This document shows, piece after piece, positions 1-64,000 of a stretch of 64,000 nt of DNA. The stretch is from Methanomassiliicoccales archaeon LGM-RCC1 (GTDB taxonomy: Archaea; Thermoplasmatota; Thermoplasmata; Methanomassiliicoccales; Methanomethylophilaceae). The position numbers and the translations under genes are program-made. The notes below the pieces were generated by a model. It did not search any database and had not been told where the DNA came from. It worked only from the letters and a program-made list of their open reading frames with translations. Location of the stretch: assembly GCA_030168575.1 (NCBI GenBank), contig CP115555.1, positions 496,001 through 560,000 of the forward strand. Direction: 5' to 3'. Positions within the stretch are counted from its first letter, which is position 1. Each line of letters starts with the position of its first letter.

Positions 1-11
1 CCAAAGAAACA

Positions 12-323
12 CTAGAGGTCATCCTGCGAGATAGTGCCCACACGATACAACAATTGATTTCTGCCAACCTTAATAGGCTCATGGTCAAGATACGTATCCT
101 TCTCTAAACCAGCTTCTTCCAAATCCAGAATCCTATATCTGTTTCTGTAGTCCTTAGGTTTCGTTGTACATTTGTAACAGATGAACGAATCACCTTCACG
201 ACGCCTGATCATCACCGGACGACTCTTAGAACCACTGCCATCATCGAAAGAAAGAGAATCGGCCAACCATACCTCTCCGCTCTGTGGTGAGCTTTTGCTC
301 TTGACAAACTTATGGTTTTTCAA
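12..323 (-). CDS. PemK/MazF-like toxin, possibly running past the window edge
   Basis: The protein has the opening typical of PemK/MazF-type endoribonuclease toxins: a GEVWLAD strand, a DDGSGSKSRPVM segment, then an EAGLEKDTYLD stretch and a closing RVGTISQDDL. These toxins cut mRNA and normally pair with an antitoxin. The frame stops at a TAG (12-14) immediately after SQDDL, and the codons beyond it (Cys-Phe-Phe-Gly) stay open to the window edge, so the true end may lie outside. The start overlaps the end of the upstream small zinc-ribbon membrane gene by 14 nt, so the genes form one minus-strand operon. No classical antitoxin is recognisable next to it. Confidence 0.7.
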   Translation of the reverse strand: MKNHKFVKSKSSPQSGEVWLADSLSFDDGSGSKSRPVMIRRREGDSFICYKCTTKPKDYRNRYRILDLEEAGLEKDTYLDHEPIKVGRNQLLYRVGTISQDDL

Positions 324-519
324 GACGTGCGCCCCCTTCGAGTCCGATATCGTAGATGCGACACTTGCAGCCCCTACAAATTCTTGATCCGATCAGAAGA
401 CAATAGAGAAGGTAAATGATGATGCTCCCTGTAAGCACTGTCAAAAGGACCATCCACCAGTTGACTAAACGCGTCTCGACTTTCTTGCTACAATAAGGGC
501 AATACATCTCCTTAGACAT
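310..519 (-). CDS. small zinc-ribbon membrane protein
   Basis: A 69-residue protein with an N-terminal CPYC pair, one hydrophobic segment (residues about 22-45) and a following CRGCKC cluster, so a zinc ribbon split by a transmembrane helix. It is the middle gene of a three-gene minus-strand operon: it starts one base after the preceding small gene ends and overlaps the PemK-like gene downstream. The function is unknown. It could be a membrane partner of the toxin, but that rests only on position. Confidence 0.55.
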   Translation of the reverse strand: MSKEMYCPYCSKKVETRLVNWWMVLLTVLTGSIIIYLLYCLLIGSRICRGCKCRIYDIGLEGGARLEKP

Positions 520-520
520 G

Positions 521-694
521 TCATTCCTCCTTCTCGATTACTATGTAGCCGCGAGATTTCCAATACTCCTTATTGTTAGGGTTCAACTGATTTGCACGAT
601 TGTCCCTGGCAGCCTTGTTCATCTTGTTATTCGGATTCTTCACATATGCTCTCTGATTTTTCATTATATCATCTATGCCCAATGAACCGGACAT
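521..694 (-). CDS. small conserved protein with an NPNN...YW.SRGY motif
   Basis: A 57-residue ORF with two Asn-Pro-Asn-Asn repeats (near residues 18 and 38) and a closing KEYWKSRGY-like block. Small proteins with an NPNN-x3-YW-x-SRG pattern are widespread in prokaryotes, but I cannot give them a function. A GAGGAA stretch at its 3' end acts as ribosome binding site for the next gene, which begins one base after this stop, so the genes look translationally coupled. It is the first gene of the minus-strand operon that ends with the PemK-like toxin. Confidence 0.5.
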   Translation of the reverse strand: MSGSLGIDDIMKNQRAYVKNPNNKMNKAARDNRANQLNPNNKEYWKSRGYIVIEKEE

Positions 695-801
695 GATTGC
701 CTAGACATATTGCTGATTTATATGCGTTCCTAGTTTTGTATTTTTAATTTAAAATCACAAAACTAGAATTGTTTATAACCTATCGTCAGAATATTGTAAC
801 G

Positions 802-2457
802 ATGAGTGCGGATACTAAAAAGACCAGATATAGAAGTTCCAAAAGGAAAATCTGGGTACTTAATCATCTGTTTAACAACCTGTATCGTCCAGCAATGCTG
901 AATGAATACATGAGCGATAATAACCGCATAAGATTCGACAATTTTGGAATCGTTATCGACGATGCAAACGATCAAGAAATTCCTATTCTCAACTCAATTA
1001 ATGGAATGGTTGGATGCTATAAAGTCCAAATAGGCGGATCTGAATCGAAATCTACGCTTTATTCGAACTTTCTTGATATTTGCAATTCATTGGAAGATGA
1101 TGGGTTGATAAAATCCAAATCGCGCAGGAGTAACCAATACAGATTCTTCCCTATAGAAAGTTCTGAAACCTTTGTAAAATATCTGAACATACTATATTCG
1201 AATAATGACGACAAGGTCGAGAATCACATCTTGAAGAATTCTGTTTATTATCATCTGATGGTCAACAGACAACTGGTTCTGAATCTGCTCAAATCAAATG
1301 ATATCAAAATCAGAATGGATTAGGTTTACGACGGCGACCTTTATTCTATGACGGTACCAACGTTAGGAAGATTCCGTAAAATATTCGAAATGAGCAATGA
1401 AATGGATCTATTCATTAGTAAATTGATGGATGTCAAAAATACTCTTTCAAATTCCCCGAGCGGGACTAAGGATATCGTTGAAAAACTCTTCTCCAATCAG
1501 AAAAAAGTCAAATGTATCGAGAAGAAAAAACTCGGTAAGAAGGAATGCTCGGAGATGTTATCATCCATTTCAAACCTGGTAGAACACCTAAGGAAAATAA
1601 AGGATGAAATGGAAAGCCTTTCAGAATTGGCTCTTGAAAAAGAATGTCTTTCTAATGAAACGTATAATCCTCTAGATTGGTTCATAACTGATCAAAAACT
1701 ATTCAGACGTGAAGCATTCTGGGAAGAACTGATCTTATCAGAAGATGAGAGAAAAATTCTCGAATCCGCAACCATCATAAAATGCGGCAAAGATGGATAG
1801 GAACAATCTGATGACAGGATTGTCCGTGATTTGTTCCTAGATTGTTACCCGCTCTATCTGGAAAACAACTTCATCCTACCAATATTCTGTCTTTTGGAGA
1901 TCTCGCCAACAGCAGCTGAAAAGATTCTGATTAACAATATGGATGAATTCTCAATCAAAGGGAAAACATTCGTTCTGAATTATCGCACAGACACGTACAG
2001 TATACTGTTGGATCGGTTGCTGCTTCTTACTCTCAACGATGTATTGAACGGCAGAACACTGTACGACTTTAAGGAGCATATGATAAGATACCAAAACAAC
2101 AAAACCAGCCTATATCGTATCGGTGAGTTGTATCATAACGGAACAATCTATCCCGCATTGCTAACATTCAGATTGAACAGAGGACGTTATCTGGCCTTCC
2201 GGCACAGCTTGCCTGATACGAATGATCAACTGCCGTTTCTCATTTCGTTTGAAATAATGGAGATGGAAGAACTAGATCGTCCAGGCGGACTGCCCATCGA
2301 GATTCCGTCGATCGCATATATCGGTAACGATAGACCGCCATTATGGTTCTATGAATTGCTCAATGATTACATCACAGACGGAAGGAACCAGGCCCCACCC
2401 TATCTAGAAAATCTTCTCAATTTGTGGATGTTGGATGATCTTCCAAAAAGAAAATGA
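802..2457 (+). CDS. protein of unknown function crossed by two in-frame TAG codons
   Basis: Three consecutive open stretches lie in one frame and are separated only by TAG codons at 1321-1323 and 1798-1800. The frame ends at TGA. Reading through both gives about 550 residues with amber positions near 174 and 333. The second stretch would lack any start for 24 nt and the third has only a TTG 30 nt in, so three independent genes in the same frame are unlikely. The N-terminal part is basic and may be DNA-binding (residues 1-130). The middle is a Lys/Glu-rich, coiled-coil-like segment. The C-terminal 200 residues are a compact, hydrophobic-rich domain. No family is recognised. The DNA is AT-rich compared with the core genes. 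A pseudogene with two nonsense mutations is the alternative. Confidence 0.6.
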
Positions 2458-2593
2458 TAGATTGTTTCCATAGTCAATGAATTAATCACTTCTACTTTCA
2501 AATCAACAGTATTTCCTCTTAGAAATTAGTCATATTTTCGTTGGAAGATTTAGATTAAGAAAAAGTTTGGAAAATGCGTATTTGCTAAATCGC

Positions 2594-2974
2594 TCAATAA
2601 TGATATTCATCCACTTCCTTGTATGTAAGTCCAAGGTCCTCGTCGGTATTCTCCGGATTCGTCAGCATGAGCCTGAGCTTCATGTCCTGCTCCACGTCGA
2701 GCTCTATGTCTGCGAGCATACCGGACATCTTCGGAGAGGAATAAGCTGACCGGAGGTCGCTGACCTGCAGCTTGGACAGCTGTATGTACACGCTGCTACC
2801 GTCCGAATCGAACTGGTCCGTGTAAGCGCGGGTCATGAACTCCACTCCGGAGAGGCATTCCATGCACAGATAGATTCCGTACTCCGGGAACCGAAGGGAG
2901 AAGCATGGGGACTCCTTGCCGCATCTGCAGCAGCTTTCGATGGAGTAAGTTGATGATTGCTTCACCTCATTCAT
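2594..2974 (-). CDS. zinc-finger protein of unknown function
   Basis: A 126-residue protein with CCRC and CMEC Cys pairs (residues 15-40) that probably bind one zinc ion, followed by an acidic region. It overlaps the end of the upstream winged-helix gene by 8 nt, so the two are co-transcribed and probably translationally coupled. No catalytic motif is visible. A role as cofactor of the winged-helix regulator is possible but only inferred from the coupling. Confidence 0.55.
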   Translation of the reverse strand: MNEVKQSSTYSIESCCRCGKESPCFSLRFPEYGIYLCMECLSGVEFMTRAYTDQFDSDGSSVYIQLSKLQVSDLRSAYSSPKMSGMLADIELDVEQDMKLRLMLTNPENTDEDLGLTYKEVDEYHY

Positions 2975-3329
2975 TTGAAGCCTCTATGGTCTTTTCAGTG
3001 AGTACATCCAACATCGCTTTGAGATGAGTTGCGGCCCTCTCTCCTTTCTTGGTGAGAACCACTACCTGTTTCCTATCCAATGTGCAGTACTCGATCAAGT
3101 CTAGATCGGCCAATTCCTTGATCCTCCTTGCAGTGTATGTGTTGCGGCCGACCATCTGGTAGAGATCCATGAGGATCCTTGGAGCACCATTCAATTGTAA
3201 GAGGATCCTTAGCTTCTGGGCCGAGTCGATCCATTCTATCGCCCTGTCATCGACTTTATCATTCGTTATCCTGTCTGCGACATCCTTGGGACACTGGCGT
3301 GTCCCTTTGTAAGCTATCGGTATCTGCAT
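2967..3329 (-). CDS. winged-helix transcriptional regulator
   Basis: A 120-residue protein whose centre (residues 40-105) has a winged-helix layout: RILLQLNGAPRILMDLYQ, a recognition-helix region TARRIKELADLDLIEYC and a wing ending in LTKKGERAATHL. It is clearly paralogous to the next gene upstream on the same strand (DLYxxV, KGERxATHL and N-terminal AYKG plus Cys-Lys/Ser patterns are shared). It probably binds DNA as a dimer. A 9-bp inverted repeat lies about 100-130 bp upstream and could be its operator. Confidence 0.65.
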   Translation of the reverse strand: MQIPIAYKGTRQCPKDVADRITNDKVDDRAIEWIDSAQKLRILLQLNGAPRILMDLYQMVGRNTYTARRIKELADLDLIEYCTLDRKQVVVLTKKGERAATHLKAMLDVLTEKTIEASNE

Positions 3330-3427
3330 TCTTTCACCTAATCTTCGACCAATTGTTCTAGCCCGAGGAACTCATAAGTCGAAGGAGTAGTGAGTGAAGG
3401 AATAGATAAGTTGGGAGTATTACTTGT

Positions 3428-3460
3428 TAGTTTAACAACCTTAGATAGCAGGTTAAACTA
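3428..3460. promoter_or_regulatory. inverted repeat, candidate operator of the winged-helix pair
   Basis: TAGTTTAAC (3428-3436) and GTTAAACTA (3452-3460) form a perfect 9-bp inverted repeat with a 15-nt spacer. A further TAGTTTAA occurs at 3471-3478. The site lies between the two paralogous winged-helix genes and upstream of the 2967-3329 gene. It may be the binding site of one of these regulators, or a weak terminator of the upstream gene. Confidence 0.3.
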
Positions 3461-3469
3461 CCTCGGTTC

Positions 3470-3826
3470 TTAGTTTAAAGGTTCTAACTCACCTAATATT
3501 GCTCTTAGATGAGTGGCCACCCTTTCGCCTTTCTCTGTGAGTTCGACCACAGTTTTCCTATTCAGGGTGCTATAGAATATTAATCCTAGTGCTTCCATCT
3601 CATCGAACCTCAATTTAGTCTTGTTCTGCAGATTGACCAGGCCGTAGAGGTCCATCAAGTACCTCGGGCCTTCTTTCAATTGGATCAATGCCCTTAGCTT
3701 ACAGATGGATGCAATCCGTTCCAAATTGACATCATCTACTCTAACTGAGGTTATTCTTTCAACAGTCTCTTTGGAGCACGGATGTTTTCCCTTGTATGCC
3801 ATATAATTACTCACGTTTTTACTCAA
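3470..3826 (-). CDS. winged-helix transcriptional regulator, paralog
   Basis: A 118-residue protein with the same architecture as the downstream neighbour: an N-terminal MAYKG-x4-C segment, then a winged helix with LIQLKEGPRYLMDLYGLV, RFDEMEALGLIFYS and LTEKGERVATHL. It is the second copy of a tandem duplication of a small archaeal HTH family. It ends with TAA. No ligand-binding domain is present, so any signal must be read through protein contacts or simple autoregulation. Confidence 0.65.
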   Translation of the reverse strand: MSKNVSNYMAYKGKHPCSKETVERITSVRVDDVNLERIASICKLRALIQLKEGPRYLMDLYGLVNLQNKTKLRFDEMEALGLIFYSTLNRKTVVELTEKGERVATHLRAILGELEPLN

Positions 3827-4207
3827 TTATATTGACTACCTTAATTTATCGAACAACGACAGCCCATCTATGCTATTTGTCAAACTACCAGCGTGCGGAC
3901 TGTCACCAATAACGTACAGATGTGCATCGTAACATTTCATTCAAAGTTTTTTTAATGATTGATAATAGATCTGTAATAAAGGTCGAAGAAAACGCACTAA
4001 AGTGCCGTCATAAGTGGGTGTGTGCCGAGAACAGAGTGTTCTGATAATATTACCAGGAGACGAGTGTCCTGAACCTAGAGTGGATAAGTCTTGGAACCTA
4101 GGGTCGTAAATGATGCAAGGTTCTTATGAATTAGATAACACATTCCGCGGGATTCAGAATGAGTACTCGATTCTAGATTATTCAGATGGGGTATTATTCG
4201 ACAATAA
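3827..4207. other. intergenic region, no assured gene
   Basis: A 381-bp AT-rich gap between the winged-helix gene and the DUF2971 gene. A 37-codon ORF (ATG at 4113, TAA ending at 4226, plus strand) starts here and runs into the 3' end of the DUF2971 gene. It has no clear ribosome site and I do not call it a gene. No tRNA or repeat array is visible. Confidence 0.4.
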
Positions 4208-5296
4208 TTATTTGTTCGATTTATAAGCCAAAGCACATCTGTCAGATCTTAGTTCACAATTATCACAAATTGTTTCGTGCCCAACTATGGGTGAAATCAA
4301 ATAATCTTCATTCATGAGACAGAAACCGAATCCATATTCTTCACACAGCGTTATTATCTTAGCCTTATCCGAATCAGATGTATTGCATCCAATTATGACG
4401 TGCCTTATCCATTCATTTATGCCTTGATAATACAAATGTGCATAACCATCATCCTCAATAGCAAAGCATTCTGGATCTAATGTACCAATTATCGAACTAC
4501 GCCACTCATGCTCCCAACTATACTTCCTTTGTTTGATGTATATCCTGGCTAAAAAATCCGCCATCGAATCATAATAGAATCCTTCGAATTCTCTGAATCT
4601 CCCTTTGATAAACATCTTTTCTAAGCGTTTCTTCTTCCCTTTCATACGGATTTTACTGCTGTAATAAATCTTATGCAGAGATGGGATTCCTTCACTTTCT
4701 ATACATAAGGCTGCAGTTCTGAATTGCTTTCCAGCCCAACGGCTGTCTTCATCGTCCTTCGAATCCGCAGCAACGTCGTCGGTAAAGCAGCATATATGGA
4801 GATTTCCGTAGATGTCGTCATAATATGATTTGAATGAGTGCAGGTTTTCACGTACTTTGTGCTTATCATCATCTGAAATGTCTTTCTTTTTCTCCACCTC
4901 ATCCATGAATGCTTTTATCGCCGATTCGGAGAACACCTTGCGGTTGGAATTGCGAAGAGATGCTAAGTCTGGATCCTTCTTGTCATTGAAGTTAACTGGG
5001 CGTGAATATCTGATCTTATCGTTTTCGATAGTTTTTATCACATATTCAGGTTCTAGGCAACGATATACGAAGCGTGGCGGAACAGCACAATACGCCTTGC
5101 TGACAGGTCTGAAGCGATTGTCATCTGCTTTGGAAAAGACATCCTGGATGCATCCATTTTGTTCGAAATCGGTCTTCAATTCTTTTAGATTATCCGCCAT
5201 GGATTGGATATTGGATAATATCTTGTCGTTCCTCTTCGGGTCCTTTAAGGCCTTTGCAATCATCTTAGGCAGAGCGCATTGGCGTTGTGAAGTCAT
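4208..5296 (-). CDS. DUF2971 family protein
   Basis: About 362 residues if started at the ATG at 5296; the frame stays open a further 30 codons upstream. The domain begins around residue 100 with FVYRCLEPEYVIKTIENDKI and RYSRPVNFNDKKDP, the DUF2971 signature (Lys/Arg-Tyr, then a fND motif). It continues with HICCFTDD, DSRWAGKQF and a late YSWEHEWRSSI block. DUF2971 proteins occur often in defence islands and next to toxins; their activity is not established. A second member of the family lies at 7496-8572 in this window, again with an N-terminal extension. AT-rich; ends with TAA. Confidence 0.7.
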   Translation of the reverse strand: MTSQRQCALPKMIAKALKDPKRNDKILSNIQSMADNLKELKTDFEQNGCIQDVFSKADDNRFRPVSKAYCAVPPRFVYRCLEPEYVIKTIENDKIRYSRPVNFNDKKDPDLASLRNSNRKVFSESAIKAFMDEVEKKKDISDDDKHKVRENLHSFKSYYDDIYGNLHICCFTDDVAADSKDDEDSRWAGKQFRTAALCIESEGIPSLHKIYYSSKIRMKGKKKRLEKMFIKGRFREFEGFYYDSMADFLARIYIKQRKYSWEHEWRSSIIGTLDPECFAIEDDGYAHLYYQGINEWIRHVIIGCNTSDSDKAKIITLCEEYGFGFCLMNEDYLISPIVGHETICDNCELRSDRCALAYKSNK

Positions 5297-5445
5297 GCAA
5301 TACCAGGTGGGGGATTTCAGTCGTATACTTAAATCAGAGGATACGATGGAACTCCCGGGCGGAGTTTCAGAGTGACTGGCCATCACGGGCGGACCCGTGC
5401 TTCAGAACAGGATTCCGGCACTCTGTCATCCCTGGGAGATATCCC

Positions 5446-6270
5446 ATGGGACAGAATAAAACTATCGACGGAAGAGTCGGAGACCCGTCCAAAAGTACAC
5501 AGGACGGGCGGGAAAAAGAACTGCAATATGAAAGACACTTGATGATCGGCGGTTACGAGAACCCCGTTCAGACCATGCCCTCGGGAGAGGGGAACTTCTA
5601 CTTCGAGACCAGCGATCCCGGGGCCATCGACAGCTTCTACGCCCCGGACGCGGACAGGCTGCTCAGGCACATCTACCGCGAATTGGGGACCGTGGACATT
5701 GTGAGGATGCACGGCTACACATGGTCGGTCGAGGATTCGGAGATGATCCGATATGATGACATCGTCGATTTCGATTCTAAGTATGTGAATCCCGACGGAT
5801 CCCGGGGGATATGGATCTACAGGAACTCCGACATGAGGATGGAGGATACGCTGAACGCCGCCAAGGACCTTGATACGGTGGTGAGAGAGGTACGGGAGAT
5901 CGTCTCCGGGAAGGAGGTCACGTCCTACAATGTGAAATTCGATTTCGGGAAGTTCCTGTATCAGGAGCCGTTGAACATCCGTAACATTGTGACGAGGAAG
6001 ATCGACATCATGAAGCTCGCTACTACCAAGGTGTACGAGCTGGCGGATTCGGATTCGATTGAGGATAAAGGATTACAGGAGAGGCTGCTGAGGGAGAGGG
6101 AGGATTCCTACTATCCCGAGAAGTGGGTGAGATCCATAGACGCGTACCGTGTGCTGTGTCCGGAGGACCCGATGGGGCTGGAGGGGATGAGGCACAGGGC
6201 GATAGACGATGCGGTTATGGAGGGGTGGATACTCAAATCCTTATCCCAACAGATCAATCCGGAATCGTAA
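5446..6270 (+). CDS. DEDDh exonuclease-like protein
   Basis: The protein (about 274 residues from the ATG at 5446) shows the later landmarks of the RNase T / DnaQ exonuclease fold: a TSYNVKFDFGKFL block matching motif II and RHRAIDDA matching the His-x4-Asp motif III near the C terminus. The first motif, normally Asp-x-Glu, is not seen where expected: the strand reads DIVRMHGYTW. The enzyme may be inactive, or the first acidic pair may come from the FYFETSD segment further upstream. The stop codon directly abuts the ATG of the DUF3800 gene, so the two form one unit. Confidence 0.55.
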   Translation: MGQNKTIDGRVGDPSKSTQDGREKELQYERHLMIGGYENPVQTMPSGEGNFYFETSDPGAIDSFYAPDADRLLRHIYRELGTVDIVRMHGYTWSVEDSEMIRYDDIVDFDSKYVNPDGSRGIWIYRNSDMRMEDTLNAAKDLDTVVREVREIVSGKEVTSYNVKFDFGKFLYQEPLNIRNIVTRKIDIMKLATTKVYELADSDSIEDKGLQERLLREREDSYYPEKWVRSIDAYRVLCPEDPMGLEGMRHRAIDDAVMEGWILKSLSQQINPES

Positions 6271-7437
6271 ATGGCATACGATAAGGAATCCAAAACCCGG
6301 GAACAAATCGACATCTGGCAGTCGGTCAAGGAAGGACACATCGAGAATCCGCCAGTAAAAGGATGGTTGTTTTATTACGACGAGACCAACAACTTCAGGA
6401 GGTTCAGGTTCGATCCGGAGAAACAATCGGGTTACAATGTCGAGAGGGCATTAACATACGATTTCATTCTCGGCGGCATAGCGTTCGATCCCGGGAAGAA
6501 ACCCGATGCTGAAGAACTGATGGACAGGCTAGGGATTCAGAAGGAGAACGAACTGAAAGCGGGTTCGATTCTGAAGAATAGGGATTTCATGAAGGATATC
6601 GGCCTGAAGAGGGTCCACACGTTCCTGGAATGGATGCTGGATTCCGGCGTCATCGTCCACTTCTCCACATTGAACAACCTGTACTGGTCAATCATAGATC
6701 TGGTCGACGAGGCCTTGATTACCGAGGCGGGCCGTGTGATGATGCCTTTCCACAAGATAATGAAAGACCAGCTGTTCTACTTCGTCATGGGCCACCTGGA
6801 CGAGATGACGTACATCCTCCAGGGTTACGGATTCCCCAATTTGGACAACGAGGACATAGATCCATTCGCTAGGGCGGTATCGGATTTCATCCAAGAGAAC
6901 AGCTACGATGATACGCCCGAATTATTCTATCTCGAGGCAACCAGGCAGCTTATAAAGGATCTGAGGAGAGAAAAGGAGATGACCTTCCTCTCAGGCGGGG
7001 AGCCGGGCGTGATGATCGATTCCTACGAATGGGAATATGTGGATGCCATGCAGAAAACACCCAATGCTTTCCATCGTTTCGACCACGAGAGTACGGTGGA
7101 AAAGAGTCTGAGGAAGTACGATCTGCTGGAAGACGGGAAACCGTACGAAGGATACGAGTTTGTCGATTCCAAGGAGAACAGGTTTGTTCAGATTAGCGAT
7201 GTGTTCGTCGGGATACTAAGCGAACTGTTTCATCACACGGATTCCCTAATGCTTGAAGGAAGGGATTCGATCCCCAGGCCGACGAAGGAACAGGCATACG
7301 GGATACATCTCCTGAAGAAGGTTATAACGAAGTCGGAAGAGATATCCATTTACCTTCAGAGACATCTGTGCCCAGAGAAATACAGGGAGTTTAGATACGA
7401 GTTCCTTGAGATCGTTGATTATTTCTGGAAAGAATAA
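6271..7437 (+). CDS. DUF3800 protein, long form
   Basis: 388 residues. The N-terminal GWLFYYDETNNFRRF motif with its conserved Asp-Glu, an FILGGIAF strand, an ELKAGSI motif and a C-terminal FVDSKENRFVQISDVFVG motif are the hallmarks of DUF3800. The family is predicted to have an RNase H-like fold with Asp/Glu catalytic residues and is common in mobile and defence regions. The ATG follows the stop of the exonuclease-like gene with no gap, so co-translation is expected. A short, amber-interrupted DUF3800 relative occurs at 42198-42977. Confidence 0.75.
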   Translation: MAYDKESKTREQIDIWQSVKEGHIENPPVKGWLFYYDETNNFRRFRFDPEKQSGYNVERALTYDFILGGIAFDPGKKPDAEELMDRLGIQKENELKAGSILKNRDFMKDIGLKRVHTFLEWMLDSGVIVHFSTLNNLYWSIIDLVDEALITEAGRVMMPFHKIMKDQLFYFVMGHLDEMTYILQGYGFPNLDNEDIDPFARAVSDFIQENSYDDTPELFYLEATRQLIKDLRREKEMTFLSGGEPGVMIDSYEWEYVDAMQKTPNAFHRFDHESTVEKSLRKYDLLEDGKPYEGYEFVDSKENRFVQISDVFVGILSELFHHTDSLMLEGRDSIPRPTKEQAYGIHLLKKVITKSEEISIYLQRHLCPEKYREFRYEFLEIVDYFWKE

Positions 7438-7495
7438 TGGTTTTTCACCTTTCGATTTCCCACAAATCAATATCTTACAATCTTAATGAGGGGTT

Positions 7496-8572
7496 GTGAA
7501 GACTAGATTTAATGTGGTGCCCGACGATACTATTCGTCAAGAATTCAAAAAGGCAAGAGGTCGCGTGATGCGTGACCCCGATGTCAGAGAGTACCTTCAC
7601 AGAAGACCTATCGTTTGGACGAAGTTACGGATTGCATTCTGGAGAATCAACCCTACAGCAAGCAAAAATCTCAAGGAAATCTAGGATAGGAGTGTCAAAG
7701 GATACAAACGTCTTGTAGATGCGCAGATACAGTCTCTCGATGACACAGTAGAGCAATACGCGAAATCACACAGTACACCCTATTATTCTGAAGAAAAACC
7801 TGCCCTGCTATGCAAATACATGCCCAAAGGCCATGCAGTAGACAATATACTCAACTCGGTGACTAAATTTGGAAGCGTGGGCGAGTACAGAAGAGATGAT
7901 CATATGGAATGCAAGCTCCCGATTGCACCAGAGATGAATACTAATGATTTTTTGGATGTGGTTAGAGCACGGATCCTAAAAGCAATGCTCGAGGAGCAGA
8001 ATTTGGATATAATCTCCATTTGGAACAGTGTCCAGGATGCGATGGAAAACAATGTTTTCATCGGTAGTTTCTCGGATGGTAATAATCCGGAATATATGTG
8101 GCACGAATACGCTAAGGACGATGGCGTCTGTGTTTGGTTTGAACCGGATTATACAAAGTTGAAACTGGTCGTTTATTCCGACTATCTCGCGAAAGCGGAT
8201 GATTTGAGAGAAAAATACGGTCAGATGATGCTTCGTATAGCAAAGGAAGGTTTCGACTCAATCAAGGATGATCTCGAATCTTCGACCAAGGAAATCATCA
8301 ATCTGTCCCACATGTCTTTTTACACGAAGAAACCGGAATTTGACAAAGAAACAGAATGGAGGCAACTGGTTTCTTGCAGCGATCCTTCTAGAATCAAATT
8401 GGATGAGGATGGTTACAAATTCATCGTGGAATCAATCCCGGGACGCATTGTTAAAGTCGAATCCCGTTTGCCAGAAAAGGAACATGGTTGGCTCATAGCG
8501 GGGATCGATTCAAAAATTGAGGTCACACAAACAAAATCTACAACTCCCTCTGATACAATTGTCTTCCCTTAG
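7496..8572 (+). CDS. DUF2971 family protein with an in-frame TAG
   Basis: A GTG start after GAGGGG opens a frame that meets TAG at 7682-7684 (codon 63) and then continues in the same frame for almost 300 codons. The part after the TAG has the DUF2971 signature: LLCKYMPKGHAVDNILNSV, VFIGSFSDGN, YMWHEYAKDDGVCVWF and KETEWRQL. No start codon follows the TAG until ATG at 7820, which would lie within the first conserved motif, so the family needs sequence from before that ATG. The annotated end is also a TAG (8570-8572); seven more codons lead to TGA at 8594. Either the ambers are read through or the gene is damaged. It is AT-rich and sits directly before the restriction-modification genes. Confidence 0.65.
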
Positions 8573-8696
8573 TGGAATGATTTCGATAGGGTATGAAATA
8601 CAAACACTCTTTGCTGTAATTGGAGGGTTTTGAGAGACGCATCAATAGGGTTCTTTGAATAGATTTATTTGTTAAATTCAATATTCCTTTTTGTTC

Positions 8697-9827
8697 ATGA
8701 GTTCGTTTAGATTTGCAGATTTGTTTGCCGGATGCGGGGGGCTCAGTCTTGGAATGGAACAAGCTGGATTCAAATTAGTATTTGCCAGTGACATAGATCC
8801 CGTCTGCTCTAACACATTCATAAAAAATCGTAACATTTCAGAAGAACAGATGTTTATAGGCGACATTGCAGATCTAAATGACCACATCGAGGACTACTCG
8901 GATTATCTCAAAGACATTGACCTAGTATGTGGTGGTCCGCCTTGTCAAGGTTTTTCAATGGCTAACCGTCAGCGTTTGATTGATGATCCCCGCAATATCC
9001 TATACAAAGAATATTTGAGATTCCTGGACCACGTTCGTCCCAAATATTTCATCATGGAAAATGTAAAAGGGATGTTGAACAAAATTGGAGAAATTTTCGA
9101 GGACATAAAAAACATTCTTGGAAATGAGTATGACGTATCTTACTCTGTTTTCAACGCCAAAGATTACGGTGTCCCCCAGAACAGGGAGAGGCTTATCGTT
9201 ATTGGAAATAGAATGGGTATATCTTCAGATTCAATCATCGCAGATATACGTTCCAAGTCAGATTCGTGCCCTCGTTTTGTTCTCCGCGATGCATTAAAAG
9301 GTCTCCCCCCATTGATGCCCAATAGACAGAAAAACAGCAGTTCCATTGAAAATGACGAAGTCGGATACTTTGCCAGAGATTACAAGTATGAAATGGACGA
9401 GTTCTATAGATTCATTAATGGGGACAGGAAGATTGAATCCCTATATAATCATAAGAACCGGTACAACAACAATCGCGACATTGAGATATTTACGAGGTTG
9501 CCCCAGGGGGCAAATTCGCTTCACCCTAGTATCAAAGATATAATGCCTTACGCATCACGTAACGACATTTTCAAGGACAAATATTTCAAACTCAAAGAGG
9601 ACGAAGTCTGCAAGACTATTACCTCCCACATGAAGTTTGATTGTAATATGTACATTCATCCCACACAAGCTAGAGGGCTATCCCCCCGTGAGGCCGCCCG
9701 CATCCAAACCTTCCCCGACGATTTTATCTTCTACGGGGCACAAAACAGTTGGTATAAGCAAGCTGGAAACGCCGTGCCAGTAAAATTGGCCCAAGCTATC
9801 GGAGAAGAGGTCATTAAACATTTATGA
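8697..9827 (+). CDS. DNA cytosine-5 methyltransferase 1
   Basis: 376 residues with every C5-methyltransferase landmark: FAGCGGLSLGMEQAG (motif I, AdoMet binding), GGPPCQGFSMANRQ (motif IV, catalytic Cys near residue 84), MENVKGM (motif VI), PQNRERLIVIG (motif VIII) and KQAGNAVPVKLA (motif X). The variable target-recognition region lies between VIII and X. The ATG at 8697 was chosen over the TTG at 8691. Its last codons overlap the ATG of the second methyltransferase (ATGA), so the two are coupled. Two neighbouring C5 enzymes with one nuclease suggest an asymmetric target whose strands are modified separately. Confidence 0.93.
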   Translation: MSSFRFADLFAGCGGLSLGMEQAGFKLVFASDIDPVCSNTFIKNRNISEEQMFIGDIADLNDHIEDYSDYLKDIDLVCGGPPCQGFSMANRQRLIDDPRNILYKEYLRFLDHVRPKYFIMENVKGMLNKIGEIFEDIKNILGNEYDVSYSVFNAKDYGVPQNRERLIVIGNRMGISSDSIIADIRSKSDSCPRFVLRDALKGLPPLMPNRQKNSSSIENDEVGYFARDYKYEMDEFYRFINGDRKIESLYNHKNRYNNNRDIEIFTRLPQGANSLHPSIKDIMPYASRNDIFKDKYFKLKEDEVCKTITSHMKFDCNMYIHPTQARGLSPREAARIQTFPDDFIFYGAQNSWYKQAGNAVPVKLAQAIGEEVIKHL

Positions 9828-10894
9828 AACAATTAGAACTTTTTTCCGGTGTGGGTGGTTTCCGCCAGGCCTCAGAATTATTGGAAATCGACTTCGGAGT
9901 GGAATTCAAAACTGTTGGGTATTCAGAGATAGACGTCAACGCTAAGAGGACATACAACAGTGTCTTCGATACAAATGGCGAGATGGATATCGGCGATATA
10001 GTTGAATTCAACAGCGACGAATCGAACATTAAGAGCATCCCAGATATCAGTTTGATAACAGGCGGATTTCCTTGTCAGCCATTCAGTATGATGGGTAAGC
10101 AGAAAGGTTTTGATGATGATCGTGGCAACCTTTTCTTCGAAATAATGAAAATCGTACGTATCAAGAAGCCCCGTTACATTCTTCTTGAAAACGTAAAAAA
10201 TCTCAAAACACACGATTCGGGAGATACCCTCAGCGTCATTATCAGCACTCTTGAATCCGCAAACTATAGGGTAAAAATGGATATTTTCAACACGTCTGAT
10301 TACGGTCTTGCTCAAACTCGCAATAGGATCTACATATTCGCGTATCCCAAATCTATGGGAGACATTGATTTTTCAAACGGTGTCGTGAAAACTACTTTCG
10401 ATAAAATTGAGAGAAAGACCTCGATAATGAAGCAAGATAACACACACGAGGTGCTTTCTAAGTCAGTTGATGCCAAATATTTCTTATCCGAAAGGATAAA
10501 ACCGACTATTCTCGCAAATGGATCGAAGAATTTCCAATCCCGTTCGGAGATCAATCAACTAATTGCCCGTCCGTTAACCGCTACAATGGCTAAAATGCAC
10601 AGGGCCTGCCAAGACAATTATTTCAGTACGGGATATATCGAATCAGACAATCCCGAGGAATATGTTAAAAAACAATTCTCCAAAGAAGAGTTGGCAAAAC
10701 AGCCAATTAGGAGAATAACTCCTAGAGAAGCTTTTGCTTTACAAGGTTTTGACTCTACTTACTTCGATAAGGTTGAAACATCGGGAGTTTCTGATTGTCA
10801 GTTATACAAACAAGCAGGAAATGCGGTCAGCGTAAACACCGTCTATGCAATATTATATTATCTTTTCGTGCATTTACATCTAACTGATGAGTGA
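9824..10894 (+). CDS. DNA cytosine-5 methyltransferase 2
   Basis: 356 residues with motif I LELFSGVGGFRQASE, motif IV GGFPCQPFSMMGKQKGF (catalytic Cys near residue 83), motif VI LLENVKNL, motif VIII AQTRNRIYIFA and motif X KQAGNAVSVNTV. It is too diverged from the first methyltransferase to be a recent duplicate, which fits two different target strands. It overlaps its upstream partner by 4 nt and its downstream nuclease by 8 nt; all three form one operon. Confidence 0.93.
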   Translation: MKQLELFSGVGGFRQASELLEIDFGVEFKTVGYSEIDVNAKRTYNSVFDTNGEMDIGDIVEFNSDESNIKSIPDISLITGGFPCQPFSMMGKQKGFDDDRGNLFFEIMKIVRIKKPRYILLENVKNLKTHDSGDTLSVIISTLESANYRVKMDIFNTSDYGLAQTRNRIYIFAYPKSMGDIDFSNGVVKTTFDKIERKTSIMKQDNTHEVLSKSVDAKYFLSERIKPTILANGSKNFQSRSEINQLIARPLTATMAKMHRACQDNYFSTGYIESDNPEEYVKKQFSKEELAKQPIRRITPREAFALQGFDSTYFDKVETSGVSDCQLYKQAGNAVSVNTVYAILYYLFVHLHLTDE

Positions 10895-11969
10895 TATTTC
10901 AAACCCTTCACAATCCATAGAAATCTACGACCAGATTATTGGCTTAAAAAAGCTGAGTGGCGCTGATCTAGGGCACGAGTCGACTCATCAAACCCATATC
11001 GGTTTAATCAATAGTATCTTTAAGTTTTTTGAGGATGACGATGAGGCCGAATCGATTCTGCTGTACGATCAGATGTCAAAAACACTTCCAGCGAGTTATC
11101 ACAGAATTCAGCCGTCTGGGGGAGGATCTGGACGTAGCATCGGTCTTCGTACAGGCATAAACCAAGATGCTAGTTTGCTGAAGACAATACGTGAAATCTG
11201 TCGGAAGAAGGATTGCGGATGGTATCTTATTTGGTTCAGTCTGATTGATAAAACGCCCGTTTTTATACTATTCGATTCGGAGTCGGATATATACAAATGT
11301 CTTGTTAAAAACGGAATTAACCCCGATAAACGCATCTCGAAGGGCATATCTTCTGACGATAATCGTTATAGGACGATTCTTTCCTGCATTAATCCGATTT
11401 TGACTGAGTATCTGGGCGGAATGGACAAAGAGTTGGAAATCGCTGTTCAGACAGGTAATCAAAAAACCCGCTTCACTCACAAGAACTACGTAAAAGCATC
11501 AAAGAGGATGCAAGAAATCGGTCGTGAAGGCGAGGAAATAATCAACCGGTATTTCCAAGAATTACGTACTCAGAAGAAAATAGATGAATACGAATGGAAG
11601 AACAAAGATGGTGAAAGCGGCGAACCGTATGACTTTATCGTAAAAAAATCGGATGAAATCGTATATCTCGACGTAAAGACCACGGGGTACGATTTCTCAC
11701 GCCCAATGGTCTTCAGTAAGCAGGAAATAGATTTTGTTGCCAATAGCGGTAGCAATTATGCCATTTACAGGGTATATCGCGGCAACAATGCCAAGTATTG
11801 CTTAAGAGTGTGTTCCAATTCAAAAGAGAATTTCCAGAAAATCGACACGATATTGAAGGAATGTGCTGAACGCTTGAAGTTGTTAACAACACTTGAAACA
11901 GCCAAACTTACCATAGATCCAAACAGCAACGACCTATTGTTCGACGAGGAAATCAATCTTGATTTTTGA
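10887..11969 (+). CDS. putative type II restriction endonuclease, PD-(D/E)XK fold
   Basis: 360 residues. The C-terminal part has GEPYDFIV followed by IVYLDVKTTG (residues about 243-264), the Asp ... Asp-x-Lys pattern of a PD-(D/E)XK nuclease, close to the DUF3883 type of domain. The following FSKQEIDFV matches that domain's last helix. The N-terminal 180 residues (with GGGSGRS and WYLIWFSL) are probably the DNA-recognition part. The gene overlaps the second methyltransferase by 8 nt, the usual arrangement of a restriction gene, so the modification enzymes are made first. Confidence 0.75.
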   Translation: MSDISNPSQSIEIYDQIIGLKKLSGADLGHESTHQTHIGLINSIFKFFEDDDEAESILLYDQMSKTLPASYHRIQPSGGGSGRSIGLRTGINQDASLLKTIREICRKKDCGWYLIWFSLIDKTPVFILFDSESDIYKCLVKNGINPDKRISKGISSDDNRYRTILSCINPILTEYLGGMDKELEIAVQTGNQKTRFTHKNYVKASKRMQEIGREGEEIINRYFQELRTQKKIDEYEWKNKDGESGEPYDFIVKKSDEIVYLDVKTTGYDFSRPMVFSKQEIDFVANSGSNYAIYRVYRGNNAKYCLRVCSNSKENFQKIDTILKECAERLKLLTTLETAKLTIDPNSNDLLFDEEINLDF

Positions 11970-12030
11970 TATCGGTTTATGATTTGAGAGACGTCATCGA
12001 TTCTATTGAACAATTGATTGAACTCGTCAT

Positions 12031-12603
12031 TCAAAACAATCTGGTCTGGTTGAAATCCTCTTCTCCAGATTCATAAACAATCCGGGAATCTGCTATAACC
12101 TCTTTGCTGACGCATACATTCCATGCACGCATCCGTGAATGCCATTTTTTGTGTCTAACAAACGCATCCCAGTCCAGTTGATAGATTGCTTTCAACCGGT
12201 AATTGCGATCCAGGCGGCATATCACCAGATAATCGAACATCTTCTCGTCTGGCACGTTTTCGTCCGGTGTATGGAGCCCGTAAATTACACCCGTGACTGA
12301 GCCGGTTGTGGTTTTGATACTGTACATTTTTCCGTTACGGCCGATGGCATCGACGTTTTTGGTTCCTGTAGCCGCAGGGGTTAGGTTGGGAAGTGTCGTA
12401 TCTTTTTTGTACTGTTCCATTACAAGATATTCTCCCAAATCCCCCACAACGTTATTGGTACGGATTACGTTACGTTCCTTCAAAAGAGCTATGCAGTCGC
12501 CGTAAGCTTCTATTAACTCCCCCGTTTCCAAATTCGAGAGATCAAGTGACATCGTAAATGTAAGCTGCAGCATTGTATTTAGCTGCGCTGCTAAAGAGGT
12601 CAC
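12031..12603 (-). CDS. DUF6998-like protein, putative nuclease-fold
   Basis: 190 residues from a GTG preceded by TAGGAT. The core reads GDLGEYLVMEQY, then TKNVDAIGRNGKMYSIKTTTG: a Glu, an Asp and a Lys spaced as in PD-(D/E)XK-like domains found near restriction genes. An alternative start is the ATG at 12573. It converges with the restriction endonuclease gene (61-bp gap) and may be an accessory nuclease or specificity factor. The function is inferred from fold-like motifs and place only. Confidence 0.55.
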   Translation of the reverse strand: MTSLAAQLNTMLQLTFTMSLDLSNLETGELIEAYGDCIALLKERNVIRTNNVVGDLGEYLVMEQYKKDTTLPNLTPAATGTKNVDAIGRNGKMYSIKTTTGSVTGVIYGLHTPDENVPDEKMFDYLVICRLDRNYRLKAIYQLDWDAFVRHKKWHSRMRAWNVCVSKEVIADSRIVYESGEEDFNQTRLF

Positions 12604-12628
12604 GGATTGATCCTACAATGAGGCAGTC

Positions 12629-13005
12629 ATGTGTTTTTTCTATTCTATGAATCATCAAGAATCCGTTCAGTATTACATCGTAAAACCAACTAATTATATT
12701 CCCAACTCCTATTTTCTATGCTCGATGGACGAATTCCTCGAGATTTCAAAGCTGATAAAGGTCCAGGGCATCTCCTGGGCGGTGTTCATCAAAAGCGAAG
12801 CGGAGAAGCTCGGTCCTGAAAGGGTACGGCTACGGATACAGAGTGCTTGGATGGATGTACGAGAAAGGAGAAGGAATTCAACAGGATCTGGGCATGGCCA
12901 TAGACATGTACAAATGTGCAGTCGAACACGGATGCGAGGAGGCCGAGAAAGAGCTAAGAAGACTGGTTCCATGCAGATATGAAAACTCTTCGGGAGATGC
13001 TTGAT
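12629..13005 (+). pseudogene. decayed Sel1-repeat protein fragment
   Basis: The frame that covers about 12820-13005 encodes one good Sel1 repeat: YRVLGWMYEKGEG, then DLGMAIDMYKCAVEHG and CEEAEKELRRL, ending at a TGA. The plausible N-terminal part (from 12629 or the ATG at 12724, with CSMDEFLEIS) lies in another frame, so at least one frameshift separates the two. Sel1 repeats are protein-interaction solenoids that normally occur in longer arrays. I read this as a remnant left beside the defence genes; a short functional gene is less likely. Confidence 0.4.
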
Positions 13006-13090
13006 AGAGCGTATCATAAAGGGCTGAAATACGGAAAAGAAAAGATGATGAGAATATTCTGACAACGATACAATTCCAGTTACAAATCTT

Positions 13091-15658
13091 TCAATCCCAA
13101 CCCATTTTCGAGAATATCTCCCTGATATCTTCGTCAGATGAAGAGAGCACCCCCTCCAGTTTACCTGTCTCGATGGCCTCTTTCATTATGGTTTCCTTGA
13201 TCTTCAGACGATTGTAGATCTCATCATCCAATGATGTGGAATGCCCACTGCTGATGCCGTCCAACATCATCCCGCCGTAAGTCACCTTCATGAAGCGGTG
13301 CTGCGTGTACTGATCATCAGACAGACCCAATCTGTGTATGCGGTCCTTGGACTGGAGCAAGTGGACCAGATTATAGCTGTACTCGTAGTAAATGGTGTCA
13401 TGGCATACAGTATGTAATGAAACCGATTCTGCCAAAGTATGTGGATTCGTGATGAGCACAGAGAACCTGCCACCCTTGAAATCATTGATGATCCTGGAGC
13501 GCTCATGCACCGGGACACTACCATCGATGCTCTCACAGGAGATGCCCTCTGCGCCCAGAAGATCCTTGATGTTGTATATGGATTTCCTGAAGATGCACCA
13601 TACTATGACGGTTTTGCCCTCCCTGACGAGCATCGATACCTGATCTATGCATAATCTGGTCTTTGAGGTAACACCAATCTTTGAGATCACCGGAGCCAAA
13701 TCCTTAAGGGATGGCAGCAGCGTTGCCATGACATCCGGATTGTAGTCATCGGTTGATTCATCCTTGAAGCTCTGCACCAATTCGTCAGGGACCTCGTCCT
13801 TCAACAGCATACTCGGATCCGATTCCGCCTGGAGAAGGCGGATGATCCATGTCAGCGGATTGCCTGCACAGACTTCCTTTATCCTGCTGTAGAGCAGATT
13901 CTCCTCATTGGTTGATTCCACAAGTATCTGGATATCCGGATTCTCCGGCGGCACCCCCAAATCATCCTTACTCGTCCTGCAGTAGAACGGTTGGATCTTG
14001 TCATTGATGTCCTGTATCACAGATTGAGTGGGGTTCCGAAGAGAAGAAAGATCGTATTTGAAATATGAACCGTACTCCTTAGGGAAGAGGATATGCAGTA
14101 TGCTGTAGAGATCTGAATACGAATTGGGCATAGGAGTACCTGTGAGGACCAACGTGCGCGTCGATTCCTCCGCTACCATCCTGGATGCCGCAGACCTCTT
14201 GGTGCTCCAGCCCTTGATGTAGTGACCCTCATCGAAGACCAGCAGGCATTTTGATATGAGGTACTCATTGAGGGCGGATGCGTATTTCCAGAGGCTCTGA
14301 TAGTTTATCAGAACCATATCCACGGTGGCATAGCTGTTGAAGAATGCCGCCAGAGAAGATGTTCCCTGATGATCTCTGGAATCGAACACTTTGGGTTCCC
14401 GACCGAACATCGCCCTGTACTCTGAAATCCAGGAATCGAATGAGTTTAATGGGCACACCACCACCATGTTCAGAAGATTGGATGTCGACTTGAGGTAAGC
14501 TAATACCCCCAGGACAGATGCTGTCTTTCCCGATCCCGGTACTGAGAAGTTACCGGCCTTCATCATCGCATACATGAAGAATGAGTCCCACATCTGCTGA
14601 TCGTACAGATGCCTCACACTGGCCTCATCGACTGTCTTTTTGTATACGATGAACTCGTTCATGATGTTGTGAGCGCGGTTCTTGATATCAATCCCTAACT
14701 TCCTTCTCTTCTGTATGATGAGATCGTGTGAATTGATGTAATCCATCAACCTCTTGGAGACTGCTAACCTTATGTCCTTGTCATGGCAGTATGAGCCGAG
14801 GTTACTGATAATGCGCTGGAAGGAGATGTAATCTAGATCCTTGCGGAATACTATCTCCTTGTCGAATGATGATACGAACCTTTTGATATCAGACTTATAG
14901 ACGATTGCATAATTGGTTGGAGGATTGTCTAGACGGTTGTCGAGAACTATCGTGCTACCATCGAAATCCAGAAAGATGCAATTCTTCGTCTTATCGATCT
15001 CGTCTATCACAGCCACGCCGCCATGGGAATGGCTTTTAATCTCCTTCCAAACAACCTCTGAAGGTTTCTTGACGATCATTCCAGGCTTATCATCGTTCCA
15101 CATCCTCTCAAAATTCTCCTTATGTGAATCGAATGATTCGTATCTTCTGAAATCGAAGCTCTCGTAATTCTCTTCGATTGCCGCTGCTGTCTCATTATTG
15201 GATCCAAGCATCAGCATCGCATCGCCATCATAGCCCTCAGCATACCCCCATTTGTAATGGAAAATCCCCTTGCGAACTAGTGCAATCTTGATCTCGACCA
15301 CACCGGCTGAAATCAGATCCGTTAGAATCTGAAGAGAATCCTCCTCATCCAATGTGAGATCCTCGCGCAGACGGCTCAGGAACATGGGATCCAGATCCTC
15401 GAGACTCTTCTCTCCCTTGGTTATAGCATCGAAATCCTCTTTTTCGATGTCTTCAGACACGATGAGCCTATACTTCGAATCGGGCTTGTGTACGAACTCA
15501 ACGAGGCCCTGCGAGTATGCTGCCAAAGCTTTCGAAGAGAAATAGCAGGATACACGGTCGAACCTCTTTGCAGCTCTGAAGAACGGAATGTAGAAATCAT
15601 TCAGCAAATCCTTCTCGGAGGAGTCGTAGTATCCTTGCAACTCATCTAGTCTGGTCAT
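13091..15658 (-). CDS. PLD-domain SNF2-family helicase
   Basis: 855 residues. The N-terminal domain is PLD-like: FYIPFFRAAKRFDRVSCYFSS, an HxK pair in FHYKWG (near residue 133) and GSNNETA. A SNF2-type helicase follows, with Walker A GSGKTAS (near 373), DEGH (near 474), LTGTPMPNSYSDL, and a C-terminal RecA domain ending in QSKDRIHRLG (near 769). Such enzymes translocate on double-stranded DNA and occur in restriction and anti-phage systems. It is the last gene of a three-gene minus-strand operon and overlaps the ParB-like gene by 17 nt. It is neither DrmA nor a type III Res subunit by layout. Confidence 0.85.
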   Translation of the reverse strand: MTRLDELQGYYDSSEKDLLNDFYIPFFRAAKRFDRVSCYFSSKALAAYSQGLVEFVHKPDSKYRLIVSEDIEKEDFDAITKGEKSLEDLDPMFLSRLREDLTLDEEDSLQILTDLISAGVVEIKIALVRKGIFHYKWGYAEGYDGDAMLMLGSNNETAAAIEENYESFDFRRYESFDSHKENFERMWNDDKPGMIVKKPSEVVWKEIKSHSHGGVAVIDEIDKTKNCIFLDFDGSTIVLDNRLDNPPTNYAIVYKSDIKRFVSSFDKEIVFRKDLDYISFQRIISNLGSYCHDKDIRLAVSKRLMDYINSHDLIIQKRRKLGIDIKNRAHNIMNEFIVYKKTVDEASVRHLYDQQMWDSFFMYAMMKAGNFSVPGSGKTASVLGVLAYLKSTSNLLNMVVVCPLNSFDSWISEYRAMFGREPKVFDSRDHQGTSSLAAFFNSYATVDMVLINYQSLWKYASALNEYLISKCLLVFDEGHYIKGWSTKRSAASRMVAEESTRTLVLTGTPMPNSYSDLYSILHILFPKEYGSYFKYDLSSLRNPTQSVIQDINDKIQPFYCRTSKDDLGVPPENPDIQILVESTNEENLLYSRIKEVCAGNPLTWIIRLLQAESDPSMLLKDEVPDELVQSFKDESTDDYNPDVMATLLPSLKDLAPVISKIGVTSKTRLCIDQVSMLVREGKTVIVWCIFRKSIYNIKDLLGAEGISCESIDGSVPVHERSRIINDFKGGRFSVLITNPHTLAESVSLHTVCHDTIYYEYSYNLVHLLQSKDRIHRLGLSDDQYTQHRFMKVTYGGMMLDGISSGHSTSLDDEIYNRLKIKETIMKEAIETGKLEGVLSSSDEDIREIFSKMGWD

Positions 15659-16856
15659 TCAGCATCCCTAGACGTTCCTCTACCATCTTCTTGAGCTCTT
15701 CTAGCTTGTATCTTAGGTCGTCCTTTTGCTCGACGATCTCTATGGATGGTTTATCGATAGCTGAAATCTTCATCATCGCATTATCAACGAGGTTGAGCGG
15801 TGCATCTTTGGCATTCATGATAGAGATGCGGTCGAACTCAGAGTTCACCGTTTCCTCAATCTTTCTGGCTAGCTCCTCATCGTTCCTTATCTGCTCCGAT
15901 ATGACTGTCTGTGTGATCGGCTCGTCTATAGATGCTATCTTTTCAATGACCTCATCCACTATTTCCTGGGTGGCGGTAAGGTACTCCTCAGATAGCTCGC
16001 TCTCAGCAATTTTCTTAAATTTCCTAATCTGGCGAGTCATGTCGCCTGAACCGAAGAGAAGAGACGCGAACATATCCTTCTTGTACCTCTCCTTCACCTC
16101 ATCATCTGGTAGCTTCTTCAAAACGCTATGAATCTCATAAAGCGGCCCATTTATGTTGAGATTCGATGCTATGTAGAACTGCTTAGGGGCATTGACGAAT
16201 TCCAGGAAATCCACCATAAGATTGGCAATCTCCATCAGCTTACGAACCTCAGCCTCTTTCTGGTCGATGCAACGTGCGTACTCTTTAGGTTCGAAAGAAT
16301 GCCCATCCTCAATCAGATCCCTGTAAATCCCCACCAACTTGTTTATAGGGTCGTAGTCCACCTGCTTCTCCGTTCCATGCTGGAGTGTGAGCTCTAGCGA
16401 CTTTATCGCCTTCTTCCCGGTCTCGTCATCATATGTGTTGTCAAGGATGACAGCATCGAAGAAGCTGAACTTGGGATCCTCGAGGCTGAGCTCCCTCAGG
16501 CATGTGAAACGACGGTTACCATCGATGATCCTGCCGTCCCTTAGGACGACACCAGACTCCCTCTGTTCATACAGCTTGATATTGTTCTTAGTCTTCTTGA
16601 ATGCATCCAGATTGCTCTCTTTGATCATATCGTGGATGATGTTGTTGTACTCGGGATTGTTGATGTCTATCGCGCCATTTTCCGACTCGTACTTGCTCAT
16701 CCATGTGGCTATCCTATCATTCTGATCATTGTAGTAGAGCTGGTCCAGCTTAATCCTGTAGACCTGATAGGCCTTGGTCTGACCATCGATGGTCAATTTC
16801 TTGGAAAGATCGGTCTCTTGAACAATGTTCGAATTGGATAAATCTAGCTCGGTCAT
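15642..16856 (-). CDS. ParB/sulfiredoxin-fold protein
   Basis: 404 residues. An N-terminal VYRIKLDQLYYNDQNDRIA strand leads to VVLRDGRIIDGNRRFTCLRE (residues about 100-122), the signature loop of the ParB/DndB-like nucleotide-binding fold. The middle is helical and the last 60 residues are strongly charged and coiled-coil-like. It is the middle gene of the operon, one base after the MutH-like gene and overlapping the helicase gene. ParB-fold proteins in defence loci are CTPases/ATPases or DNA nickases; which applies here is not visible. Confidence 0.7.
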   Translation of the reverse strand: MTELDLSNSNIVQETDLSKKLTIDGQTKAYQVYRIKLDQLYYNDQNDRIATWMSKYESENGAIDINNPEYNNIIHDMIKESNLDAFKKTKNNIKLYEQRESGVVLRDGRIIDGNRRFTCLRELSLEDPKFSFFDAVILDNTYDDETGKKAIKSLELTLQHGTEKQVDYDPINKLVGIYRDLIEDGHSFEPKEYARCIDQKEAEVRKLMEIANLMVDFLEFVNAPKQFYIASNLNINGPLYEIHSVLKKLPDDEVKERYKKDMFASLLFGSGDMTRQIRKFKKIAESELSEEYLTATQEIVDEVIEKIASIDEPITQTVISEQIRNDEELARKIEETVNSEFDRISIMNAKDAPLNLVDNAMMKISAIDKPSIEIVEQKDDLRYKLEELKKMVEERLGMLNDQTR

Positions 16857-16857
16857 T

Positions 16858-19536
16858 TTATGCCCCTGTCATTTCATCTACGTACGCTTGATCGTCACGG
16901 AATATCTTCTCAGTGTACTTGCAATACCTTAAAGGCTTATGTTCATTTCTAAGCTCCCTGCCCAGATTTAAGCCGTATAGCTCATCGATTTTATCTACGA
17001 TATCGATTTCGTAATCACTGTCATCATTGCCGAGGGCGGTCAGCGTCATATCTACTATCGCCCCGTTGCGATTGAACTTCTCCATGCTGGTGAACACCTT
17101 ATGCTTGTGGATCTCACCGCACCTGAGGTTCCTGGAGAGACAGAGGATGTTCTCGTAGAACTCATCCTCGAACCCCTGTTCCTCCAGTTCATGCTGGAAT
17201 CCGCAATTATGGAGGAAATCCAATGTGAAGTAGCTGTCAGGTTCGAGGAAGGATGCTGCCGCAGACTGATAATCTGCAATCATGTCGTCTGTGACACCTG
17301 CTCCGTACAATTTGTCCGCAGTGACATATGTGTCCCCCTCGATGAGGTAATACCTGCGACTTTCCAGATAATCGTTGAATATGTTCATTACTGATTTGTT
17401 GTCCCTCATCTCATCGGTGATTGTCACGAAATCCTTGGAGAACAGTTCCTTATCGACGGCCTCACGTAACGACTGGTAGGCATCCGGATAAATTGAACCT
17501 TGAGCACTTCTGTACCCCAATCTATTAAGGTTATCGATGTTGTAATACGGATCGTTCTTAGTCTTATGTGTGCTCTTATCATCTGATTTTATGTCGAACT
17601 TGGATTCAGCCTTGAAAAACAGCTTACGGGCCACATCATGAGACATAATCCTGGGAGGACTCATCATCGTCGAGAGGTATTCGATTACCTCGTCTGAGAA
17701 CTTCGGCAGATTCATGTCGAAGTAATCCCCATTGGAGTACTGGGAGAACTTAGTCATGAGGGATCTTATGGATTGCTCCTTCATTCCGTATCTTTCTGAG
17801 TACATCCTGCAGAAATCGTTCTTGTTTATGCGACCGGTCTCCTGCAACAACGCTGTTATCTGATCAGGTATCGTCGCCTGACCGAAGCATACAGACGGAG
17901 ATGTCGGCAACACCATGTTCAATGAAGTAAGGATGCTGTTGTGCTTGTACTTACTCAAGAGCATGTACATCTCCTGCTCGTTCCTTATGTCATACTCATC
18001 ACAGATGGCCTTGGAATCGATGATTATCAATTGAGCAGAGATATAGGAATCGCTATACCTCCCCAGATCCAATCTCTTGAGGAACTCTGTGACCTGCTTC
18101 TCATCGAATGGGTAATACCTGACAGTCGTTGAATCCAAACGCAGGACATGGGTTCCGGGTTTGTCAGAACATAGCTTTATGTCCGCACTGTTCATCTTAC
18201 AGAGGGGAGCGTTTTTGAGACAATTCTTGTTTACGAACTCCTTGCAGAGCCTGCTGACCTCTGATATGTGCTTGGGTTTGCCAATTTTGGAAAGAACATA
18301 TGCGATGATGGAATCGTCGGAGAGATTCAATTTCCCATCCTCCAACTCGATATTGTTGTACATCATCGCGCGGAGCTTCCTCTTGAAGGTGTCAGTCTTC
18401 GTCGGATCGTTCAGCAGATCCTCCGGTTCCTTCCATCCCTTAGGATGCATGAGCTCAAGATAACGATAGGTCTCCTCGTCCACAGAATACAGGTCCATGA
18501 ACTGCTTTGCCTTGAACTTGTACAAACTGAAATCTGATGCCAATTCATCCTCTTTCGGTCTTGCCGAGAAGTACGCACGAATCCTCAACAATTCATCATC
18601 GACGTCTTTGTATCTTGACTCAAATGCCTCTGAATCCAAAGCGAAATAATCCCTCACGTTCTCCGGTGCCTTTTCCACCATCTTATGTACGGTCAGGACC
18701 CTGAGGGACAACCCATTGGAAGTACGTTCTACGACCCCTCTCTCCAGAAGCGATGCAATAACGCGGTCATAACTCTCATTGAACATCAATTTCGAATCTA
18801 AATTCTTCTTCAGCTTGAATGCGACTACCGGTCCATCTGCTTCTGATAGGACGCCTATGATGTTCTGTTCCAAAGTCTTGGGTGCCTCTTTGTTTCCAGT
18901 CGAAGACGGTGGTTGGATAACAGGAAGTGAGGATATGACCTTCCCAACATAATCGTTGTTCAACCAAAAGCTGTACTTCCTCTCTGCAGCGTTCTGTCCA
19001 TGAGGTCTCACATGTACCATTAGGTTGGCCGTCTTGGGGATGAAAGCATCGATATTGCCATCAACGATCTTCTGCCTGGTATCGTTCCATACGAACTCAG
19101 CCTTCTGGAGATCATCATCTGGCATTGACCAGAAAGCCGCATTCTTAAACGAGAAATCCCCGTCCTCCGAATCATCAGATGATGTAAACACCAAGAAAAG
19201 GAACCTACTGGTAATCTGCTTATAGAATTCACTCTGCTGCCATGACGAGTTGGTCATCTCCTCAAAATCAAATGCCGGAAATGACATACTCTCCTTGGGA
19301 GGAGAATCATCCTTCACACGGACGGTTCTTATGTAGGTTCCACTGGTTATGAGAGCGTAGTATAGATCTGGCGATGACTTCAACATCCTATCCGCCAAGG
19401 ACCTGAAATACCCTTTAGACTGCGGATTGAGATGCTCCTTGAGGATGGCCTCTATCTCAGAAGAAGACTTGCCGACGAATTGCCTGAGAAAATCTATTAT
19501 CGCCTCTTCAACTTCGATGCCACTTCCACCCATCAA
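16858..19536 (-). CDS. MutH/Sau3AI-like protein with winged-helix repeats
   Basis: 892 residues, ending in TAA. Residues about 60-190 match the MutH/Sau3AI nuclease domain pattern: PKESMSFPAFDFEEM, SWQQSEFYKQ, RFLFLVFTSS, FWSMPDDDL and FVWNDTRQKIVDG. At the place where active members carry Glu-x-Lys (as in G-I-E-L-K-T) this one reads G-T-Y-I-R-T, so the catalytic pair looks lost. The remaining 650 residues appear to be several winged-helix-like modules, probably for DNA or protein contacts. It is the first gene of the operon and divergent from vsr. Confidence 0.6.
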   Translation of the reverse strand: MMGGSGIEVEEAIIDFLRQFVGKSSSEIEAILKEHLNPQSKGYFRSLADRMLKSSPDLYYALITSGTYIRTVRVKDDSPPKESMSFPAFDFEEMTNSSWQQSEFYKQITSRFLFLVFTSSDDSEDGDFSFKNAAFWSMPDDDLQKAEFVWNDTRQKIVDGNIDAFIPKTANLMVHVRPHGQNAAERKYSFWLNNDYVGKVISSLPVIQPPSSTGNKEAPKTLEQNIIGVLSEADGPVVAFKLKKNLDSKLMFNESYDRVIASLLERGVVERTSNGLSLRVLTVHKMVEKAPENVRDYFALDSEAFESRYKDVDDELLRIRAYFSARPKEDELASDFSLYKFKAKQFMDLYSVDEETYRYLELMHPKGWKEPEDLLNDPTKTDTFKRKLRAMMYNNIELEDGKLNLSDDSIIAYVLSKIGKPKHISEVSRLCKEFVNKNCLKNAPLCKMNSADIKLCSDKPGTHVLRLDSTTVRYYPFDEKQVTEFLKRLDLGRYSDSYISAQLIIIDSKAICDEYDIRNEQEMYMLLSKYKHNSILTSLNMVLPTSPSVCFGQATIPDQITALLQETGRINKNDFCRMYSERYGMKEQSIRSLMTKFSQYSNGDYFDMNLPKFSDEVIEYLSTMMSPPRIMSHDVARKLFFKAESKFDIKSDDKSTHKTKNDPYYNIDNLNRLGYRSAQGSIYPDAYQSLREAVDKELFSKDFVTITDEMRDNKSVMNIFNDYLESRRYYLIEGDTYVTADKLYGAGVTDDMIADYQSAAASFLEPDSYFTLDFLHNCGFQHELEEQGFEDEFYENILCLSRNLRCGEIHKHKVFTSMEKFNRNGAIVDMTLTALGNDDSDYEIDIVDKIDELYGLNLGRELRNEHKPLRYCKYTEKIFRDDQAYVDEMTGA

Positions 19537-19546
19537 TTCGTAATAG

Positions 19547-19592
19547 TTGTCGGATTATAAACTAAGCATCCTAATCCTGAACCAATGATATA
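19547..19592. promoter_or_regulatory. divergent promoter region between MutH-like gene and vsr
   Basis: The 78-bp gap holds an AT-rich TATA-like TTTATAA on the minus strand (near 19553-19561), serving the MutH-like operon, and a plus-strand ATGATATACC (near 19583-19592), serving vsr. Both operons of the island can therefore be set from one shared regulatory region. Confidence 0.4.
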
Positions 19593-19614
19593 CCTGTAAA
19601 CCAATCTGAGAAGT

Positions 19615-20070
19615 ATGAGGACTGCGCCGAAGCCCTTGAATAAGAACGTCACGAAATCCATGAAAGGAAACGTTCGCAAAGACACCAAACCGGAGCTTAT
19701 CCTCCGCAAAGGCCTCAGGGATGCAGGTTACAGCGGCTACCGCCTGCAGTGGAAGGTTCCTGGAAGGCCGGATATCTGCTATCCGGGCAGGAAGATCGCC
19801 ATATTCGTTAACGGATGCTTTTGGCACAGATGCCCCAAGTGCAATCTGCCCGTGCCCACGAACAACAGGGAATACTGGGAATCCAAGTTCGAGGCTAACA
19901 AGATCCGTGATGCTGATAAGATATCGGCATTGGAATCATCGGGATGGACAGTGATGGTTGTATGGGAATGCGACCTCAAAAAGAATCTGGAATCGCAGAT
20001 TGAACGTATCGCAGAACTGATTCTCTCAAAGGATGATGAAAAGAAACGTGGCAAACGTAAGAAGGATTAA
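19615..20070 (+). CDS. vsr: Vsr-type very short patch repair endonuclease
   Basis: 151 residues with the Vsr hallmarks: TKPELILRKGL, WKVPGRPDICYP (metal-binding Asp near residue 52), IAIFVNGCFWHRCP and a final SGWTVMVVWECDL. Vsr nicks next to T:G mismatches that arise when 5-methylcytosine deaminates, so it protects a genome that carries a C5-methylated site. It lies 25 bp upstream of a cytosine methyltransferase, the classical partnership. It ends with TAA. Confidence 0.92.
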   Translation: MRTAPKPLNKNVTKSMKGNVRKDTKPELILRKGLRDAGYSGYRLQWKVPGRPDICYPGRKIAIFVNGCFWHRCPKCNLPVPTNNREYWESKFEANKIRDADKISALESSGWTVMVVWECDLKKNLESQIERIAELILSKDDEKKRGKRKKD

Positions 20071-20095
20071 TATCGGTAGATTGGATCCCGCTAAC

Positions 20096-21322
20096 ATGGA
20101 ATCCTGCATCCGCGTAGTCGAATTGTTCGCTGGTGTCGGGGGATTCCGTGTCGGGTTAGAAAGAGCCTCTTCAGAGAGGTTCAAGACCATCTGGGCTAAT
20201 CAATGGGAGCCAAAATCCAAGATGCAGGCCGCCTTCACATGCTATGAATATCATTACGGAAACTCTGGCTCCAAGAATGTGAACGAGGACATCTCTAAAG
20301 TCAGGGACGATGTCCCAAAAGACTTCGAACTCCTAGTAGGCGGTTTCCCCTGTCAGGATTATTCCGTGGCTTCCACACATGCAAAAGGCATCCAAGGGAA
20401 AAAGGGAGTCCTGTGGTGGGACCTATACCACATCGTTCAAAAGCACCACCCAAGATACATTCTCTTAGAGAACGTGGATCGCCTCCTCAAATCACCAGTG
20501 GACAAAAGAGGAAGGGACTTCGGGGTAATCCTCAGATGCCTTTCGGACGAGGGGTACTACGTGGAATGGCGCGTCATCAACGCTAATGACTACGGAATGG
20601 TTCAGAGACGCAGGAGGACATTCATATTCGCCTGCAGAGAGAACCATCCGTTCATCAAAACAGTGAGAGACATCGACTTGAAGGATCTGGTCCTTTCGAA
20701 GGGTTATTTCCAATCCGTGTTCCCGGTCAAAGGTCTGAAAGACCTGGAGAAGATCGGCTCTTACGAAATCAAAAAATCCTACAAAGGCCTGGTCGATGTA
20801 TCCGACAGGTTCGAAGGACGTTTCTACAACTCCGGTGTGATGTCAAAGGGAAACATCTACACATGCGAGACCGTTCCAAAGTATCGCAAGAAGAAGGGCG
20901 AGGGATTACTATCAACCGTCGTAGATAGCTGCGATGACCCTGCATACTTGCAGGAGGATTATATCGACAAATGGATTGAGATGAAGGGCAGTAAACGCTT
21001 GCTGAGAACGAACAAGAAAACAGGCATCCAATATTACTATTCCGAAGGCTCCATTCCTTTCCCGGACCCGCTGGACAAGCCTGGAAGAACCATGCTCACA
21101 TCCGAAGGGACAAGAAACCGCAGTTCTCACGTAATAAGGGATCCAGGCAACGGCATGCTTCGTGTGCTGACTCCCGAAGAGTGCGAGAAACTGAATGGCT
21201 TCGAGCCTGGTTGGACCTTCATGCTATCGAAACGCCAGAGATATTTCACAATGGGTAATGCGCTTGTTGTGGATCTCATCGAGAGAATGGGTAAGGGCAT
21301 CCTAAGTCTCGAAGACATGTGA
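20096..21322 (+). CDS. DNA cytosine-5 methyltransferase 3
   Basis: 408 residues from the ATG at 20096; the frame opens earlier (20033) but that would overlap vsr. Motif [18 protein letters not shown], motif [13 protein letters not shown] (catalytic Cys near residue 85), motif [11 protein letters not shown], motif [15 protein letters not shown] and a C-terminal [14 protein letters not shown] are visible. It resembles the methyltransferases found in large multi-gene restriction systems with Vsr. Together with the divergent helicase, ParB-like and MutH-like genes it probably provides the self-marking of that system. Confidence 0.92.
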
Positions 21323-21414
21323 TGAATCGACCTCTTTCGACTTTATCACGGTTCGAATTACATGCAAACACGAGGGTTATAGGATTCTTATCCTTCCACT
21401 ACCATACCCTCTCC

Positions 21415-22770
21415 ATGTCCGAGATCAGATGCCCCCGCTGCGGAACGTTCTTCCAGATAGACGAATCCGATTACGGAAAGATAGTCAGCCAGGTGCGCGA
21501 CGCGGAGTTCTCCAAGGAGATGGAGTACCGCGTGCAGCATTACGAGAAGGAGAAGGCCGATGCCGTATCTATCACCAAAGCTGAAGAGGAGAAGAGGCAC
21601 GCCGACCTCCTCAACAAGACGAAGGAGCAGCTGAACGGGGAGATAGCCTCCAGGGACAGGGAGATAGCCGATCTCAGGTCCAGGATCGAGAAGTTCGAAC
21701 TGGAGAAAACCATCGCCGTGAAGGATGCCGAGGATGCCAAAGAGAAGGAGATCTCCGATCTGAAATCCAAACAATCCGGATGGGAGAGCGAGAAGAAACT
21801 CGCCCTCTCCGAAGCGGAGAACAGGAAGATAGAGGAACTCAACTCCAAGGAGAAAGAGATCTCAGAACTCAAAGCGAAGATCGACCAAGTCGAGATGTCA
21901 AACAGACTCGAGCAGGACAACATCAGGAACCAATACGAGTCGCAGCTCAAAGCGAAGGACGAGGAGGTCCAGTTCTACAAGGATTTCAAAGCGAAACAGA
22001 GCACCAAGATGATTGGGGAATCCCTTGAGATCTTCTGCATGAACGAGTTCAACAAGCTGCGCCCCACCGCATTCCAGAACGCGTACTTCGAGAAGGACAA
22101 CGAGGTGTCCGGCTCTGGATCCAAAGGGGATTTCATCTTCAGGGATTCCGAGGACGGCGTCGAGTACATCAGCATAATGTTCGAGATGAAGAACGAGGCC
22201 GATCAGACCGCCACCAAGCACCGCAACGAGGACTTCTTCAGGGAACTCGATAAGGACCGCACCGAGAAGGGATGCGAATACGCCGTCCTGGTCACCATGC
22301 TGGAACCGGACAACGAACTGTACAACACCGGCATAGTGGACGTCTCCTACAGATACCCCAAGATGTACGTCATAAGGCCGCAGTTCTTCATCCCCATGAT
22401 CACCCTCCTGCGCAACGCATCGAGGAACTCCCTCCAATACAAGCAGGAGCTCATGGACATCAGGAACCAGAATCTCGACATCACCCATTTCGAGGAGAAC
22501 ATGAACGCCTTCAAGGACGGCTTCGAGAGGAACTACCGTTTGGCGAGCGAGAGGTTCGCCAAGGCCATAGATGAGATCGACAAGACCATCGACCACCTGC
22601 AGAAGGTGAAGGAGGGTCTGATAGGATCAGAGAGGAACCTAAGACTGGCGAACGACAAGGCCCAGGACCTGTCGATAAAGAAGCTGACCAAGAACAATCC
22701 CACTATGGCGAAGAAATTCGCGGATCTGAAGGACGATAATGAGCAGAAATCAGACGAACGATCGAATTGA
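21415..22770 (+). CDS. DUF2130 family protein
   Basis: 451 residues from the ATG at 21415. It begins with a zinc-ribbon-like [10 protein letters not shown], followed by about 180 residues of Lys/Glu-rich coiled coil and then the DUF2130 core with [39 protein letters not shown] and [11 protein letters not shown]. The core has a restriction-endonuclease-like arrangement (Asp, then Glu-x-Lys in FEMKNE). Members are widespread and poorly characterised. It follows the methyltransferase by 92 bp and has higher GC than the methylase genes, so it need not belong to the restriction system. Confidence 0.85.
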
Positions 22771-22893
22771 ATCGATAAGGAAGGTATTAAGAAAAAGTGT
22801 GCAGCTGACATCTATGCTAGATATCCTAACCAAACTGCTAGGTATGCAATTAGATGTTACTCTGACAAATGTGATACCTAAATGAGAATTGCA

Positions 22894-23241
22894 TCATTCA
22901 CCACATAACCAGATGTTCAGAATAGAGTTGACCCTATCCAACTCTTTCTGTTCATCCCCTTCGTACCTGTAGACCTCATGATCGGTGTTCACTGACAGCT
23001 CATTCTCTCCGTCATCGTCGATCCTCAGCCTATAGATGCTGTTACCGGTCCAACTGCGGTACAGGTACAATGTATCCCCCTCCATGAACGATCCCCACCT
23101 GTCATCCATGCCCTCGGGCCTGCGACCGGATCTGAGGATCCCCAGCTCCTCGGAGCTGAATCTCCTCTTCAATATGATCCTGATGGATTGGTCACCGATG
23201 TCTACGAACCGCCAATCGTCCCTCATCGCTGGTCTATCCAT
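22894..23241 (-). CDS. conserved protein of unknown function with RSWTG motif
   Basis: 115 residues from the ATG at 23241, which has GAGGTG in good spacing; a GTG 15 nt upstream is the alternative. It has a DRWGSFMEGDTLYLYRSW segment followed by TGNSIYRLRI, a pattern I know from a widespread family of small hypothetical proteins. No enzymatic motif is seen. It may be co-transcribed with the SIMPL-domain gene 46 bp upstream. Confidence 0.6.
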   Translation of the reverse strand: MDRPAMRDDWRFVDIGDQSIRIILKRRFSSEELGILRSGRRPEGMDDRWGSFMEGDTLYLYRSWTGNSIYRLRIDDDGENELSVNTDHEVYRYEGDEQKELDRVNSILNIWLCGE

Positions 23242-23287
23242 CGTTCCGCACCTCACAGGAAGATGATGGGGTCTCCCCCATCGTTGA

Positions 23288-23959
23288 TCAATCCTCGATC
23301 TCCCAGACCATGGTCACCAATTCCTCGACGGAAGTATCTTCCGGATCTATATCCAAGCCGAATCCACCATCGTATATCGGCGATGCGAGCATCTTGCAAT
23401 CGGAATAGTCCTCGTACCCTCCGTATGAGCTGAATTTCCTGTCGACGCTCAGCAGCTTCCCCAGCTTCGCACCCACGGATTGCACGATGGTCTCCGCTTC
23501 ATCCTTTGCATGCCTGCATGCCTCCTGCAGCGCCCTGTTCTTCAGGGCCTCCATGTCACTGTTCCTGAAAGAGAACCTGATCCTAGGGGTGATGTCCATC
23601 TTCATTATCCTGCCGAGGATATCCGCCAGCTTCTTGTTGTCGTTGGGGAACTCGAAGGACAGACCCTGCTCATAGACGAAGCCGTCCGGATATTCCTTGT
23701 ATACGTCATCACCGTCCTCGTCCACACCGATCTTCCTCTTGGAATAGGCCTGAGAGACGGACAGGTTGGTGGTCTTGAGCGCCTCGCGGGCTATGCCCGA
23801 CTTCTCTATGGCATCCTTCAGCCTCACGGTGCAGTCGGTCATCTCCTGCACTGCTTTACTGTACTCCTTCGCCCTTCCGGTGACGTCGAAACTCACCACG
23901 GTGATATCCGACGGTGCGGTCACGGTGGCCTTGCCGCTCATAGTGATCATTCTTTCCAT
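23288..23959 (-). CDS. SIMPL domain (DUF541) protein
   Basis: 223 residues. The opening TMSGKATVTAPSDITVVSFDVTG and the pattern of alternating strands and helices (KDAIEKSGI, LKTTNLSV, ALQEACRHAKDEAETI, GAKLGKLLSV) are typical of the DUF541/SIMPL family. Bacterial members are mostly periplasmic; this one has no signal peptide and is probably cytoplasmic. The start ATG follows GGTGAG. The biochemical role is unknown. Confidence 0.8.
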   Translation of the reverse strand: MERMITMSGKATVTAPSDITVVSFDVTGRAKEYSKAVQEMTDCTVRLKDAIEKSGIAREALKTTNLSVSQAYSKRKIGVDEDGDDVYKEYPDGFVYEQGLSFEFPNDNKKLADILGRIMKMDITPRIRFSFRNSDMEALKNRALQEACRHAKDEAETIVQSVGAKLGKLLSVDRKFSSYGGYEDYSDCKMLASPIYDGGFGLDIDPEDTSVEELVTMVWEIED

Positions 23960-24151
23960 ATTCTCACCTTCTTCTCCCGGAAGTATTCCGGGGCTTACGT
24001 GATCGATATGGGTCGCAGGAGTATAATAACACTACAATGTTATGTTTGTTATCTTTTTTCTGCGGGTTAGCCGGACGGTTGCGATGATATCAGTGAAGAA
24101 ACTGCTGGAGAGTGAAATCAGCAAAGCTGCGGCTCAGAGATGGATCGATGA

Positions 24152-24361
24152 TCAGTCCGCTCTCTGAAGCTCCTTTTCTGCAAGGTAACGGACATCCCTG
24201 ACGAGGTGCTCTTTGATATCGAGATCGACGATAGCCTCATCAATGGACATTTTGCGAATTCTGACTATCGAAGCTACTGAATGTGCATAGTTCTCAATCA
24301 AAATATCATCGATTTCCTGCTCCCTAAGCTCCTCAGCATAGCTCTTAGTCAATTCATCCAT
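24152..24361 (-). CDS. tandem 69-residue helical protein, copy 1
   Basis: 69 residues from the ATG at 24361, which follows a conserved CGATAGT box. The layout is an amphipathic helix (TKSYAEELREQEIDD), a second helix with SVASIVRIRKMSIDEAI, and a C-terminal helix with VRDVRYLAEKELQRAD. The charged, all-helical form and the tandem copies suggest a small regulatory or antitoxin-like protein, but no family is recognised. Residue 63 is Lys (AAG), the site that is TAG in copy 2. Confidence 0.55.
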   Translation of the reverse strand: MDELTKSYAEELREQEIDDILIENYAHSVASIVRIRKMSIDEAIVDLDIKEHLVRDVRYLAEKELQRAD

Positions 24362-24390
24362 ACTATCGATTGAACAGTGCCCTATCCAAT

Positions 24391-24400
24391 TATTATAATC
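24391..24400 (-). promoter_or_regulatory. TATA box of tandem copy 1
   Basis: On the minus strand a GATTATAATA element lies about 30 nt before the ATG at 24361, after a conserved GGCAAG. The same box is found before the other two copies. Confidence 0.45.
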
Positions 24401-24515
24401 TTGCCTGTGCCGTTCCTCGTACTTCAAGAAATCAGTACATGCCCTGGAAGACAAAGGGTAGACGCATGATGGATGATAATAACGCGCGATTATGGAGTCG
24501 ATGATGTATGTCTAA

Positions 24516-24725
24516 TCAATCCGCTTTCTGAAGCTCCTACTCGGCGAGGAAACGAACGTCCCTGATGAGATACTCCTTGATGTTGAGCTTTACAAGGGCT
24601 TCGTCAATGGAGATGTTGTCGCTTCTGACCAACGCTACGACAAACTTAGCATCCTCTTCGATCAGGGCATCTTCCACTGCCTGCTCCAAGAGTTCCTCAG
24701 CGTAGCTCTTCACCGTTTCCTCCAT
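24516..24725 (-). CDS. tandem 69-residue helical protein, copy 2, with in-frame TAG
   Basis: Read through the TAG at 24537-24539 this gene is 210 nt, exactly the length of its two siblings, and ends in the same way: LAE-x-ELQKAD then TGA. The TAG is codon 63. Siblings have AAG (Lys) there, so one base change separates them. The six codons after the TAG are as conserved as the rest, and the TGA is at the same place. Loss of six residues by a fresh nonsense mutation is possible; amber readthrough would restore the full protein with pyrrolysine, a lysine derivative, at the lysine site. The start ATG at 24725 is supported by the repeated promoter. Confidence 0.6.
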
Positions 24726-24753
24726 ACTATCGATTAACAATCCGCTTGTCTTA

Positions 24754-24763
24754 ATTTTATAAT
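24754..24763 (-). promoter_or_regulatory. TATA box of tandem copy 2
   Basis: On the minus strand a GATTATAAAA-type element lies about 30 nt before the ATG at 24725, preceded by GGGCAA. It is conserved in all three copies. Confidence 0.5.
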
Positions 24764-24897
24764 CTTGCCCTTGCCGTTCCTTGCACTTCAAGAAATCGGT
24801 ACATTCTCTAGTTGGCAAACCGGGTAGACAATATGTACAATGCAAAGACCTATGTAGATGATGAGAACACCCTGATTTTGGTGTCGATGATATCTGA

Positions 24898-25107
24898 TCA
24901 ATCCCCTTTCTGAAGCTCCTTCTCGGCGAGGAAACGGATGTCTTTCTCTAATGATGGATCGATACTCAGATTGCTCATAGCCTCGTCTATCGAAATGTTA
25001 TTCCTCTTAACCATGAAAACGATATTCTTAGCCTGAACATCGATCTGCGCATCCTCGATGGCCTGCTCCCTGAGTTCCTCAGCGAAACTCTTTGCCGTTT
25101 CCTCCAT
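24898..25107 (-). CDS. tandem 69-residue helical protein, copy 3
   Basis: 69 residues: MEETAKSFAEELREQAIED, a central helix NIVFMVKRNNISIDEAM and a closing RFLAEKELQKGD. It is closest to copy 2 in its first and last segments. Lys63 is AAG. The ATG at 25107 lies directly after the conserved CGATAGT box. As with the other copies, the function is unknown. Confidence 0.55.
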   Translation of the reverse strand: MEETAKSFAEELREQAIEDAQIDVQAKNIVFMVKRNNISIDEAMSNLSIDPSLEKDIRFLAEKELQKGD

Positions 25108-25135
25108 ACTATCGATTTATCATCCGCATGTCTCA

Positions 25136-25145
25136 GTTTTATAAT
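25136..25145 (-). promoter_or_regulatory. TATA box of tandem copy 3
   Basis: On the minus strand GATTATAAAA lies about 30 nt before the ATG at 25107, preceded by GAGCAA. It has the same layout as the boxes of copies 1 and 2, which supports independent transcription of each copy. Confidence 0.5.
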
Positions 25146-25240
25146 CTTGCTCGTGCCGTTCCTGGTAACGATAAGGTTAGATCGCTCGCTAACTAAACAC
25201 TGAAAAACCAACCGTTCCCGACTTCAAAGAGAAGGATCGA

Positions 25241-25834
25241 TCATCTTACCCTGAACGCCACCCTCATCCTGTCGGCGATCCTTCCGCATTCCTCTTCCGA
25301 GGCCTGACTGATGGATCCCCCTACGACGGAGACTGTCACGCCGTCGATGGACTCCCTGCACTCCTTGATGAAGTCCAGGACCGCCTGGTAGGAATCTATC
25401 CCGAACCTGCTGCGGGTGACCTCCAGGTACTCCTCCGCGTTGCATGCGTTCAGGGAGATGGAAACGGAATCCACCAAACCCACCATCTCCGGCACGATGT
25501 CCCTGCCGTTGATGAGGTTGCCCAGACCGTTTGTGTCCAGTCTGACCCTCTTGTGCAGGGTATCCTTGATGAACCTGGCGATGACCTTGAGGTCGTCGAA
25601 CCTCTCCGTTGGCTCCCCGTAGCCGCAGAACACTATCTCCGGGACCCCTTCCAGATCCAGCGATGATAGCTTGTCCTCAAGCTCCTGCACCGTGGGCTCC
25701 CTGTCCAGCCACAGCGAGTCAGCATCCCCTAGATGATCGGTCTCGTCCCTGACGCAGAAGGTGCACCTGCAGGGGCACCTGTTGGTCATGTTGATGTAGT
25801 ATCTCGATCCGTAGCGGTAGACTATGCTGGGCAT
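25241..25834 (-). CDS. radical SAM protein, TatD-associated type
   Basis: 197 residues from the ATG at 25834, which has GGGAG seven bases upstream. The cluster motif reads CPCRCTFC (Cys-x3-Cys-x2-Cys, near residue 20). It is followed by FCGYGEPTERF, RLDTNGLGN and SISLNACNAEEY, the usual radical SAM strands for AdoMet binding. The short length and the VYRYGSRYYINMTNRC opening resemble the radical SAM proteins linked to TatD nucleases. No TatD gene is adjacent. The substrate is unknown. Confidence 0.8.
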   Translation of the reverse strand: MPSIVYRYGSRYYINMTNRCPCRCTFCVRDETDHLGDADSLWLDREPTVQELEDKLSSLDLEGVPEIVFCGYGEPTERFDDLKVIARFIKDTLHKRVRLDTNGLGNLINGRDIVPEMVGLVDSVSISLNACNAEEYLEVTRSRFGIDSYQAVLDFIKECRESIDGVTVSVVGGSISQASEEECGRIADRMRVAFRVR

Positions 25835-25876
25835 CGTGACTCCCATGAGTGATTCGGTATAAAATAGTGAATAAAG

Positions 25877-25894
25877 AAGGGCCGTGAGGCCCTT
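25877..25894 (-). terminator. hairpin terminator after thiolase
   Basis: A perfect 7-bp stem (AAGGGCC / GGCCCTT) with a GTGA loop lies 8 bp downstream of the thiolase stop codon and is followed on the minus strand by TCTTTATTCAC. It separates the thiolase from the radical SAM gene. Confidence 0.6.
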
Positions 25895-25901
25895 GGTTTG
25901 A

Positions 25902-27080
25902 TCAGCACCTGCGGATGATCATCGTCACCGCGTTCCCTCCGCCTAGGCAGAGGGTTCCGAGACCGACGTCCTTGTTGCGGTCCTGGAGCGCGTAGAGCAG
26001 GGTGGTGAGCACACGGGCACCGGAGCATCCGATGGGGTGTCCCAATGCGACCGCGCCTCCGTTGACGTTGAAGATCTCGTCGGGGACGTTGAGCTCCTTC
26101 TTGACCGCGCAAGATGCGGATGCGAAGGCCTCGTTGTGCTCGAAGAGGTCGATATCGTCGATGGTCATTCCGGCTTTCTTGAGGACGTGCCTGGTGGTGG
26201 GTATGGGGGCCTCCATGATGTACTCGGGCTTGACTCCCCTCTCCCCGTAGGCCTCGATGGTCGCCAGGGGCTTGAGTCCGTGCTCCTCCGCCCACTTCCT
26301 CGATGCGACCACCAGGGATGCGGCTCCGTCGCTCAGCTGCGAGGAGTTACCGGCAGTGACTATTCCGTCCTTCTTGAAGACGGGCTTCAGCTTCCCGAGG
26401 GCCTCCATGGAGGAATCCTCCCTGATACCCTCGTCTGCGTCGAAGATGATGTCTCCCTTCTTGTTGGGGATGGTGATGGGAAGGATCTCCTTCTTGAACT
26501 TGCCCTCCTTGGTCGCCTTGGCGGCCTTCAGGTGGGATTCCACTGACAGCTGGTCGGCATCCTCCCTGGAGACGTTGAACCTCTCGGCCACGATCTCGCC
26601 GGTGAATCCCATGTGCTGGTTGTTGAAGATGTCCCAAAGTCCGTCGTGGACCATGGCGTCGACGACCGTCTGGTCGTTCATCCTGTATCCCCATCTGGCG
26701 CCGTTCATGATGTATGGGGCGGAGGACATGTTCTCCATTCCTCCGACCGCGAGGACGTTGTACTCCCCTGCCTTGATGGCGTCGGCTGCGAGCATGGCGG
26801 CCTTCATCCCGGATCCGCATACGGCGTTCACGGTGAAGGAACCGATCTCCTCAGGGAGGCCGGCTCCGATGGCAGCCTGCCTCGCGGGGTTCTGGCCGAG
26901 TCCGGCGCTGATGACGTTACCCATGATGCATTCCTCGATGTCAGTGGGCTGGAGTCCTGCCCTGCTGACAGCCTCCTTCACGACCATCGCACCGAGGTCG
27001 GTGGCCTTGATGCCTGTGAGTGTCTTTCCGTATTTTCCGATGGGCGTCCTTACTGCGCTTAAGATTACGACTTCGTCCAT
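25902..27080 (-). CDS. thiolase, acetyl-CoA acetyltransferase
   Basis: 392 residues. The first nucleophile is the Cys of NAVCGSGMKA (near residue 84). HNEAFAS (near 313) and the second Cys in CLGGGNAV (near 378) complete the active site of a biosynthetic thiolase that joins two acetyl-CoA. GHPIGCSGARV is also present. The start ATG at 27080 has AAAGGA in good spacing; the ATG at 27089 lies within that ribosome site. The sequence is of the standard bacterial type and has no HMG-CoA synthase or DUF35 neighbour, unlike the usual archaeal mevalonate thiolase operon. It may feed the mevalonate pathway. Confidence 0.9.
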   Translation of the reverse strand: MDEVVILSAVRTPIGKYGKTLTGIKATDLGAMVVKEAVSRAGLQPTDIEECIMGNVISAGLGQNPARQAAIGAGLPEEIGSFTVNAVCGSGMKAAMLAADAIKAGEYNVLAVGGMENMSSAPYIMNGARWGYRMNDQTVVDAMVHDGLWDIFNNQHMGFTGEIVAERFNVSREDADQLSVESHLKAAKATKEGKFKKEILPITIPNKKGDIIFDADEGIREDSSMEALGKLKPVFKKDGIVTAGNSSQLSDGAASLVVASRKWAEEHGLKPLATIEAYGERGVKPEYIMEAPIPTTRHVLKKAGMTIDDIDLFEHNEAFASASCAVKKELNVPDEIFNVNGGAVALGHPIGCSGARVLTTLLYALQDRNKDVGLGTLCLGGGNAVTMIIRRC

Positions 27081-27167
27081 GGTTATCATTCCTTTAATCG
27101 TGAAGATATGGGTTCAGTATTAAAGAGTGACGTTGTCGAAGTTCGACTATCGCCGAATACAAAAAGC

Positions 27168-28490
27168 TCAGACCCTGCCGTTGAGGAACTCCACAGGCTG
27201 CTCCAAACCCATTCTCTTCAGGGGCTTGGAGAGATGCCTCCTGGCTGCCGTCGGGGGCTCGTACCATCCGGGCACGACCTGCCTGCGGACGTTCTCCAAA
27301 ACGGGCTCTTCGGAGGACGTGTGGCAGTCCCTGCACTTGTACGGCTGTCCGGATCCCTTGGATTTCATGGTCCTGCCACATTTCGGGCACACGGGATTGG
27401 AGACCTTCCTGTACTCGTCCGCAGTGGAGATGATATGAATCTTCTCAATGTTCAGGGTGCGGGGTTCTTCCCTCAGCTCACCTAATACCTCCACCTCGTC
27501 ACCGGGTATGAGCCAGTCCACCGTGAAACGGAACTCCTTCGACGGTTCGTATGCTCCGCATGTGAGCACTCCGTGCCTCGTCTCGATATCTATGAAGACG
27601 TGACCTCCGGAGATGTGCCGGGGCTGCGAGACGATCGTGCCTTTAAGGATGTACGATTGGTTCGGGACCAACTTGGAAGGGTCCCTGATGAGATGGTCGT
27701 CCGTCCCCTGATTCGTCAGGAAGACCATCCACCTCTCAATAGGCTCCGTCGAGATCCTCTTCGAAGCCTCGATGAGATCCTTCTCATCGTCTCCTCTGAG
27801 GCCGTACATCACCGGACACGGGGTGGAAGGGACCATCGCCACCTTCTGCATGCGGTCCTCCCAGCTGTTGAATGTGGTAGGATAGCCGTGCTCCACATCC
27901 CTTATGGTCAGAGGATCAAAGATCCTCTCTGTGCCCCATCTGTCGTAAGGCCTGTAGGACAGCAATTCGAATGTCGTGTCCCTGGGCCTCCATGCCATGC
28001 CGCATGTGCAGCCGATGAGCCCCCTTCCGCAGCCGATCTCATAGGTGGTCGCACCGATCCTCTTGATCTCCTTATCGATGACCTTGCGATCCATGATGGT
28101 CCTGACGCCATTCCAGTAGAAGCTCTGGGAAGGCTTCACCCTGGAGATCAACAAACCGGGGTCCGCATCATCCTCATGATGCTCCAGGATATGGGGGATA
28201 ATCCTATCCTTCATCATCTCCGGATCGGGTTCGAAGGAAGTACAGGAATCGTAGCAGAAGATCTTCCTGTCACCGATCATCCCGATGAAACGCTTCTTCC
28301 CGGTACCTTTACCGAATCTCATGACAAGGGAACCGTTCCCCCTGGTCTTCCAGGGCGTGGCCGGATTCAGCCTCACCAATCTAGGATTCCCGATCAGATC
28401 CAAATCTGAGAATTCCCTGATAATCTCCGTAGCCAGGAACGTCGTGCAGTTCCCCTTCATGGAATCGGTATCGTCCACAGCTACGAACAT
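27168..28490 (-). CDS. tiaS: tRNA(Ile2) 2-agmatinylcytidine synthetase TiaS
   Basis: 440 residues. It opens with FVAVDDTDSMKGNCTTFLA, the DDTDS signature of TiaS, followed by LVRLNPATPWKTRGNG and the catalytic-domain blocks IGCGRGLIGCTCG and RPYDRWGTERI. The C-terminal part has an OB-like domain (YILKGTIVSQPRHISGGHVF) and a zinc ribbon CPKCGRTMKSKG ... CRDC. The enzyme attaches agmatine to C34 of tRNA(Ile) so that AUA is read as Ile. Length and domain order are complete. Confidence 0.95.
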   Translation of the reverse strand: MFVAVDDTDSMKGNCTTFLATEIIREFSDLDLIGNPRLVRLNPATPWKTRGNGSLVMRFGKGTGKKRFIGMIGDRKIFCYDSCTSFEPDPEMMKDRIIPHILEHHEDDADPGLLISRVKPSQSFYWNGVRTIMDRKVIDKEIKRIGATTYEIGCGRGLIGCTCGMAWRPRDTTFELLSYRPYDRWGTERIFDPLTIRDVEHGYPTTFNSWEDRMQKVAMVPSTPCPVMYGLRGDDEKDLIEASKRISTEPIERWMVFLTNQGTDDHLIRDPSKLVPNQSYILKGTIVSQPRHISGGHVFIDIETRHGVLTCGAYEPSKEFRFTVDWLIPGDEVEVLGELREEPRTLNIEKIHIISTADEYRKVSNPVCPKCGRTMKSKGSGQPYKCRDCHTSSEEPVLENVRRQVVPGWYEPPTAARRHLSKPLKRMGLEQPVEFLNGRV

Positions 28491-28496
28491 GGATTC

Positions 28497-28793
28497 TCAA
28501 TCCCTATCTTCATAGATATCATTATTCGTCATCCATTTGACGAAAAACATGGTATGATCGTTGGAGAAATCCCCTCTGACCGAATAGTATCCCATATCCT
28601 GAGGCATATCCTTGTAATAGCAGCGGAGATCACCTTCCGGACAATCTATGGAGAAGGTGTACCCTGTGGAAGAGGTCCTTATGTCATGGACGATCCCCGA
28701 ATAATCATATTCTATATTGTTCTCGTCAGAGAAGTAGGCGAACAACGATATCAGCAATATCACTGATAATCCCAAGACCATGTTCCTATCCAT
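28497..28793 (-). CDS. small membrane-anchored protein of unknown function
   Basis: 98 residues: an N-terminal hydrophobic helix (NMVLGLSVILLISLFAYF) and an external-looking domain rich in aromatic residues (YTFSIDCPEGDLRCYYKDM). It lies between TiaS and the left origin box. No family is recognised; a membrane-anchored or secreted small protein is the most that can be said. Confidence 0.5.
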   Translation of the reverse strand: MDRNMVLGLSVILLISLFAYFSDENNIEYDYSGIVHDIRTSSTGYTFSIDCPEGDLRCYYKDMPQDMGYYSVRGDFSNDHTMFFVKWMTNNDIYEDRD

Positions 28794-28858
28794 AGAGTAT
28801 CGGCGATATCATTACAGAACGTCGGTTAAAATGGTTACTCCGACAGTAACTATGATAG

Positions 28859-28901
28859 ACCCCCACCCCACCGTTTCCACTGGAACCGGAAAAGAGGGTA
28901 T
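28859..28901 (-). other. origin recognition box, left copy
   Basis: This 43-bp element is the exact reverse complement of the element at 30511-30553. Its core on the minus strand reads GGTTCCAGTGGAAACGGTGG and is followed by a G-rich tail, matching the layout of archaeal origin recognition boxes bound by Orc1/Cdc6 (a TTCCA-n-TGGAA dyad, then AAC and a G-string). It lies 358 bp upstream of the orc1/cdc6 start. Confidence 0.8.
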
Positions 28902-28912
28902 GTACCCTTTTT

Positions 28913-29002
28913 TCAGGAGAAAATCATGTTGAGAACGTACAGGACACCGATGAATGCGATGATCCCTGCGACGCAGAGTCCGATTGTGATCCAACCTTTC
29001 AT
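28913..29002 (-). CDS. 29-residue single-helix membrane microprotein
   Basis: The ATG at 29002 follows GAGGTAAC in good spacing and opens a 29-codon frame (MKGWITIGLCVAGIIAFIGV then LYVLNMIFS) ending in TGA. It is almost wholly hydrophobic, one transmembrane helix. A short stem and T-run follow directly and merge with the left origin box. Short length makes this tentative, but the ribosome site and helix periodicity support it. Confidence 0.4.
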   Translation of the reverse strand: MKGWITIGLCVAGIIAFIGVLYVLNMIFS

Positions 29003-29188
29003 AAGAGTTACCTCTGGAGATTCGTTATCGATGATGATGATATAAATGCTTGTGATTGGATGAATATCGTAAGTTTAAGAATCTAAAATTGATAATCGGT
29101 AAAACATCCATTTTATAGCAGCTTTTGATTGCAGAATCCCTATTCCTGAAGAAAGGATCATTCTCTTAACAGGAACCTTTTGAAAATC

Positions 29189-29197
29189 CTTATATCT
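29189..29197 (+). promoter_or_regulatory. TATA box of orc1/cdc6
   Basis: CTTATATCT preceded by GAAAATC lies about 65 nt before the ATG at 29260, in the AT-rich origin region. The Orc1/Cdc6 gene probably has a leader, and the half-site near 29242 may let the initiator bind its own leader region. Confidence 0.35.
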
Positions 29198-29259
29198 ACG
29201 ATACCTCTTACAGAGGAAAGAAAACGACAAAGCGGTATAGGCCACTGGAGAAATCTGAC

Positions 29260-30498
29260 ATGACTGAACCAAATATCTTCAATCAATATCTCAACAAGAG
29301 AAAGGATCTGGTCAGATACAAGAAATACCTCCAGACCGACTACATACCGGAATCGCTTCCTCATAGGGACGATCTCCTTAATCAATTGGTCGAGATCATA
29401 GCTCCTTCACTGAACAAGATCAAACCTTCGAATATATTGATTATTGGTCAAACAGGAACAGGAAAGACTGTAACAGTGAATTTCCTAGGAAAGGAACTGA
29501 AGAAGGCCGATTCTGCAGAGGAGAATGTATCTCTCATCTACATCAACTGCGAGATAACGGATACCCCATACGGAATCCTCTACAACATCGCGAACACGAT
29601 CATAACCGATTCTTCCAAGAAAGTCCCTTATACCGGATGGTCGGTCGATAAGATCATCGAAGAACTGAAGAACTACATGGAAGAACAGAAGAAGATCTTC
29701 ATCGTGGTCTTGGATGAGATCGACAGATCGATAAACAAGAACGGTGACGATGTCTTCTATTATCTGACTTCTATCAACAATTCTCTGAAGGAATCCAAGA
29801 TCTCGGTGATAGGGATATCGAACAATCCCAAGTTCACGGATCTCCTCAGTTCCAAGATAAAAAGCAGACTCTGCGAAGAGAAGATAATCTTCCCTCCCTA
29901 CAGTGTGGAGGAGATCAACGATATCCTTCTCGAGAGGGCGAACAACGCTTTCGATGAAGGCATCCTCGATGTCGGGGTCATCCCTTACTGTGCGGCAATC
30001 ACCGCCCAGGACGGAGGAGATGCTAGAAGGGCTATCAGTCTTCTCAAGCTTTCAGCCGAGATCGCGGAGCGCAACGGGGATCCCGTCATCACAGAAGCCC
30101 ATGTCAAATCGGCTAAGAACAAGTTCGAGATGGATGCGGTCACTGAGATCGTGAAGAAGGCATTGAACGATCAGTTGAAGATCGTCCTCATGAGCATCAT
30201 CAAGATAACAGAGAAAGGTCAGAAGACCATGATCACCGGAGAGGTGTACAGCTCTTACAAGGACATCTGCGAGATCATCGGTTACTCATCCTTGACTCAG
30301 AGAAGGGTCGCGGACATGATCTCCGAACTGGACATGCTAGGTCTCATCTATGCAAGGGTCAAATCCTACGGCCGCAACGGACGCACCAAGGAGATAGAAT
30401 TGAATCTTTCAAGGGATATCGTCGACCTCCTGAAAGAGGATGAGCTCTTCAAGGATCTCGTCAATTATAAGCCTCCGAAACAGACCACTCTGATCTGA
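29260..30498 (+). CDS. cdc6: Orc1/Cdc6 replication initiator
   Basis: 412 residues. An AAA+ domain with Walker A GQTGTGKT (near residue 64), Walker B VVLDEIDR (near 150), sensor 1 IGISNNPKF and a sensor 2 region GGDARRAISLL is followed by a C-terminal winged helix (TQRRVADMISELDMLGLI). The protein binds origin recognition boxes and loads MCM. It lies between two such boxes in inverted orientation. Length and domain order are complete. Confidence 0.95.
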   Translation: MTEPNIFNQYLNKRKDLVRYKKYLQTDYIPESLPHRDDLLNQLVEIIAPSLNKIKPSNILIIGQTGTGKTVTVNFLGKELKKADSAEENVSLIYINCEITDTPYGILYNIANTIITDSSKKVPYTGWSVDKIIEELKNYMEEQKKIFIVVLDEIDRSINKNGDDVFYYLTSINNSLKESKISVIGISNNPKFTDLLSSKIKSRLCEEKIIFPPYSVEEINDILLERANNAFDEGILDVGVIPYCAAITAQDGGDARRAISLLKLSAEIAERNGDPVITEAHVKSAKNKFEMDAVTEIVKKALNDQLKIVLMSIIKITEKGQKTMITGEVYSSYKDICEIIGYSSLTQRRVADMISELDMLGLIYARVKSYGRNGRTKEIELNLSRDIVDLLKEDELFKDLVNYKPPKQTTLI

Positions 30499-30510
30499 GG
30501 AAAATCACCA

Positions 30511-30553
30511 ATACCCTCTTTTCCGGTTCCAGTGGAAACGGTGGGGTGGGGGT
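30511..30553 (+). other. origin recognition box, right copy
   Basis: A 43-bp exact inverted copy of the element at 28859-28901, beginning 12 bp after the orc1/cdc6 stop codon. The core dyad TTCCAGTGGAA, the AACGG extension and the G-run are all conserved. Its facing orientation relative to the left copy defines an origin core of about 1.6 kb. Confidence 0.8.
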
Positions 30554-30554
30554 G

Positions 30555-31385
30555 TCAATAATAGCAGTACTCGTCGAGTTCCTTCTGATCCTTTGCGAGC
30601 TTCTTCCTGAGGTAGAAGATGTCGTAGCTGTAGATCAGTCCGATGACAGTGGCGAACAGCATTATGAGGCAGATGCTGGAGTTGGGAACATGGCTGAGAT
30701 ATGCCCTCTTGTTCTCCGTCATGTAGACCTTCAGCACGCCCATCCAGGGAAGCTCCATTATCGGCACGGATCTGATGTCGTCGTTCCCTATGGGGTGTGA
30801 TATGATCCCGACGGCCTGGTCGAAATACGAGTTGGAGACAGGGTTGTCACCCATGGTCAGGTATCCGCTCTGCTTCCCAAGCGAATCCAGGTTGATACTG
30901 ACCGTCTTGTTGGATTGGGTTATCCCCTGGAAGGTCAGTGTGCCGGAAAGGGACAGATAATTGTTCGAACCGGTGCAGGACCATGATCCCTTGTAGTCGG
31001 CCAGAGAGGGTGCGCTCCATGTGCCGTCCTTAGAGTTGTAGTCCAACCAGATTATGGCGCGGTGGATCACGGGGTTCACATCGTCGCCGCGGTTGTACAC
31101 GATGACGTGACCGTAATCTCCGAACATCTTCAACCCGGAGACCGTGCCCTCCACATAGCTCTGTATATCGACCTTGGAAGGCGCTTGGATGATCATCACA
31201 TCCCCGGTGTCGATCACACCTATCTGAGAAAGGTCGTTGTCGTGCTGCATGCTTGAAGAGGTGACAACGCTCAAAGGGGAGTCCAGTCCGGATACCGTGA
31301 AGATGCCGATATAGCCTGCTCCGAGTATAATGGCGAGTATGCCGATGACAGCGATGAGGATCCTGCTCTCCCTTTTCACGTGCAT
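30555..31385 (-). CDS. signal peptidase I, archaeal type
   Basis: 276 residues with an N-terminal membrane helix (LIAVIGILAIILGAGYIGIF), then the serine motif VTSSSMQHD (near residue 44), the His motif VIHRAI (near 108) and MGDNPVSN (near 180), and a second membrane helix before the C terminus. The Ser/His/Asp set is that of S26B peptidases, which cleave signal peptides from exported proteins. The final Tyr-rich tail is cytoplasmic. Its stop codon lies directly beside the right origin box. Confidence 0.85.
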   Translation of the reverse strand: MHVKRESRILIAVIGILAIILGAGYIGIFTVSGLDSPLSVVTSSSMQHDNDLSQIGVIDTGDVMIIQAPSKVDIQSYVEGTVSGLKMFGDYGHVIVYNRGDDVNPVIHRAIIWLDYNSKDGTWSAPSLADYKGSWSCTGSNNYLSLSGTLTFQGITQSNKTVSINLDSLGKQSGYLTMGDNPVSNSYFDQAVGIISHPIGNDDIRSVPIMELPWMGVLKVYMTENKRAYLSHVPNSSICLIMLFATVIGLIYSYDIFYLRKKLAKDQKELDEYCYY

Positions 31386-31470
31386 GCGTAAGGTATCGAG
31401 ATATAAAATCTAGATTCAGGGCCTACAGATTTTTCTACTGAATAGTTCTGACACGCCTTCAAGAGCTGCC

Positions 31471-32604
31471 ATGCCGAAAGTGAAGGAGAAGAAGGTCGAG
31501 CTCATCGAGCTGTTCTATGATCTGATCTACGTCTATGCGATATCGCAGATGACCCTCATAGTGGAGGAGCCGGATCACGGAATCCTCACCCACGAGATGT
31601 TCGGGGTGTACATCATCGCATCCATGGTCATCATCCAGGCATGGCTGTACATGACCGAGTACGTGAACCGCTACGGTTCATGGCGTTGGTACGAGTATGT
31701 CCTTGTGTCGTTCAACATGGGCGCCGTCATAGTGGTGGCCAATACGCTGACGTACAATTTGGACAACAGCACCGGTTTCATCATCGCTATGCTTGGGGTG
31801 TTGGGATCCGTTGCTGCGCTCTACATCATTCAGATCTACAAGGAGAAGCAGGACATCACGGCGGCATGGCACACGCTGGACATCCTCATATTGATAATCA
31901 CGATCTACATGATCGCCCTGGTCATCAACCTGGCCGGTTACAGCGAGACGTCGATCATGGTCATCATCACCGCCATAATTCTGGGTATGATGCTGCCGTT
32001 CGTTAAGAAGGGCAAGTACGACCTCAGGATCGTCAGCATGCCGCATCTGGTGGAGAGGCTCGAGCTGATCACCATAGTCACCTTCGGTGAGGCGATAGTC
32101 GGTATCACGGGATTCTTCGTTCCTAACGAGCTCGGCACGGCGGCGCCCATGGTGCTCATGATAATCCTGTTCATGTTCGGATCCTACGTGGCCCAGGTGC
32201 ACTTCCTATGCAACCACCATCAGATCGCCAAGCCGACCAGGATGACCTGGAGCCACTACCAGATAGTCATCGCCATCAACCTGGTGACGGTGGCGCTGCT
32301 GTACTTCAAGAGCGAGGAGGCGGAACACATGTTCACCGCGGGCCTGATGATGATGTCGATACTGGCGTTCTACCTCGCCCTGCATGCCACATCGAAATAC
32401 TACTGCGAGGACTTCCCGCACAGCCTGAAGGATGTGGCGATGTCCGTGGCCGTCGTGGCGATCGGGGCGCTGGTGGTCTTCGGATTCCCGGACAGTCCGT
32501 ACGGGTTCCTAATCGGTTCGCTCATAGCCACCGGAGGCAATTTCTACCTATTCTGGTACAAGTACTCTTCGAATCGCTGCATCAATCCTCTGCATCATAT
32601 CTGA
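31471..32604 (+). CDS. LtrA family membrane protein
   Basis: 377 residues with about ten predicted transmembrane helices. The opening VELIELFYDLIYVYAISQMT and a central PHLVERLELITIVTFGEAIV are signatures of the low-temperature requirement A family. The molecular activity of the family is not settled. It stands alone, transcribed divergently from signal peptidase. Confidence 0.85.
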   Translation: MPKVKEKKVELIELFYDLIYVYAISQMTLIVEEPDHGILTHEMFGVYIIASMVIIQAWLYMTEYVNRYGSWRWYEYVLVSFNMGAVIVVANTLTYNLDNSTGFIIAMLGVLGSVAALYIIQIYKEKQDITAAWHTLDILILIITIYMIALVINLAGYSETSIMVIITAIILGMMLPFVKKGKYDLRIVSMPHLVERLELITIVTFGEAIVGITGFFVPNELGTAAPMVLMIILFMFGSYVAQVHFLCNHHQIAKPTRMTWSHYQIVIAINLVTVALLYFKSEEAEHMFTAGLMMMSILAFYLALHATSKYYCEDFPHSLKDVAMSVAVVAIGALVVFGFPDSPYGFLIGSLIATGGNFYLFWYKYSSNRCINPLHHI

Positions 32605-32671
32605 GCGGTCTCCGTACCTGTTATATCGGTGAACGGGACTATCATCCTCTAAGTCCGGGAGAGGATCAAGG

Positions 32672-33130
32672 ATGGAGAGACCAAGCAACGATGAGTACTT
32701 CATGGAGATGGCGCAACTCGTCTCCTCGCGTTCCACTTGTCTGAGGCGCCGTGTGGGTGCCGTCATAGTCAAGGAGAAGAGGGTGCTCTCCACCGGATAC
32801 AACGGATCCCCCAAAGGCACGAAGCACTGCGAGGAGCTCGGCTGCATAAGGGTGAGGATGAACGTCCCCTCCGGCACGAGGCACGAGCTCTGCAGGGGCG
32901 TTCACGCCGAGCAGAACGCAGTGACCCAGGCAGCCTATTTCGGAGTGAGCGTGGACGGCGCCACCATCTACACCACGACCTATCCTTGCTCCATGTGCGC
33001 CAAGATCCTCATCAACGCGGGCATCAGGGAGATCGTCTACAGCGAGGGTTATGCCGACGACCTCTCCAAGGAACTGCTGGAAGAGGCGGGCATCAAGATA
33101 AGGGAGTACAAGCCCGAGAAAACCCTCTGA
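32672..33130 (+). CDS. dCMP deaminase family protein
   Basis: 152 residues with HAEQNAV (zinc His and catalytic Glu, near residue 79) and TYPCSMCAK (zinc Cys pair, near 106), plus [19 protein letters not shown] typical of dCMP deaminases, which turn dCMP into dUMP for thymidylate synthesis. GAGAGGATCAAGG precedes the ATG. It lies just before the ATP synthase promoter. Confidence 0.9.
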
Positions 33131-33189
33131 TCTCATCCCGAAAACCTCCCATCCAACTAACCCCGCTCTATTATTATTAGGGGCGGTTC

Positions 33190-33199
33190 TTTTATAATA
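33190..33199 (+). promoter_or_regulatory. promoter of the ATP synthase operon
   Basis: TTTTATAATA preceded by a GGGGCGGT element resembling a BRE lies 38-47 nt before the first gene of the operon. No other clear promoter is seen within the following nine genes, which overlap or nearly abut. Confidence 0.6.
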
Positions 33200-33236
33200 A
33201 TTAGGGGATACAAGGCTCAAGTCGGGGAGTGTAAAT

Positions 33237-33569
33237 TTGAGCCGGACTGAAATACTTACGGAGATAAAACAAGCGGAAGCGGAAGCTGACGCCAAGGTCA
33301 AAAAGGCCGAGGACGAACAGAAAGCAGCTCTCGCAGAAGCTCGCAGAGATTCTGTGAAGAAAATTCAGGACGCTGAAGCTCAGATGCGCAGCTCTTACGA
33401 GTCCGCAGTAGCCGCGGAAAAGGACAAGCTTGCCGAGCAGCATGATTCTAAGCTTGCTGGCGGTAAGGCCGAAGCCGATAAGATCGACTACGGTTCCAAG
33501 GCGAAGAAAGAGGAAGCAAAGAAATTCCTTAAAAAAGAAGTTGAGAGGATTTTGAATGTTTCTTCCTGA
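33237..33569 (+). CDS. ahaH: A-type ATP synthase subunit H
   Basis: 110 residues from a TTG start. Almost the whole protein is a Lys/Glu/Ala-rich coiled coil (EILTEIKQAEAEADAKV to KAKKEEAKKFLKKEVERIL), the form of subunit H/G of the peripheral stalk, which pairs with subunit E. It is the first gene of the operon and overlaps the subunit I gene by 14 nt. Confidence 0.85.
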   Translation: MSRTEILTEIKQAEAEADAKVKKAEDEQKAALAEARRDSVKKIQDAEAQMRSSYESAVAAEKDKLAEQHDSKLAGGKAEADKIDYGSKAKKEEAKKFLKKEVERILNVSS

Positions 33570-35598
33570 GTCGATGAGTAGAATCGTGATTGTGGGTGCA
33601 AACTCATGTCTCGACGAGACGATTGATCTCCTGTACGAGCTTGAGAACATCCACCTGATCGATCATACTGTCGACGCGGATGAGGGTTTCACCCTCGGAA
33701 CGCCCCGTCCCTACTCACCCAAGACAGCCGAGAGGCTTCTGAAGGTGCGTGCGATGGAGAAGGATCTCGGTATCAATAAGCATACCAAGACCCAACCGAT
33801 TTCAGAGAGTGAAATCAGGAGCCAGATATCATCTGACAGCGTCGAATCTGTCGAGAGCGAGGTCAAAGCCGTTCTGGACAGAAGGAATGATCTCAATCAG
33901 AGAATCACCGAATTAAACGCAAAGAAGAAGAATCTTGATCTCCTTGCCAGACTACCGATAGACCTCGACATGTACTCCGGTTACAGGAGCATCGTGTCCA
34001 TGGTCGGAACCGTGGAGAAGGACCCCACACAGTCCCTCAAGGACTTCGCTGAGGTCTTCACCTCTATGGACAAGAAGAAGGGCGGCGTCGCAGCTGTCTT
34101 CGTCAGGAACGAGGACAGGGCCAAGGCCCAGAACATCCTGTCCGAGTGCGGTTTCTCCGAGATACCCGTTCCAGAGGAACCGGTACCGGTCTCTATTGCC
34201 CTCAAGAAGGTCGACACAGAGTTGGCCAGCTTGACAAAGGAGCAAGAGGTAGTCCAGAAGGAAACAGAGGTTCTTTTTGAGAAGCACAAACATTTCCTCA
34301 GAGCATCCGATGAAGAACTCGCTGCGGAGGCTGACAAGGGTACTTTGCCCGTCAGGATAGCCACCTCAGAGTACACGTTCTTGGTCGACGCATGGGTACC
34401 TACAAGCAGAGCGGAGATGGTGAAGCTCACCATCGAGTCGCAGATACCCGCAACATACGTCGAGGTTGAAGAGAACCGTGGAAGGAAGGAGAGAGAATCG
34501 GAGAAGTTCGAGGACCGCTTCAAGGTCGTGCCCACCAAGATGAAGCACGGCAGAGTTAGCAAGCATTTCGAATATCCGACAAAGATGATGTCGGTACCAA
34601 AGTACAACGAGGTGGACCCCACAACGCTCATCGCGATCTTCCTCCCGCTGTTCTTCGGATTCATGGTAGGAGATATCGGATACGCTATCCCCTTCATCAT
34701 CCTGGGAGCATACGGTCTGAAGTTCGCTAAGAACCCGGACTGGCGCGCTATCGCGACCGTCCTGTTCTTCGGAGGCCTGTGGGCCGCAGTGTTCGGTTTC
34801 TTCTTCTTCGGAGAAGCCCTAGGAATGCACTTCGTTGGTGAAGCAGAAGGCGTGGAGTACACGTGGCAGAGCCTGCTCGGCCTTGAGAACCTCGATAAGG
34901 CGTTCACATGGTTGATCGGCGGACACGGTGTGCACAAGATCTCAGCCGAGTACGTGGGCATGCTGCTCAAGCTGTCCGTCTACATCGGAATCGTCCACCT
35001 GAGCCTCGGATACATACTGGCGATTTACAACAAATCGAAGCAGTTCGGATTCAAGCACGGGTTCATGGAGAAGGGAGGAGCGTTCCTCACCTTCGTCGGA
35101 CTGGTCTTCATCTGTTACGCAGTCGCTACCAACCTCGTCACCTCCAGCCCCCTCCCGAACGATCTCTACATGGGATTCATCGGCGTGGGTGCGGTGATAT
35201 TGTTGATCGGTATCGTCATCAACGCGAAGGCAGAAGGTGTCATGAAGGTCGTCATCGAGCTTCCTGACACGGTCGGAAACATACTTTCATACACTCGTCT
35301 GGTCGCGATCGGAATGTCAAAGGCCGGTATGGCATTGGCATTCAACTACATCTCGATCGGAATGATCGCAGGAGGACTCGACGGTATCCTCGGACTCATC
35401 GTAGGATTCGTCGCATTCGTGTTCTTCCAGCTCATGATTTGGACTCTCGGAATTATGTCCGCGGGACTGCACGCATTAAGGTTGCAGCTCGTCGAGTTCA
35501 TGGTCAGGTTCTACGAGGGAGACGGAACGGAGTTCACACCCCTCAAAATCAAACGCAACAAAACAGTTTCATCAAATAAAAATGTAAAAGAGGCTTGA
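33556..35598 (+). CDS. ahaI: A-type ATP synthase subunit I (a)
   Basis: 680 residues: a soluble N-terminal half with coiled coils and a membrane half of about seven to eight helices from residue 350 (FLPLFFGFMVGDIGYAI, LSYTRLVAIGMSKAGMAL, GLHALRLQLVEFMVRFYEG). It forms the ion half-channels against the c-ring; SYTRLVAIG and LHALRLQLVEF carry the conserved Arg and Glu/Gln contacts. An alternative start is ATG 33574. Confidence 0.93.
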   Translation: MFLPESMSRIVIVGANSCLDETIDLLYELENIHLIDHTVDADEGFTLGTPRPYSPKTAERLLKVRAMEKDLGINKHTKTQPISESEIRSQISSDSVESVESEVKAVLDRRNDLNQRITELNAKKKNLDLLARLPIDLDMYSGYRSIVSMVGTVEKDPTQSLKDFAEVFTSMDKKKGGVAAVFVRNEDRAKAQNILSECGFSEIPVPEEPVPVSIALKKVDTELASLTKEQEVVQKETEVLFEKHKHFLRASDEELAAEADKGTLPVRIATSEYTFLVDAWVPTSRAEMVKLTIESQIPATYVEVEENRGRKERESEKFEDRFKVVPTKMKHGRVSKHFEYPTKMMSVPKYNEVDPTTLIAIFLPLFFGFMVGDIGYAIPFIILGAYGLKFAKNPDWRAIATVLFFGGLWAAVFGFFFFGEALGMHFVGEAEGVEYTWQSLLGLENLDKAFTWLIGGHGVHKISAEYVGMLLKLSVYIGIVHLSLGYILAIYNKSKQFGFKHGFMEKGGAFLTFVGLVFICYAVATNLVTSSPLPNDLYMGFIGVGAVILLIGIVINAKAEGVMKVVIELPDTVGNILSYTRLVAIGMSKAGMALAFNYISIGMIAGGLDGILGLIVGFVAFVFFQLMIWTLGIMSAGLHALRLQLVEFMVRFYEGDGTEFTPLKIKRNKTVSSNKNVKEA

Positions 35599-35600
35599 AA

Positions 35601-35840
35601 ATGGCAGAAGGAATTGGATTAGGACTTATGGCAGTTGGAGCAGGACTTGCAGTCGGACTCGCTGGACTGGGAACAGGAATGGCCCAGAAAGACATCGGAG
35701 CAGCAGCCGTCGGTGCAATCACCGAGGACCCCAAGATGATGGGAAAGGCACTGATGTTCATGGTGCTTCCTGAGACCGTCGTTATCTTCGGACTGGTCAT
35801 TGCTATCCTCGCTCTCTTCGTATTACCCGGTCAGTTGTGA
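35601..35840 (+). CDS. ahaK: A-type ATP synthase subunit K (c-ring proteolipid)
   Basis: 79 residues, a single two-helix hairpin: GLGLMAVGAGLAVGLAGLGTG, a polar loop AITEDPKMM, then MFMVLPETVVIFGLVIAIL. The ion-binding Glu is in LPETVV (near residue 58). The size is that of a normal 8-kDa c subunit, so no duplication is present. The Gln in GTGMAQKDIG of helix 1 is compatible with Na+ binding, which is not proved by sequence. Confidence 0.93.
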   Translation: MAEGIGLGLMAVGAGLAVGLAGLGTGMAQKDIGAAAVGAITEDPKMMGKALMFMVLPETVVIFGLVIAILALFVLPGQL

Positions 35841-35860
35841 TTACGCCTCGAGGTTATCTC

Positions 35861-36418
35861 ATGGCATTAGACAAAGTGACTGCGGAGATCATGGCGATCT
35901 CCGACGAGGCCGTGGCGAAGATCCAGGCAGAGACTGCCGCAGAGATCGCCCGCATCCAGTCGGAGACAGAGACCAAGATCGCCGAGTTGAAAGAAAGCGA
36001 AGACAAGAGGCTCGCGGACACCATCGACCGCATGGACCGTCAGGAAGTCTCCAGCGCAGAGCTGGAGAGCAAGAAGATCGTCCTTGCCAAGAAGAAGGAG
36101 GTCCTCTCCGAGGTCTTCGACGAGACACTCGCCGAGCTCGAGGGTGCATCAGCCGAACAGAAGCTGAAGCACTACAAGAACATGGTGAATGCCGCCAAGA
36201 CCATCATCCCTGAACCCAAGGCCATCATCTCCGAGAACGACAAGTTCACGGCGAAGGACCTCGGTGTCAAGAAGGTCGAGAAGGACAGCAGGATCAAGGC
36301 AGGTCTCATCCTCCAGAGCGAGGACGGCCAGATCGAGATCGACATGCAGTACTCCGCTCTTCTCCGCACGGTTTGGGACCGCGGCATCAAGAACGTGTCC
36401 GACATTCTCTTCGGGTGA
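35861..36418 (+). CDS. ahaE: A-type ATP synthase subunit E
   Basis: 185 residues from the ATG at 35861: a long charged coiled coil (residues 1-85, ISDEAVAKIQAETAAEIARI) and a C-terminal globular part ending in LRTVWDRGIKNVSDILFG. It pairs with subunit H in the peripheral stalk. The gene follows the c subunit by 20 bp. Confidence 0.9.
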   Translation: MALDKVTAEIMAISDEAVAKIQAETAAEIARIQSETETKIAELKESEDKRLADTIDRMDRQEVSSAELESKKIVLAKKKEVLSEVFDETLAELEGASAEQKLKHYKNMVNAAKTIIPEPKAIISENDKFTAKDLGVKKVEKDSRIKAGLILQSEDGQIEIDMQYSALLRTVWDRGIKNVSDILFG

Positions 36419-36423
36419 AGCAA

Positions 36424-37479
36424 ATGTTCGGGCGCGGTAAGAACAAAGGCAACTACGCATACACCGCCACCAGAGCGAAAGCGATGAAGGCGCTCCTGAT
36501 CAAGGAGGATGACTACAACAAGATGTTGCAGCTCGGTGTCAGCGAACTGGCCCGTTTCACCTCCGAGGCAGGATACGCCAAGGAAGTCACGGAGCTCGCT
36601 GATAAGACCGAGGGAGTCGACCTCGTCGAGCGTGCGACCTACATGTACCTTGCGGACACCTGCAAGTCCCTTCTCCAGGGAGCACAGGGAGAGCTTTACA
36701 CCCTCCTCGCGTCATACCTGCAGAAGTGGGACAACTGGAACGTGAAGGTCATCCTGCGTGGAAAGTCATATGGTCTGTCAGTGGACAACATCAGAGCAGA
36801 TCTGGTCCCCGCTGGCAATATGGGCGCCGAAGAATTAGAGAGACTCATATCGCTCGAGTCGAGCGAAGAGATATTGACTGCTTACTGCAAGGCCGAGGCC
36901 ATCCCGCTTCCCGCCGATCTTCTGGCGGATTACAAGCAGACCGGAACCCTCGGCAGGATCGAGGATTACCTCGACAAGGTCCAGTACGAGAGGCTCATCA
37001 GGGTCATCCCGACAACCTCCCTTCCGACACGTATGTTCTCGGATTACATCAGGAGGGTCGTCGACATGAAGAACCTGGAGACCATCCTCAAGCTGAAGGT
37101 CGAGGGCGTAACCGGTGACAAGGTCATGGATTACGTCATCCCCGGAGGAAAGCAGATCGATATGAAGTTCGCCAAACAGCTGGCAGACGCGGAGACCGTC
37201 AAGGACACCTACTCCGACCTCGCACAGCTCGACTTCTACGATTACTTCAAGGAACTGGTAGAGGCCGGGGACATGACCGTCCGCGACCTTATCCTGAAGA
37301 TGAAGAAATACGAGATCGAGGAATCCAAGAAGTTCGCGAAGGAATACCCTCTGTCCATCCTACCCGCCGTCGATTACATGATCGGCATCGAGAACGAGGT
37401 AAGGAATATCAGGACGATCGCGAGGGGAATCGAGAGCGGACTCGACAAGGAAACGATCAAAGGATTGCTGGTGATCTGA
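36424..37479 (+). CDS. ahaC: A-type ATP synthase subunit C
   Basis: 351 residues from the ATG at 36424. The YAYTATRAKAMKALLI opening and a C-terminal VRNIRTIARGIESGLDKETI are diagnostic of archaeal subunit C, the socket between the c-ring and the central stalk. Its stop overlaps the ATG of subunit F (TGATG). Confidence 0.9.
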   Translation: MFGRGKNKGNYAYTATRAKAMKALLIKEDDYNKMLQLGVSELARFTSEAGYAKEVTELADKTEGVDLVERATYMYLADTCKSLLQGAQGELYTLLASYLQKWDNWNVKVILRGKSYGLSVDNIRADLVPAGNMGAEELERLISLESSEEILTAYCKAEAIPLPADLLADYKQTGTLGRIEDYLDKVQYERLIRVIPTTSLPTRMFSDYIRRVVDMKNLETILKLKVEGVTGDKVMDYVIPGGKQIDMKFAKQLADAETVKDTYSDLAQLDFYDYFKELVEAGDMTVRDLILKMKKYEIEESKKFAKEYPLSILPAVDYMIGIENEVRNIRTIARGIESGLDKETIKGLLVI

Positions 37480-37784
37480 TGGAAATCGCAGTTATAGGCA
37501 GTGAGGAGTTCACACTCGGATTCAGGCTTGCCGGAATCAGGCGCGTATTCGTAGCCGACCAAGAAAACTATCAAGAAAAGATGCTGGACGCATTGTCCCA
37601 GCCTACAATCGGTATCCTCGCAGTAGATGCGAAGGACCTCGACAATCTCCCCTTCAACATGAGGCACAGGGTTCTGGAGTCCATCCAGCCCGTCGTGGTG
37701 GCCGTCGGAGGATCGGATGACGATCTCCGCGAGAAGGTCAAGAGGGCGATTGGCGTAGATTTATACAAAAATGAGGATGATTGA
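37479..37784 (+). CDS. ahaF: A-type ATP synthase subunit F
   Basis: 101 residues: MEIAVIGSEEFTLGFRLAGI at the N terminus and the central-stalk subunit F fold throughout, ending with a helix after PVVVAVGG. It binds subunit D in the rotor. It ends directly before the subunit A start codon. Confidence 0.9.
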   Translation: MEIAVIGSEEFTLGFRLAGIRRVFVADQENYQEKMLDALSQPTIGILAVDAKDLDNLPFNMRHRVLESIQPVVVAVGGSDDDLREKVKRAIGVDLYKNEDD

Positions 37785-39512
37785 ATGAGCACTGAAGGTG
37801 TAATTTACAGGGTCGCCGGACCTGTCGTGACCGCCACAGGAATCTCACCCAAGATGTACGATGTCGTACACGTTGGAAAGGAGCAACTGATGGGAGAGGT
37901 CATCAAAATCGTCGGCGAGTACTCCATCATCCAGGTCTATGAGGACACAGACAACGTCAAACCGGGAGAGCCTGTCACAAACACAGGAAAGCCCCTGTCC
38001 GTTGAGCTCGGTCCCGGACTCTTGGAATCCGTTTACGACGGAATCCAGAGGCCTCTCCCCGTTCTGAGGGAGAAGATGGGAGACTTCATTTTCCGTGGAG
38101 TCGCTGCACCTGGATTGGATCACAAGAAGAAATGGGAGTTCAACCCCACAGTGAAGAAGGGAGACGAGGTCTCCGAGGGAATGGTCATCGGTACCGTGCA
38201 GGAGGGACCTATCCTCCACAAGATCATGGTGCCCATCGGACTCAACGGAAAGGTCGACTCGATCTCTACCGGAAAGTTCACCATCGACGAAACGGTTGCC
38301 AAGATCGCCGGAAAGGAAGTCTGCATGATGCAGTACTGGCCCGTCCGTAACCCCAGGCCCGTCGCCGAGAAGTACCAGCCCGACATCCCCCTGGTCACTG
38401 GACTTCGTGTCCTGGACACGATGTTCCCCCTCGCAAAGGGAGGAGCAGCCGCAATCCCCGGAGCATTCGGAACCGGAAAGACTGTCACACAGCAGTCCCT
38501 CGCAAAGTACTCCGATGCCGAGATCGTGGTCTACATCGGATGCGGTGAGCGTGGAAACGAGATGACCGAGGTTCTGACAGAGTTCCCCGAACTCGAGGAC
38601 CCCAGGACAGGAATGAAGCTCATGAAGAGGACCGTTCTCATCGCGAACACCTCCAACATGCCTGTGGCAGCTCGTGAGGCTTCCGTTTACACTGGAATGA
38701 CCATCGCCGAGTACTTCAGGGACATGGGCTACAACGTCGCACTCATGGCCGACTCCACCTCCAGGTGGGCAGAGGCAATGCGTGAGATCTCCTCCAGGCT
38801 GGAAGAGATGCCCGGAGAAGAGGGATACCCCGCATACCTTGCAGGACGTCTCTCCGAGTTCTACGAGCGTGCCGCAAGGGCCAAGGTGCTCAGCGGAGGA
38901 GACGGATCCGTTTCCGTTATCGGAGCGGTTTCACCCCCCGGAGGAGACCTTTCGGAGCCCGTCACTCAGAACACACTGCGTATCGTACGTGTCTTCTGGG
39001 CACTGGACACCAAGCTCCGTGAGAGGAGGCACTTCCCCACAATCAACTGGCTGACATCGTACACCATGTACGACAGGCAGCTGCTCGACTGGTTCAAGGC
39101 CAACGTCGCAGAGGACTACCCCGCGCTGAAGGCATGGGCCATGAAGACCCTCCAGAAGGAGGCCGAGCTGCAGGACGTCGTCCAGATGGTCGGTTCCGAC
39201 TCTCTGCCCGACGAGCAGAAGATCACACTCGAGGTCGCAAAGATGATCCGTGAGATCTTCCTACAGCAGAACGCATACGACCCCGTCGATTGTTACTGCC
39301 CCCTCAACAGGCAGTACAAGATGCTGACCCTGATCAAGAAGTACTCCGACATGTCGGAGAAGGCTCTGCAGGCAGGCGCAGCCGTCGACAAGATCGCATA
39401 CCTCCCCGTGAGGACGAGATTCAACCAGTCCAAGTACGAGCCCAACGTTGACGAGGAGCTCGAGGCTGTAGACGCAGACATGGACAAGCAGTTCGCGGAG
39501 CTTGGAGCGTGA
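37785..39512 (+). CDS. ahaA: A-type ATP synthase catalytic subunit A
   Basis: 575 residues. The P-loop GAFGTGKTV (near residue 226), the catalytic Glu in [38 protein letters not shown] and the A-type bulge domain (residues about 115-190) mark the catalytic subunit. No intein is present, although archaeal A subunits sometimes carry one. Confidence 0.97.
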
Positions 39513-39514
39513 TT

Positions 39515-41026
39515 ATGATGGCAGCAGCAAAAGCAAAGACGGCCGCAGCGAAACCCGCAGCTAAGAAGGCAGCGAAACCCGCAGCAGCCAAGAAGGTAAC
39601 GAAGACTGCAGCAAAGGCGACCAAGCCTGTAGCCAAGAAGGTCGAGGCAAAGATCAGCAAAGAGTACAAGACAGTCTCCCAGATCGCCGGACCTCTGATC
39701 TACGTCAAGAAGACAGAGCCCGTCGGATACAAAGAGATGGTCAACATCAGGCTCTCCGATGGAACGACAAGGAGGGGACAGGTTCTGGACTCCTCGGATG
39801 AGGTCGTCGTCGTCCAGGTGTTCGAGGGAACATCCGGAATCGACAGGGACGCATCCGTCAGGTTCCTCGGCGACACCATGAAGATGCCCGTGTCCAAGGA
39901 CATGCTCGGAAGGATCCTCTCTGGATCCGGACAGCCCCTGGACGGAGGAGCACCCATCGTGCCCGAGAAGGAGCTGGAGATCAACGGAGCCGCTATCAAC
40001 CCGTGGGCAAGGGACTCCCCGTCGGATTTCATCCAGACAGGAATCTCAACCATCGACGGAATGAACACCCTGGTCAGGGGACAGAAGCTTCCTATCTTCT
40101 CCGCATCCGGACTTCCCCACAACGAGATCGCTCTTCAGATCGCTCGTCAGGCAAAGGTCCGCGGAGAGAACGAGGAGTTCGCTGTCGTGTTCATCGCGAT
40201 GGGAATCACCAACGAAGAGAAGCAGATGTTCATGAAGGAGTTCGAGAGGACCGGTGCACTGAAGAACGCAGTGGTCTTCCTGAACCTCGCAGACGACCCC
40301 GCTGTGGAGCGTACCCTGACACCCCGTCTCGGACTCACCACCGCAGAGTACATGGCTTTCGACCTCGGTATGCAGGTGCTGGTCATCATGACCGATATCA
40401 CCAACTACTGTGAGGCTCTCCGTCAGATCGGAGCAGCCCGTGAAGAGGTGCCCGGAAGGCGTGGATACCCCGGTTACATGTACACCGACCTCGCACAGCT
40501 GTACGAGCGTGCAGGAAGGATCAAGGGCAAGAAGGGATCGATCACTCAGATCCCTATCCTTTCGATGCCCGGTGGAGACATCACCCACCCGATCCCCGAC
40601 CTGTCCGGATACATCACCGAGGGACAGATCGTTCTGTCCATGGACCTCCACAGGAACGGTATCTACCCGCCAGTCAACGTTTCATCCTCACTCAGCCGTC
40701 TGATGGGAGGAGGAACCGGAGAGGGAAGGACCCGTGAGGACCACAAGGGAGTCTCCGATCAGCTCTATGCGGCATACGCAGAGGGTAAGGACCTCCGTGG
40801 ACTGGTCGCCATCGTCGGAAAGGACTCGCTGTCCGCAAAGGACAGGAAGCTCCTGGAGTTCGCTGACCTGTTCGAGGACCGCTTCGTCAGGCAGGGAGCC
40901 GAGGAGGACCGTTCCATCGAGCAGACCCTCGACCTCGGTTGGGAGCTGTTCACCGCCCTCGATCTGGACCAGATCACAAGGATCAGCCGTAAGTACATCG
41001 ACAAGTACCTGCCCAAGAAGGCTTGA
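39515..41026 (+). CDS. ahaB: A-type ATP synthase regulatory subunit B with Lys/Ala-rich N-terminal extension
   Basis: About 503 residues from the ATG at 39515, with GGAG seven bases upstream; ATG 39518 is also possible. The family core starts near residue 48 ([16 protein letters not shown]) and includes [14 protein letters not shown] in place of a P-loop, and [20 protein letters not shown]. The core is complete. The first 45 residues are almost only Ala, Lys and Pro in AAK/PAAKK-like repeats, resembling a histone-H1-type tail, and are not part of the usual subunit B. The extension is encoded in frame after the last codons of subunit A. Confidence 0.93.
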
Positions 41027-41031
41027 TATCC

Positions 41032-41652
41032 GTGGGAGCACACGATGTCACCCCCAACCGTTCGGTACTGCTCCAGCTGAAGAGCAGGATCAAACTGACC
41101 CAAGGCGGTCACAAGGTCCTGAAGATGAAGAGAGACGGTCTCATCATCGAGTTCTTCGACATCCTGGAGAAGGCCAGGCAGATGCGTGCCGGCGTCAGCT
41201 CGGATTACGAGTACGCCATGCGCACCATCACCATAGCCCGTGCGGTAGAGGGAGAGGTCGCCGTGAAATCCGCGGCATATGCCCTCAAGGCAGACCCGCA
41301 GGTCAATGTAACCAGCAAGAGCATCATGGGAATGGTCGTTCCCAAGGTGGAGGCGGACCACATCCACGTCCTCATGACTGAGAAGGGATACGGAGTCATC
41401 TCCACCTCGGCCTACATCGAGGCCGCTTCGATCGCATTCGAGAAACTGCTCGAGACGATCGTCCGCGCCGCAGAGGTCGAGACCACCATGAAGAAACTGC
41501 TGGATGAGATCGAGAAGACCAAGAGGAGAGTCAACGCACTCGAGTTCAAGATCATTCCCGAGCTCCAGGAGTCCGAAAGGTTCATCAAATTCAGTCTCGA
41601 AGAGATGGAAAGAGAGAACACCACAAGGCTCAAGCACCTGAAGAAGGCATGA
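41032..41652 (+). CDS. ahaD: A-type ATP synthase subunit D
   Basis: 206 residues from the GTG at 41032. The pattern VTPNRSVLLQLKSRIKLTQGG at the start and KKLLDEIEKTKRRVNALE near the C terminus are hallmarks of the rotor shaft subunit D. It follows subunit B by 5 bp. Confidence 0.93.
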   Translation: MGAHDVTPNRSVLLQLKSRIKLTQGGHKVLKMKRDGLIIEFFDILEKARQMRAGVSSDYEYAMRTITIARAVEGEVAVKSAAYALKADPQVNVTSKSIMGMVVPKVEADHIHVLMTEKGYGVISTSAYIEAASIAFEKLLETIVRAAEVETTMKKLLDEIEKTKRRVNALEFKIIPELQESERFIKFSLEEMERENTTRLKHLKKA

Positions 41653-41665
41653 TGAGGCGAAGATC

Positions 41666-41812
41666 ATGAAATCGCTGGAGGAGCGCTACGAGGAGATAAC
41701 GGAGGACCCGAAGAAGTTCAAGAAGGCCTTCAATATCGTCTGGATAGTCGCTTACAGCATGCTCATGATCGGAGTCTTCCTCATCATCTGGGTACTGTAC
41801 ACGGGCCAGTAA
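41666..41812 (+). CDS. small membrane protein at the end of the ATP synthase operon
   Basis: 48 residues: a charged N-terminal helix (LEERYEEITEDPKKFKKAF) and one transmembrane helix (IVWIVAYSMLMIGVFLIIWV). GAGGCGAAG precedes the ATG, which lies 13 bp after subunit D, and the gene ends with TAA before a strong hairpin. It is therefore part of the operon. It could be an accessory subunit or assembly factor, or an unrelated membrane protein that uses the operon promoter. Confidence 0.6.
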   Translation: MKSLEERYEEITEDPKKFKKAFNIVWIVAYSMLMIGVFLIIWVLYTGQ

Positions 41813-41835
41813 ACACCTTTATCAATCATCTTCCA

Positions 41836-41854
41836 GCCGGCCCGGAGGGCCGGC
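41836..41854 (+). terminator. hairpin after the ATP synthase operon
   Basis: GCCGGCCC and GGGCCGGC form a perfect 8-bp GC stem with a GGA loop, 24 bp after the last stop codon. No T-run follows directly, so termination or 3'-end protection are both possible. Confidence 0.6.
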
Positions 41855-41955
41855 ACCCCTTGCTATTCAAAGGATCCTATTCTACTACAGTAAAACAATG
41901 GGAAAAATCACTTTGAATCTCTGGAAAACATTTCATAGTTGTATTGAAAAAAGTA

Positions 41956-41977
41956 TTCCCCCGTTTTTACGGGGGAA
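41956..41977 (+). terminator. second hairpin, downstream of the ATP synthase operon
   Basis: TTCCCCCGT and ACGGGGGAA form a perfect 9-bp stem with a TTTT loop. It follows the first hairpin by about 100 bp and is preceded by an AT-rich segment. It is a plausible back-up terminator. Confidence 0.5.
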
Positions 41978-42197
41978 ATATGTTTACTCGACCCATCTTG
42001 ATATGGCTTCAAGAATCTGATCCTGATAATTGTATATGTCACGAACAGAGTCTATTCTTATCGAATTTAACAGTAGAAACAGAATAATACGGAGCAGGGC
42101 CTAACAGGTGAAACCCGTTCTCCCTCCTCCATATAGTCATTCCATCACACGATATATATTTGTGATGTTTCTAATCAAGATTTAGAAGATTGACAAA

Positions 42198-42977
42198 ATG
42201 GAGTGTAACATCGTTTTCATGGATGAATCCGGCAGTGGTTCAAAGAGTAAAGGAAAGGTCAATTATTGGGTGACTGTTGGAGTATTATCAAGTTTGGACA
42301 ATCATTAGAAAATAACGGAAGAATTACACGCTATAACAAAGAAAAATATGAGACTCTATAATAGAGAACTGAAAGGGACGGACATTTCTAGGAATCATTT
42401 AAATCCTGGAGTTGACAAGATGTCTGTTGCTAAAGATATTTCTGATCTGATATTAAGGTACAATATGACTGTTTTTGTGACCGCTTCTAATATGTCACCT
42501 GCGATAAAGAGATTAGAAAAAAAGTTTACAGCTTCCAATGTTAAAAATGGATTGCAAGCTAAGGATATTGCCAGGGAGTTGCTATTAGAACGCATATCGA
42601 TTTCTCTAAATTATAAAAGAACTAAAGACATGCTTAACTTGCTGGTCTGGGATCTTTCTGATAATAATGAATTAGCTGATTTTAGTGCTATAACGGGATC
42701 ATATACGAATCCGCATGATCATAAGAAGCTCAACTGCACCATTGTACCACATATTTTAGGTGGCTTGTCACACGATTGGGCAGAATTACAGATTGCAGAT
42801 TTAATTTCCAATTATGCATTGAATTATGTGGCAGATGGAATTTATATCGATGCCGACAGGGAAAAAAGTGAAGCATTCAAAAAATACCTGTATCCTGTAT
42901 TGCATTGCGACAAAAATGGAAAGATTGAAGGCGTAGGTTTTAAAAAGATTTTTAATGAGTTAGAACGACGCGATTGA
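42198..42977 (+). CDS. DUF3800 protein, short form, with an in-frame TAG
   Basis: The ATG at 42198 opens with NIVFMDESGSG, the DESG motif of DUF3800. The frame meets TAG at 42306-42308 (codon 37) and then continues, unbroken, for 222 codons that contain ELKGTD, LLVWD and AELQIADLISNYALNYVADG, the remaining motifs of the family. The DESG and ELKG motifs belong to one domain, so both halves must be joined to make the protein. The frame ends in TGA. AT-rich DNA unlike the neighbouring operons points to lateral transfer. Readthrough of TAG gives 259 residues; a nonsense mutation is the alternative. Confidence 0.7.
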
Positions 42978-43163
42978 AGTCGTCAAATAACAAGGATGGT
43001 GGGAGAAGTGATCCCCCCCCCCCTTCAAAAGCCATACTTATCTATTATACAGTTTGTTAATACTATTCAAGAGTAAAAATCATAAATAGTGTTACTCAAA
43101 AATTAATTATTAATAATAAGGATGTATGGGATTCCTATCAGTATTATCGAACGAGGGTCTCGA
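42978..43163. other. intergenic region before the cfb operon, with C11 tract
   Basis: The gap contains an 11-base C tract (43013-43023), which is unusual in this AT-rich stretch and a possible slippage site, and then AT-rich sequence (ATAAATAG near 43083, TTAATTATTAATAATAAGG before 43122) that probably carries the promoter of the cfb operon. Confidence 0.4.
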
Positions 43164-43949
43164 ATGTCCAAAGGAATCATCATAGTCGGATACGGAACAA
43201 GGAAAGGAAATCTAGAGGAGGTCCTGGAAACACAGGCACGCAGGCTCAGGTGCAGGGGATGGAAGCACGTGGGCATCGCTTATTTCAGGGTAAGCTCCCC
43301 CACGATCCCCGAGGCGCTGGAGGCCATGGTCGACGAAGGCGTCGATCAGATCGTCGTCCTCCCCTACTACATCGCGGAGGGAACACTCACAAGGGAGCTT
43401 ATACCCGAGAAGTTCGGCATGCAGGCGGACATGGCGGAGGTCCAGTGCAAGGGCAAGACCGTCACCATCCAGATCGCTCCCGCATTCGACGTGAGCTTCT
43501 CCCTCACCGACATCATCTGCGACAAGATCGCAGATGTGAACGGAGACCAGGATTGCGGAATCCTCGTCCTCGGACACGGAACCAGGTACAAGTCCCTCAC
43601 GAACATGCGCGTCGTGAAGCTCAACGCAGAGAGGCTCAGAGAGAGGGGCTATTCCCATGCTCTGCACTCGTTCAACGAGTTCTGCGAGCCTTCCATCAAG
43701 GATGTCCTCAGTGATCTGGAGAAGCAGGGAGTCAAGAGGATCATCGCGATCCCCCTGTTCATCGCAATGGGCCTGCACCTCGGAGAGGAGATCCCCGAGC
43801 AGCTGGGAATCCCTCCCTACAGCGAAGGCGGAGACATCACCGTCAACGGAAGGACAATATCGTTGTCCTACACCCGCCCGGTAGAGGCGGACAACCGTCT
43901 CACCGACCTGCTCGACAGGCAGGCAAGGCATTATCTCGGCATTCAGTGA
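43164..43949 (+). CDS. cfbA: sirohydrochlorin nickelochelatase CfbA, two-domain form
   Basis: 261 residues from the ATG at 43164. Two CbiX/CfbA-like halves are visible. The second keeps the metal-chelating His residues: VLGHGTRYKS (near residue 137) and FIAMGLHLGEE (near 203). In the first, the matching sites read VGYGTRKGN and YYIAEGTLT, without His. Archaeal CfbA is usually about 130 residues and works as a homodimer, so this is a fused or duplicated form with one active half. It inserts Ni into sirohydrochlorin, the first step to F430, and heads the cfb operon. Confidence 0.85.
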   Translation: MSKGIIIVGYGTRKGNLEEVLETQARRLRCRGWKHVGIAYFRVSSPTIPEALEAMVDEGVDQIVVLPYYIAEGTLTRELIPEKFGMQADMAEVQCKGKTVTIQIAPAFDVSFSLTDIICDKIADVNGDQDCGILVLGHGTRYKSLTNMRVVKLNAERLRERGYSHALHSFNEFCEPSIKDVLSDLEKQGVKRIIAIPLFIAMGLHLGEEIPEQLGIPPYSEGGDITVNGRTISLSYTRPVEADNRLTDLLDRQARHYLGIQ

Positions 43950-43961
43950 TAAGGGTGGGAT

Positions 43962-44762
43962 ATGCGCAGGATAGCGATCTACGGTAAGGGTGGCATAGGC
44001 AAATCCACGACCTCATCCAACATCTCCGATGCCCTGGCGGAGTCAGGGCTCAGAGTGATGCAGATCGGATGCGATCCCAAGGCCGATTCGACCAGCATGA
44101 TCGTAGGAGGCAGGATCCCCACCGTATTGGACATCATGCGCGACAAACCTGACAGGGAACTGGACGACATGGTCCATGTAGGTTCCCACGGAGTGCTCTG
44201 CGTCGAATGCGGGGGCCCCCGCCCCGGCACGGGATGCGCCGGAAGGGGAATCATAGCCGCGTTCCAAGAGCTGGACCGTCTCGACGCCATGGACGTCTAC
44301 AAACCCGATGTCATAATCTATGACGTTCTAGGAGACGTCGTGTGCGGAGGATTCGCCATGCCCATACGCAACGGCTACGCCAGGGATGTTTTCGTCGTCA
44401 CATCCGGCGAGAGGATGTCCCTGTATGCCGCAAGGAACATCGCCACAGCGGTCAACGATTTCAAGCAGGACGGCTACGCCAGGTTCGGCGGGCTGATCCA
44501 GAACTCAAGGGGAGTGGAGGACGAGGACCGTCTCGTATTGGAAGCAGCCAAGGAGATCGGTTCAGAGATGATCTTCAGGCTCCCCAGGTCCCCCACAGTG
44601 CAACAGTGCGAATCGAAGGATTCCACGGTTGTCTCGGGAGCACCGGATTCCGATATGGCCAATCTCTACCGCAAGCTGTCAAAGGTACTGCTCGACAGGT
44701 CCGAGGATATCTCCGGCGGAATGAAGATCGACGATTATTCGGGATGCGACGGATGCAATTGA
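43962..44762 (+). CDS. cfbC: Ni-sirohydrochlorin a,c-diamide reductive cyclase, NifH-like subunit CfbC
   Basis: 266 residues. Walker [14 protein letters not shown] at the N terminus, and two [4Fe-4S] Cys in GTGCAGRGI and [13 protein letters not shown], make it a NifH-type ATP-dependent reductase. It lies 12 bp after cfbA and before cfbE and cfbD. Context identifies it as CfbC, which passes electrons to CfbD for F430 ring reduction, and not nitrogenase reductase: no nif genes are present. Confidence 0.93.
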
Positions 44763-44775
44763 AAGGAGGAGTTGT

Positions 44776-45990
44776 ATGAAGGTATTGTTGTTGGACATGA
44801 CTCACGGCGGACAGATCCTAGCGCCATTATTCAAGGCAGAGGGCCACGATGTCGCCGTAGCGGACGTTTACAAGATCGCTACGGAGTCCATGCTGGAATC
44901 GCTCAGGTCCTTAGGGGCGGAAGTCTATGTGGGCAATCCTGCGCCTGGCCATTACGACCTCGTCTCCATGCCTTGTCACTGCCCGGACATCTTCCTGGAG
45001 GGCTGCACATACGATCAGCGCATCTGGTATTCGCAGGCCGTCAACCGTTTCATGGATGACAGGAGGTTCAGGATCGAGGTCACCGGAGTGAAGGGGAAGA
45101 CGACCACATGTTACCTCATCTCCCACATACTGGCCAACAGCGGAAGGAAGGTCTATCTCAGGTCATCGAGGGGCTCCGGCCCTTACAAGCCCGAAGGCCA
45201 CGACGTCAAGGAGCTGAAGAGCATCGCCCCGCCCTACCTGTTGGACCTCCCAGAGGGAGACTACGATGTGATGGTATGCGAGGTATCCCTCGGAGGATCC
45301 GCGAAGGCGGACATCGCATGCATCACCAACCTCCTGGAGGACTACGGCATCGCGAAGAAGACCCGCCGTGCGGAAGAGGCCAAGAAGGACATCCTCACGG
45401 ACAAGGTCAACATCGTCCTGGAATCAGAGAAGGATATCTGGGCGAAGTACGGGAAACCCCTCACGACGGTCAAGAGCCGTGTAACGGTCAAGGAGACGCC
45501 GAAGTTCGGAGAGCCCCTGAAGCTCGTCGTGGATTACAACGGAAAGCACGATGTGGAGCTGGACGGCTCATATCTAGGTCTGCAGTACGTGGAGGCCATC
45601 GACATGGCCCTGTGCGTCTGCGACGCGATGAACATCGACTCAGAGAGCGTGTTCAGGGCATTGTCTACATTCAAAGGAATCCCTGGAAGGGGAGAGGTCA
45701 CCGTCAGGGACGGCATCAGATACGTCATCGAACGCAACCCCGGCATCTCCCACATGTCCGTCAACCGCACCCTGAAGACGCTCGATGCGATGGGATGCCT
45801 GGACGGCGCATTGGTGGTCATCGATCCGGTGTCCAAGAAGGTCTGCGACAAGCTGGACCGCGACCTCATAGAGGGAGTCGTCGACAGCTACGGAGTAGGG
45901 CTCATCGTCACTCCGGGCGACGGAACCGAGCCGGAGATTCCCGCGGGCACCAAACTGGTGATCCGCATGACCAAGGAAGGGTACCAATGA
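44776..45990 (+). CDS. cfbE: coenzyme F430 synthetase CfbE, Mur-ligase-like
   Basis: 404 residues. The Mur-ligase P-loop GVKGKTTTCYLISHI (near residue 98), LPEGDYDVMVCEVSLGG and FKGIPGRGEV are present. The enzyme uses ATP to close the carbocyclic ring in the last step of F430 formation. GGAGGAG precedes the ATG. Its stop overlaps the ATG of cfbD. Confidence 0.92.
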   Translation: MKVLLLDMTHGGQILAPLFKAEGHDVAVADVYKIATESMLESLRSLGAEVYVGNPAPGHYDLVSMPCHCPDIFLEGCTYDQRIWYSQAVNRFMDDRRFRIEVTGVKGKTTTCYLISHILANSGRKVYLRSSRGSGPYKPEGHDVKELKSIAPPYLLDLPEGDYDVMVCEVSLGGSAKADIACITNLLEDYGIAKKTRRAEEAKKDILTDKVNIVLESEKDIWAKYGKPLTTVKSRVTVKETPKFGEPLKLVVDYNGKHDVELDGSYLGLQYVEAIDMALCVCDAMNIDSESVFRALSTFKGIPGRGEVTVRDGIRYVIERNPGISHMSVNRTLKTLDAMGCLDGALVVIDPVSKKVCDKLDRDLIEGVVDSYGVGLIVTPGDGTEPEIPAGTKLVIRMTKEGYQ

Positions 45991-47060
45991 GCGGAGTGTT
46001 CCACCCCCGTCCCAACCCCATAGTGGCCGCGATGTACACGGCCAGGGACATGAACGTGGACGTCGTGGTGATGCATGGCCCCGCAGGATGCTCCTTCATG
46101 GCCTCCAGGCCGATGGAGAACGCAGGGGTCAGGGTGGTGACCTCATCTATGAAGGACAACGACCTCATCTTCGGCGGAGGGCCCTCGTTGGAGAAGGCGC
46201 TCACCGAGGCGAAGCAGAGGTTCAATCCTAAGACGATGGCGGTAATAGGCACATGTGCCAGCACTATCATCGGAGATGATATTTCAGCAGTCATCGGCAG
46301 GGTCGATCTCGGAGATACGATCTGTTTCCCGATAGACTGCCACGGCTGCATGGACAGCAATACCGAGGGTGCGATCCGCGCCCTTAAGGCCGGAGCGAAG
46401 GCAGGGATAATCCCCTCCGATGAGGCGGACCGTCAGTCCAAGCTCCTTAAGGCCGCTACCGATCTCGAGAAGAAGAAAGGTATGGCCAGCAAGACCTACC
46501 TTTCACCTGCCGGAAGCCCCACAAAGCTGTCCGTATGCAAGAGGATAGAATCGACTCTCAAGGCCGGCGGCAAGGTCGCCGTCGTCATGGTGGCCAAGAA
46601 GGAACTGGCCTACCGCTTCGCGGACATGTTCAGCGCCGTCAACGACGCAAGGAAGAAACTGGGCGGAGAGACGTTCTTCGTCGCCAACCTCGACAGGGAG
46701 AAGGGACTGCCCCGCATCAGGGGATACTGCGATGACATCCTGAGGGACCTAGAGGCCCAGGATGTCAAGCTGGACAGGATCGTCGGCGGGCTCGACGAGT
46801 ACGCCGTCGTCGGGGACGAGATGGGAGAGGCCGTTAAAGGATTCGGACCCGATCTCACCGTTGTATTGGGTATCTGCCATGCATATCCGTTCCTGGACGA
46901 GAACTGCGTCCTCGTGACGGATCAGCCCCGTGAGCTGCAGAACTACATCCAGGAAGGATTGGCAGCAGTCGGAGAGGTCGGCAGCCACGGTCTCGTGATG
47001 GGAACGAAGAACATAATCACGCTGGAGACCGCTCAGACGCTCAGAGAGCTGGTAGGATGA
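45987..47060 (+). CDS. cfbD: Ni-sirohydrochlorin a,c-diamide reductive cyclase, NifD-like subunit CfbD
   Basis: 357 residues from the ATG at 45987. VVMHGPAGCSFMASRP, VIGTCASTIIGDD and DCHGCMDSNT carry the cluster-binding Cys of the NifD/BchN-like fold. The same frame is open upstream into cfbE to 45108, but that is a shadow. CfbD with CfbC makes the six-electron reduction and lactam closure of the Ni-tetrapyrrole. It overlaps cfbB by 4 nt. Confidence 0.92.
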   Translation: MSGVFHPRPNPIVAAMYTARDMNVDVVVMHGPAGCSFMASRPMENAGVRVVTSSMKDNDLIFGGGPSLEKALTEAKQRFNPKTMAVIGTCASTIIGDDISAVIGRVDLGDTICFPIDCHGCMDSNTEGAIRALKAGAKAGIIPSDEADRQSKLLKAATDLEKKKGMASKTYLSPAGSPTKLSVCKRIESTLKAGGKVAVVMVAKKELAYRFADMFSAVNDARKKLGGETFFVANLDREKGLPRIRGYCDDILRDLEAQDVKLDRIVGGLDEYAVVGDEMGEAVKGFGPDLTVVLGICHAYPFLDENCVLVTDQPRELQNYIQEGLAAVGEVGSHGLVMGTKNIITLETAQTLRELVG

Positions 47061-48388
47061 AGGGATTCGTCATTGCCGGTACCGGCAGCGGTGTCGGGAA
47101 GACATCCATCACCACAGGGATAATGTCCCTGCTCTCCAAGAAGTACAAGGTCCAGGGCTTCAAGGCCGGACCGGATTTCATCGATCCCATGTATCATTCT
47201 GCGGCCACCGGGAGGCCGTGCAGGAACCTCGATTCCTTCCTCATGGACGACGACACCATACGCAATCTCGTCGGCTTCGCATCCAAGGATGCAGACGTAT
47301 GCGTCGTGGAGGGTGTGAGGGGACTTTACGAGGGGTTCGCGGGAGATTCCGACCTCGGTTCCACCGCATACATCGCCAAGCTCCTCGACTTGCCCGTCGT
47401 GCTGGTCATGGACGCGGGTTCCCTGACTCGCAGCACCGCTGCGATCCTCAACGGTTTCAAGGCCTTCGATCCCGACGTGAAGATCGCCGGTGTGATCCTG
47501 AACAAGGTGTCCGGACCTCAGCACACAGATAAGCTGGACGTCACCATGTCCACCTACTGCAAGGATGTTACCGTCGTCGGCAAGATCCGCAAGGACAAGG
47601 AGAACACCCTGGGCCAGAGGCATCTAGGCCTGCACACGATAGTGGATCCCGCCAAGAGCGGCATAGCTTCCCTTGAGAGGCTGGTCGATACCGTCGACCT
47701 CGATGCTTTGATGGGGATAGCAGAGTCCACCGATCCCGATCTCCCGACCGAATCACCGTATGTCCAGAGGGATGTCGGCGCCCGCATCGCCGTTCCCTAT
47801 GACGATGCCTATTGCTTCTACTACAGGGAGAACATCGAGTGCCTGGAAGCCTCCGGATTCAAGACAGAGAGGTTCAGCCCCATCGCCGGGGACATCCTTC
47901 CAGATGCTGACGCGGTCTACCTCGGCGGAGGATACCCTGAGCTGCATGCACAGGCCATCTCTGAGAACAGGGATTTCATGGACGGTCTGAGGAACATGTC
48001 CCTCGAGAACAAGCCCATCCTGGGCGAGTGCGGCGGGCTGATGTCCATGTGCAGGAACATTATTGACCCGGAGGGCAGAAGCCATCCGATGGCAGGAATC
48101 TTCGAATGCGATTCGGTCTTTGTCAACAAGCGCCACGGCCCCACCTATGTCATGGCCGAGGCCAATGCGAACAACCCTCTTTTCAAGGGCAGCGTTCGCG
48201 GTCACGAGTACCATTATTCCGAGGTGTCCGCCTCAGGATCCGAGACCTTCGGCTTCGATGTGAAGAGAGGGCTCGGAATAGTGGACAAGAAGGACGGCCT
48301 GGTAGTCAGGAGATCCATGGGTTCCTACATGCACCAGCATGCCCTATCCTCTGACGATTGGACCAAGGGTTTCGTCGATAATCTCTGA
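47057..48388 (+). CDS. cfbB: Ni-sirohydrochlorin a,c-diamide synthase CfbB
   Basis: 443 residues of the CobB/CbiA family: an ATP-binding IAGTGSGVGKTSIT at the start, FKAGPDFIDPMYHS, VEGVRGLYEG, and a C-terminal glutaminase domain with GECGGLMSMC (catalytic Cys, near residue 325) and YHYSEVSA. It amidates the a and c side chains using glutamine. The gene closes the cfb operon; the order here is A-C-E-D-B. Confidence 0.93.
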   Translation: MKGFVIAGTGSGVGKTSITTGIMSLLSKKYKVQGFKAGPDFIDPMYHSAATGRPCRNLDSFLMDDDTIRNLVGFASKDADVCVVEGVRGLYEGFAGDSDLGSTAYIAKLLDLPVVLVMDAGSLTRSTAAILNGFKAFDPDVKIAGVILNKVSGPQHTDKLDVTMSTYCKDVTVVGKIRKDKENTLGQRHLGLHTIVDPAKSGIASLERLVDTVDLDALMGIAESTDPDLPTESPYVQRDVGARIAVPYDDAYCFYYRENIECLEASGFKTERFSPIAGDILPDADAVYLGGGYPELHAQAISENRDFMDGLRNMSLENKPILGECGGLMSMCRNIIDPEGRSHPMAGIFECDSVFVNKRHGPTYVMAEANANNPLFKGSVRGHEYHYSEVSASGSETFGFDVKRGLGIVDKKDGLVVRRSMGSYMHQHALSSDDWTKGFVDNL

Positions 48389-48431
48389 TTCTAAAACGAG
48401 CGAAGGTTTCCTAGTTTCCTGCAACTGCAGA

Positions 48432-49862
48432 TCAGTTGAAGTCCTTCATCTCGACCCTGCCTTCCGCTAGGTCCACCACGGGCATGACGGCAGGGGTCGG
48501 GTTGAAGTTGTGGAGCTTCTGATACTCAGTCTGGCTCTGCCAGGTTGATGCATTGATCATCCTCACGCCGTTGTATTGGAATTGACCCATTCCGTGGACA
48601 TGGCCGGATACGAAAATGTCCGGCACGATCTCCATGGCGAGGTAATCCTTCTTCTCCGGTGCGAGAGCGTTCCTCTGGCCGTAGATGGGCGCGAGATGCC
48701 TTCTGATGCACATCTCCTTCATGACCTTCAGCGGGTCCTCGTAAGTAAGGTACTGGACCGAGGCGACCCAATCGTCGATGCTCTTGCCGTGGTATGTCAG
48801 GACGGTCCTTCCTTCTACGTTCAGGTACACCGGATTGCTCACCATCAGGATGTTGGAGTCGAATCCCTTTGTGAACACCGAGTTCAGCGCGGGCTGCGGC
48901 TCCGCCGGACGGGCGGCATCGTGATTGCCGGGATGGATGACCATCTTGATGTGGTCGGGGATCTCCTTTAGGTACTCTGCCAGCTTCTCGTACTGCAGGT
49001 ATATGTCGGGGATGTCCAGCTCCTTGTCCTGATCCGGGAACACCCCTATGCCGTCGACGACGTCACCAGGGAAGACAAGGTAGTTGATGCCCTCCTCCGC
49101 CGCGTTCTGCTTCAGCCACGCGGTCATCTTCTTCCATTGAGGCTCCAGGAAGGTGCTGCTGCCCACATGGCAGTCGGACAGGAACGCTATCTTGGAGGTG
49201 CTGTCGCTGATCTCCCACTTGTGCGTCTTTGGGATGTCCGGTCTCACGACCTTCTCGGCAGAGATGAACCCGGTGCGCGAGTTGGACCTCCCGATGATGC
49301 CGACGACCTCGTCGCTGACGAAGATCTCCTGAGATATCTGGGAGTCCTTCGATATGAACACCTTGATCATGCCCGTCTCATCCTCCATGGACAGCATGGT
49401 ATGTCCGTTCTTGGTGATCGACACTTCGTATACTATGCCTATGACGCGCACCTCCCTGTCATGGGCCATGGCCCTCTCGATGCTGATCGCCTTGCCGAAA
49501 TCGTTGCGCTTCTCGATCAGCCTCTTCATGGTGAAGAACCTGGCCTTGATGTACTGGGCGAAGTCGTTCACCTTCCCTTCGCAGGTGGACTGTCCGGTGA
49601 CGTCCGTGCCGTTGACGATGCTGATGTCCGAGGTGAACTTGTTCTTGGGCTTGATCTCCTTGGGGGATTCGTGCAGTATCTTGTCGCCTGCGATGCAGTC
49701 CATGATGTCCTGCTTGCTGACGAACATGGTGTTCTTGGCCAGATGGGAGAATACGGTGTTCGTGAATTCCATCGGCTCGTTGTTGGAGAGTATCATCTCC
49801 AAAGCGTCGGGCGAGAAGAAGATGCCCCTGCTTGCGGCGGCCGATAGAACCTGCTCCCTCAT
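48432..49862 (-). CDS. polB: DNA polymerase D small subunit (DP1)
   Basis: 476 residues: an OB domain (residues 130-210, VIGIVYEVS and HTMLSMEDETGMI) and a calcineurin-like 3'-5' exonuclease domain with LSDCHVGS (near 226), PGDVVDGIG (near 267), HPGNHDAA (near 311) and SGHVHGMG (near 419). All metal ligands are present, so the proofreading exonuclease is probably active. It converges with cfbB. The large subunit DP2 is not in the window. The symbol polB follows common archaeal use for this subunit. Confidence 0.93.
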   Translation of the reverse strand: MREQVLSAAASRGIFFSPDALEMILSNNEPMEFTNTVFSHLAKNTMFVSKQDIMDCIAGDKILHESPKEIKPKNKFTSDISIVNGTDVTGQSTCEGKVNDFAQYIKARFFTMKRLIEKRNDFGKAISIERAMAHDREVRVIGIVYEVSITKNGHTMLSMEDETGMIKVFISKDSQISQEIFVSDEVVGIIGRSNSRTGFISAEKVVRPDIPKTHKWEISDSTSKIAFLSDCHVGSSTFLEPQWKKMTAWLKQNAAEEGINYLVFPGDVVDGIGVFPDQDKELDIPDIYLQYEKLAEYLKEIPDHIKMVIHPGNHDAARPAEPQPALNSVFTKGFDSNILMVSNPVYLNVEGRTVLTYHGKSIDDWVASVQYLTYEDPLKVMKEMCIRRHLAPIYGQRNALAPEKKDYLAMEIVPDIFVSGHVHGMGQFQYNGVRMINASTWQSQTEYQKLHNFNPTPAVMPVVDLAEGRVEMKDFN

Positions 49863-50033
49863 ATCCCTTCCCCATGCGGTACGATTAGTTATTGGTTTTC
49901 GTCCGGCGCGGACGGAGGATAATCAAGTAGGAAAATGATTAGAGATGTCCGCCATCATAAAAAGACCGACATTTTTAATATGGTCAAAAAATTTTTACTA
50001 TTATATAATTGACCTCTGTTTTTTCGGTGGGAT

Positions 50034-50043
50034 CTTTATAAAT
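50034..50043 (+). promoter_or_regulatory. promoter of the ABC importer operon
   Basis: CTTTATAAAT, preceded by GGTGGGAT, lies 45-54 nt before the GTG of the substrate-binding protein. The surrounding 49960-50080 region is very AT-rich and has no other gene. Confidence 0.6.
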
Positions 50044-50087
50044 TACTAAAATATTGAGTATGTTGGATTAATAATCCAAGTGATACT

Positions 50088-51464
50088 GTGAATAGCAAGG
50101 TACTTGCGATCGCCGTCGTTGCTATTATTGTGGTTGCAGCAGCCGCAGTTGCTGTGATGGCATTAAACAACGGAAGCGACAAGGACAAGGTAACTATCGA
50201 TGCTGGAAATCTCGTTTACGGAAACGCCAACAACGATGCTTACATCAACAGTGATGATGTTTCTTTCATTCAAGATATCATCGATGGGAAGACAACATGG
50301 GATGCAGAGAAGAACCCTCTTGCCGATGCAAACAATGATGGTGCGATCACAAAGGCTGACATCGACCAGGTCAACATGATTATCAACAACAAGCCTGGAA
50401 AGGTATGGTATCAGACGTATCTCGGATGGCCTATGGAGATTACATACCCTCTCGTCGACAGGAACATTTTCGTCTCATACTGGCAGCAGGCCGAGGCAGC
50501 AGCAGTCCTCGGAATCTGGGATGATGTCAAGGTTGCAAATGCATACGTAACACAGGTCAAGACACACCAGTATGATCTTTCACACGTAGTGGAGGTAGAG
50601 AGTGTATCGACCAACAACTGGTATGATACGACATTTGCTACATTCGCTGATGAGGACATCGATCTCATTATGGTCACACCTAACCAGAACAACTATGACA
50701 AGTGTAAAGCAGGATATATGGACACGCACCCCAACTGTGAGATCTTACTGCTCTCCCACGTCGGAAGCAACGCCATGTCCGCCATGCTCACAATGGGAAT
50801 TCTTTTCAACAAGGAGGACAGGGCCGAGGCGTATGCAGAATACTGTTTCGGAGCCATCAAGGACATCCAGGATAGGATCAGCAATGTTGAGAAGAAGAAT
50901 GTAATGGTGACCATGACAACACCTAAGGGATCAAGGACCGCAGTATGTTGTGGAACAGCCTACGAGGGATCTGTCAACCTTATGAGCCAGATTGCTAACG
51001 TCTACACCGGAGATGCACAGACTGCATACGGACAGACAGTCAAAGATCAGCTCTGGTATACAGAGGATGCTCAGGACAAATGGGAGGTCATTTTCATGAA
51101 CTACTCTTCGATAGACTGGTTCACTTGTGAAAGCCAGCAACAGTACAATGAGTACTTTGACAAGGTAGCTGCATTCTTCGAGGGAACCGAGGCATATAAG
51201 AACAACGGAATGTGCGCTATGCCTTATGTCTGCGGAGGATACGCATCCTATGCGATGGCATATTACTGTGCATGGTACCTGTACCCAGAGCTCTTCACAC
51301 AGGAAGAGGCGGAGAAGAACCTCCAGTACTGGTTCGACAACTTCTGCTGTCAGGACAACACCTACTTCGGAACTAAGCAGTACACGGCGAAGAACGCTTT
51401 CATCTTCTACACCGGTGACAATTACACCACCCTTGTTCAGAAGTATCAGAAAGAGAACGCCTGA
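50088..51464 (+). CDS. ABC importer substrate-binding protein with dockerin-like domain
   Basis: 458 residues from a GTG. An N-terminal hydrophobic helix (LAIAVVAIIVVAAAAVAVMA) anchors it to the membrane. Residues about 44-105 form two EF-hand-like repeats (GNANNDAYINSDDVSFI and ADANNDGAITKADIDQV), the plan of a type I dockerin. The rest is a Fep/Btu-type periplasmic binding fold with many aromatics. It is followed by a FecCD-type permease and an ATPase, so it serves an iron-chelate, cobamide or haem-like ligand. The dockerin may bind Ca2+ or a cohesin; no cohesin gene is seen here. Confidence 0.85.
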   Translation: MNSKVLAIAVVAIIVVAAAAVAVMALNNGSDKDKVTIDAGNLVYGNANNDAYINSDDVSFIQDIIDGKTTWDAEKNPLADANNDGAITKADIDQVNMIINNKPGKVWYQTYLGWPMEITYPLVDRNIFVSYWQQAEAAAVLGIWDDVKVANAYVTQVKTHQYDLSHVVEVESVSTNNWYDTTFATFADEDIDLIMVTPNQNNYDKCKAGYMDTHPNCEILLLSHVGSNAMSAMLTMGILFNKEDRAEAYAEYCFGAIKDIQDRISNVEKKNVMVTMTTPKGSRTAVCCGTAYEGSVNLMSQIANVYTGDAQTAYGQTVKDQLWYTEDAQDKWEVIFMNYSSIDWFTCESQQQYNEYFDKVAAFFEGTEAYKNNGMCAMPYVCGGYASYAMAYYCAWYLYPELFTQEEAEKNLQYWFDNFCCQDNTYFGTKQYTAKNAFIFYTGDNYTTLVQKYQKENA

Positions 51465-51522
51465 GATAACTTTGAATTAAACCTTTTCCCAAACCCTTTA
51501 CATTTCATGATAACAGGCGGGT

Positions 51523-52659
51523 ATGATGGAAGAATATGATCCGATCGAGAATGCCGTGGATAGATGGACGGCCGAAGTGGAGGTCAAGGGATACGATGAG
51601 AAGATCTCCAGTTACAACAAGTACATTCGCGCCAAATGGCTGTTCATTATCGGTAGCGCGATACTCGCCTTCGTGTGCTCCATCTATGCATTGTCTATAG
51701 GTGCGGATTATGTGTCTTTCATGGATGCAATGGAGGTCGTGTGGAATCATATCACAGGACATCCCGGGGATATGTCCAAAGACAAGGTCGAGTATGCGGT
51801 TTGGTTCATCAGAAGACCATCGGTCTGCTGTGGCCTGTTGGCTGGAGCAGGATTGGCGGCCGCCGGTGCGGTTATGCAGAGCATTTTGAGGAATCCGTTG
51901 GCCGATCCTTACACGACAGGAATCTCATCGGGAGCATCCTTCGGAGCATCCTTGGCGATGGGATTGGGATTGTCAGTGGCATCGACCGCGTTTGCGGTGG
52001 TCACCAACGCATTTATCTTCGCGTTGATCCCGATGTTCGTCATCATCCTCGTATCCAAACTGAAATCCGCATCGCCTACCACTATGATCATGGCAGGTAT
52101 CGCGGTGATGTACATCTTCAATGCGGCGACGACGCTGATCAAGTTGTTCGTCGATCCCGAATCATTGTCGGCCATATATTCCTGGAGTGTAGGTTCGATC
52201 GATATCGCCGGAAAGGGAATAGCTGGTTGGGATGCGGTAACAGCTATGTTCTTCTTCGTTGTGATCGGTGTAACCGCATTGTTGTTACTCTCCCGTAAGC
52301 TCAACGTAGTCGCCACTGGGGATGAGAGTGCAAAATCATTGGGAGTCAATTCTGATCAGCTCAGGATTATCGCTCTGCTGATCGTCTCATTCCTTGCGGC
52401 CGGAGTCGTATCCTTCACGGGATTGATCGGATTCATCGGACTGGTATGTCCTCACATAGCAAGGATATTCGTTGGTTCGGATAATAGATTCCTGATTCCT
52501 GCATCCGCAGCATTTGGTGCGGCATTGCTGATTATAGCGGATATCGTCGGAAAGAGCATCTTCTACCCCACCACCATCCAGGTAGGTGTGATAACCGCGT
52601 TCATCGGAGGACCTCTGTTCCTTTACCTGATCGTAAGGCAGAAGAAGGAGGCATGGTGA
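51523..52659 (+). CDS. FecCD/BtuC-family ABC permease
   Basis: 378 residues, with a 45-residue cytoplasmic start and then about nine to ten membrane helices. VWFIRRPSVCCGLLAGAGLAAAG, AVMQSILRNPLADPYTTGISSGASFG and GFIGLVCPHIARIFVGSDNR (the coupling-helix region) are the signatures of iron-siderophore/cobalamin permeases. It lies 58 bp after the binding protein and one base before the ATPase gene. Confidence 0.93.
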   Translation: MMEEYDPIENAVDRWTAEVEVKGYDEKISSYNKYIRAKWLFIIGSAILAFVCSIYALSIGADYVSFMDAMEVVWNHITGHPGDMSKDKVEYAVWFIRRPSVCCGLLAGAGLAAAGAVMQSILRNPLADPYTTGISSGASFGASLAMGLGLSVASTAFAVVTNAFIFALIPMFVIILVSKLKSASPTTMIMAGIAVMYIFNAATTLIKLFVDPESLSAIYSWSVGSIDIAGKGIAGWDAVTAMFFFVVIGVTALLLLSRKLNVVATGDESAKSLGVNSDQLRIIALLIVSFLAAGVVSFTGLIGFIGLVCPHIARIFVGSDNRFLIPASAAFGAALLIIADIVGKSIFYPTTIQVGVITAFIGGPLFLYLIVRQKKEAW

Positions 52660-52660
52660 G

Positions 52661-53497
52661 ATGAGGCTCCCGGAATTCCTCAGGGACGATGTGGATAAGA
52701 CTCCGCCTGATTTCAATGCGGAGCACATCATTGAGATGACTGATGTGACCTTCGGGTACAAGTCCACGAAGACCATCCTTCATGATATTTCGTTCACTAT
52801 AGACAAACCAGAGTTTGTATGCATCGTGGGTCCGAATGGAGTAGGGAAGTCCACTTTGATCAAGTGCATGAATGGTCTGTTGAAGCCGTCCACAGGTATC
52901 GTGAAGATCTACGGGAAGGAGGTCAGGACCTATGCGCTGAAGGAACTTGCCAAGGTTGCTGGCTATGTTCCGGTCAAGACCAATGATTTCAGTGTGCTTT
53001 CTGTTCTCGATACGGTGTTGATAGGAAGGTATGCTCATCAGTCCTGGAAGACCAAACCGGAGGAGGTTGCGATGGCCTACAAGGCCTTGGAGGCATTGGA
53101 GATGCAGGATTATGCCATGGAGAAGTTCAACGATCTATCCGCGGGACAATATCAGAAAGTATCCATCGCAAGAGGATTGGTCCAGGAGCCGAAAATACTC
53201 ATTTTGGATGAGCCGACATCGAATCTGGACATCAGGCATCAGATATACGTCACTGCATTCCTAAAGAAGCTGTCCGCTAAGACGGGGATGACTATCATTA
53301 TGATAAGTCATGATCTGAATCTGGCGGCGAAGTTCGCTGACAGGGTGATTGTGATGGAGGCACCAGGAAAGATACACAGCATCGGTACACCGCAAGAGGT
53401 GTTTACCGAGAAGATGATATCAGAGGTGTACAACGTGAAGTGCAGGGTGGAGGATGATGGTGGAACCCCGCACATTGTTCTGCAGTATGTGAAGTGA
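52661..53497 (+). CDS. FecE/BtuD-type ABC ATPase
   Basis: 278 residues with Walker A GPNGVGKST (near residue 58), Q-loop-region VPVKTND, signature LSAGQYQKVS (near 160), Walker B ILILDEPTSNLDIRH and the switch His in MISHDLN. It energises the permease upstream. A damaged second copy of its C-terminal half follows immediately. Confidence 0.93.
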   Translation: MRLPEFLRDDVDKTPPDFNAEHIIEMTDVTFGYKSTKTILHDISFTIDKPEFVCIVGPNGVGKSTLIKCMNGLLKPSTGIVKIYGKEVRTYALKELAKVAGYVPVKTNDFSVLSVLDTVLIGRYAHQSWKTKPEEVAMAYKALEALEMQDYAMEKFNDLSAGQYQKVSIARGLVQEPKILILDEPTSNLDIRHQIYVTAFLKKLSAKTGMTIIMISHDLNLAAKFADRVIVMEAPGKIHSIGTPQEVFTEKMISEVYNVKCRVEDDGGTPHIVLQYVK

Positions 53498-53511
53498 TGA
53501 GGATTCTAACT

Positions 53512-53873
53512 TTTGTGCAGGCCAGCATCAGAAGGTATCACTGTCCAGGGGTTTGGTGCAGGAACCCAAGCTCCTGCTGCTGGACGAACCCACATCGAAT
53601 TTGGACATCAGGCATCAGGTGTATGTATCCGCTTTCCTAAAGAGACTCTGCGATAAATCCAAGACGTCAGTTCTGATGATCAGTCACGATCTGAACCTGG
53701 CATCGAAGTTCGCCGATTGCGTCATAGTCATGGGGCCTCCCAGGGTGCTTTACGACATCGGTACGCCGCAGGAAGTGTTCACGAAGGAGATGATCAAGGA
53801 CGTCTACAACGTGAACTGCAAGGTCATAGACGACGACGGGTCACCGCACATAATATTGGAGTCAGTGGGATGA
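53512..53873 (+). pseudogene. truncated second copy of the ABC ATPase
   Basis: The frame begins, without a start codon, at the signature region (CAGQHQKVSLSRGLVQEPK), then has LLLLDEPTSNLDIRHQ, LMISHDLNLASKFAD and GTPQEVFTKEMIKDVYNVN, closely parallel to the intact gene before it. Walker A and everything N-terminal to it are absent. It looks like the remnant of a tandem duplicated transporter, or the product of a recombination that removed its N-terminal half and the partner genes. A short protein from the TTG at 53553 could be made but would lack nucleotide binding. Confidence 0.7.
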
Positions 53874-53916
53874 ATCCCGGCAAAACCGTTTTTATGCTCC
53901 ATTCCGATGCAATCGC

Positions 53917-54303
53917 ATGACCTCAGTGACGATCGAGTGCCTGGTGAACCCCAGCGAGGACGAGGAGAAGGTCGAGGCAGCGATACTGTCCATCTTCCCG
54001 GATGCTGAATTGGAACGCACGCCCAAGGGATTCAGGGGAACCGCGACCATCGACCATTTCTCGAAGATGATTCGCAGGCAGAAGATCCTCGACGCCACTC
54101 GCGGCGTGATGCTGAAGAACAGGCGCGGCGAGAAGACGTGGGTGAACCTGAATAAGCAGGTCGCAACCGTCGGCAAGGTATCCTTCGCCGACAAGAACCC
54201 CGTCCTTGGAGCGATAGAGGTCTGCATAGAGGACGACGACATCGAGGGATTGATCGACATCGTCGCACCCGTCACCGTCAACGGAGAGGAGGTCAGGATA
54301 TGA
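53917..54303 (+). CDS. UPF0201 family RNA-binding-like protein
   Basis: 128 residues. VTIECLVNPSEDEEKVEAAI at the N terminus and a C-terminal KNPVLGAIEVCI segment match UPF0201, a small archaeal family (COG1325) considered an RNA-binding, exosome-associated protein. It overlaps the next gene by 4 nt. Assignment is by family pattern; the function is not proved. Confidence 0.75.
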   Translation: MTSVTIECLVNPSEDEEKVEAAILSIFPDAELERTPKGFRGTATIDHFSKMIRRQKILDATRGVMLKNRRGEKTWVNLNKQVATVGKVSFADKNPVLGAIEVCIEDDDIEGLIDIVAPVTVNGEEVRI

Positions 54304-55058
54304 TTGGCATATCCTGCACGTCGTTCTCATCCGATTCCCCGCAGAAATGGCTGGACAGGATCGTGGGCAACTTCGACCTGTGGGAGATCTTCTCCGAGGC
54401 CAGTCACAGCATCGTCTACAATTTCAACGAGTTCTCGGAATTGCTCCCGTCCTACGACCTCAGCTATTCCGTCCATGCGCCGATATGCGACATAAACATC
54501 GCATCCATCAGCGGACCTGTCAGGGAGGCCTCCATGAAGGACATCCTGGACACCATCGAGGCGGCGAACAGGCTGGGCATCGACAGGGTCACCGTCCATC
54601 CCGGGCTGTCGTCCATGTCGGTGCACGGCATAGAGGATAGGTATCTTGTCCACGCAAAGGAATCCATGAAGGCCCTCGACAAGGCTCAGGCAGAGTACGG
54701 GGTGTCAGTCGCGATAGAGAACATGCCGGTCATGTACTTCTTCCTCGGACGCACCGCATCCGAGCTCAGCGACATCGTGGACGGTACCGACCTCGGGATC
54801 TGCTTCGACATCGGCCATGCCAACACCACCGGCCAGATCGATGCCATGATCGATACCTTCGGGGACAGGATAACGAACATCCACATCCACGACAACTGCG
54901 GCGAGAAGGACGAGCACCTGACCATCGGTCAGGGAAAGATAGATTTCGAGAGGGTCCTCTCGAAGCTCAAATTCTACAAGCGCAACTTCGTCATAGAGTC
55001 CAAGAACTACGAGTCCGCAGAGGAGTCTCAGTATATATTGGAGCCCATGTTGTCCTGA
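54300..55058 (+). CDS. sugar phosphate isomerase/epimerase-like TIM barrel protein
   Basis: 252 residues with the layout of AP-endonuclease-family-2 / xylose-isomerase-like barrels: SYSVHAPICD, RVTVHPGLSS, VAIENMP, LGICFDIGHANTT, NIHIHDNCGEKDEHLTIGQG and FVIESKN. His, Glu and Asp metal sites are present. The substrate could be a sugar or an abasic DNA site. Its 3' end overlaps the convergent CPBP protease gene by 31 nt. Confidence 0.85.
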   Translation: MIGISCTSFSSDSPQKWLDRIVGNFDLWEIFSEASHSIVYNFNEFSELLPSYDLSYSVHAPICDINIASISGPVREASMKDILDTIEAANRLGIDRVTVHPGLSSMSVHGIEDRYLVHAKESMKALDKAQAEYGVSVAIENMPVMYFFLGRTASELSDIVDGTDLGICFDIGHANTTGQIDAMIDTFGDRITNIHIHDNCGEKDEHLTIGQGKIDFERVLSKLKFYKRNFVIESKNYESAEESQYILEPMLS

Positions 55059-56107
55059 GGGGGATCCTCTGGAGGCTCATCCTTCTTGAATCCGGTATTG
55101 GACATCGTCTTCAGGTGCTTGATGCCGTACCATGTCTTGACGAACATCACAGGCAATGTCAGGACTCCGAAGATCAGAATGAGCAGGAACGGCAGAGTGA
55201 ACCAGAGATCAACTGCCATCAGCCAGACCGCGAAGAAGTCGTTGATCAGGTGAACCAGGATTGTCACATGGATTCCGAACCTCATGAACAGGTATCCGAA
55301 CATCAGGCCGCCTAGAAGGACGGTGAAGGATTTCCACCATCCCCATCCGCTCGCATGAGCGTATGCGAAGATGATCGATGAGACGATCATGAGGATCACA
55401 GCCGCTCTCGACACTCCGAATCCGCCGAACGGGTACTTCCAGAAGTCCTTCTGCCTTCCGGCGATGGCGATTATCATCATGGGGATGCCCATGAGCACCA
55501 CGCGGAAGACTATCTCCTCCCATACGCCTGCGAAGGAGTATTCATAGAGGGCCTCTGTGAAATCCAAATTGGCCAGTGGGTCGGGGACCTTCACGTCTGC
55601 CCCAGCGAGCTGCAGCAATACGATTATCGCCGATTCCAGCACAAGGGTGGAGCCGAACAGGACACCGATCCAATATAATGGTGTCTTGGAAGCCCTCTCT
55701 ACGTACTTGTCACCGCCTTTGAAGAATTCCTTGGAATCGATGATCACCATGATCAGGCTGGCGATGGAGCAGACTCCTATGAATGCGAAGAGGATCTGCA
55801 CCTGCAAGGGCTCCAGCGTCACAAACTTGACCATCTCCCAGAAGAAGAGATAGAGGACGTCCTGTCTGGTCCCGGCGTACTCCATGGTTGTACCGAAGTA
55901 GTACAGCATGAGGCCGATGGACGCTATCGCGAGGATCAGGAACAGCCATGCTCCGGGGAAGGGCGTCTTCTCGAGGATCGGGTGCCTTCCCTCGGGGGGC
56001 TTGACGCGGTAATCAGCTATTGGTGCCTCCATGGCGAAGTTGGCACCGCATCTGATGCAGAACTTGTAGCCCAGCGTCTTGCACCTCTCGCAGTCGTCGC
56101 ACACCAT
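55028..56107 (-). CDS. CPBP-family intramembrane protease with zinc ribbon
   Basis: 359 residues. A zinc ribbon (CDDCERCKTLGYKFCIRCG, residues 3-22) precedes about eight membrane helices. The CPBP motifs are WEEIVFR (Glu-Glu-x3-Arg, near residue 194), FAYAHASG and LVHLINDFF. Members process prenylated proteins or bacteriocins, or act in immunity to them. The stop lies inside the convergent isomerase-like gene. Confidence 0.87.
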   Translation of the reverse strand: MVCDDCERCKTLGYKFCIRCGANFAMEAPIADYRVKPPEGRHPILEKTPFPGAWLFLILAIASIGLMLYYFGTTMEYAGTRQDVLYLFFWEMVKFVTLEPLQVQILFAFIGVCSIASLIMVIIDSKEFFKGGDKYVERASKTPLYWIGVLFGSTLVLESAIIVLLQLAGADVKVPDPLANLDFTEALYEYSFAGVWEEIVFRVVLMGIPMMIIAIAGRQKDFWKYPFGGFGVSRAAVILMIVSSIIFAYAHASGWGWWKSFTVLLGGLMFGYLFMRFGIHVTILVHLINDFFAVWLMAVDLWFTLPFLLILIFGVLTLPVMFVKTWYGIKHLKTMSNTGFKKDEPPEDPPQDNMGSNIY

Positions 56108-56113
56108 CCCTTC

Positions 56114-56722
56114 TCACCTCAGCAATTCAAGCACGCCATCGACGCGTTCCACCTCGATGACGGCCAGTAGGTTATCCTTGTAAATCGCGATGTCTTTTAT
56201 CTCTTTTGCGATGTGTTCCTCGCGTTTCCTGGAAAGAGTACCGTATGATTTGAGCGTAGAATTGACGAACGCATCCCATTGTTTGGCCAGCTTCTCCGGC
56301 GTGCTGCCGTCGAAGATCCTCTTCATGCCCTTCTTGGCGATGCCGTGCTCCTTCACGAACTCCAAAGCTCCGACGGTGTCGCAGTAGAGGTCGGTGAACT
56401 CCGAATCGTTCATGTCCAGAGGTATGCACAGGTTCCCCGTTTCGGTCACCAGATCGATGAACGTGTACATCGCTGGTGACGGTATCTCCACCTCGCCGAA
56501 CCTCTCCATGTGCTTCGCATAGACCATGTCCAGCTCGCTGACGTCGAAAACGTCCTGGATGTTGCGGCGGTTCTTCAGGCACTGTATGCCTTCGATGCTC
56601 AGCGCGGCGGCGTAGGCATCATGCTCCGAGAATTCTCCGCGGACCGTGTCCGCCTCTGAAACAAGACCGTTGACGACAGGGATGATGTCCACCCTGCAAT
56701 CCCCCACATCGAGGGAGATCAT
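56114..56722 (-). CDS. conserved protein of unknown function
   Basis: 202 residues: a strand-rich N-terminal half (SLDVGDCRVDIIPVVNGLV, EHDAYAAALSIEGI) and a helical C-terminal half rich in Lys and Glu. No family is recognised. It overlaps the upstream regulator by 4 nt and precedes the CPBP gene by 6 nt, so it is the middle gene of an operon. It may be a partner of either. Confidence 0.6.
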   Translation of the reverse strand: MISLDVGDCRVDIIPVVNGLVSEADTVRGEFSEHDAYAAALSIEGIQCLKNRRNIQDVFDVSELDMVYAKHMERFGEVEIPSPAMYTFIDLVTETGNLCIPLDMNDSEFTDLYCDTVGALEFVKEHGIAKKGMKRIFDGSTPEKLAKQWDAFVNSTLKSYGTLSRKREEHIAKEIKDIAIYKDNLLAVIEVERVDGVLELLR

Positions 56723-57666
56723 CTCTTCGTTCTCCTCTCTTCCACCAGATCGGTGAGCTCGTTGGGCTCGTCGATCTTCTTCAGCTCCTCGTTGGAGACG
56801 ATGGCGGTGTTGTTGATGTTGTCCCTCTCGCGCTTCTTCTCTACGATGAGGACCGAGAACCTGTCCATGATCCTGGACAGCTCGGAAGCGACTATGGCGC
56901 GCTCCATAACTTTTTCTTCATCGGAGCCCAGGCTCGTTAGCATCAGAGCCTTGTCGTTGGTCGAGACCGCTTCGAACGGGCTCCTCACGACGGGTCTGAC
57001 GTTGAATCCCAGAGACGAGAGCTGCTGCAATGCGAATGTGCCTTCCAATGACTGGGGAGCCTCCCTCTGCTCTTCCAGGCGCTCCTTGCTCTTGAATGTG
57101 AACGGGTCTATCGGCTCGATGATCGGCAGCTCCAGGAACTCCTCCATGCGCAGCGCTGCATCGATCATGGCCCCCATACCGGACTCGTACATCTGGATGG
57201 TACGCCTCGAGACCCCTGCGGTCTCCGCCAGGACTCCCAGGCTGATGCCTCTGGCCTCCCTTGCGGCCTTCAGCATCTCGCTGTCCAATCTCACGTACAG
57301 TCCGCCGGGAGCTGCGAAGATGTAGGGCGGAGCCTCATCCAGAAGCAGGTCGGCCAGCGTCTCGTTGGAGACGATAGAAATGTTGAATCTTGAATAGACG
57401 ATCCCGGGCTCCAACGCTCCGGAACTGGAGCGCTCTCCCGTGACCATCGGTGTGGCCCCGAGCGATTCCGCCAGGACCTTCATCTCATCGGCGTTCTCCT
57501 TCGAGAACGCGTCGATGTTGCTGAGGACCTTGATGATCAGCACCTGCTGGTCCCTCCTGGCCACGATGTCGAAGCATATGCCTCTCAGCGTGAGTGCGGA
57601 GGAGACGTCGAACCCCGCTTTCGCCAATATCGCGCGGGTCGTGTTGATCAGTTCCATCCGGTCCAT
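56719..57666 (-). CDS. archaeal HTH (XRE-type) transcriptional regulator
   Basis: 315 residues from the ATG at 57666. The N-terminal half (LINTTRAILAKAGFDVSSAL, FDIVARRDQQVLIIKVLSNI) has a nuclease-like alpha/beta fold. An XRE helix-turn-helix follows (LKAAREARGISLGVLAETAG then VSRRTIQMYESG, residues about 140-170), matching the archaeal COG1395 regulators. The C-terminal part carries a second copy of the nuclease-like fold. AGGA lies 4 bp before the ATG. Confidence 0.85.
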   Translation of the reverse strand: MDRMELINTTRAILAKAGFDVSSALTLRGICFDIVARRDQQVLIIKVLSNIDAFSKENADEMKVLAESLGATPMVTGERSSSGALEPGIVYSRFNISIVSNETLADLLLDEAPPYIFAAPGGLYVRLDSEMLKAAREARGISLGVLAETAGVSRRTIQMYESGMGAMIDAALRMEEFLELPIIEPIDPFTFKSKERLEEQREAPQSLEGTFALQQLSSLGFNVRPVVRSPFEAVSTNDKALMLTSLGSDEEKVMERAIVASELSRIMDRFSVLIVEKKRERDNINNTAIVSNEELKKIDEPNELTDLVEERRTKR

Positions 57667-57714
57667 GTTCCTAGATGGGTTTTCACTTCTATAAACCATT
57701 TCTCGAAAATTTTC

Positions 57715-57734
57715 GGGCGGGCGGTAGCCCGCCC
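57715..57734 (-). terminator. hairpin terminator after the CDC48 gene
   Basis: GGGCGGGC and GCCCGCCC form a perfect 8-bp stem with a GGTA loop, 12 bp after the CDC48 stop. On the minus strand it is followed by GAAAATTTTC. It separates the ATPase from the regulator operon. Confidence 0.7.
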
Positions 57735-57746
57735 TGTTGTTCTGTC

Positions 57747-60430
<2,684 letters not shown>

Positions 60431-60484
60431 GTGGATCACTCAGTTGTTAACCGTTGGTTCACTAGTTGATGATAGAACAGAACT

Positions 60485-60494
60485 TCTATAAAAA
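60485..60494 (+). promoter_or_regulatory. TATA box of endA
   Basis: CTATAAAAAG lies about 25 nt before the ATG at 60516, so the endA mRNA is probably leaderless. The region is shared with the divergent ArsR-CDC48 operon. Confidence 0.6.
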
Positions 60495-60515
60495 GATAAC
60501 TAAATATCGTTCTCG

Positions 60516-61661
60516 ATGACGAAACAAGGCGGACACCTTTCCGCCCTGGCCTACAATTATAATAACTCGGAAATCTACACACATCCGATGAAAGGGGAAC
60601 TAGCGGACGATTACGTCATCGTGAAGGACCAGACCGACGGCAACCACCTGTACGGCAAGGGCAACTACGGCTACCCGCGCAGCGGCGGCGGTGTCGACCT
60701 GGACCTCTTGGAGGCGACCCTCCTCACGGAGCTCGGCAAGCTGGAGGTCCTGGACAAGGGCAGGAAGCTGTCCTTCGAGGAGATCTTCAAGCTCTCGTCC
60801 GATGCCATCGAAGGTTTCGACATCCTCTACATCGTCTACAGGGACATCAGGTTGGGAAGGGGGTTGGTCGTCAAGCAGGAGACCGGCAACTACGACCTCT
60901 CGGTCTTCGGCGCCGGCAAGAGGCAGTCCAATTCTCGTCCCGCATACATGCTCAGGGCGGTCTCCGAAAGGAGCGTTCTGGACGCCTCCGAATCCTTGGA
61001 AGGGACCAAGGAGACCAACGACAGGAGGAAGAACCTCCTGTACGGCGTGGTCGACGAGGAAGGGGACGTGACATACTACAAGCTCCATGTCAAGGATCCC
61101 GCAGGGAAGGTCTTCCCAACGGATGTGAAGGGTCATGCTGACGGGGTCCTGGTGAGCGACCGCGTGTTCATCTTCCAGCAGGAGCAGTGCGGCTTCCTCC
61201 ACGACTACGGGTTCTTCGGAAAGCTCATCAACGGTATCTATCAGCTGTCACTGGTCGAGGCCTGCTATCTGGTCGGGAAAGGAAAGCTGACAGTGAAGGA
61301 CGAATCCGGGACAGAGATGGATTACGACGATCTCTTCGAGTACGGCTTCAATGAGCAGGATGAGTTCGAGAACCGCCTGAAGGTCTATACCGACCTTAGG
61401 GAGAGAGGTTTGGTCGTGAAGGCCGGCTTCAAGTACGGCACCCATTTCAGGGTCTATCAGGACGATCCGGACGATTGCCATGCCAGGTTCCTGGTGCATG
61501 CCGTCCCTTACGAGGTCACCAAGATGTGGCCCGATATCTCCAGGACGGTCAGGCTGTCCGGCGGAGTCAAGAAGGAGATCCTTTTCGCCATGGTTCAGGG
61601 CAACTCTGTTCACTATCTGGAGTTCGAGTGGTATAAGCCCGGTCTGCTGCCAGGAAAATGA
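60516..61661 (+). CDS. endA: tRNA-splicing endonuclease EndA, two-repeat form
   Basis: 381 residues with two copies of the endonuclease fold. The C-terminal copy holds the catalytic triad: Tyr in FKYGTHFRVY (near 308), His in RFLVHAV (near 328) and Lys in GVKKEILFAM (near 352). The N-terminal copy (RGLVVKQETGNYDL, YMLRAVSE) lacks it. This is the homodimeric two-repeat form found in some euryarchaea. It cuts introns from pre-tRNA at bulge-helix-bulge sites. Confidence 0.92.
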   Translation: MTKQGGHLSALAYNYNNSEIYTHPMKGELADDYVIVKDQTDGNHLYGKGNYGYPRSGGGVDLDLLEATLLTELGKLEVLDKGRKLSFEEIFKLSSDAIEGFDILYIVYRDIRLGRGLVVKQETGNYDLSVFGAGKRQSNSRPAYMLRAVSERSVLDASESLEGTKETNDRRKNLLYGVVDEEGDVTYYKLHVKDPAGKVFPTDVKGHADGVLVSDRVFIFQQEQCGFLHDYGFFGKLINGIYQLSLVEACYLVGKGKLTVKDESGTEMDYDDLFEYGFNEQDEFENRLKVYTDLRERGLVVKAGFKYGTHFRVYQDDPDDCHARFLVHAVPYEVTKMWPDISRTVRLSGGVKKEILFAMVQGNSVHYLEFEWYKPGLLPGK

Positions 61662-61970
61662 AGTCATATGGGCGGTTGGGAGGCTCTGAGCCCTTCTTCT
61701 AAAGGGGTCGACCTTTCGAGCCTCCGACATCATTCAGCCGATGTCAAGCTTTTTCTACGCCGATGGTTTATGACCACTCGATAACGATGGTCAATGGACC
61801 CACCGTTATAGTTAGCCGGAATCCGCCTTGCGGACCGCGACTAAGGTTAGTAGAAAATTTATTTCCACCCCCTGTCAGTCCCCCGGGGTCGACACCCTGA
61901 TAGGACTTTAGTCCGTTTGTACCGGACTGAAAGTCCGGGAACCGGCAGGGGGTGTTCCCCTAATTATTAC
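61662..61970. other. structured intergenic region between convergent genes
   Basis: Besides the element at 61866-61954, the region has a perfect 8-bp inverted repeat (GGAGGCTC 61679-61686 / GAGCCTCC 61718-61725) just after endA, with a CCCTT/AAGGGG inner stem, probably the endA terminator. TCCGC-CTT-GCGGA (61822-61834) is a further small hairpin, between TTAG and CTAA. No ORF fits well. Confidence 0.5.
61866..61954. ncRNA. candidate structured RNA or hairpin element
   Basis: A perfect 9-bp outer stem (CACCCCCTG 61866-61874 / CAGGGGGTG 61946-61954) encloses a long hairpin: GGACTTTAGTCCG (61903-61915) pairs with CGGACTGAAAGTCC (61923-61936) over 13 bp with one bulged G. A shorter TCAG...CTGA arm (61875-61900) lies between. 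This gives a three-way junction of about 90 nt. It resembles no RNA family I can name. It could be a bidirectional terminator, an untranslated-region structure or a small repeat element. The transcribed strand is unknown. Confidence 0.35.
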
Positions 61971-62309
61971 TTAATTGTAGGCCCGAAAGTCAGCATGACT
62001 TCTACATCGGGGGCCCTCATCCAAGCCGTAGCGGAGGATCTCGTTGTACTTCGAGTTGGCCTCTTCTCCTTCCTTCTTCCGCTTCCACGCATCTATCTCG
62101 ATACTGATCGCGATCATCTCATCCGCTATCGCTTCGGGGCTCTTAGGTCTGGCCCTGATAACATATGAGGTCATGCGGCGTATCGCCTTGGGGTAGCCCA
62201 GTCCTTTGGCGATCTTCAGCCCGAACTCTTCGGGGAATCCGAGATTTAGCAGCGCATCGACGAGATCATCCTTGGCCGCGGCCCATTCCTTCTGCGGTTC
62301 GGTGGGCAT
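61971..62309 (-). CDS. conserved helical protein of unknown function
   Basis: 112 residues from the ATG at 62309. LVDALLNLGFPEEFGLKIAKGLGYPKAI looks like a UBA/RuvA-C-like three-helix bundle, followed by a helical charged region (ADEMIAISIEIDAWKRKKEGEE). No enzymatic motif is visible. It ends with TAA next to the structured region. Confidence 0.55.
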   Translation of the reverse strand: MPTEPQKEWAAAKDDLVDALLNLGFPEEFGLKIAKGLGYPKAIRRMTSYVIRARPKSPEAIADEMIAISIEIDAWKRKKEGEEANSKYNEILRYGLDEGPRCRSHADFRAYN

Positions 62310-62331
62310 CAACAGTTCGAAAAAGAAGATC

Positions 62332-62345
62332 GGGGGAAATCCCCC
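62332..62345 (-). terminator. short hairpin after the DUF5654 gene
   Basis: GGGGG-AAAT-CCCCC, a 5-bp GC stem, lies 12 bp after the stop of the DUF5654 gene and before the start of the next minus-strand gene. On the minus strand it is followed by GATCTTCTTTTTC. Confidence 0.45.
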
Positions 62346-62357
62346 TGAGTTTCACAT

Positions 62358-62615
62358 TCACTCCTTGTCCTTCGTGACGGCTTCCTTCGCCTTACCGAGG
62401 GCCTTCGAGATCCAGAAGGTCATGATAACGGCCAGGACTGTCACGATGATGGCGTACACCAGGCTTCCCCAGATCGTTCCGTCGTCGTTGGGGAAGATCA
62501 TGGCGATGGCCGCCTTGATGGTCTCGTTCCATGCCAGAGCTGCGACGAGTCCGAAGGCTGCGGTGATAAGGGCTGCGAATGTCTCAAGTAGCTGGACTTT
62601 GAGTTCTCCTGCCAT
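62358..62615 (-). CDS. DUF5654 family membrane protein
   Basis: 85 residues with two transmembrane helices (FAALITAAFGLVAALAWNETI and GSLVYAIIVTVLAVIMTFWI) joined by a short loop, and a Lys/Glu-rich tail. The AALAWNETIK motif is characteristic of DUF5654, a small archaeal family of unknown function. It is a single gene with its own terminator. Confidence 0.75.
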   Translation of the reverse strand: MAGELKVQLLETFAALITAAFGLVAALAWNETIKAAIAMIFPNDDGTIWGSLVYAIIVTVLAVIMTFWISKALGKAKEAVTKDKE

Positions 62616-62683
62616 GGTTGGGGTATTGAATTGGCGGTATTAACGCATTGTGAATTCAGAATACATTTACTCCAATGAACCGT

Positions 62684-62950
62684 TCAATCGTAAATATTGG
62701 ACCTATGTCCGATCTCCACTAACAAGATTACAAGTTTCCCTCCATCGATTTTGCTGATGAGTCTGTAGTTTCCCACCCTGTATATCCATAGTCCTGCCTT
62801 ATCACCCGTAAGTGCTTTTCCAGATGCAAACGGATCGTCTGTACCCTCGAGATGTTTTGTAATCCAATTGAGTATCATGGTCCTTGTGTAACGGTCCATT
62901 TTTCTGAGCTGCTTAACAGCATCCTCAGTGTACTCGACGGAATAAATCAC
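62684..62950 (-). CDS. RelE/ParE-family toxin
   Basis: 88 residues in the RelE/ParE fold: MIYSVEYTEDAVKQLRKMD, ALTGDKAGLWIYRVGNYRLI and VILLVEIGHRSNIYD. These toxins usually cut mRNA in the ribosome. The Arg in YRVGNYR and the late His-Arg are typical catalytic contacts. It overlaps the antitoxin gene upstream by 4 nt. Confidence 0.88.
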   Translation of the reverse strand: MIYSVEYTEDAVKQLRKMDRYTRTMILNWITKHLEGTDDPFASGKALTGDKAGLWIYRVGNYRLISKIDGGKLVILLVEIGHRSNIYD

Positions 62951-63171
62951 TCTTCATCACCAAACATCTTCAGAACTTCTGAGTGAGAATAGGTCTTAGG
63001 ATTCTCGAGGTATTTTCTATACGCTGTTTCTCCTACAGCAATATCATACTCATTTTCAATTTTTTCAAACAGAGCTTGTTTGAAAGCCTCTCCCATAGAA
63101 ACGCCTGTCAAGGCTGCATACCTTCTTGCAAGGAGTTCTTCCTCTGCAGTCAGTCTTATTGAGAATGCCAT
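62947..63171 (-). CDS. RelB-like antitoxin, DUF6290 type
   Basis: 74 residues. AFSIRLTAEEELLARRYAALTG forms a ribbon-helix-helix (ISIRL-type strand and helix), followed by SMGEAFKQALFEKIENEYD and a toxin-binding tail ending in HSEVLKMFGDEE. It sits directly before the RelE-like gene with a 4-nt overlap, so the pair is expected to regulate its own promoter. Its upstream AT-rich region (about 63172-63240) with TACATTGTAC is a plausible operator. Confidence 0.87.
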   Translation of the reverse strand: MAFSIRLTAEEELLARRYAALTGVSMGEAFKQALFEKIENEYDIAVGETAYRKYLENPKTYSHSEVLKMFGDEE

Positions 63172-63295
63172 TAGATCACCAACGATGTGTAGTACATTGT
63201 ACTATTTATATGGTGGTTGTGATTGTTTTGATTTCATACATCTGACCTGACTTTGATATATCTTCGAATCCAGTACCCTAATGGATTGATGTATC

Positions 63296-64000
63296 ATGTC
63301 CGACACCATCGAGCACAAATGCCCAAACTGCGGGGCGACGGTAACATTCGACGCCGGCACGCAGAAGGTGGTGTGCGAATACTGCGGATGCAGCTACGAC
63401 CCTGCGGAGTTCATACCTTCCGGCGGGGACGTAAGGCCGGATGCGGACAGCATCGAGCTCCCCATGAACGGCGGAGAGCAGTGGTCCGAGGATGACGACG
63501 TCAGGGAATACTGCTGCAACTCCTGCGGAGGGGAGATCTACACCGAATCCACAACGTCCGCCACGATCTGTCCTTTCTGCGGCAGTACCGTAATCCTCAG
63601 GGGGCGTCTCACGGGCTCCCTCATGCCTGACAAGGTCATACCGTTCAAGCTGTCCAAGGAACAGGCGCTGAACGAGATGCATTCGTTCATAGGCAAGAAG
63701 AGGTTCGTTCAGAAGGGGTTCGTGAACCTCAGCGAACTGGAGGAATCCAAGGGGGTGTACGTTCCTTATTGGATATACGACCTGGAGTTGGACGTCGACC
63801 TCGAATACACCGGTATGAAGCAGCGTACCCTCATCCCGGGAAAGAACGGGGATGTCGTGGAGCAGAGGTTCTTCCGTATCAGGAAAAAGGGATCAATATC
63901 TTTCGACCGTGTTCCTGCCGACGGTTCCTCGAAGATGCCGGACGACCTCATGGAATCTTTGGAACCCTTCGATTCGGAGGAGGCAGTTGATTTCAGGACT
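63296..64000 (+). CDS. zinc-ribbon protein, truncated by the window end
   Basis: The ATG at 63296 opens a frame of 235 codons that has no stop before the end of the window. It has a zinc ribbon near the start (CPNCGATVTFDAGTQKVVCEYC) and a second (CCNSCGGEIYTESTTSATIC then PFCGS), followed by a strand-rich domain (VIPFKLSKEQALNEM, GVYVPYWIYDLELD). The layout resembles TFIIB-type zinc-ribbon proteins that often carry C-terminal membrane helices, which would lie beyond the window. The function is unknown. Confidence 0.75.
   Translation, partial: MSDTIEHKCPNCGATVTFDAGTQKVVCEYCGCSYDPAEFIPSGGDVRPDADSIELPMNGGEQWSEDDDVREYCCNSCGGEIYTESTTSATICPFCGSTVILRGRLTGSLMPDKVIPFKLSKEQALNEMHSFIGKKRFVQKGFVNLSELEESKGVYVPYWIYDLELDVDLEYTGMKQRTLIPGKNGDVVEQRFFRIRKKGSISFDRVPADGSSKMPDDLMESLEPFDSEEAVDFRT

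Follow-up and report, generated by a model that had tools for sequence, protein, structure and literature searches.

The window analyzed here, a stretch of 64,000 nucleotides from the Methanomassiliicoccales archaeon LGM-RCC1, carries on its forward strand a gene for a DUF3800 protein whose reading frame contains a TAG codon, and a conserved hairpin RNA motif is found immediately upstream of this gene. The features of the locus are as follows:

42088..42133, + strand: conserved hairpin RNA motif, 46 nt, 64 bases upstream of the start codon; it recurs upstream of homologs and shows covariation
42198..42977, + strand: DUF3800 gene, encoding 259 residues, codon 37 (TAG) included; terminal TGA at 42975-42977
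42222..42233, + strand: DESG motif (D9, E10), supplying the part of the putative RNase H-like active site that precedes the TAG; invariant in eight aligned proteins, at the end of strand 1
42306..42308, + strand: in-frame TAG, codon 37, predicted pyrrolysine; shared with the genomes G060 and G013
42651..42653, + strand: codon of D152 (WDLS motif), a putative active-site carboxylate after the TAG; invariant in eight aligned proteins, at the end of strand 145-153
42798..42800, + strand: codon of D201 (QIAD motif), a putative active-site carboxylate after the TAG; invariant in eight aligned proteins, in helix 195-212

Translation of the frame 42198-42977 (+) yields MECNIVFMDESG...LDNH*KITEEL...ELKG...QIAD...ERRD* (asterisks denote stop codons), which bears out the original prediction that the DESG, ELKG, and QIAD motifs lie in one frame with the TAG between them. 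This TAG is the sole internal stop of the frame; the five other frames of the same 780 bases, a stretch of 35% G+C, contain between 10 and 28 stops each; chance is therefore no explanation for a frame with just one. When the TAG is read as lysine, the protein matches the Pfam family DUF3800 (PF12686) over residues 5-205 with E=8.8e-6 and a score of 26.9 bits (the gathering cut-off of this family is 21 bits), while the product starting from the next ATG (42348) alone gives no DUF3800 match in Pfam. The TAG sits inside the conserved domain, and the N-terminal DESG and the C-terminal QIAD-type motifs, which the alignment shows to be invariant or nearly so, come together in one protein only when it is read. 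The earlier claim that the family needs both halves agrees with this dependence of the Pfam match on read-through, and with the putative active-site residues, which are contributed by both halves. Standard annotation would overlook such a gene or label it as broken.

With respect to its surroundings, the gene had been described as an AT-rich insert between two conserved operons. The first part of this description stands, as the frame has 35% G+C versus 57% in its neighbours, while the second part could be substantiated only partially. The side of the locus with the V-ATPase genes is conserved in relatives up to about 41754-41869, but the downstream operon of the window was not seen beside the V-ATPase end in those stretches of relatives that were read; hence, the DUF3800 gene is located at a synteny break that is not a proven clean insertion. 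A clean-insertion test was attempted in the relatives examined, and no empty site could be drawn. It should also be noted that a run of C residues (43014-43022) is present just past the gene, at which the G013 contig ends and where the G060 sequence has N; it is likely an assembly-breaking or phase-variable tract. G060 differs from the window by approximately 0.3% over 40698-43023 and by approximately 2% over 43025-44456, a step in divergence that suggests recombination near the DUF3800 gene.

The genome from which the window originates (1.66 Mb, a single contig) encodes a PylS protein scoring above its family cut-off and a tRNA-Pyl with the anticodon CUA. The gene for this tRNA clusters with pylB, pylC, pylD, and two mtmB genes, each of the latter with an in-frame TAG; apart from tRNA-Pyl and PylS, these gene names are presumptive, as they were recognised by eye from the sequences. 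The layout of this cluster and the methanogenesis genes of the organism, a gut methanogen, fit a place in the Methanomethylophilaceae. The use of TAG was determined on a sample of 288 kb out of the 1.66-Mb genome. Among the 220 gene models of this sample, 186 terminate with TGA, 27 with TAA, and seven with TAG, and at least four of these seven keep coding in frame beyond the TAG: the two mtmB genes, an IS110-type transposase, and a TetR-type regulator. The transposase (L098:13086-14120) has its in-frame TAG between two Pfam domains and is likely another pyrrolysine protein of this genome; in the regulator (L093:12263-12832), the TAG separates the DNA-binding from the ligand-binding part, and Pfam domains are found on both sides of it, the C-terminal one below its cut-off. 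True TAG terminators thus amount to about 1% of the terminators in the 288-kb sample, similar to the published value of 1.6% for 'Ca. M. alvus', a relative (PMC4153887). In effect, TAG functions here as a sense codon. Some archaea have recently been reported to read all of their TAG codons as pyrrolysine, a report that we do not count as evidence here.

The original prediction had left two outcomes, a TAG that is read through or a dead gene, and the former is favoured by the encoded pyrrolysine apparatus and by the near-absence of TAG as a terminator. Further backing is provided by the in-frame TAGs in other genes of the genome and by the conservation of the protein on either side of the codon. 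Hence, the DUF3800 gene is most likely alive, with its TAG read as pyrrolysine.

The same TAG is common to three genomes: that of the window, that of G060, a member of the same species, and that of G013, which belongs to another species of the genus. G060 and G013 are both about 99.7% identical to the window over the shared stretch 40698-43023, and their differences within the gene amount to two synonymous changes, one T-to-I replacement, and the loss of the terminal TGA; given this near-identity, and with differences in the gene too few for a test, the sharing of the TAG says little about selection. Four homologs with a sense codon (G023, G103, G129, G101) are 45-48% identical to the window's protein and align without gaps across codon 37, at which D, G, G, and G are found, respectively. 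The alignment that had been proposed as a check on the TAG column therefore identifies it as variable and not as lysine-rich. Among the columns that are invariant in these four proteins, the window's copy retains 10 of the 12 before the TAG and 63 of the 73 after it; judged by this count, the two parts are equally conserved. These sequences are best explained by a read-through residue at a position that varies.

The DUF3800 gene is accessory, patchily distributed, and missing from most relatives. A copy in a more distant ortholog-bearing genome (G110) has its TAG elsewhere, in place of a conserved Trp, and is frameshifted within a seven-A run; this copy is broken or badly assembled. Another DUF3800 gene of the order (G142, L032) likewise has a TAG within a frame of 225 codons that is open in all other respects. 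Two further DUF3800 matches in the window's own genome (G000:C1:222420-225550; L054) belong to another subtype, lie close together, and are free of in-frame stops. DUF3800 candidates with a similar match length (G142:C19, G044:C36, G056, G062, G093) gave no match to the subtype profile and were set aside, and no relative of the DUF3800 protein was found in the viral, phage, and plasmid collections.

These comparisons bear on the alternative that the gene is a recent pseudogene, in which translation ends after 36 residues and the remainder of the frame is too young to have decayed. Further inactivating changes in other strains had been named in advance as a sign of a dead gene, and they were found in a weak form: the two close relatives lack the terminal TGA and have a short tail, and the more distant G110 copy is broken or badly assembled. 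Together with the nonsense codon itself and the AT-rich, accessory character of a gene absent from most relatives, this would be in keeping with decay. However, the lesion is a TAG in an organism that decodes TAG, the 259 codons are devoid of frameshifts, TAA, and TGA, and the sequence is constrained equally before and after the codon; we therefore regard a pseudogene as unlikely. Quite improbable, in our view, is a regulatory or catalytic role of the pyrrolysine residue, through which the nuclease would depend on the pyrrolysine supply or use the residue in its chemistry. Such a role would be consistent with the proximity of the pyl genes to mtmB, with the all-or-none product that an early TAG would give, and with the retention of the TAG in three genomes, but the site is variable and occupied by ordinary residues in all four sense-codon homologs, and unrelated genes carry in-frame TAGs as well. 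Furthermore, the low usage of TAG as a terminator argues for constitutive decoding (PMC4153887).

Structural considerations likewise favour a full-length product. An AlphaFold2 model of the read-through protein, built on an alignment of eight sequences, has a pLDDT of 78.9 and a pTM of 0.84. While solved structures gave no match by sequence, the best solved matches of the model are RNase HII/H2 enzymes (Foldseek E 1e-5; Z 10-11 over approximately 170 residues), and by these values the predicted model is RNase H-like in its fold, as has been described for DUF3800 (PMC10910872). By analogy with RNase HII, we infer that D9/E10 and D152/D201 form the putative active site. Codon 37 corresponds in the model to the first turn of helix 33-50, which follows strand 2. 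A restart at the in-frame ATG 42348 behind the TAG, giving a 209-residue protein without the DESG half, can hardly be credited, as none of the homologs found starts at that site; strands 1 and 2 and the invariant D9/E10 would be missing from the product, which is not recognised as DUF3800.

The segment 42088-42133 folds as a single hairpin. Across 20 matches, 92.6% of the alignment cells pair and nine of the 14 base pairs have changed on both sides, figures that are favoured by the fitting of the alignment to the model; no shuffle attains these two values, and in slid controls pairing drops to 47-62%. Matches to the hairpin occur in 21 of the 147 genomes of the order, 18 of them strong; about 18 Methanomethylophilaceae genomes have a single copy each (L067-L084). 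A search of Rfam gave no match to it at E up to 1 (L007, L008, L009), and the viral collection contains no exact match to the RNA core. The hairpin is apparently undescribed and the more original part of our findings. All eight genomes in which this DUF3800 subtype was found carry the RNA upstream (six independent loci; one of the genes is broken), two of the eight having been found via the RNA itself, while the other ten strong RNA matches have no relative of the DUF3800 gene in the approximately 1.5 kb flanks that were read. A DUF3800 protein from a distant family within the class (G437, L132) shares 37% identity with that of the window; roughly 15 bases past the point where its matched frame ends, a weaker hairpin match is found (E 2.9e-5 in 96 kb). 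The link between the RNA and DUF3800 thus recurs, yet the RNA also stands alone in different neighbourhoods. The hairpin is a probable partner or regulator of the DUF3800 protein. We rate as rather unlikely the broader reading that hairpin and gene constitute an undescribed archaeal RNA-protein system, with an RNase HII-like nuclease that is translated in this lineage only when pyrrolysine is available.

The explanation that we favour with good confidence is that of a functional DUF3800 gene whose codon 37 TAG is decoded as a tolerated pyrrolysine, and whose RNase HII-like product belongs to a module with an RNA. Starting from the reading frame and its homology, the pyrrolysine genes, the resemblance of the modelled fold to RNase HII, and the covariation of the RNA, we infer translation, catalysis, and the RNA partnership in the following way. 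The TAG most likely goes back to a point mutation, which struck a variable site within the first turn of the helix that follows strand 2. The tRNA-Pyl(CUA), charged by PylS, would decode it as pyrrolysine, and the codon would persist since TAG is in effect sense here, so that the residue would be tolerated and dispensable for catalysis. The full-length product would be an RNase HII-like nuclease uniting D9/E10, encoded ahead of the TAG, with D152/D201, encoded behind it, and a stop at the TAG would leave no enzyme. Gene and upstream hairpin may together form a DUF3800-RNA module, in which the RNA could serve as a cofactor, a substrate, or a cis-regulator. Its cellular role might be in defence, in RNA processing, or as a mobile module.

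When viewed against known systems, the closest structural counterparts of the modelled protein are RNase HII and RNase H2, with which it has in common the D-E pair on strand 1 and later invariant Asp residues; this likeness stems from a predicted model, identity is only about 8-14%, and the helical elements differ. As in DUF3800 proteins (PF12686) in general, a DESG start, a QIAD-type motif near the end, a score above the gathering cut-off, and an RNase H-like fold (PMC10910872) are found; unlike the typical members of this family, the protein represents a low-scoring subtype with longer inserts and has a TAG at codon 37. The proximity of a structured conserved RNA to the gene resembles the DUF3800-associated RNA motifs of Rfam (DUF3800-I, DUF3800-IX, and others), from which the archaeal hairpin is set apart by its length of 46 nt, by its lack of a covariance-model match to them, and by its occurrence without the gene. 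Placed beside this DUF3800 subtype, the hairpin makes a possible RNA partnership of DUF3800 proteins testable in a small archaeal system.

Pyrrolysine in proteins of Methanomassiliicoccales other than methyltransferases is already documented in the literature (PMC4153887, PMC5011839): 16 such proteins beyond the methyltransferases, Cas1 included, have been predicted for 'Ca. M. alvus' (PMC4153887), and 46 genes with an in-frame TAG have been listed for ISO4-H5 (PMC5011839). The DUF3800 gene resembles these cases in its single in-frame TAG, in its sense-codon homologs, and in a genome that combines a Pyl cassette with few TAG terminators. It differs from the 'Ca. M. alvus' set in that a DUF3800 protein is absent from the published table of that organism (PMC4153887), while no Cas1 was found in the window's genome, which appears to be that of another species. 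An RNase H-like accessory protein thereby joins the list of predicted pyrrolysine proteins, and it provides an example of a patchily distributed gene that would have gained and kept a TAG in a genome in which this codon is in effect sense.
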